Virus record (IMG/VR): IMGVR_UViG_3300027337_000026
Location: 1 to 25,262 of that record
Strand: one strand, 5' to 3'
DNA: 25,262 nt
Source: a virus
Made by a program: the position numbers and the translations under genes. Below the pieces are notes generated by a model that worked only from the letters and a program-made list of their open reading frames with translations, was not told the DNA's origin and ran no database searches. Shown piece after piece: positions 1 to 25,262 of this stretch (positions are counted from its first letter, which is position 1; every line of letters starts with the position of its first letter).

Positions 1-108
1 CTGCATGTTCTGCTGCTGCATTGGTTGCTGCATGTTCTGCTGCTGCATTGGTTGCTGCATGTTCTGCTGCTGCATTGGTTGCTGCATGTTCTGCTGCTGC
101 ATCGGTTG
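1..108 (-). repeat. tandem 27-bp coding repeats, four visible copies
   Basis: Positions 1-27, 28-54 and 55-81 are identical 27-base units; 82-108 differs at one position. They encode MQQQNMQQP in the minus-strand frame. The array touches the left window edge, so the total copy number is unknown. Confidence 0.92.
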
Positions 109-1014
109 AGCTTGTTGCGGAGCTTGCTGCTGCATGGGGCCGGCCATGGGCCGGGAATACGGGTTGAACGGCTGGGCCTGTTGCATCGGTTGCTGTTGCA
201 TGGGAGCCATTCCAAGGCCAGACTGACCATACTGAGCCTGTTGTTGCATCGGCTGCATTGGCTGATTCTTCATTGCCATGTCCTGCATCTGACTCTGCAA
301 AGCCTTCATTTGTTCATACTGAGGAGCTTGTTGCTGATACTGGTCTAATTGTTGAGTTAAAGCGTTAGCCTGCTGCTGCAACTGGGGGCTCCAGGGGTTT
401 TGTTGAAATTGCTGCTGCATTGCCTGCAACTGCGAGTACAGAGGGGAACCCTGAACGTAGTCCTGCATTTGCTGGCCCAATGCCTGGCTTTGGCTTTGAA
501 GGCCTTGAAACTCGGGGCTTGTCATCCATGCGGGAGGCTGGGGCTGGGGCCCCATAGCCGGCAAGCCCAGTTGATTCATCATGCCTGGGGGTATGCCACC
601 AGGAACAGGGCCCGTCATGGGGCCTGCTTGGCCCAATTGACCTTGAGGGCCCAATGGACCTTGAGGGCCCAATTGACCTTGAGGGCCCCCACTTAGTGCT
701 GCTTGCTGCGCAAGCATCTGCTGCATAGATGCTGCACCAAGAGTGCCGAGGCCGCCAGGCATGCCCTGAGGGCCACCGAGTTGACCTTGAGGGCCGCCAG
801 GCGTAGGCCCAATGCCGAGTTGACCCATTTTCTGGGCCATTAAGGCTTGTTGAAGGGCGCTAGGAGAAGGGTTTGCCTGTGTGGGAGGCGGCAGGTTGCG
901 CAAATACGGATTGGCCATCGCGGGCGCCTGTGGCCGCTGCAGCGGAGCAGGCGCCCGAGGGGGAGGCGGCATCGGGGCCGGACGATTTTTATTGAACTTG
1001 CTGACGAGTGCCAT
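1..1014 (-). CDS. Gln/Met/Pro-rich protein with collagen-like and nonapeptide repeats (partial)
   Basis: From ATG 1014 the minus strand reads through 338 codons to the window edge without a stop. The start is MALVSKFNKNRPAPMPPPPR; a Pro-rich region follows, then PNLPP-type loops, a collagen-like Gly-X-Y tract (631-684), a segment QMQDYVQGSPLYSQLQAMQQ with GQQ/GPQ repeats, and finally the nonapeptide MQQQNMQQP repeated four times at 1-108. It is nearly free of hydrophobic core residues, so it is probably extended or disordered. It follows the ejection-type gene after 14 bases with AAGGGA upstream, which suggests a further virion protein. The real C-terminus lies outside the window. Confidence 0.7.
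   Translation of the reverse strand, partial: MALVSKFNKNRPAPMPPPPRAPAPLQRPQAPAMANPYLRNLPPPTQANPSPSALQQALMAQKMGQLGIGPTPGGPQGQLGGPQGMPGGLGTLGAASMQQMLAQQAALSGGPQGQLGPQGPLGPQGQLGQAGPMTGPVPGGIPPGMMNQLGLPAMGPQPQPPAWMTSPEFQGLQSQSQALGQQMQDYVQGSPLYSQLQAMQQQFQQNPWSPQLQQQANALTQQLDQYQQQAPQYEQMKALQSQMQDMAMKNQPMQPMQQQAQYGQSGLGMAPMQQQPMQQAQPFNPYSRPMAGPMQQQAPQQAQPMQQQNMQQPMQQQNMQQPMQQQNMQQPMQQQNMQ
631..684 (-). repeat. three 18-bp repeats encoding a collagen-like tract
   Basis: Units 631-648 and 667-684 are identical, and 649-666 differs by one base. They encode PQGQLG (or PQGPLG) in the minus-strand frame, giving glycine at every third position. A related PQGQLGG copy lies further upstream near 770-795. 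Confidence 0.85.
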
Positions 1015-1028
1015 GATCTAGTGTCCCT

Positions 1029-2768
1029 TCAGAATAATCCGGCTTTTTTGGCACCTGCGGCCGTTGATACGGCCCCAAGACCCACGCCCACTGCCTGTTG
1101 GAATGGGCTTGCTGATGGCTGGCTGGACGCCGCCGTGGACATTTGCGAGGACGGTGCGCCCTTGTAGATGTCGGACAAGAATCCTGCCTGCTGATACGGC
1201 GCATACACCTTTTGCAACTCGTTTGCGCGCTGTGCGTCCAGGGTCTGCTGGTTGAACGCCTGTTGCGACTGGCCGACGTTGTACAGGAAGTTGATGTCGC
1301 CCTGCTGCAAAGCCTGAGCCGTCTGGCCCAAAGCCCCTTGCTGCACGCCCAGCTGTCCCAATTGACCACCAAGTTGGCCAAGGCCCTGCGCAGTTGCCTG
1401 CCCAATACCAAACTGCTGCCCCGCCAACTGACCAATGCCCTGACCCAGTTGCTGATACTGCTGCCCTTGCTGGCCGTAAATGCCAGCGGCAGTTTGCGCA
1501 GCCTGGTTGCGAGCCTGCGACTGTTGCAGCATCAGGTTGGCAATGTTTTGGTTGATGGCAGCCTCTTGGCCAGCCAATGCACCGCCTTGCGATGCCAAAT
1601 TGCCATACTGTTGAGCCGCTTGCAGATATTGACCTGCTGCGCCCTGCCCCAACTGAGCCTGTTGTACGCCAAGCTGGCCAAGACCTTGGCCAGCCCCTAC
1701 CTGGTTTTGCGCCAGGTTGCCATACAGGCCCGCTGCACCTTGACCCAACTGAGCCTGTTGCGTTGCTTGTTGGCCGACGTTCTGGCCAGCTTGCATTTGT
1801 CGCTGCTGCTGCTGTTCAAAGGTGGCCATTGAATTGGCCTGAGCCTGGCTGTAGCCTTGCGCAAGAAGGTTGGCAATTGTGTTGGCTTTTTGATCCATCA
1901 CATTACGGGCCATCTCAGCACGTTGAACACCCTCGCGTTCACCGCCAAAGGCGCCCGCTTTAACTGCTTGCGCAGCCTGACCTTGAGCAGCAATGTCCGC
2001 CTGTCGGTTAATCTGCTTCATCGTCTCGTCAATCACTTGTTGACGATACGGGTTCATAAAGTCTTGAACCGAGGCAGGGTTGTATTGCTGCGATGCGTTA
2101 AGCATCAGCCCCTGCGAGCCACCATAATTGGCGGCACCCGACCCAAGCGCGAGTTGCTGTGCTTGAGTCAGCCCCCCGATGCCTTGAGCAATCGCTGCGG
2201 TTGCAGGCTGCAAGTTAGCCTGGCTCGACTGGGCGGCCATGTTTTGGGCCGTGGCCAGTGATCCGAGGCCCGTGGCCAGGTCTTGACGCGCCGCGCCAAA
2301 CTGACCCGTGGTGTCAGATGCTGCCGCACGTCGTGCTGCCTCATCCGCATACCCAAGACCTTGATTGATTTGGCCAATTCCGGATGTAATGTTTGCTGCC
2401 GCACCGCCAGCTTGCCCCATTGCCTTTTGAGCATCAGTAAACTGTTTTCGAGTGTCTGCCCCGCGCAGGATATCGGCAGCCTCACCCGTGGTGTCATACG
2501 CACTGCCCAATGCCTGATTGGCGGCGGTCATGTAGGGCGTAAAAGCCCCAATGCCCTGCGTTTCAGTTGCCTTAATTGCGGCCAATTGGGCAGGTGAAAA
2601 CCCGGCCACCTGGTAGGTGGGAAGCTGCTGAGCTAGTGTCGTGGTGGGCTTGCCCGCTGCATCTACGTTGTAGGCAAGGTTTTGCGCCTGCTGAAGCAGT
2701 TTTAGCTTATAGGCTTCGATCTCCGGGGCTTCCCGGACTATCTGTTGGGTGACTGTTTCTTCTGCCAT
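1029..2768 (-). CDS. Gln/Ala/Gly-rich ejection-type virion protein, 579 aa
   Basis: The N-terminal third contains GKPTTTLAQQLPTYQVAGFS (39-58), and a mid-region YNPASVQDFMNPYRQQVIDE is followed by GAFGGEREGVQRAEMARNVM. The F..PY...V.DE and GAFGGER motifs are widely shared among phage ejection-like proteins. The last third is rich in Gln/Gly with degenerate repeats (AQLGQGAAGLYGNLAQ; VQQAQLGQGAAGQYLQ; GQLGGQLGQLGVQQGALG). Long helical, Gln-rich proteins near the end of the structural region of podoviruses form the internal core or DNA-transfer tube; I infer that role. AAGGGG lies six bases before the ATG. Confidence 0.66.
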   Translation of the reverse strand: MAEETVTQQIVREAPEIEAYKLKLLQQAQNLAYNVDAAGKPTTTLAQQLPTYQVAGFSPAQLAAIKATETQGIGAFTPYMTAANQALGSAYDTTGEAADILRGADTRKQFTDAQKAMGQAGGAAANITSGIGQINQGLGYADEAARRAAASDTTGQFGAARQDLATGLGSLATAQNMAAQSSQANLQPATAAIAQGIGGLTQAQQLALGSGAANYGGSQGLMLNASQQYNPASVQDFMNPYRQQVIDETMKQINRQADIAAQGQAAQAVKAGAFGGEREGVQRAEMARNVMDQKANTIANLLAQGYSQAQANSMATFEQQQQRQMQAGQNVGQQATQQAQLGQGAAGLYGNLAQNQVGAGQGLGQLGVQQAQLGQGAAGQYLQAAQQYGNLASQGGALAGQEAAINQNIANLMLQQSQARNQAAQTAAGIYGQQGQQYQQLGQGIGQLAGQQFGIGQATAQGLGQLGGQLGQLGVQQGALGQTAQALQQGDINFLYNVGQSQQAFNQQTLDAQRANELQKVYAPYQQAGFLSDIYKGAPSSQMSTAASSQPSASPFQQAVGVGLGAVSTAAGAKKAGLF

Positions 2769-2778
2769 TTCCTACCCC

Positions 2779-4959
2779 TTAAACTGGGCCGCCTTCGAGC
2801 TTTTTCATGAGCTTGTACATGCGCGCCGCACCTTTGCGACGACTTCCACCACCAGCGTTGCGAACTGCCCTGGCTGTGAAGACAAACTCCCCGTCGGACA
2901 GCATTGCAGGAATGTCATCAGAGGTCCCGGTGCCAGGGCCGCTGATAGGACCGTTTCGACGAGGAAAATTCGTCGGCTCAGGAATGCCACCTTTAGCCAG
3001 TTGTTGAGGACGCCCATCCGGCCCATAAATCAGGGGGACACCGTACAAACCGGCTATGTTGTAGGGCTGTGCAATGCCTGCAGGGCTGCTTGTGATTCCG
3101 CCAGGCCTAATCATTCCCGGACTTCCAATCGGAATGGTGGCATAAGACGGAGTCTCAACAATCGGGCTTCTAGGGCCTGAAGGAGGCGTGTATCGATCAA
3201 GTCCGCCAGCAAACTGGTCAGGGTTATCTCTTAGGTAATCCGAACCGGTGTAGTTTCGGTTGTAAAGAGGATTCTGGTTTGGTTGCTCTGCCTCAAACCC
3301 GCCAAGGGCGGCCGTCGCTGCCACCCCAGTGGCTGCCAACGGGCCGTACTTGGTGAACATGCCTGCACCAGGCCCCACGCCAGGGCGACTTGGCGAGAGG
3401 TACTCACTATACAGGTCCTTGGCCCCGGTAACCATCTTGTCGATGAAACCAGGCGATGAAGCAGGAGTTGCGGCGCCCCGTGGCAGCAGGCTATAGTTGG
3501 TGGTTCCGCTGGTTCCGCCCGCTGCGCTGGAAAGATCAGCCGCCCCCAAAGAGCCCGGAAGTCGAACACCAAGGCCGGGTTCGCCGCTGGAGCCGGCCGG
3601 CGCAAGGCCGTAGTTGGTTGCGGTCCCGGTCCCACCTGCCGCCGTGGAAAAGTCGGCTGGGCTGTAACTGGTCCGGAAAGCATTTGCTCCGTCGAACCGA
3701 CCGGTGAGTCCGGTCTCCCCGGAAAACCGATTGGGGTTAAGACCTTGGCCGGTCAACAGGTCCTGTGCCGTGCCAGTTGGGCCAACGGCTCCTGTTGCGC
3801 TGATGGGACCAGGTGCAGTTGCATCCCCACTACTTGCAAACCTGCCTGTAGCATCTGCAGGAGTGCCTTCTGCGCTGCCTGCTTGGCCTCCCTCACCAGG
3901 GCTCAGGCCTTTTAATGCCCCTGCTGTAACGCCAGATGTCAGGCCCATCTTCAAGGCGTCTGCCGTGCTCATGCCGCCCAACTTGCCAATGCCAGCGCCA
4001 ATTAAGCCCGTGGCAAGGCCCGTGTTCAACGCGCCGCCTGCCGCGCCTGGCAGGTACTGGCCAAGAGAGGCAACAGGGCTTGCGCCCATGATCGTGCCGC
4101 CGCCGCCAACATAGCCCAGCGCGCCAGAGATCAAGGCATCCTTCATGGAACCGCCGGCCAAAAGGGTCGTTCCTGCGCCAGCCAGGCCTGCTGCGGTGCC
4201 CATGGAAAGGCCCACGCCTGCTGGTCCGAGGACCGTGGCCAGTGCGATGGTGCCCAAGATGCGCCCAACAGGGCTTTTGAGCACGTCTTTGACGACGTTC
4301 ACAACACCTTTGACCACGCCCTTAACAGCGTCCACAATGCCGCCAAGAGGACCACCCTTAAACTCAGGTAGGCCAGTAGCGGGGTTGATCGTGCCCGAGC
4401 CACCATGGCGCTTGAGCATCGCAGCTTCTTCAGGCGTAATGTGGGCCAGGATAGAGTCGCCACCCCGACCTTTTGCAGCCAGATAGGACGCCACGTCGGC
4501 CAGGCCGCCAGAGGCCATGCCCACGGGCTGCAGCCCTTCGACGATAGGGGACATGTCCATGGGCTCTTGAGCACCAGCGCCCTGCATCTGCCGCATCTCT
4601 TGTAACACCGCGAGCATTGCGCCAATGAACTCAGGATCGTATTCTTCAGGCATGTCCCCTTCGTCCAGGGCACCCCCTTCAATCATTTTTTGGACCAGGT
4701 TTTTGTAGTCACCAGGATGTTGGCTGACGTATTCAAAAACCTGGATCAGAAGGTCAAGCTGCTCGGGCGTAAGTTGAAGGTCGCCGATGTTTTGGCGAAG
4801 GGCCTCCTTTAGCGCTGCTTGCTCGCCAGGGTTGACCATGCCAAGCGCAGTTTGCGCGGCGTCATACGAATCAGCACTTGTAACGGCCGGTCGTTGTTGG
4901 GCCTCTTCGCCCTGCATGCCCATGCCGCCGGGCATAGACATGATTCCTTCATTTGCCAT
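2779..4959 (-). CDS. DNA-ejection / internal virion-type protein, 726 aa
   Basis: The N-terminus has a helical domain (LTPEQLDLLIQVFEYVSQHP; GDMPEEYDPEFIGAMLAVLQ) and the segment KGRGGDSILAHITPEEAAML, followed by NPATGLPEF. Residues about 203-360 are Gly/Ala-rich and hydrophobic (SPVGRILGTIALATVLGPAG; TAAGLAGAGTTLLAGG), as expected for a protein that must enter a membrane during ejection. The middle is Gly/Thr/Pro-rich; a C-terminal motif (674-726) reads GTSDDIPAMLSDGEFVFTAR followed by RNAGGGSRRKGAARMYKLMK. This C-terminal motif is shared by many phage proteins assigned to internal virion or ejection roles. AAGGACC lies before the ATG. Confidence 0.68.
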   Translation of the reverse strand: MANEGIMSMPGGMGMQGEEAQQRPAVTSADSYDAAQTALGMVNPGEQAALKEALRQNIGDLQLTPEQLDLLIQVFEYVSQHPGDYKNLVQKMIEGGALDEGDMPEEYDPEFIGAMLAVLQEMRQMQGAGAQEPMDMSPIVEGLQPVGMASGGLADVASYLAAKGRGGDSILAHITPEEAAMLKRHGGSGTINPATGLPEFKGGPLGGIVDAVKGVVKGVVNVVKDVLKSPVGRILGTIALATVLGPAGVGLSMGTAAGLAGAGTTLLAGGSMKDALISGALGYVGGGGTIMGASPVASLGQYLPGAAGGALNTGLATGLIGAGIGKLGGMSTADALKMGLTSGVTAGALKGLSPGEGGQAGSAEGTPADATGRFASSGDATAPGPISATGAVGPTGTAQDLLTGQGLNPNRFSGETGLTGRFDGANAFRTSYSPADFSTAAGGTGTATNYGLAPAGSSGEPGLGVRLPGSLGAADLSSAAGGTSGTTNYSLLPRGAATPASSPGFIDKMVTGAKDLYSEYLSPSRPGVGPGAGMFTKYGPLAATGVAATAALGGFEAEQPNQNPLYNRNYTGSDYLRDNPDQFAGGLDRYTPPSGPRSPIVETPSYATIPIGSPGMIRPGGITSSPAGIAQPYNIAGLYGVPLIYGPDGRPQQLAKGGIPEPTNFPRRNGPISGPGTGTSDDIPAMLSDGEFVFTARAVRNAGGGSRRKGAARMYKLMKKLEGGPV

Positions 4960-4969
4960 GATGGTCCTT

Positions 4970-5060
4970 TCCGATTTGTGCCAAAGGCCTCAAGGGCCGC
5001 GCGCCGGGAAAGGACGCGATGTTGGCTGCAATTATCCGATAAAAATTCAAGTTTTGTCCA
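4970..5060 (-). promoter_or_regulatory. leader with sigma70-like promoter before ejection genes
   Basis: On the minus strand TGGACA (5055-5060) and GATAAT (5031-5036) are separated by 18 bases; each matches the sigma70 consensus at five of six positions. It is the best promoter-like pair I found in an intergenic stretch here. It lies about 72 bases before the 726-residue gene, whose leader also contains a G/C-rich GGCC...GGCC hairpin. This is consistent with a local promoter for the ejection-protein genes; spacing is one base longer than ideal and no experiment supports it. Confidence 0.45.
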
Positions 5061-5064
5061 CTCA

Positions 5065-5391
5065 TTACGCCCTATCAATCTCAAGATAGGACAGATAAAA
5101 GTGCACCCCTGCAATGCTTGAGGTGACCGTAAGCACGTCTGCGGTCTCCAGAACGCATGGGATACCGTTAAAAACGTCAAAAGTGGTGTTAACGGTCAAC
5201 GACCTGTCTTTTTGCAAATAGTAGGTGGTTCCCGTGCCAGTATGGGTGACCGTGATGGCCGCCACGCCAGTGCCGGTGTTGGTGACGCGCAGGGACCGCA
5301 CAATGCCCACATTGGCCTCTGGAACGGTGTACAAGGCCGTTGGCGTTGCTGCTGCAGGGATCACATACTTGCGAAAATACTTATTTGCCAT
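5065..5391 (-). CDS. small beta-rich virion-type protein
   Basis: This 108-residue protein, MANKYFRKYVIPAAATPTAL followed by YTVPEANVGIVRSLRVTNTG, then TVTHTGTGTTYYLQKDRSLT and HFYLSYLEIDRA, has the strand pattern of a beta-sandwich. The VP.....IVRSLRVTN... pattern is shared with many tiny phage proteins that occur near tail genes. A fibre accessory or tail-tip role is inferred only. GAGG lies five bases before the ATG. It is the last gene before the second long leader. Confidence 0.66.
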   Translation of the reverse strand: MANKYFRKYVIPAAATPTALYTVPEANVGIVRSLRVTNTGTGVAAITVTHTGTGTTYYLQKDRSLTVNTTFDVFNGIPCVLETADVLTVTSSIAGVHFYLSYLEIDRA

Positions 5392-5398
5392 CTGTGCC

Positions 5399-6808
5399 TC
5401 ACTGCGTTAGGTCGTAAAAGGACAAAGAGCCAACCGCATCGCCCGTTGTTGCTCCCGAGATCGTCCGAATTGCAACCGTGTAGATGTCGCTCGTTCCAGA
5501 AATCGTTGCGCCCAACTGCAAATCCCAGTTGTATCCAGTTGCCGCAGCCAGCCCCGGCGTACCTCCAGAAGCAGATGCTGTGGTGTAGTCGGTTTGGACA
5601 ATCGAGCCACCTGTGGTTGCAGTTGCCGCAACGTCAAACTCGACATTGGAATCCGTAGGCACTGCCGACCATGACGCTCCCGTCAAGGTGGGGTTTTTGA
5701 TCAGAGCTATCTCGTAGTTTTGACTGGTTGTCGGCAAAACTTGCACCCGATTTGGAAGCACTACTGCCCCCGTGCGGCCTGACGCAAGCCGGATGGAAAC
5801 AACCGGCAGAAATGTCGTGCCGATGGTTGTAAGGACTGTGGTGCGCCGCGCCACATGGTCAACGGATGTCTGTTCAAACCCACCCTCCGACACGACGGAG
5901 CAACAAATCTGCGTCATCGAAGCTGCAACAGCAGCAGTTGTGGTCGTGATCTCATAGCGCACTGGCAAGATGGCGGTTGTCATGTAGACCGTGGTGCCAT
6001 ACTCGTTTGCAGTGTCAAAGGTATGGCAGACAATGTACTGGCCATCAATGATGAAGCCGCAGCGAACAGTGCCAACGCCCAGCCATTCAAAGTCCATCCA
6101 CAGAATCTGCGGATGCGCTAAGTCCAACGTGATACCGCTGGCCCCCGTGCCATCCAGCTTGTCACCATTCCACGAAGACTGGGCCACGGCCCTGGAGTCG
6201 TCTACAGAGCCTCCGGTGTAAGAACGCAACACAAAAGAATTGGTGGATGCCGTGCGTTGGAAGAAAACGCCGTTCTGCGTGTTGAAGTAGCCGACCTTCT
6301 GGTTCAAGTTGGCCGATGTTCCGTTGTCCATGAGGAACGTCGCAAGCACCAACAGGCCTTTGCCAGGTTGATACGGGAACGAGCGGAACGTCTGACGGAC
6401 CACGGACCCCACACCACCAGCAGTAACAGCCAGGGTGTTACTTGCCTGGTTGGTGTTGAATGTCAGGGAGCCAGTTCCTGATGTCGAAGTGTCAAACTGG
6501 TTGTCAGAGGCGTACCTGTTTTGGCTGTCAAACAGGGTGTAAGGCTCGCTGACGCGCAAACGTCCAAACGCATCTGTGTTTGTACCGCCAATTGAGATTG
6601 GAACGGGCAGTCCGGTGGTGTCCATAAATCCTCCGCCATCTCCATACCACGCGTATGCTGAGTCTTTGTCCTCGGTGACTGCTGGAGAATATGTGTTGTT
6701 GAGTTGAAAGATAACCTGTTCGAGCGAGCGAACCAGCTGGTTGAACTGCGCAGGATCGTAGCTACCAGTGCTTGCGTTGGGCAGTCGGACGTTGTTGATC
6801 TTACTCAT
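5399..6808 (-). CDS. conserved phage tail/particle protein, 469 aa
   Basis: The protein starts with a short helix (QFNQLVRSLEQVIFQLNNTY) and then a conserved core: DAFGRLRVSEPYTLFDSQNR (80-99), VRQTFRSFPYQPGKGLLVLA, QKVGYFNTQNGVFFQRT, DKLDGTGASGITLD and WMDFEWLGVGTVRCGFIIDG, with an immunoglobulin- or lectin-like strand pattern and HTFDTANEYGTTVYMTT further on. Proteins with this core are frequent in structural regions of aquatic phages. I know no demonstrated role; a receptor-binding or spike-like function is an inference from the beta-sandwich-like pattern and position. Its start overlaps the hub stop (ATGA). Confidence 0.66.
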   Translation of the reverse strand: MSKINNVRLPNASTGSYDPAQFNQLVRSLEQVIFQLNNTYSPAVTEDKDSAYAWYGDGGGFMDTTGLPVPISIGGTNTDAFGRLRVSEPYTLFDSQNRYASDNQFDTSTSGTGSLTFNTNQASNTLAVTAGGVGSVVRQTFRSFPYQPGKGLLVLATFLMDNGTSANLNQKVGYFNTQNGVFFQRTASTNSFVLRSYTGGSVDDSRAVAQSSWNGDKLDGTGASGITLDLAHPQILWMDFEWLGVGTVRCGFIIDGQYIVCHTFDTANEYGTTVYMTTAILPVRYEITTTTAAVAASMTQICCSVVSEGGFEQTSVDHVARRTTVLTTIGTTFLPVVSIRLASGRTGAVVLPNRVQVLPTTSQNYEIALIKNPTLTGASWSAVPTDSNVEFDVAATATTGGSIVQTDYTTASASGGTPGLAAATGYNWDLQLGATISGTSDIYTVAIRTISGATTGDAVGSLSFYDLTQ

Positions 6809-8655
6809 CGACCGCCGTCCGGTTGGATGTCAACACGCATGGTTCCGAATCGCCAAAAACTATCCAGGTCAGAGCTCTCAATACGCAATTGAATCTGTCG
6901 CCCGCGAGCGCGCGTGCTTACAAATTGCGTAGTAGGAGTGATAACGTAGGGGTCTAGCGAGCTCGGAGTTGCCGAAGCCTGGGGATACGCTCTTAGCCGC
7001 AAGTGCACTGTAAGGTTCCCCGACTGTTGCTTAAAGTCGGGTATGAACTTCTGCATAAGCAGCATCTGATCCCCGTCGCCAATGTCAAAATACCCCGAAT
7101 ACACGTATGCATCAATCGGGTCACCATCAGCGTTAACTCCGGTTTCTTGACTGTAAGGGATGCTTCGCCCCGCCGTCAGTCCGTAAATTGTACTGATCGT
7201 CGCTGCCTCAGACAGCGGATCGTATTTAATCCCTATGGGGCTGCCAAAGCTGCCGGTATCCGCCCATGCCGTACGCGCCATCGTACCAACTGACCAGACG
7301 TTTTCAAGGTAGTTGTAGGTCACATAGCGGTTGACGTAGTCGCTGCTTAATGTGGCATAAAACCAGGTAATCTCATTAAACTGGGTGTTGATTGCCGCGC
7401 ACACAGAAGGACCTTGAGCAAAGTTCAGGTCTTCAAATACATAGTCTTGCACGGTGCACGGTATCTTTTTTACCGAGCCGTCAAACACAAAAAAGGCGTC
7501 CTTGCTCATCCAATATGCCACACCATTGACGTCAACCGCTGAGTGCGGCCCAATGGCTCCACAGTTGGCTCCCAACTGCTGAAAACCGAAGGTGTACGGT
7601 GGCCCCAGGTATTGCTGGCTGTGCAGCGACTTGTCTGTCCATATCAGAATCTGACCACGAGAGCGAACGGCCGTAACAATCTCATTGCCGTCCGTGAGCC
7701 GTTGTCCGCCGGCCGTGTTGGTGGCGCTGGCTACAAACTGATTGATGTTTTCCTGACTGGAAAAGCGCACATACATGGGGTCCTGGGTCGCCGGATTGCC
7801 AAGCGTGGACTCTGTACCAAAACACACCAGATGTCTATCAGGGGTGGATACAAGCGCGAACCTACTCTTGGTCGGTGCGCCCGAAATCGCTGTCGCCCTT
7901 ACTGTAAGCCCAGAACTAGGACTCCACTCATAAATTCCCCCATTGACCTGCTGCAAAATCAAATTTTGGCCGTAGGTGTCGAACTGCCATAGTTGAGCAA
8001 GCAATTTTACTGTTGCAGAAGATGGCCGTGGGGTTCCCCACGTGCTTAACCCCCAGGTGCCCGTACCCCAACCAAAGTCAGCAAAACTCTTGTCGGAACC
8101 AACTTGAATTTGATAGGTCGCTGTTGCCGTTCCAGCCGCTACTGCGGTAGAAATTGCTTGGGTTGGGGAAATGATTGTGTAGGCGTCAACACTGAGTACT
8201 TTTTGAATTTCAAACTCATTGGTAAGACTGGCATTTGGAATGCCGCCAGGATCGCCTGTAACGCTGCTAAACGTAACAAAATCCCCCTCAACTGCGCCAT
8301 GCGCTACGTCATTTACGGTCACAGTCGTGAGACCACTTACCGTGTCAAATGTTGCGGCTCCACTTGCCCGAATAGGTGTGATATCGGCCCATTGACCACC
8401 ATAAAAAACATAGACCTTACGTGTTGTTCCAACTGCAGCGTAAGGCAGCCCTCCAAGGCTGTTCCAAGTAAAAACTCCGGAGGCCATACCGACAAGATTG
8501 ACTGGGCTAGACTCAAACGGAGTCCATCCGCCTACCTTCTCAGGCAGGCCGTATCGAAAGCGCACATAGTCGCTGTCCACCCAGCCGCCTTCCGCGCCGT
8601 ATTCGGTGTTTTGCTTGTCGACACCCGGTTTAAGAAACAGTCGCAACAGTGGCAT
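6805..8655 (-). CDS. tail hub / stabilisation protein, P22 gp10-like
   Basis: The 616-residue protein opens MPLLRLFLKPGVDKQNTEYG with GWVDSDYVRFRYGLPEKVGG (27-46), followed by repeated beta strands with bladed-propeller character (PYAAVGTTRKVYVFYGGQWA; LVCFGTESTLGNPATQ; NGVAYWMSKDAFFVFDGSVK). The end, RARGRQIQLRIESSDLDSFW followed by RFGTMRVDIQPDGGR, is a widely conserved signature of this class. P22 gp10 plugs the portal-gp4 channel and holds the tail needle and spikes. I assign the family by overall pattern, not search. I prefer ATG 8655 (AAGGG five to nine bases upstream) to the longer frame from 8724. Confidence 0.68.
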   Translation of the reverse strand: MPLLRLFLKPGVDKQNTEYGAEGGWVDSDYVRFRYGLPEKVGGWTPFESSPVNLVGMASGVFTWNSLGGLPYAAVGTTRKVYVFYGGQWADITPIRASGAATFDTVSGLTTVTVNDVAHGAVEGDFVTFSSVTGDPGGIPNASLTNEFEIQKVLSVDAYTIISPTQAISTAVAAGTATATYQIQVGSDKSFADFGWGTGTWGLSTWGTPRPSSATVKLLAQLWQFDTYGQNLILQQVNGGIYEWSPSSGLTVRATAISGAPTKSRFALVSTPDRHLVCFGTESTLGNPATQDPMYVRFSSQENINQFVASATNTAGGQRLTDGNEIVTAVRSRGQILIWTDKSLHSQQYLGPPYTFGFQQLGANCGAIGPHSAVDVNGVAYWMSKDAFFVFDGSVKKIPCTVQDYVFEDLNFAQGPSVCAAINTQFNEITWFYATLSSDYVNRYVTYNYLENVWSVGTMARTAWADTGSFGSPIGIKYDPLSEAATISTIYGLTAGRSIPYSQETGVNADGDPIDAYVYSGYFDIGDGDQMLLMQKFIPDFKQQSGNLTVHLRLRAYPQASATPSSLDPYVITPTTQFVSTRARGRQIQLRIESSDLDSFWRFGTMRVDIQPDGGR

Positions 8656-8656
8656 A

Positions 8657-8815
8657 TCAACCCTTTGCAGCGCGCATGTTGTCGATAAGGTTGGGGTATG
8701 GACGGCCGGCTTTCTTGGCCGCACTCTTGGCGGCGGCCTTTTTTGCAGGGGTCAATGCCTTGGGCTTGCCCAAACTTTTGGGTCGTTTTTTGTCCCAAAT
8801 AGGTGTGTTTTTCAT
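8657..8815 (-). CDS. 52-residue Lys/Ala-rich basic protein
   Basis: Reading from ATG 8815 gives 52 residues: MKNTPIWDKKRPKSLGKPKA, LTPAKKAAAKSAAKKAGRPY and PNLIDNMRAAKG. AGGAG lies five bases upstream, the ATG overlaps the endolysin stop (ATGA), and the stop is one base before the next start, so it fills the gap exactly. The KKAAAKSAAKKAGRPYPNLI segment resembles histone-H1-like or KGG-type tails and recurs in tiny genes of other phages. The function is unknown; nucleic-acid binding is only inferred. The longer overlapping frame at 8532-8798 is an out-of-frame shadow. Confidence 0.7.
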   Translation of the reverse strand: MKNTPIWDKKRPKSLGKPKALTPAKKAAAKSAAKKAGRPYPNLIDNMRAAKG

Positions 8816-9303
8816 GGGTTCTCCTGTGCCAAAAACAGCGCTCGTTCGCCCCTTCGGCGACGATCCAGCCCTGGCAGTACTTTACCTCCAGCCTTGTTCC
8901 ACAGCAAGAGCGATTCAGCAGCTTCCTGCCATTCCTGCCGCTGGATTTTCATCCGGACCGTGGACCGCTGGAAATTTCCCAGCCCTACATTGAAGCTGAA
9001 AGAGACGCAAGCGTCGAATTTGTTTTGACGACCAGCAAGATTAGGAGCAAGTCGCAGTACACCGAGCTCAAAGCTCGCAAGGTCTTTTGCCAGAATTGCA
9101 TCCACTTCCTCCATTGTCAGCGTTCTGTCCCAGCCGGCGGGGATCGGCAAATTTTTCCGCTCCTGCATCGGCACTTTAATGTGGCTTTGGTCAATCACAT
9201 GCCCCACCCCTACCGTCCACAGCAATGCCGGGCACCGGTAGGGCCTGACCCGCACGCCCTCGTCGTGCTTGATCATCTGAATGGCACGGTCAGAGGTCTT
9301 CAT
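8812..9303 (-). CDS. endolysin, GH24 lysozyme (muramidase)
   Basis: This 163-residue protein hydrolyses the glycan strands of peptidoglycan. Residues 11-35 (IKHDEGVRVRPYRCPALLWT, then VGVGH) match the GH24 active site: Glu15, a second residue nine positions on (Cys24) and Thr30, the T4 lysozyme spacing of Glu11-Asp20-Thr26. Here the Asp is replaced by Cys. The later segment KFDACVSFSFNVGLGNFQRS is the conserved helix of the family. ATG 9303 overlaps the holin stop (ATGA); the longer form from 9375 lies within the holin gene. No signal or SAR segment is seen, so release depends on the holin. The end is GLDRRRRGERALFL. Confidence 0.9.
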   Translation of the reverse strand: MKTSDRAIQMIKHDEGVRVRPYRCPALLWTVGVGHVIDQSHIKVPMQERKNLPIPAGWDRTLTMEEVDAILAKDLASFELGVLRLAPNLAGRQNKFDACVSFSFNVGLGNFQRSTVRMKIQRQEWQEAAESLLLWNKAGGKVLPGLDRRRRGERALFLAQENP

Positions 9304-9815
9304 TTCCCAAACGCCCGCCCGCCAAAATGGAAGGCAATGATGCTGGCAAATAACGCCTGGGTCTCGTTGTCCCACAACTGCTCCGCCAGGGTGGTGAAGT
9401 CAATATTGGTCCGAATGCCATGCCATACCAGGGCGCAGTCAATGCCCACCAACAGAAAAAAGAAACCATAAGTAATAACCGGGCGCACGCTTGCCCGCAG
9501 GTTCTTCATCCACTGACTGGTGCCCTCGTTGAGGGACATATCATGGGCATAGATGGCCTGCATTTCGGCTTGCTGGGCTTGGACCAGCGTCTGTTGGACC
9601 TGCATTTCGGCATTGGCCTGCACCTGGTCCAGCCGGATTTCCTCTACTCGGGCCTGGGCCGCGTAGCCCTTTTCAAGCATCTGTAGCTCGCGTTCGGTCT
9701 GCAACCGCGCCAGGTCAAGCTCATGGCGCTTGTCGGATTTGTCCTGGAAAAAGTCCAACAACTTGGGCAGACCGCCCATGAGGAAGGAGATGAGTGTGGA
9801 TAGTAGTGTTAGCAT
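9300..9815 (-). CDS. holin-like protein (GTA-type 3-TM holin)
   Basis: The 171 residues start with a hydrophobic segment (MLTLLSTLISFLMGGLPKLL), continue with a long charged/Gln-rich coiled coil (about 25-95), then SQWMKNLRASVRPVITYGFF leads into a transmembrane helix (112-132), and a third hydrophobic segment (ALFASIIAFHFGGRAFG) ends the protein. The W...lRa.vRPv.TY.ff motif and three hydrophobic segments match the 3-TM holin family known from gene transfer agents. It directly precedes and overlaps the endolysin gene (ATGA), as expected of a holin that opens the inner membrane to release it. Confidence 0.78.
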   Translation of the reverse strand: MLTLLSTLISFLMGGLPKLLDFFQDKSDKRHELDLARLQTERELQMLEKGYAAQARVEEIRLDQVQANAEMQVQQTLVQAQQAEMQAIYAHDMSLNEGTSQWMKNLRASVRPVITYGFFFLLVGIDCALVWHGIRTNIDFTTLAEQLWDNETQALFASIIAFHFGGRAFGK

Positions 9816-10426
9816 TAGTAACTCTTTTTGGTTAACATTGATGAGGCGATAAGCAGCATGGACTGGGCATCCTCTACGCTCTCAGGTCGATCTTTGTACC
9901 CGACGGTAATTTGACCGATGAAACGTGTTGCGTCCGGTGGTATAGAGATTCGACAGCCGTAGGTGACACCAACCTCGACGTACCACAGGCCAATTTCGCT
10001 TTGTGGCTTGTGGTAATCACCGCATGGCGTCTCTCCTGCCATGAGTTTGACAACGTCTGCGTTATTGTTGGGATTTTGGGTAAAGAGGCCGACATCGATG
10101 CCCTCCATGCGCTTGTCGCGCCCTTCCTTCGTATACGCCCGATACAAGACCCGGGTGCCAAATAACGGGTTGACCTTGAAGATGGCCACAGTCTGTGCGC
10201 CACCGTACTTGAAGAGGATTGCCGCTGCGTCGTCCGCCCGGGCCTCGTTGATGCTGGGTAGCTTCTGGCTTTCCTTGTAGGCCCCAACCAGCAGCTCTTG
10301 GTTGCTGTAAACAAACCAAGCGCAGAACCCAAACACGAACATGAGGAGCAAGGCAATTAGCTTGAAAGGGCTATCCACATACGACAGTATGCGGTCTAGT
10401 ACCCCCAACGCCTTGTCCTCACTCAT
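9815..10426 (-). CDS. membrane-anchored protein with external Cys-containing domain, unknown
   Basis: These 203 residues carry one transmembrane segment (LIALLLMFVFGFCAWFVYSN, about 24-43) and a large C-terminal domain with AARADDAAAILFK-like helix, VNPLFGTRVLYRAYTKEGRD, and two Cys that could form a disulfide (GETPCGDY and VTYGCRISIPPD). I chose ATG 10426, which overlaps the previous stop (ATGA), rather than the GTG at 10453, which has no ribosome-binding site. Topology predicts a cytoplasmic tail and a periplasmic domain. It is coupled to the holin-like gene by TAATG. A role in envelope disruption or sensing during lysis is plausible but unproven. Confidence 0.66.
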   Translation of the reverse strand: MSEDKALGVLDRILSYVDSPFKLIALLLMFVFGFCAWFVYSNQELLVGAYKESQKLPSINEARADDAAAILFKYGGAQTVAIFKVNPLFGTRVLYRAYTKEGRDKRMEGIDVGLFTQNPNNNADVVKLMAGETPCGDYHKPQSEIGLWYVEVGVTYGCRISIPPDATRFIGQITVGYKDRPESVEDAQSMLLIASSMLTKKSY

Positions 10427-10971
10427 TTCCACAGCCCTTTCGATATACCCCACTGGACCAGCCAGTACATTGCTAAACCAAACACTGCTACGACTGCCAC
10501 TGAAAGCTGGATGTCTTGCATCATCTCTTTGCGCTCCCTAACCTTGGATGCATCAATTATCTTTTGCTTGACCGCCTCGGCCTCCTCCTTAGCAATTTGT
10601 CTCCGCATCTCCTCTCTGGTCTTGACCATGTCGTGCCAAATTGCACCTTGCCCAGACCAGACGAGCACTTCATACAGCTCGTATTCTTGCTTCTCAAGCT
10701 CCCGTCGCTTCATAACAACGTCCATCGCCTCGGCAGTGAGCTCCGCATCCGTTTTCTTGGGCTTGACACCATTGGCCTTGTCCCACAACGCCTCGCGCTT
10801 TTCCCTCTCCTTGACTACCTCGGCCTTCTCAAGTACTGCCTTTTTGTCGAAGTAGTCCGCAATTGTCTTGGTTATCTCATTGGCATCTTTGCCTAGCTTG
10901 ATAACCTCTTTGATCGTTGCAACGGCGGCTTTTGCGCCTGCAAACGCAACGCCAATTGTGATTGGGTCCAT
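10423..10971 (-). CDS. coiled-coil protein with C-terminal membrane anchor, unknown
   Basis: This is a 182-residue protein. The N-terminus MDPITIGVAFAGAKAAVATI is mildly hydrophobic, followed by a long charged helical region (KAEVVKEREKREALWDKANG, and later KTREEMRRQIAKEEAEAVKQ) and one C-terminal transmembrane helix (LSVAVVAVFGLAMYWLVQWG, about 156-175). Proteins with MDP.TI...... G.KA, then W......R....+E.AE..++ and a terminal membrane helix occur near lysis genes in several marine and freshwater phages. Their function is not known to me; a lysis-accessory or virion membrane role is inferred from neighbours. The stop overlaps the next start (ATGA). Confidence 0.66.
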   Translation of the reverse strand: MDPITIGVAFAGAKAAVATIKEVIKLGKDANEITKTIADYFDKKAVLEKAEVVKEREKREALWDKANGVKPKKTDAELTAEAMDVVMKRRELEKQEYELYEVLVWSGQGAIWHDMVKTREEMRRQIAKEEAEAVKQKIIDASKVRERKEMMQDIQLSVAVVAVFGLAMYWLVQWGISKGLWK

Positions 10972-10980
10972 ATCATGCCA

Positions 10981-11196
10981 TTACCCCATCGTAAACCCGC
11001 CGGCGGCAGGCACCGTAGTGGTGTGAATAGCCACATTCTGCAGCGGTTCTGACAAATCCTGGCCGCAGTCATTGCACTTTAAAACTGCCAGTTCTTGCTC
11101 ATCAACATCCCTGTTGCATGCCGGGCAAAAAATCTCCACCGTATGGCGCGGAACCGTTGACCCATCAATTTCAACCGCTTCGTATGTCTTAATCAT
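10981..11196 (-). CDS. small zinc-ribbon protein
   Basis: The 71 residues contain two C-x2-C knuckles, Cys24-Pro-Ala-Cys27 and Cys41-Asn-Asp-Cys44, separated by 13 residues, followed by GQDL: the layout of a zinc ribbon. The remainder is short and polar (NVAIHTTTVPAAGGFTMG). Such ribbons commonly mediate protein or nucleic-acid contacts; nothing here indicates which. AAGGGG lies eight bases before the ATG. It stands between the adhesin gene and the membrane/lysis group. Confidence 0.7.
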   Translation of the reverse strand: MIKTYEAVEIDGSTVPRHTVEIFCPACNRDVDEQELAVLKCNDCGQDLSEPLQNVAIHTTTVPAAGGFTMG

Positions 11197-11209
11197 TTTT
11201 CAAGCCCCT

Positions 11210-14200
11210 TTACATCAACAGCAAGAACCTGCCGCCGCCGCCACCACTCGCAAAGCCAATCCATCCCGTGTTATTGCCCCCGTCGACGTTACCAGCCCCG
11301 GTTGCATCCCACGTTGCCCCACCGGTAGCATATGAATCTGTAATGCTGAGGTATGTTGGCGAGATTGTTCCAGAGGAATCTGACAAAGTGAACTGTGCGC
11401 CAGGAGTGCTACTGTTAATCGCAACCAAATTCCCAAAAGTGCCCGACAGCCCAAAATTAGACACGGTCTGCGTTGTTCCAGCAGTAAAAGTTACCGTGGC
11501 AGGCTGCGTGGTATTGGTGATGTTGTTGAAGGTGTTGGAGCCGCTGATGGTCAACGCCCCAGTACCGCCTTGATTAAGGTTGTAATAGGTTAAGCCGCCA
11601 CCAGCAAAAGTTTTTGCCGATGCGCTTGTCATAGATACGGTGGATGTACTTGGATTAAGAGCTAGGCCCGTCGTGGTGGCCGTGCTCCACACAGACGCGC
11701 CAGAGCCAGAAAGTGTCCAAGTACCACTGCCCATGTTTAAGGTACGAGTATTGCTGTTGCTTGAAACAAAAGAATCTGTCGTAACATTAAAATTTGCAGC
11801 GGTAAATGTGCCTGAAGTAAGGGACAAACTACCGGCGGAAGAAAGAGCATCAGCAAGCGTTACGGTAGTGCCAGAGCCAGAAATCTGGATGTCGCTGAGC
11901 GTTTTACCATTACTTGTGATTGTCCCAGAAGCCTGAAAAGATGGGTTAACGGCTGTGTAAGTTCCGCCAGGGTCCAAAGTCAGATCACCCGCCATGCGCA
12001 ATAGGGTTGTGACCGAGACGGTGCAGGTAGAGCCGGTAAATATGAGGTTTTTAAACCATGAGTTGTTAATTGTTAACGTGGACGTCCCCGCATTAACTGT
12101 TAGGTTTGGTGCGTTTGATGTTGAGCCGCCGAGGCCGCCAAATGACACCGTTGCGGTTGCCGCCTGATTGCGGGTAAAAGCACCCACTCCTGTCCAAGTA
12201 AAGTTAGTAGCATCCGACATACCTAACACAGTCGTTGAAGCAGTTGTGCTGGTAAGTGCAATGTTGCCAGTGCCAAAAGCAATTGCTCGGGTGCTTGATC
12301 CGGAGGAGGAAAAGTTGCCCGTGCTTAAATTAAACCCGGCAAGATTAAGCGTACCGTTAGTCAGTGTGGCAGTGCTAGTTGTCCCAAGCGTCATGGCATC
12401 AGCAAGAGTATATGTGGCGCCAGAACCGGTGAAAGCAGCGGAACTAAGGGTTTTACCATTACTTGTGATTGTCCCAGAAGCCTGAAAAATTGTGCCGACC
12501 GTGGTGTAAGTTCCGCCAGGGTCTAAAGTCAAATTACCGGCTATGTTAACTGAACCGCTTGCCATCGAGACGGTGCAGGGAGAGCCTGTAAAGTCAAGGT
12601 TTTTAAACCATGAACTGCTGGTAATTGTTAGCGTGGACGTCCCCGCATTAACTGTTAGGTTTGGTGCGTTTGATGTACTGCCGCCGGCAGTTGAACCAAA
12701 CTGAACAGTGGCTGTAGCCGCCTGATTGCGGATAAAACCACCTGTACCTGTAAAGGTAAATCCGCTGGCTGTTGACATACCTAACACAGCCGTTGCACTG
12801 GTGGTGCTTGTTAATACAATATTTTGAGACCCGAAAGAAATTGCCCGTGTACTGGCGCCAGAGGAGCTAAAGCTACCAGTGCTTAACGTAAACCCATTAA
12901 GATCAAGAGTACCGGTATTTAATGTAAAAGTACGATTTGCAGCAATAGTGCAAGCATCAGCAAGAGTTATAGTGTCACTTGTTGAATTGCTGACTACGAC
13001 GCTGTTAAGCGTTTTGCCTGAGCTTGTGATTGTGGCGCTTGCAAGGAATGTAACAGGAAGCGCCGTATAAGTACCACCAGAAGCCAGGGTCAAATTACCG
13101 GACAGATTAACACCGCTGGTCGAGCTTACTGTAACAGTGCTTGTGGAGCCTGTAAAGACAAGGTTTTTAAAATATGAACCGCTGGTAATTGTTAGCGTGG
13201 ACGCCCCCGCATTGACTGTTAGGTTTGGTGCGTTTGATGCACTGCCGCCGGCACTTGAACCAAATGTCGCCGTTGCAGATGCCGCCATGTTTCTGGTAAA
13301 ACCGCCTGTACCTGTAAAGGTAAATCCGTTGGCTGTTGCCATGCTCAACATAGTTGATCCAGCGGTTGTAGTGGTGAGTGCAATGTTTCCTGAGCCAAAA
13401 TCAATTACACGAGCATTTGAGTTGCTAGAACTAAAAGTGTTAGTGCTTAAAGTAAATCCCGCGAGGGCAAGAGTACCGGCACTCAGTGTGGTGGCCTGCG
13501 AGACCGTCATTGCACCCGCAAGCGTCACCGTGCCATTTGGGCTAAGAATAGTAATGATATGAGGAAACGTAATTCCAGCAGGAGTAATTGATTGCGCAGT
13601 GCCACCAGAAAAAGTAATTGCTCCGGTTCCGGTTAGTGTGACGCCAGTGCCATTAATCCAATTGCCAATAACATCGAATGATAATGTGCTTGTAGCCAAT
13701 GTCATTGCGCTGGTGCGCCCAGACATGTCAAGAGTTCCAATTAGATAATCGTCGTTGAGTGTGATCGTGCCTGTAACACTGCCCGCCGTGTTGTCAAACA
13801 CCGCAGTATCTTGCGCTAAAGGAAAATTGTTTACAGCCGGAGAGCCACCAGAGGAAGTGGCCCAACCTGTTGCAGACCAGCTTTGTGCGCCAGAAAGGTT
13901 CCAGTAAACTGTTTTGGCAGCAGGAAAGGTAATGCCGCTGTTATTCCCACCGTTACCAAGACGAGTTCCCGTAGCTGGAGCAGCAGCGCCTGAAATTGTT
14001 ATATTTTGGAAGTCTGTGTCAATTAACGACACCGCTGCACAAGTTAAAGTGCGGACAACAAGACCCCCACTAGACCTAAGACATATGCGAGAGACAGCAC
14101 TTGTCCCTGTTGATGTCGTTAATGTTCCCGCAACTGTTTGATCTCCAGAAAAAACAACATCCATAAATGCTGCGGTTGATGCCCCAGTAAACGAAAGATT

Positions 14201-14911
14201 GTTAAACGAGTTATTACCAGTGATGGATATGCTACCGGTCGTACCTGTTGGCCAACTGACATTGTAGTAAGTAAAACCCGCACTGAGGAAGTCGCCAACA
14301 CCAGTAATAACAATTGTTGAGGTGTTTGCGTTCAACGTCAGGTTAGTACCTGTGGATGTAGACCAAAGAGTACCGCCGCCTGTTGATGTCATAGTCCAAG
14401 TGCCAGACCCCATCGTAAGGGTTCTAAGGTTGGAATTGCTAGAAGTAAAAGTACTAGCAGTGACGTTAAAATTGTTGGCGTTCAGTGTTCCATAAGTCAG
14501 CGTCAGCGTGCTGCTAGAAGTAAACGCATCGCCTAGTGTAACGGTGATGCCTGAAGCATTGACAATGACTGAACCAAAGGTTTTTCCTGCGCTGGTAATC
14601 GTTCCAGTGCCAGCGATTGTCATACCGCCGGTGTAGGACATTGTCATACCCGACACAAGCGTCACGCTACCAGAAACAGTTATGTTGGCTGTTCCAGTTA
14701 GTGTCCCTGTAAAACCTGTACAAGTAATCGATTTTGCCCCTGTATTACCAGTTGCAATCGTCACAACACCAGTTGAGTTTGCATCAAAAAACACATCGTC
14801 AGCAGAAGTAGGTACAGTCTGACCACCAGCACCACCAGAGGTCAGCGCCCATTTGGTACCAGCAGTGCCGTTCCATTGGTCTGACCCGCCCACCCAATAC
14901 CTGTTTGCCAT
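11210..14911 (-). CDS. giant repeat-built adhesin-like tail or fibre protein
   Basis: This is a 1233-residue, Thr/Ser/Gly-rich, almost Lys-free protein with the strand-turn rhythm of a beta-helix (TITSSGKTL, LNGFTLSTGSFSSSG, NLTVNAGTSTLTI). It opens MANRYWVGGSDQWNGTAGTK and contains SADDVFFDANSTG near 37-49, a start pattern seen in other phage appendage proteins. Residues about 480-1050 hold three similar segments of about 185 residues, marked by NAPNLTVNAG near 560, 747 and 932. Segments at both ends (MGSGTWT, TYYN, then FNN) resemble each other. The end is VDGGNNTGWIGFASGGGGGR. It probably binds the cell surface or shapes a fibre. GCAGGAG lies six bases before the start. No enzymatic motif is seen. 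Confidence 0.72.
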   Translation of the reverse strand: MANRYWVGGSDQWNGTAGTKWALTSGGAGGQTVPTSADDVFFDANSTGVVTIATGNTGAKSITCTGFTGTLTGTANITVSGSVTLVSGMTMSYTGGMTIAGTGTITSAGKTFGSVIVNASGITVTLGDAFTSSSTLTLTYGTLNANNFNVTASTFTSSNSNLRTLTMGSGTWTMTSTGGGTLWSTSTGTNLTLNANTSTIVITGVGDFLSAGFTYYNVSWPTGTTGSISITGNNSFNNLSFTGASTAAFMDVVFSGDQTVAGTLTTSTGTSAVSRICLRSSGGLVVRTLTCAAVSLIDTDFQNITISGAAAPATGTRLGNGGNNSGITFPAAKTVYWNLSGAQSWSATGWATSSGGSPAVNNFPLAQDTAVFDNTAGSVTGTITLNDDYLIGTLDMSGRTSAMTLATSTLSFDVIGNWINGTGVTLTGTGAITFSGGTAQSITPAGITFPHIITILSPNGTVTLAGAMTVSQATTLSAGTLALAGFTLSTNTFSSSNSNARVIDFGSGNIALTTTTAGSTMLSMATANGFTFTGTGGFTRNMAASATATFGSSAGGSASNAPNLTVNAGASTLTITSGSYFKNLVFTGSTSTVTVSSTSGVNLSGNLTLASGGTYTALPVTFLASATITSSGKTLNSVVVSNSTSDTITLADACTIAANRTFTLNTGTLDLNGFTLSTGSFSSSGASTRAISFGSQNIVLTSTTSATAVLGMSTASGFTFTGTGGFIRNQAATATVQFGSTAGGSTSNAPNLTVNAGTSTLTITSSSWFKNLDFTGSPCTVSMASGSVNIAGNLTLDPGGTYTTVGTIFQASGTITSNGKTLSSAAFTGSGATYTLADAMTLGTTSTATLTNGTLNLAGFNLSTGNFSSSGSSTRAIAFGTGNIALTSTTASTTVLGMSDATNFTWTGVGAFTRNQAATATVSFGGLGGSTSNAPNLTVNAGTSTLTINNSWFKNLIFTGSTCTVSVTTLLRMAGDLTLDPGGTYTAVNPSFQASGTITSNGKTLSDIQISGSGTTVTLADALSSAGSLSLTSGTFTAANFNVTTDSFVSSNSNTRTLNMGSGTWTLSGSGASVWSTATTTGLALNPSTSTVSMTSASAKTFAGGGLTYYNLNQGGTGALTISGSNTFNNITNTTQPATVTFTAGTTQTVSNFGLSGTFGNLVAINSSTPGAQFTLSDSSGTISPTYLSITDSYATGGATWDATGAGNVDGGNNTGWIGFASGGGGGRFLLLM
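11760..13470 (-). repeat. three imperfect repeats of about 545-565 bp inside the adhesin gene
   Basis: The marker sequence encoding NAPNLTVNAG recurs near 13200-13231, 12636-12672 and 12081-12116, giving periods of about 564 and 555 bp. Flanking sequences match as well. A 39-base block is identical at 11901-11939 and 12450-12488, and a third, diverged version lies near 13008. Some blocks are nearly identical in DNA while others differ strongly, as expected for duplication with partial gene conversion. Confidence 0.85.
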
Positions 14912-14914
14912 GCG

Positions 14915-15082
14915 TTACTCCTGCGGAGTTTCAACAACCGGATTGACCACTGCGAGCCAGTTGCTAAGTCGTTCCTGCTTCATGGCCTCCAACTGCTCCT
15001 CCGTCAAACCATGGTCATCTGGCAGGTTCAAAGCATCGCAAAACGAGCCAAACGGGGTGTCGAATTTAAAAATGATTTGCAT
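14915..15082 (-). CDS. 55-residue acidic protein between fibre genes
   Basis: Reading the minus strand by codon from ATG 15082 gives a 55-residue ORF: MQIIFKFDTPFGSFCDALNL, then PDDHGLTEEQLEAMKQERLS and a C-terminus NWLAVVNPVVETPQE. AGGAG sits five bases before the ATG and is formed partly by the TAA of the previous gene, and the stop is three bases before the next start, so it fills the gap between two real genes exactly. It is acidic with one amphipathic helix. No family is recognised; a small assembly factor or chaperone for the neighbouring fibre is a guess. Confidence 0.7.
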   Translation of the reverse strand: MQIIFKFDTPFGSFCDALNLPDDHGLTEEQLEAMKQERLSNWLAVVNPVVETPQE

Positions 15083-15091
15083 GATTGCTCC

Positions 15092-16063
15092 TTATGTTTG
15101 GGTAGTTACAGCGACTACATCCCAACGGGTGTTGGTGCTGTTGTAGATGCAGCCGACATAAAGCATCTTGTTGATGATCGTGGTAGTCGGCAAGGTGGTG
15201 CCAATCGCAGTGTAAGTGGCATTCCAAGTGATAGCCCGGGCAGTACCGTTGTCCAAAATTCGTAGGATCAACTTGTTGCCGTCTACTGGGGTTCCAGTTG
15301 GTGCGGCTACAGTTAGAGCTTGATCCTGCGCGGTCAGATTGTATTGATCAAACGCGGAGATGTCAGGCGTCAGCGTAGCCGTTGCCGCAGAAGTTGAGGT
15401 GCGAGGATCGATTCGCTTGTTGGTCAGCGTAGCCGTACCGTTGATGGTCGCAAAACCGCCCGTTGCGTTGGCATTGTTGCCAAGGGCGGTAACAACCCCA
15501 GTCCCGGTGGTAGTTGACGACACCCCCGTGCCCGATCCGCCGCCAAGCAACAGCGCACTGGATGCCAAGGTTCCAGACTGAGTAACCAATCCGCCCGTTG
15601 TGTTTGATGCAGCGGCCGCAGCGGTGGCTACGCCCGTCCCAAGTCCCTGCAACATGCCAATAGCCGCAACAGAGGCAATTACAAAATCGCTTCCGTTCCA
15701 TACCACACAGGCAGTGGCCCCGCTAACAATGGTCACCCCAGTAGTTGCAGCGCCTTTTATGACAACGGAGCTGTTTGACTGATTGATGACCTGATAAATT
15801 TTTGCCTGGCTGGGAGCAACAACGTTCCTGGTTGTGCCAGGCGTGCCCGTGATAATCAATGTTGACATCCGGGCCTGATTACTTGAGCCGCTCGTCGTGG
15901 AAAGGGTCACATTTGCCGCTGTGACGCTGATTGTGGAGGCGTTTGCTACTGAATCTTCAACAAGCGCGGTAATCTGGTCATTGACCACGGTTCCCCAAAC
16001 GCCAGACTCAGTGCCCGTGACTGGTTGAGCAAGGCCCAAAAGAGTTGTGTAATTGATCGTCAT
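15092..16063 (-). CDS. phage tail fibre-like protein
   Basis: The 323 residues begin MTINYTTLLGLAQPVTGTES, followed by GVWGTVVNDQITALVEDSVA. This N-terminal G.WG..VN..i..LV.DSV motif is common in phage fibre-like proteins. The centre (about 130-215) is Gly/Thr/Ser-rich low complexity; then TATLTNKRIDPRTSTSAA leads into a beta-rich C-terminus with DGNKLILRILDNGTARAITW. The TLTNKRI...... motif before a small C-terminal domain is typical of appendage proteins that end in a receptor-contact head. AAGGA lies before the ATG. I cannot tell whether it is a main fibre or a small spike. Confidence 0.7.
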   Translation of the reverse strand: MTINYTTLLGLAQPVTGTESGVWGTVVNDQITALVEDSVANASTISVTAANVTLSTTSGSSNQARMSTLIITGTPGTTRNVVAPSQAKIYQVINQSNSSVVIKGAATTGVTIVSGATACVVWNGSDFVIASVAAIGMLQGLGTGVATAAAAASNTTGGLVTQSGTLASSALLLGGGSGTGVSSTTTGTGVVTALGNNANATGGFATINGTATLTNKRIDPRTSTSAATATLTPDISAFDQYNLTAQDQALTVAAPTGTPVDGNKLILRILDNGTARAITWNATYTAIGTTLPTTTIINKMLYVGCIYNSTNTRWDVVAVTTQT

Positions 16064-16075
16064 TTCTGCCTTCCT

Positions 16076-16981
16076 TTACGTAACAATCTGGGTCCACACG
16101 GCTGTGTTCCCGTCATCTACGACAACCCAGTTCCCTGACTGCGAATTGTCAACATTTTGCCAGTTTGCAGACTGGTTGTCATCCACCACGGCCCAAACAA
16201 GAACTTGAGCCACGTATCCAGTTGCCTGGACCCCAGCCACAAAAACATCCGTTCCTATCCCTACTGTAACGGCGCCAACACTCCCGGCAGCTGCCATCCC
16301 TACAACTAAAACATCTGTTCCGATTCCAACAGTGGCCGTCCCTAGAAAGGTATTTGCTTGAACGCCAGTCACATCGACCAGTGAGGTAACCTCTACCAGG
16401 GCATCTCCAACAAGGGCCTCTGCCTGTAGGCCCTCTGCATAAACGTCTGCATTGGCAGCAACGTCGACGGCTTCTACATACCCGATAGCCTCAATTCCAG
16501 TGACTAAGACATCCGTGCCAGTCGCCACATCTACCTGGCCCACGCCTCCGGTTGCGAAAACCCCTACAACCGGGACATCAATCGCGGTTAGGACTTGAAC
16601 GGAGCCCACACTTGTTGTGGCGGACAGCCCCGAAACAGGGACTTGGGCTGCGCCGGTAGCAATAACGCTGCCAACAGACGCGGTAGCAGTGACGCCTGAT
16701 GGACTTACGTTAGCGGTGCCGGTGACTGACACACTGCCAACGGATGCAGTGGCAGAAACACCAGAGGGGCTTACATTGGCTGATCCGGTGACCGTGACAC
16801 TACCAACACTGGCATTTGCCGACAGTCCTGTGACGCTGACACTAGCGTCAAGTAAAACAGTGACCGATCCAACCTGACCAGTGCCCGTGGGAAGAGAGGC
16901 AAGACTCTGCCCCCAGGGGTCTTCCCCCCAGCCTACGCCAGAGGCGCCCCATCCCTGGAATCCAACGGTTGCATCGGCCAC
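16076..16981 (-). CDS. repeat-built tail or fibre protein (ten 22-residue repeats)
   Basis: The 301 residues have three parts. Residues 1-30 are Trp/Gly-rich (FQGWGASGVGWGEDPWGQ). Residues 37-256 are ten consecutive repeats of exactly 22 residues, consensus VGsVtVtG.adV.vtGv.Atas, with alternating hydrophobic residues as in a beta-solenoid. The C-terminus (about 262-301) carries three Trp motifs (SANWQNV, SGNWVVV, TAVWTQIV). GTG is the start codon; AAGGAGG lies four bases upstream. A solenoid with an aromatic C-terminus suggests an elongated fibre or a surface protein, but I do not recognise a named family. It is followed directly by another fibre-like gene. Confidence 0.65.
   Translation of the reverse strand: MADATVGFQGWGASGVGWGEDPWGQSLASLPTGTGQVGSVTVLLDASVSVTGLSANASVGSVTVTGSANVSPSGVSATASVGSVSVTGTANVSPSGVTATASVGSVIATGAAQVPVSGLSATTSVGSVQVLTAIDVPVVGVFATGGVGQVDVATGTDVLVTGIEAIGYVEAVDVAANADVYAEGLQAEALVGDALVEVTSLVDVTGVQANTFLGTATVGIGTDVLVVGMAAAGSVGAVTVGIGTDVFVAGVQATGYVAQVLVWAVVDDNQSANWQNVDNSQSGNWVVVDDGNTAVWTQIVT
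16214..16873 (-). repeat. ten tandem 66-bp coding repeats
   Basis: These are in-frame repeats encoding 22 residues each. Copies 2 and 3 (VGSVTVTGSANVSPSGVSAT and VGSVSVTGTANVSPSGVTAT) are close at the protein level and clearly similar in DNA; copies 9 and 10 share VGIGTDV. Outer copies are more diverged, which points to old expansion followed by newer local duplications. The phase is kept without a single insertion or deletion across all ten units. Confidence 0.85.
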
Positions 16982-16990
16982 CAGGCCTCC

Positions 16991-17428
16991 TTACGCAATG
17001 CGGATAATCGCACTGGTAGCGTCGGCAGTTGGGAAGATGATGGTAAACGTGCCGCTGGTGGACGTTTTTGCGCCGCCAAAGTCCAAAATACACACGGACG
17101 GATTACCTGCAGCCGAGTCGTTGTAGATCATTGCACCGTACGCTGTGATGGTGGCGCTGGTGAACGACAGATCAGCAAAATCAGTGAATGCGGTCGTGCC
17201 AGTCGACGTTGGCGTGACGTTCGTCAGCGCCCCACCGCCCGCAGCATACGTGCCCGATGCTGCCACCTCGTTGGTGGCCGTGTAGGCGGTCGTAGCAGCG
17301 GTAAAAGACGCGTTATTGTCGTACATGGCCAACTTAAACGTGTCTCCCGTGCCGGTTGTGAAGTTGTGCACCGCCTTCATCAGCTCCACTTTGAAGCTGG
17401 TGCACATGTAGTTTCCGGAAAAAGCCAT
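16991..17428 (-). CDS. phage structural protein of the NYMCTSFK type
   Basis: This 145-residue beta-rich protein opens MAFSGNYMCTSFKVELMKAV, contains TFKLAMYDNNASFTAATTAY and GTYAAGGGALTNVTP, and ends CILDFGGAKTSTSGTFTIIF with a terminal AIIRIA. Proteins with NYMCTSFK...L, FKLA.Y and LDFG motifs are abundant next to fibre genes in aquatic phages and are presumed virion components. No enzymatic motif is seen. AGGAG lies seven bases before the ATG. Confidence 0.66.
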   Translation of the reverse strand: MAFSGNYMCTSFKVELMKAVHNFTTGTGDTFKLAMYDNNASFTAATTAYTATNEVAASGTYAAGGGALTNVTPTSTGTTAFTDFADLSFTSATITAYGAMIYNDSAAGNPSVCILDFGGAKTSTSGTFTIIFPTADATSAIIRIA

Positions 17429-17430
17429 TT

Positions 17431-17718
17431 TTAATCTCCTAACAAATGAACTAACTCAGGGTGCCCTGCTGCGCGCAGGCGGCTGGCAATTGTCGACCGG
17501 TCCTGTTCGACGGCCTCTTTCAAATAAAACGCCACAACGTGTTTGACGCTCTCCTTGAAAGCTCTTGCCTGCGCCTGGACTGCCGGATGTGACTGGTCCC
17601 CGACATAGATAATCTTGTCGGCAGCCCGATTTGCCAGCTCTTCCACCGACCATCCACGATTTTCGGTGGTTTCGACAAATACGCTTCCAACAAGTACGGG
17701 TGCAGGTGCAGTAATCAT
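17431..17718 (-). CDS. conserved small helical phage protein, unknown
   Basis: This 95-residue protein contains VETTENRGWSVEELANRAAD (16-35), then HPAVQAQARAFKESVKHVVA and a C-terminal helix DRSTIASRLRAAGHPELVHL. The T..NRG.....E.A pattern with a following A.AFK...... YL..A motif is recurrent in structural operons of uncultured phages, always of about this length. I know of no demonstrated function. Its start overlaps the adaptor stop (ATGA). Confidence 0.65.
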   Translation of the reverse strand: MITAPAPVLVGSVFVETTENRGWSVEELANRAADKIIYVGDQSHPAVQAQARAFKESVKHVVAFYLKEAVEQDRSTIASRLRAAGHPELVHLLGD

Positions 17719-18374
17719 GGCCCAGGTGAATCCGATTTAAGTGGAATGCGCATCATGCCATCACGATACTCATCGCGACGACGACGACCCTGCTGCTCAA
17801 GACCAAGACCTTGTACTGCCTCTTTGTAGGTAGCCTTAAAGTACTGCATCATCTCCGGTGGACCCTTGGTATAGCTGTAGGCCTGAATCAAACAGGCATA
17901 CAACAAGGCCTCTGGCGCGTTTGTGCTGATCCAGGTTGTGGTGTTGGTCGAAGATAACTGTGGGGGCCTATAAATGAAGCCCAATTCAACAGAATAATTT
18001 TGATCCGGGGTCGGTGCAATGTAGAACGTGTTCTGATCCCACACCGAATAGTACTTAGGCGTTCCCTGAGTGGCCCCATTAGACCAGTATTCCTTCATGA
18101 ACGACGTGTCCCTGAAGTCCAAGAAGATTTGATCCCCACTAACTGGCGTCAAAATCATGTAGCGATGCGTCAGTAGACCATCGGGGGCAGTCAAAAACTT
18201 ATTTCCTTGTGACATTGAGCCCGTCATCTCTCGCTTGAAGACGTCAAGGTCAATCTCGCGAAGAATCTGGTTCTCCGCCATGGTGATGAATGTGTTAATG
18301 ACCGGTTCAGTGAACACGTTGCTGTTCACCTCGGTGTAGTTTCGAATGTTGGTGACAAGTTCGTCGTAGGTCAT
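17715..18374 (-). CDS. phage adaptor protein, SU10-adaptor-like
   Basis: This is a 219-residue protein. MTYDELVTNIRNYTEVNSNV is followed by INTFITMAENQILREIDLDV (26-45), a beta-rich domain with DGLLTHRYMILTPV and YYSVWDQNTFYIAPTPDQNY, and a C-terminal helix PEALLYACLIQAYSYTKGP. The order (helix, AE..I.RE.D motif, P.d.l..R, then A.e.lLya.L..A) fits the SU10-type adaptor family that joins portal to tail in podoviruses. Its start overlaps the previous stop (ATGA), and its own stop overlaps the next start the same way, so three genes are translationally linked. Confidence 0.72.
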   Translation of the reverse strand: MTYDELVTNIRNYTEVNSNVFTEPVINTFITMAENQILREIDLDVFKREMTGSMSQGNKFLTAPDGLLTHRYMILTPVSGDQIFLDFRDTSFMKEYWSNGATQGTPKYYSVWDQNTFYIAPTPDQNYSVELGFIYRPPQLSSTNTTTWISTNAPEALLYACLIQAYSYTKGPPEMMQYFKATYKEAVQGLGLEQQGRRRRDEYRDGMMRIPLKSDSPGP

Positions 18375-18721
18375 GATATGTTCACCATCACTTTCCCAAC
18401 AACGCCTTGCGCAATGAGAGCTTGATCCTGTACATACGGCCGCATGTCAGCAGTGTTTTGGACGCTGCCATAGCTTTGGAAGGCCGTAAAACCTGGCGCA
18501 CCCACAAAGACCGATACGGGCTCGATACGGTCAGGCCGAGGCTCTTGCAGTGCAATGGCGTCCCCACGATATCGCAAGGGCTCAAGCTGGGGTTCTTTTG
18601 GCTCATAGTCATCTGGACAGACTTTGAAGCCTTTCCAGTTTTTTCGCAGGGTGTTGTACGGGTAACGCTGCCCGCAGTAGTCGCACAATCCGTACGAGAA
18701 CTTGCCGGTTGCGTAAGCCAT
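18371..18721 (-). CDS. phage protein with N-terminal Cys cluster (zinc-finger-like), unknown
   Basis: The 116 residues start with a treble-clef-like motif: Cys13-x2-Cys16 (CDYCGQRYPYNTLRKNWKGF), then Cys35 in KVCPDDYEPKEPQLEP. Homologous phage proteins often end the motif with a second C-x2-C; here the expected fourth Cys appears to be Asp38, so metal binding is uncertain. The rest is Pro-rich and contains FVGAPGFTAF. It sits between the two adaptor genes, so a neck-assembly role is plausible. AGGGG lies six bases before the ATG. Its stop overlaps the next start (ATGA). Confidence 0.65.
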   Translation of the reverse strand: MAYATGKFSYGLCDYCGQRYPYNTLRKNWKGFKVCPDDYEPKEPQLEPLRYRGDAIALQEPRPDRIEPVSVFVGAPGFTAFQSYGSVQNTADMRPYVQDQALIAQGVVGKVMVNIS

Positions 18722-18722
18722 G

Positions 18723-19388
18723 TCATACCCCTAAGTCCGGAACAAACTGCACGCTGGCAGTGTCTCGGTCTTCTGCTGCTGCGCGCTGGAAGTCCTCGTC
18801 ATAGATGGCCTTGAGAGCAGATGCTCGATCAGGGGCAAACTTGAGGGACAAATAGTACGCCAGGCCAGAGGCCAGGCACGGCAAGAACCGAAAATTCACG
18901 TCCGCCGTGTTGGTGTAGTTGCCAGCATCCTGAATTCTCCGGATGCGGTAATACACAAAGGTGTAGTTCTTGTCCGCTGCGGGGTAGAAAAACACCTTGG
19001 GGGTGTTGGTTCGCTGCACATAGAACTGCGCAGGACGTGCTTGGGAGGTCTTGTTGGGCACATTGAGGTAGTCCTCTCGGCTGATACGCTCAATGTAGAT
19101 GTCCGTCGAGACCCCGGCGCTCGGATCACGGATGACGGCCTCCAACACGTTGACCACAGATGCATCCAACGAGATTTCATTGGTGCCCTGGACCAGCGGA
19201 TACGTGGCCTGTTCAATCGTCCACAAGTTCAACCCGCGATTGGCCCAGTCGAGGAACAACAAATTGAGCGAACGGCGCGACGATGAGAGCTGATAGCCAC
19301 TCGTCGGCCGCATTCCGCAGCGCTCAAACGCTTCCTCAACCAGGTCGTCAATCGACAGGTTAAATGTGGTCGTGCCCGAGGTTGCCAT
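18723..19388 (-). CDS. head-tail connector protein, P22 gp4-like
   Basis: This 221-residue protein has a helical N-terminus (IDDLVEEAFERCGMRPTSGY, then RRSLNLLFLDWANRGLNLW), a beta-rich middle (NEISLDASVVNVLEAVIRDP) and a C-terminal helical part beginning NYTNTADVNFRFLPCLASGL. The L..EA...G...........LN....DWAN.G..LW arrangement matches the tail accessory factor gp4 family, which binds under the portal and extends the DNA channel in short-tailed phages. Position after capsid and before the second adaptor fits. The ribosome-binding site is weak (GGCGG ten bases upstream), but the gene starts right after the previous stop, so coupling is likely. Confidence 0.66.
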   Translation of the reverse strand: MATSGTTTFNLSIDDLVEEAFERCGMRPTSGYQLSSSRRSLNLLFLDWANRGLNLWTIEQATYPLVQGTNEISLDASVVNVLEAVIRDPSAGVSTDIYIERISREDYLNVPNKTSQARPAQFYVQRTNTPKVFFYPAADKNYTFVYYRIRRIQDAGNYTNTADVNFRFLPCLASGLAYYLSLKFAPDRASALKAIYDEDFQRAAAEDRDTASVQFVPDLGV

Positions 19389-19622
19389 TTAGCAAGCGCC
19401 GCCTTTTTTGTAGGACTTCACCATGCCGCCACCCATTTTGCCAATGGGCTTGCCCATGGCCATGCGCTTGTGCTGATTCATGTTGCCTTTATTGGCCATG
19501 CCGCCCTTGTTCATCATCACGGGGCCAGTTTTTTTACTGTCCTCGGAGACCATATGATTTTTTGCGCCGCTCATCACAGCACCGCCGCCACGAGTGGCGC
19601 AACCCATACCTTTTCCAGCCAT
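19389..19622 (-). CDS. Gly/Met/Lys-rich mini-protein with terminal Cys
   Basis: This 77-residue protein opens MAGKGMGCATRGGGAVMSGA and contains KTGPVMMNKGGMANKGN, then HKRMAMGKPIGKMGGG and a C-terminal YKKGGAC. The opening MA.KGMG is shared with the DUF6321-like protein at 20073-20357. AAGGAG lies seven bases before the ATG. The pattern TRGGG...SG.KN...SE.S..TGPVMMNKGG looks conserved rather than random. I do not recognise a function; it is likely disordered and cationic, and may be a virion-packaged protein. Confidence 0.62.
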   Translation of the reverse strand: MAGKGMGCATRGGGAVMSGAKNHMVSEDSKKTGPVMMNKGGMANKGNMNQHKRMAMGKPIGKMGGGMVKSYKKGGAC

Positions 19623-19624
19623 GA

Positions 19625-19822
19625 TTAGGCTCCTTTCTTCATTGCACGGCCCTTAACGTCGGCCGTTTTACGTTTTACGGCACGGCCCATCTTGTCGGCC
19701 ATGTCTGAGTTCTTCATCATCGAGCCATCAGGCATCTTGTGCATGCCAGGCATGCCCCCTTTGGCCATTTTGTTCTTGGCAGTACGCATTCCGCGCACCG
19801 GAAGAGCTTTTTTGGTTGCCAT
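19625..19822 (-). CDS. Lys/Met/Gly-rich mini-protein
   Basis: This 65-residue protein is extremely rich in Lys, Met and Gly: RGMRTAKNKMAKGGMPGMHK, then DGSMMKNSDMADKMGRAVKR and a basic end DVKGRAMKKGA. It is probably disordered and strongly basic. I chose ATG 19822 (AGGA four bases upstream) over the upstream ATG at 19861, which lies inside the previous gene. No function can be assigned. It is paired with the similar gene that follows after two bases; both look like members of a poorly described group of phage mini-proteins. Confidence 0.62.
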   Translation of the reverse strand: MATKKALPVRGMRTAKNKMAKGGMPGMHKMPDGSMMKNSDMADKMGRAVKRKTADVKGRAMKKGA

Positions 19823-19823
19823 T

Positions 19824-20069
19824 TCATCCTGCCTTTCGGATTTCATCCAACTTTGCCTCAAGCCTGTTAAACCGTTGGTCCACGTGGATCAAGAATTTAT
19901 CAAATCGGTCGTCAACTTCCTTGCGTGTGACATGGTCCCGAGCAACCTCTTCACGAGTCTTGTTCAGGAGAATTCCCAATCGGCTTACCTCGTCGAATTT
20001 TGCCTTCAACAAGAAGCCCATGAGCCCCACAATCGCCGTCAAAACGACGTTCCATATCATCATTTCCAC
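19824..20069 (-). CDS. small membrane-anchored coiled-coil protein, unknown
   Basis: The 81 residues comprise one hydrophobic N-terminal helix (MIWNVVLTAIVGLMGFLLKA, about 4-23) followed by a charged coiled coil (RLGILLNKTREEVARDHVTR, then DDRFDKFLIHVDQRFNRLEAKLDEI). The start is probably GTG at 20069, because a strong GGAGGT lies eight bases upstream, whereas the ATG at 20063 would be 14 bases from it. This resembles short membrane-tethered coiled-coil proteins of other phages. It could be a lysis-accessory or virion protein. It begins three bases after the previous stop. Confidence 0.65.
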   Translation of the reverse strand: MEMMIWNVVLTAIVGLMGFLLKAKFDEVSRLGILLNKTREEVARDHVTRKEVDDRFDKFLIHVDQRFNRLEAKLDEIRKAG

Positions 20070-20072
20070 AGC

Positions 20073-20357
20073 TCAGCACCTCCAACGCTTTCGCGCCTGG
20101 CGAAGCCGGCTGTTCGGGTCCTTGGCAGCCTCAGGAAAATCCTTCATCTGGCCCTCGGACCTTGCACAATATGATGCCCTACGCTTAGCTTCTGCAGGCG
20201 ACGGTGTTTTGGTAGTCACCGCCGTCTTCAATTTGCTTCCGGGATTGGCCTTGCGGTATGCTGCAACGCCTTTTTTGGTCATGCCTGCACCTGCCTTGGT
20301 GGCGCGGAAGTTCCCGCTCTTCACCGAGGTCTTGATACCCATGCCTTTGGAAGCCAT
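20073..20357 (-). CDS. small basic phage protein, DUF6321-like
   Basis: This is a 94-residue, very basic protein. It opens MASKGMGIKTSVKSGNFRAT and contains KKGVAAYRKANPGSKLKTAV and AEAKRRASYCARSEGQMKDF, a pattern I recognise as DUF6321 (KGV.AY...NPGSKL.TAVT, then R..SFCAR). It ends SRLRQARKRWRC. The two Cys lie in YCARS and at the C-terminus. Its function is unknown; the composition fits nucleic-acid or virion binding. It is translationally coupled to the previous gene (TAATG). Confidence 0.75.
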   Translation of the reverse strand: MASKGMGIKTSVKSGNFRATKAGAGMTKKGVAAYRKANPGSKLKTAVTTKTPSPAEAKRRASYCARSEGQMKDFPEAAKDPNSRLRQARKRWRC

Positions 20358-20659
20358 TACGCAGCCGCTCCGCCTTCGAACAGGACCGTCACACTCAGGA
20401 CTGTCGCGCCAAACTTGACGTACATGCCTGTGGTGAACAAGAGGCCTTGCTCAGGGATCACAAAGTTTTGAGAGTCTGCAACGGTCGTTGTGGACAGCGT
20501 CATGATTAACGGATCAGTGTCCGAATCACCGTCATAAAACTGAATCAACGAAGGTCCGCCTGCTCCATGCGTGAAGTACAGGCCGTTCATGCGCGTGCGC
20601 CCATTTACGGCTTGCCCTGTAGCCGTTTTATAGACGGCATAGATGTTACTGGCGCTCAT
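20357..20659 (-). CDS. small beta-rich phage protein, likely virion component
   Basis: This 100-residue protein has a beta-sandwich-like pattern: SNIYAVYKTATGQAVNGRTRMNGLYF, then GPSLIQFYDGDSDTDPLIMTL, NFVIPEQGLLFTTGMYVKF and TVLSVTVLFEGGAAA. Proteins of this type (ATGQAV..GRTR..G.Y, then GILF...VYV) occur in structural regions of many aquatic phages. The 108-residue protein at 5065-5391 has a similar layout. The function is unknown. AAGGGG lies six bases before the start. The stop overlaps the next start by one base (TAATG). Confidence 0.68.
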   Translation of the reverse strand: MSASNIYAVYKTATGQAVNGRTRMNGLYFTHGAGGPSLIQFYDGDSDTDPLIMTLSTTTVADSQNFVIPEQGLLFTTGMYVKFGATVLSVTVLFEGGAAA

Positions 20660-20672
20660 TTAGTTCCCCTTG

Positions 20673-20900
20673 TTAGGCGGGGGTGATAGAAGTCGCGTCA
20701 GAACCTTTCCAGTCGGAGGTGGTGGCGGTTCCGGTGGCCACGTAGATGACCCCAGTAGCAATATCAATCACGGTCTTGCCGACTGTTTTATTGCTCGTGT
20801 TGATCACGTCGGCGGCATCGCCCAATTCGGCTGCTGTTGCGACGGGGAAGACAAAGCCGTTGTCAGACTTGACTGGGCCAGAGAAAGTGGTTTGAGCCAT
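20673..20900 (-). CDS. small phage structural-type protein, unknown
   Basis: This is a 75-residue protein beginning MAQTTFSGPVKSDNGFVFP, followed by a beta-rich segment NKTVGKTVIDIATGVIYVAT and SDWKGSDATSITPA at the end. It has no Cys and no membrane segment. I chose ATG 20900 over the ATG at 20912 because GAGGA lies five bases upstream and the conserved-looking sequence starts there. It is the first gene after the terminator and long leader. The motif resembles small beta proteins of uncultured phages thought to be virion components; its role is unknown. Confidence 0.65.
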   Translation of the reverse strand: MAQTTFSGPVKSDNGFVFPVATAAELGDAADVINTSNKTVGKTVIDIATGVIYVATGTATTSDWKGSDATSITPA

Positions 20901-20994
20901 GATGGTCCTCACATGCGAGTTGGGGCGTATCTGTCTGCATGTCGTCAGCCGGGACTGTCAGATACGCCGGAAACCCCGGAATGGGTCCAATATA
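20901..20994 (-). promoter_or_regulatory. structured leader with inverted repeat and weak promoter-like box
   Basis: Between the terminator and the next gene is an unusually long leader for this phage. It holds a perfect 10-bp inverted repeat (GGCGTATCTG at 20924-20933 and CAGATACGCC at 20959-20968, 25-nt loop) and, just before it in transcription order, a short CCGG/CCGG hairpin (about 20967-20979). A TATATT box (minus strand, 20989-20994) could be a -10 element, but no good -35 is present. The leader ends in GAGGACCATC before the ATG. It may be a promoter region, an operator or an RNA-processing hairpin; the sequence alone cannot separate these. Confidence 0.4.
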
Positions 20995-21009
20995 ACCTAA
21001 TTGTGGAAA

Positions 21010-21039
21010 AAGAAAAAGGGGCCGAAGCCCCTTTTTCTT
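21010..21039 (-). terminator. rho-independent terminator after the capsid gene
   Basis: On the minus strand the sequence forms a G/C stem GGGGC/GCCCC closed by the very stable loop TTCG, extended by A/T pairs on both sides, and followed by a T-rich tract (CCCCTTTTTCTTTTTCC). The stem begins about 25 nt after the capsid stop. A stem-loop with a UUCG tetraloop plus U-rich tail is the classic intrinsic terminator. Because the stem is flanked by A-runs and T-runs on both sides it would also work for + strand transcripts, although no + strand genes are seen. Confidence 0.88.
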
Positions 21040-21063
21040 GATTGGAAGTGCCCAATCCGTTGC

Positions 21064-21972
21064 TTAGGCTGCGCCAGGCGAGCCAAAGATGCCACGCGGG
21101 TCGCTGAAGCCGAAGCTGTAGCGCTCGCGAGCCTTGTAGCGCACGTTGCCGGTGTCGAAGTCGCCTTCGAACGCGGTTTTCAACGAAACGCGCTCAAACA
21201 TCTTCATGCCGTTGGGAGCGTCGGTCTTGATGAACCATGCGTCCGGATCGGTCAGGAAGTGGTTGACCACGTAACCCTGGGGAACCATGCCCATGTTGCG
21301 GACAGCGTTGATGTCGTTGTCAGCGGTGCCAACACGCAGAGTGGACTTCAGGATACGGTCGCCCGTGAACTGCAGTTCCTTCGGCAGAATCAGCTTCAGG
21401 CCCTGGACAGCGATCTTCAGGCCACGTTCATCGGTGAACGCGGCGATGTCGATCAGCGCCTGCTCCAGAGAGGTCTCGGACAGGTCAGCGGCCGTAGCCA
21501 GGGTGTTGGACAGGTTGGGACCAGTCAGGGTGGGGTGGTTGGTTGCGCACAGAGCAACACCGTCGCCACCAATAGAGGTGGTGAAGGCGCCGTTCAGCAC
21601 AGCCGCAGCCTTAATCTGCTTGGTTTGGGCCATCGAGCGGGCCAGGGCCTTGGTGTAGCGGGCTGACAGACGGTCGTAGAGGTTGTCCTCCACGGCTTCT
21701 TCGGTCAGCGAGAACGCCAAAGCAATGGTCTCGTGGGTGTAACGAGCGGTGTACACCTCTTGCGCCTGGTCGTAGCCGACGCCAGCGCCTTCGGTTTTCA
21801 CCGGAGCTTCTGCAAAGCCCGACTCCATCACTTCCTCTTCGAATGCACGATCAGAAGTTTCGACGGAATAGATTTGCAGGTGCTCGTTCTCGTAGTTTTT
21901 GTACTCAAGACCGAACAGAGCATTGAGACCAGGCTCAAGCTCTTTCACCAGTTGTGCACGTGAAATAGCCAT
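21064..21972 (-). CDS. major capsid protein (HK97-fold, Mu gpT-like)
   Basis: This 302-residue protein forms the icosahedral shell. Visible features are an N-terminal helix (SRAQLVKELEPGLNALFG), a segment EVYTARYTHETIALAFSLTE (72-91) followed by the long helix DNLYDRLSARYTKALARSMAQTKQ (spine-helix position), and the motif ALCATNHPTLTG (139-150) that is typical of Mu gpT-like coat proteins. The end, VRYKARERYSFGFSDPRGIFG, also fits the P-domain/C-terminus of this group. No N-terminal prohead-protease delta domain is apparent, which agrees with a separate scaffold. A perfect AAGGAG sits seven bases upstream of the ATG, and a strong terminator follows the stop, both consistent with high expression. 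Confidence 0.88.
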   Translation of the reverse strand: MAISRAQLVKELEPGLNALFGLEYKNYENEHLQIYSVETSDRAFEEEVMESGFAEAPVKTEGAGVGYDQAQEVYTARYTHETIALAFSLTEEAVEDNLYDRLSARYTKALARSMAQTKQIKAAAVLNGAFTTSIGGDGVALCATNHPTLTGPNLSNTLATAADLSETSLEQALIDIAAFTDERGLKIAVQGLKLILPKELQFTGDRILKSTLRVGTADNDINAVRNMGMVPQGYVVNHFLTDPDAWFIKTDAPNGMKMFERVSLKTAFEGDFDTGNVRYKARERYSFGFSDPRGIFGSPGAA

Positions 21973-21983
21973 GGTTGATCTCC

Positions 21984-22565
21984 TTAGGTGCTAAAGCCCG
22001 GCGTGCCAGTGCTGCCGTACATGTGCTCATTGATCATCACAACGAGAACGGCGTATTGGCCCATCTCATTGCCCGGTACGTTCCACAGGCCAACGGCCTT
22101 CAGGTTGGCAGTTGCTGCCTCAGTGAAGGTGCCGCTCATGGTCATGTTGGACAAGCCAGTCGTGGTGCTACCCGTGGTAGAGGCCGTGATATCAGCGTTG
22201 GTGCCGATATTGGCTTGCGTGGGAGTGCCAGCGTTCTGGATGATAAACAACTGACTGGGATCGTCGATCACGTCAGCCACGATCTGGCCAGCGGTGATGT
22301 TGACGGAACCAGGATAGTAGTTTTTCCAAGTCGGCTTGCCGGTAGTGGGATCAATGTAATTGCATCCATTGAACACGCCTACGGCCACGGTGTGGTTCGT
22401 GTTGTTAAATTTGACCAAGTAACCATTGTCAATGGTCACCAGATCACCCTGATAGATCGCCCCGGACTGGTTATCAGCAATCAAGTATCCGTACTGTTTT
22501 TGACCACCAGTAGCGGAGAGATTGCCGAGAGGACGCAGACCAAAAGGCTTATTTACGTTTGCCAT
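21984..22565 (-). CDS. capsid-associated structural protein, possible decoration protein
   Basis: This is a 193-residue beta-rich protein beginning MANVNKPFGLRPLGNLSATG, with many Gly/Thr/Asn residues, a segment VAVGVFNGCNYIDPTTGKP in the middle and a VLVVMINEHMYG end. Proteins starting MANVN.PFGLRP are found next to the major capsid protein in many phages and behave as abundant structural proteins; a head-decoration or capsid-stabilising role is plausible. No catalytic motif is visible. AAGGAA lies about seven bases before the ATG. It is followed after 11 nt by the capsid gene. Confidence 0.65.
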   Translation of the reverse strand: MANVNKPFGLRPLGNLSATGGQKQYGYLIADNQSGAIYQGDLVTIDNGYLVKFNNTNHTVAVGVFNGCNYIDPTTGKPTWKNYYPGSVNITAGQIVADVIDDPSQLFIIQNAGTPTQANIGTNADITASTTGSTTTGLSNMTMSGTFTEAATANLKAVGLWNVPGNEMGQYAVLVVMINEHMYGSTGTPGFST

Positions 22566-22591
22566 TTGATGTTTCCTTCAAAAAGTTGATT

Positions 22592-23071
22592 TCACTGGCC
22601 GCGAGAGCCACCGAATGAAACGCGGGACTGGCGTGTAGGCTTCTGAATGGTCATGGTGTTGTGTGCATTCGCTTTCATCAGCTCATTGTCGACAGCCTGC
22701 AATTGGTCGTTCGCACGAGAGTTGTAATACGCATTGCGCTCTTGAACCGTTTCCTTGGGAATACGTGCTAGGAGCAGACCTCCCACGCTGATCACACCAG
22801 CATGTCGGCCGTCTTCTACTGTTGGAACCTGGTAGTCAGGGTACTCGTCGCCGCGAACCAGCTCATACCCCTCACGGAGTTTTCCAGCCACGTTCGTGCG
22901 GTCTTCTACCCCACCTGCTTCGGCCCGAATCCAACGGTGCTCGAATCCCGGAGGCGCGGGAGGCGCGTCCAGACGAGAAGGCGGTGCCCAGGGCTTGCGT
23001 CGCGCATCTTTTTCACGCGATTCGGACGCGCGAGCAGTGCGATTAAGAACGGGAATTTTAACGTCAGCCAT
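22592..23071 (-). CDS. conserved phage head-module protein, unknown function
   Basis: This is a 159-residue soluble protein. It has a basic N-terminus (RASESREKDARRKPWAPPSR), the motif FEHRWIRAEAGGVEDRTNV (43-61), then KLREGYELVRGDEYPD and a small hydrophobic stretch GVISVGGLLLARIP around 89-102; the end is basic and disordered. Proteins with the pattern APP..LD.PP.P.GF.HRWIR are common between scaffold and capsid genes in aquatic phages. I infer a virion or assembly role from location only. AAGGAG lies six bases before the ATG, and the gene begins three bases after the scaffold stop. Confidence 0.7.
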   Translation of the reverse strand: MADVKIPVLNRTARASESREKDARRKPWAPPSRLDAPPAPPGFEHRWIRAEAGGVEDRTNVAGKLREGYELVRGDEYPDYQVPTVEDGRHAGVISVGGLLLARIPKETVQERNAYYNSRANDQLQAVDNELMKANAHNTMTIQKPTRQSRVSFGGSRGQ

Positions 23072-23074
23072 GTT

Positions 23075-23977
23075 TTACTCCTTCACGTATTTGGCGTATT
23101 CCTCAAGAGGAACACCCAGCTTTTTGGCAATTGCAACTTGACTTGGGGTCAATTTGACAGTGCGGCGTGCATTGTTGATACCCGATGATCGGGATGCAGG
23201 TGCCACCGTTTGCACGGATCGGGCGGCCCTGTTAGTTTGCGCCTGATTTCCACCCCCCAATTTATTCGGGAAAGTTTGTTTCAAGCGGTTGTCAAGCTCA
23301 TCATAATACGCATCGCTGTTGGGGTCAAACCCCTCAACCTGAATCAACTGGCGATGGATGCCCCAAGCGGCATGTGTCATGGCAGTGTCGCGCCCGTACC
23401 ACGGATTGCGCTCGGCCCAGTCTTCCACCCGAGGATCAACCTCCTGTTGGACCTGAACTTGGGGCTGCATTGCGGCCTGTTGGGCGGCAACCTGCTGCTG
23501 GTATGCCCACTCCTGAGCCTGCTGCTCGCGCTGTTGGGTCGCTGCAGCAATCTGGCTTTGCTCCATGGTCATTGCTGCCAGGCGCTGTTGGGCTTCGGTC
23601 TCGGTGTCAATGTCGCCCTCTTCGCGCGCCTTGCGAATAATCTGCTTGAGCGCCACAACCTGGGTCTGAACACGGCTGTTGGCCTCGCCCAAGCGCTCCG
23701 TGTCTACGTGCATGTACTGCTGCTCAAGCTGGGTAGCTCTTGCCTGCACGTTTCTGGCGTAATCCAAGGCAGCCTGCTCACGCCGCTGGGTCTCGCGCAG
23801 GCGAGCCGTCAGCTTGTCAATGCGCTTCTTGACGCCCTCACTGTACTGATCCAGTTCGCTGCCGCCAGAGCTTTGCTGCTCCGGTTTGCTGACGACTTCG
23901 GCCGTTCCGTCCTCGGCAACGGCTACCGTAGCCGGACTCTCGTCCTCGCCAATCTTAAATTCCAATTGCTCGTTCAT
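23075..23977 (-). CDS. capsid scaffolding-like protein
   Basis: This is a 300-residue, mostly helical protein. It has an acidic N-terminus (1-45), a long coiled-coil/Gln-rich centre (about 46-180, with YSEGVKKRIDKLTARLRE and many QQ), the motif DWAERNPWYG (186-195), then GFDPNSDAYYDELDNRL, and a basic C-terminus with RRTVKLTPSQVAIAKKLGVP (271-290). Length, coiled coil, basic C-terminal tail and location directly upstream of the capsid genes match phage scaffolding proteins, whose C-terminal basic segment contacts the coat protein. The NPWYG-containing segment recurs in scaffold-like proteins of uncultured phages. The start is supported by AAAGGAG eight bases upstream. I see no protease domain. 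Confidence 0.75.
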   Translation of the reverse strand: MNEQLEFKIGEDESPATVAVAEDGTAEVVSKPEQQSSGGSELDQYSEGVKKRIDKLTARLRETQRREQAALDYARNVQARATQLEQQYMHVDTERLGEANSRVQTQVVALKQIIRKAREEGDIDTETEAQQRLAAMTMEQSQIAAATQQREQQAQEWAYQQQVAAQQAAMQPQVQVQQEVDPRVEDWAERNPWYGRDTAMTHAAWGIHRQLIQVEGFDPNSDAYYDELDNRLKQTFPNKLGGGNQAQTNRAARSVQTVAPASRSSGINNARRTVKLTPSQVAIAKKLGVPLEEYAKYVKE

Positions 23978-23989
23978 AGAAGCGCTCCT

Positions 23990-24481
23990 TTACATGTGCA
24001 GAATGTCTTCGGGACTGTTCACGACAGCCAAAACCTCATCGTCGTTCAACAGACGAATCTCACCCCCGTCGATTGGGATGCGAGCACCCGCATATCGACC
24101 GAAAATGATCCAGTCACCCTTCTTGCACCAAGGGCCGGCAGGGAACTTGCCCTCGTCCGCGTATGCAAGATCGCCCATCTTCAGCACGTAGCCACACACG
24201 GTGGCCAACTGCGTCTTACGCTGGGTTTCTTCGGCCAGGACAATGCCTCCCTTGGATTTTTCAGCGCCACGATAGGGCAGGATGGCAATACGCCACCCGG
24301 TAGGGGTTGGTATGGTGTCGATGACGGCCTGATCGAGCTTCTCAGGGTCAAACCCAAGCTCGGTGTAGGCGTCTTCCAGCACAGGCCCTTTGGCTGCAGC
24401 TTCCTCAGCCCATTTTCTTTCCAACGCAGTGAGTTGGAGGGCTGGAGCTTCAACAGATACAGTAGCGTCAGAACTTTCCAT
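23990..24481 (-). CDS. GroES-type co-chaperonin (Cpn10 fold) with N-terminal extension
   Basis: Residues 58-163 read as a Cpn10 domain. PTPTGWRIAILPYRG opens the first strand, RGAEKSKGGIVLAEET (71-86) matches the GroES mobile loop including the Ile-Val-Leu that docks on GroEL, and KKGDWIIFGRYAGARI followed by NDDEVLAVV matches the second half of the barrel. A GroES caps the host GroEL chamber; phage versions such as T4 gp31 are needed to fold the major capsid protein, which fits the scaffold and capsid genes just downstream. Unlike a bacterial GroES of about 97 residues, this protein has about 57 extra N-terminal residues (charged, helical). I chose ATG 24481 over the in-frame ATG 24514 because AGGA sits correctly before it and the longer form would overlap the previous gene. 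Confidence 0.85.
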   Translation of the reverse strand: MESSDATVSVEAPALQLTALERKWAEEAAAKGPVLEDAYTELGFDPEKLDQAVIDTIPTPTGWRIAILPYRGAEKSKGGIVLAEETQRKTQLATVCGYVLKMGDLAYADEGKFPAGPWCKKGDWIIFGRYAGARIPIDGGEIRLLNDDEVLAVVNSPEDILHM

Positions 24482-24491
24482 GGGCTTCCTT

Positions 24492-24692
24492 TTAGTTAAT
24501 GAGGTCTTCGTCATCCGTGACCTTCTTTAGAAGCTCTTTCACGGAATCTTCTACCATCCTCATACCCTCAAGGCGACCCATCATGAAGCGATAACGCTCC
24601 ATGTCTGTAATGGTGCCGTTCAAGACAATCTGCTTGGACTGTTCCTGAAGTTTTCTGATCTCTTTCAGAACTGCTTCTGCAAATTCGAGCAT
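24492..24692 (-). CDS. small coiled-coil phage protein, unknown function
   Basis: This is a 66-residue acidic, alpha-helical protein (MLEFAEAVLKEIRKLQEQSK at the start, KELLKKVTDDEDLIN at the end) with a heptad-like Leu/Ile pattern and no Cys. A longer form from a GTG at 24728 is possible, but the ATG at 24692 has GGA eight bases upstream, and the extra 12 residues look unrelated to the helical body. Small proteins with this pattern (LEF.EA...EI..L, then Y....GRLEG) occur between portal and scaffold genes in uncultured podovirus-like phages. The function is unknown. Its stop codon is immediately followed by the ribosome-binding site of the co-chaperonin gene. Confidence 0.7.
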   Translation of the reverse strand: MLEFAEAVLKEIRKLQEQSKQIVLNGTITDMERYRFMMGRLEGMRMVEDSVKELLKKVTDDEDLIN

Positions 24693-24750
24693 GGTAATTC
24701 CATGAAATGCAGGTGGATTTGGCCCCACCCGTTGGCACGGTTGACAGTGA

Positions 24751-25017
24751 TCAGTATATCTTAACTGGACGGTTACCGTCTTTCTTTTTCACAATCATTG
24801 CAGGGCCTTGTACGCCCTTGGGCGTCTTGACGGACCCGCCAGCAGCCATTTTGGTCTTGCCGGCCTTGCTGTAGGCGATTGCAGCAGCCTGTTTCACGGC
24901 AGCGGCCTTGCTCTTGGGCGTGCTGGTACCGATTTTTCCGTCCTTTTTGTAGTCGCGAACGATCTCGCCGATGTTGGCGCTGATCGTCTTCTGACTGGAA
25001 CCCTTTTTAAGCGGCAT
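24751..25017 (-). CDS. small basic phage protein, DUF6496-like
   Basis: This is an 88-residue Lys/Ala-rich protein opening MPLKKGSSQKTISANIGEIV, with a central segment KQAAAIAYSKAGKTKMAAGG. That combination resembles the DUF6496 family of small phage proteins (recognised from memory, not searched). It has no membrane segment and no Cys. The start is supported by AAGGAG six bases upstream of the ATG. It overlaps the portal-like gene by 11 nt. Its function is unknown; the strongly basic composition would allow nucleic-acid binding, but that is inference. Similar small basic proteins recur in this window near 20200, 19700, 19500 and 8700. Confidence 0.75.
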   Translation of the reverse strand: MPLKKGSSQKTISANIGEIVRDYKKDGKIGTSTPKSKAAAVKQAAAIAYSKAGKTKMAAGGSVKTPKGVQGPAMIVKKKDGNRPVKIY

Positions 25018-25262
25018 TTTGAACTCCTTGTGGTGGTTGCCCTATCTTGGCCTCTTGGAGCGCCAATTTCTGTTGATTGAAGGCTTTGGTGTCCTGCAAT
25101 TTCTGCTGGTCCATAGCCAGGCGCTGCTGGTCGATCTGGTTCTTGGCCTGGTCGTTCTGCGCACGCTGCTGCAGCTCGGTTTCCTTGAGCTTGATCAGCG
25201 GGTCTGGGCCCTCGTCGCCACCTGCAAGCTCTTGCTGCATGTCGCGGACCTCTTTCATGCCC
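25007..25262 (-). CDS. C-terminal end of probable portal protein (partial, cut by window edge)
   Basis: The reading frame is open through the right edge of the window, so the apparent Met at 25258 is internal and the true start lies outside. The visible 84 residues are hydrophilic and Gln/Lys/Asp-rich (for example IKLKETELQQRAQ and QQRLAMDQQKLQ), predicted to be a long charged helix or coiled coil, ending in QPPQGVQNAA. Portal proteins of P22-like and related short-tailed phages often end in such a Gln-rich helix (the barrel), and the position just before the scaffold and capsid genes is where a portal belongs. The call rests on context plus composition; no portal core is visible. The stop overlaps the start of the next gene by 11 nt, indicating co-translation. 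Confidence 0.5.
   Translation of the reverse strand, partial: GMKEVRDMQQELAGGDEGPDPLIKLKETELQQRAQNDQAKNQIDQQRLAMDQQKLQDTKAFNQQKLALQEAKIGQPPQGVQNAA

Follow-up and report, generated by a model that had tools for sequence, protein, structure and literature searches.

Why does a phage encode, directly ahead of its head genes, a GroES-type co-chaperonin of its own, and what is added by the 56 or so residues that precede its Cpn10 domain? The question is raised by a 25,262-base virus record (the window, i.e., the whole stretch of DNA analysed), in which the gene occupies 23990..24481 on the minus strand, exactly the interval given in the preliminary description, and specifies 163 amino acids from its ATG. 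A plus-strand reading of this interval was dropped, as that frame is unrelated to GroES.

The GroES gene and its Cpn10 domain

The window protein certainly contains a Cpn10/GroES domain, which extends over residues ~60–154. Profile searches with the window GroES matched Pfam PF00166 (E 2.4e-9; 37.5 bits, the cut-off being 21.1) and PHROG 3188, “co-chaperonin GroES” (E 2.1e-17), so that the identity proposed earlier from the letters is borne out by profiles and, further, by the predicted fold. All 15 NCBIfam GroES models listed score below their own cut-offs (the best, 46.2 bits against 120), which is expected of a divergent form. The AF2 model has a mean pLDDT of 80.8, with most of the barrel blocks above 90. 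VIA-align places this predicted model on GroES structures, the best match being the GroEL-bound GroES of 8wuc (Z 10.1, rmsd 2.6, 91 residues aligned), and Foldseek also puts it on GroES structures (E 3.6e-7); by VIA-align, residue 57 of the model corresponds to chain residue 2 of the GroES structure.

The Ile-Val-Leu triplet noted in the preliminary description is found within GGIVL at residues 78–82, in the mobile-loop region (24203..24265, minus strand; residues 73–93 taken as the loop). In an alignment of 106 family members (35–90% identity to the window GroES), 89 rows fit the loop pattern; between GGIVL and the following strand, 87 of these have 14 residues and two have 15 (E. coli GroES has 10), a count that leaves out the other 17 rows, where alanine replaces the end glycine in nine of the 10 shown. 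The four-residue difference after GGIVL is visible in all three alignments with GroES (PDB) that were displayed. The triplet itself is IVL in 41 of the 89 pattern-fitting members and mostly hydrophobic in the rest.

The window GroES thus resembles bacterial GroES in its Cpn10 barrel, in the GGIVL edge and in a roof-length segment, recognised in sequence alignments, and goes beyond it by 56 N-terminal residues, a nine-residue C-terminal tail and four more residues after GGIVL. The tail, NSPEDILHM (residues 155–163; 23993..24019, minus strand), is conserved: the exact ending PEDILHM occurs in 44 of the 106 rows, while a loose pattern fits 99 of them but also lets in the differing PRG-type tails of the Planktothrix-phage branch.

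The N-terminal extension and its translation

The extension (residues 1–56; 24314..24481, minus strand) constitutes the 56–57 residues ahead of PxPxGW, where the chain enters the barrel. The preliminary description spoke of about 57 charged residues, of which the length holds and the charge only in part: charged residues make up about 30% and are mainly acidic (13 D/E and four K/R within residues 2–57).

An earlier dN/dS run was saturated, and close pairs were therefore used (245 pairs from 54 sequences). Residues 2–16 gave a dN/dS of 0.647 (bootstrap 0.487–0.829) and residues 17–56 one of 0.080 (0.063–0.100), near the 0.065 of the GroES core (0.051–0.080); the C-terminal tail gave 0.028 (0.004–0.086). 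Behind a weakly constrained tip, a 40-residue module (residues 17–56) is therefore kept nearly as strictly as the adjoining Cpn10 core. The 106-row alignment has mostly gaps in the tip, a moderately conserved module, and a well-conserved PxPxGW block and C-terminal tail.

Two segments stand out within the module, TALERKWxxE (residues 18–31; 24389..24430, minus strand) and the more widely shared LxxAY...DP (residues 35–46; 24344..24379, minus strand). TALERKWxxE and LxDAY...DPxKL are common to the close members, and deeper members often retain the second half alone (e.g., AY...EDRVLDPxxL...RMPxPTGW). Among 101 extensions, the motif LxxA[YFW] was counted in 76, where shuffling would give 5.2; the figure is descriptive only, as relatedness inflates the count. 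The AF2 models of two divergent members each include a first short helix (residues 19–30 in the window protein, 19–26 in the other) and a second one just before the barrel (51–56 and 42–47, respectively); the first helix of the window model is predicted with moderate confidence (block pLDDT 60–70), and the second member's model is weaker (71.3 overall, with two of five models near 44). VIA-align with the whole predicted model listed no fold that matches residues 1–33 by themselves. The extension as a known domain was rejected, there being no PHROG match and, in Pfam, DUF3014 alone (E 0.13).

The ATG at 24481 is preceded by a Shine-Dalgarno-like AAAAGGA (24487..24493, minus strand), with comparable sites in relatives. 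A matching ATG or GTG with a Shine-Dalgarno-like site was found in 80 loci of relatives, in a survey whose script used such sites as one criterion in choosing starts; for L055 and L060, its choice fell on an ATG further upstream despite the matching ATG being present. A longer GroES reading, to 24514, was rejected: it runs into the gene upstream, and relatives do not generally share its start.

The ~56 residues of the extension are both translated and under selection. Initiation near residue 55, on the absence of which the earlier proposal had been made to depend, is contradicted by the purifying selection on residues 17–56 and by the ATG at 24481, matched together with its Shine-Dalgarno-like site in close relatives. 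That the extension is untranslated and the true start lies further inside is hardly credible: possible alternative start codons do exist in the window, TTG at residue 20 and GTG at residue 34, but the low dN/dS runs across residues 17–56, the starts match in relatives (albeit partly picked by their Shine-Dalgarno-like sites), and Val occupies position 34 in none of 18 other representatives.

The head cassette and its distribution

In the window, the gene order of the preliminary description, i.e., a phage GroES directly before a putative scaffold with the capsid gene soon after, is confirmed. On the same (minus) strand, GroES is followed by a 300-aa protein (23075..23977; phrog_28737), whose ATG lies 12 nt after the GroES stop and which we call a putative scaffolding protein on the basis of position and size, by proteins of 159 aa (22592..23071; phrog_36003) and 193 aa (21984..22565; phrog_37556), and by the 302-aa major capsid protein (21064..21972; PF25209, E 3.5e-13; phrog_371). 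Among PDB sequences, no relatives were found for the capsid protein or the 193-aa protein, and the best matches of the putative scaffold were at E 0.8 and 0.88.

GroES, the putative scaffold, the two small proteins and the major capsid protein constitute a conserved phage head cassette. In the loci found by GroES, counted with near-duplicates, the putative scaffold comes next in 188 of 196 by a distance rule; in seven of the eight exceptions, the scaffold frame is there, its stop-to-stop frame starting before the GroES stop, and the eighth, a remote match (L219), is without scaffold. In the same set, the capsid gene lies downstream in 120 of 121 loci and the portal gene upstream in 127 of 128. 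Such counts are circular, the loci having been found by GroES, and the capsid protein was used as a bait for a non-circular re-test: this GroES was present, 2394–2717 nt before the capsid gene, in every one of the 69 loci that reach at least 3 kb upstream, the capsids being 73–100% identical to that of the window and some of the contigs shared with the GroES-seeded set. In 66 of the 68 measurable capsid-seeded loci, at least 30 residues separate the first in-frame Met from PxPxG.

At the junction of the first two cassette genes, the GroES stop overlaps the AAAGGAG site of the putative scaffold (23975–23995), and translational coupling is possible. In one contig (L080, ~3758–4894), the GroES frame shifts at its very end, meets no stop and stays open across the putative scaffold as far as the end of the contig; a sequencing error is possible in this single instance. 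Directly ahead of GroES lies a 78-aa gene (24492–24728), relatives of which precede GroES in many loci; it has a sub-threshold match to the Pfam RnlB antitoxin (E 0.02) and a match to phrog_32603 (E 6.3e-5).

The nearest named relative of the window GroES is that of the lake-water Phage DSL-LC04 (75% identical across 91% of the query), followed by those of the pelagiphages HTVC027P (48% over 99%), 023Pt_psg01 and HTVC023P. In the annotated genomes of DSL-LC04, HTVC027P (gp55), HTVC023P (gp36), 023Pt_psg01 and Pag-Yong1, the same GroES stands ahead of the same genes for ~300, ~160 and ~190 aa and for the capsid protein, while the MinM2 record stops before the capsid gene. At 30–35% GroES identity, CRP-901, RW and three spring-water phages have similarly sized genes after GroES, although none of these genes in RW is named capsid. 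The capsid proteins of eight of these named phages, and of ct2os315, are 40–90% identical to that of the window. In IMG/VR, at least 593 records encode a relative, among the 600 pattern matches listed. Extended forms of 139–155 aa, entered as “Co-chaperonin GroES [uncultured virus]”, also occur in UniProt/BFVD, where they align with the model across the extension.

All 34 matches in bacterial or archaeal genome assemblies (L225–L258, one labelled Pacearchaeota) adjoin phage head or packaging genes, namely relatives of the scaffold, capsid, portal or terminase; they are probably mis-binned or infecting phage DNA, and a bacterial origin of the extended GroES was rejected.

The extension differs much in length and sequence between lineages. 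Those of the marine pelagiphages are richer in lysine than that of the window and lack TALERKW, and have mainly the stretch near PxPxGW in common with it. In two phages that share the gene order, GroES measures 107 and 111 aa and is nearly leaderless, and others of that order have GroES of 134–151 aa with different leaders. The gene order is thus more widespread than the extension, and the extension, variable and nearly absent in some of these phages, is not needed for basic function.

The presence of GroES in such phages is already known: the available text of PMC9599517 counts it among the core genes of HTVC023P-type pelagiphages, and that of PMC10149686 marks it on the CRP-901 genome maps. 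The selected N-terminal module, the PEDILHM tail and the four-residue-longer loop segment are apparently undescribed, no description of them having been found in the literature searched. An ISME J 2017 study of virioplankton chaperonins reportedly may already describe extended viral GroES.

Function of the extended co-chaperonin

We consider it probable that the protein is a phage lid of the GroES type, produced from the head operon, that caps host GroEL in place of host GroES for the folding of head proteins. Homology, the predicted fold, the intact loop triplet, the conserved head cassette and the selection on both module and tail support the lid, as does a search for Cpn60 (GroEL) in 25 long records, in which none was found, while the control found it in 14 of 14 genomes. 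Each of the 25 has one Cpn10; all were found via GroES, 20 being uncultured records of unstated completeness and five named phage records described as complete, and a phage-encoded GroEL was rejected on this count (0 of 25). The head-operon location and the absence of phage GroEL are only consistent with a role in folding the capsid protein on host GroEL; heptamer formation, host GroEL as the partner and the capsid protein as the client are what we infer. It speaks against this reading that the capsid protein, at 302 aa, should, unlike T4 gp23, be accommodated by an ordinary GroEL–GroES cage.

Seven copies would form a dome that caps host GroEL, and phage head proteins, of which the abundant major capsid protein is the most likely client, would fold there and enter assembly. 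In the GroES architecture, the N-terminus of one subunit adjoins the C-terminus of its neighbour at the rim. The extension, which most likely sits at the dome rim as a short ordered appendage, and the C-terminal tail could therefore act jointly, in stabilising the ring or in adapting the cage to a phage client, and the two selected appendages could make one structure, repeated seven times. The occurrence of GroES in all 69 of the capsid-seeded loci tested suggests a general re-tooling of the host chaperonin for head assembly by these phages; being defined parts that can be removed, the conserved appendages offer a way to find out how this is done.

Possible, though we hold it only tentatively, is an extra supply of GroES where the host's own pool becomes limiting in the course of infection; the extension would then stabilise the ring or serve regulation without being specific for a client. 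An ordinary Cpn10 core that has kept the roof-length segment, unlike gp31, and an extension varying among lineages would suit such a role, but a gene that sits inside the head operon and is present in 69 of 69 capsid-seeded loci and a module about as constrained as the core speak against it.

T4 gp31 and RB49 CocO, cited in the preliminary description (gp31) and supported here as analogues, are phage Cpn10 proteins that replace GroES on host GroEL in capsid folding, gp31 serving the folding of gp23 (available part of PMC3012670). They match the window GroES in fold (VIA Z 7.5–7.9) at 8–10% identity, and gp31 is absent from the phmmer matches of the window GroES at E 0.1. Residue 5 of gp31 aligns with residue 53 of the model, and gp31 therefore lacks a comparable N-terminal module. 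A longer mobile loop is common to both: 22 residues in gp31 against 16 in GroES, according to the accessible portion of PMC6318259, and 14 against 10 after GGIVL in the window family. An enlarged cage of the gp31 kind, in which the longer loop would lift the lid and the extension line or widen the chamber for a phage client, draws on this likeness, with the loop count confined to the 89 pattern-fitting of 106 members; we find it doubtful, since gp31 has no roof loops (same portion of PMC6318259), whereas the window GroES retains a roof-length segment, and since the capsid protein is small.

The preliminary description suggested that the extension could be a docking arm that brings the GroEL–lid complex to the scaffold or capsid protein. 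Gene adjacency throughout the family and selection on the predicted TALERKWxxE helix fit this idea, and an earlier co-evolution run, without the portal, favoured the scaffold (partial correlation 0.223 against 0.027–0.092 for the other three proteins). In the fuller run, distances over the conserved 40 residues of the extension were compared with those of the cassette proteins in 67 loci, after correction for the GroES core and for the remaining proteins, the portal among them. The partial correlations were 0.066 for the scaffold and 0.020 for the capsid, no better than the portal (0.065), and 0.154 and 0.159 for the 159- and 193-aa proteins; subsampling ranges include or touch zero for all but the 193-aa protein (0.04–0.28), and, distance-based co-evolution tests being weak, neither run can demonstrate contact. 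Co-evolution of the extension was accordingly not specific for scaffold or capsid, and the slightly higher value of the 193-aa protein offers no more than a lead. With almost no extension in some phages of the same gene order besides, we regard the docking arm as unlikely.

Quite improbable, in our judgement, is a phage-specific collar, made of the N-terminal module and the PEDILHM tail, that would bind a head protein and couple folding on GroEL to prohead assembly; if true, a chaperonin lid would have been turned into an assembly hub. A lid that caps or blocks another host ring, e.g., ClpP in the manner of chloroplast co-chaperonins, or that inhibits host GroEL, is very improbable: compared with the PDB, the family profile does match best the Cpn20 subunit in 7ekq, a Chlamydomonas ClpP complex (E 1.1e-12), but Thermus and further GroES are close behind in that list, and the head-operon position points to assembly.

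Elsewhere in the window, a 338-aa frame truncated at the record end (1–1014) ends in MQQQNMQQP repeats, at which the assembly possibly broke, and a repetitive Thr/Ser/Gly-rich protein of 1233 aa (11210–14911) lies among the presumed tail genes.
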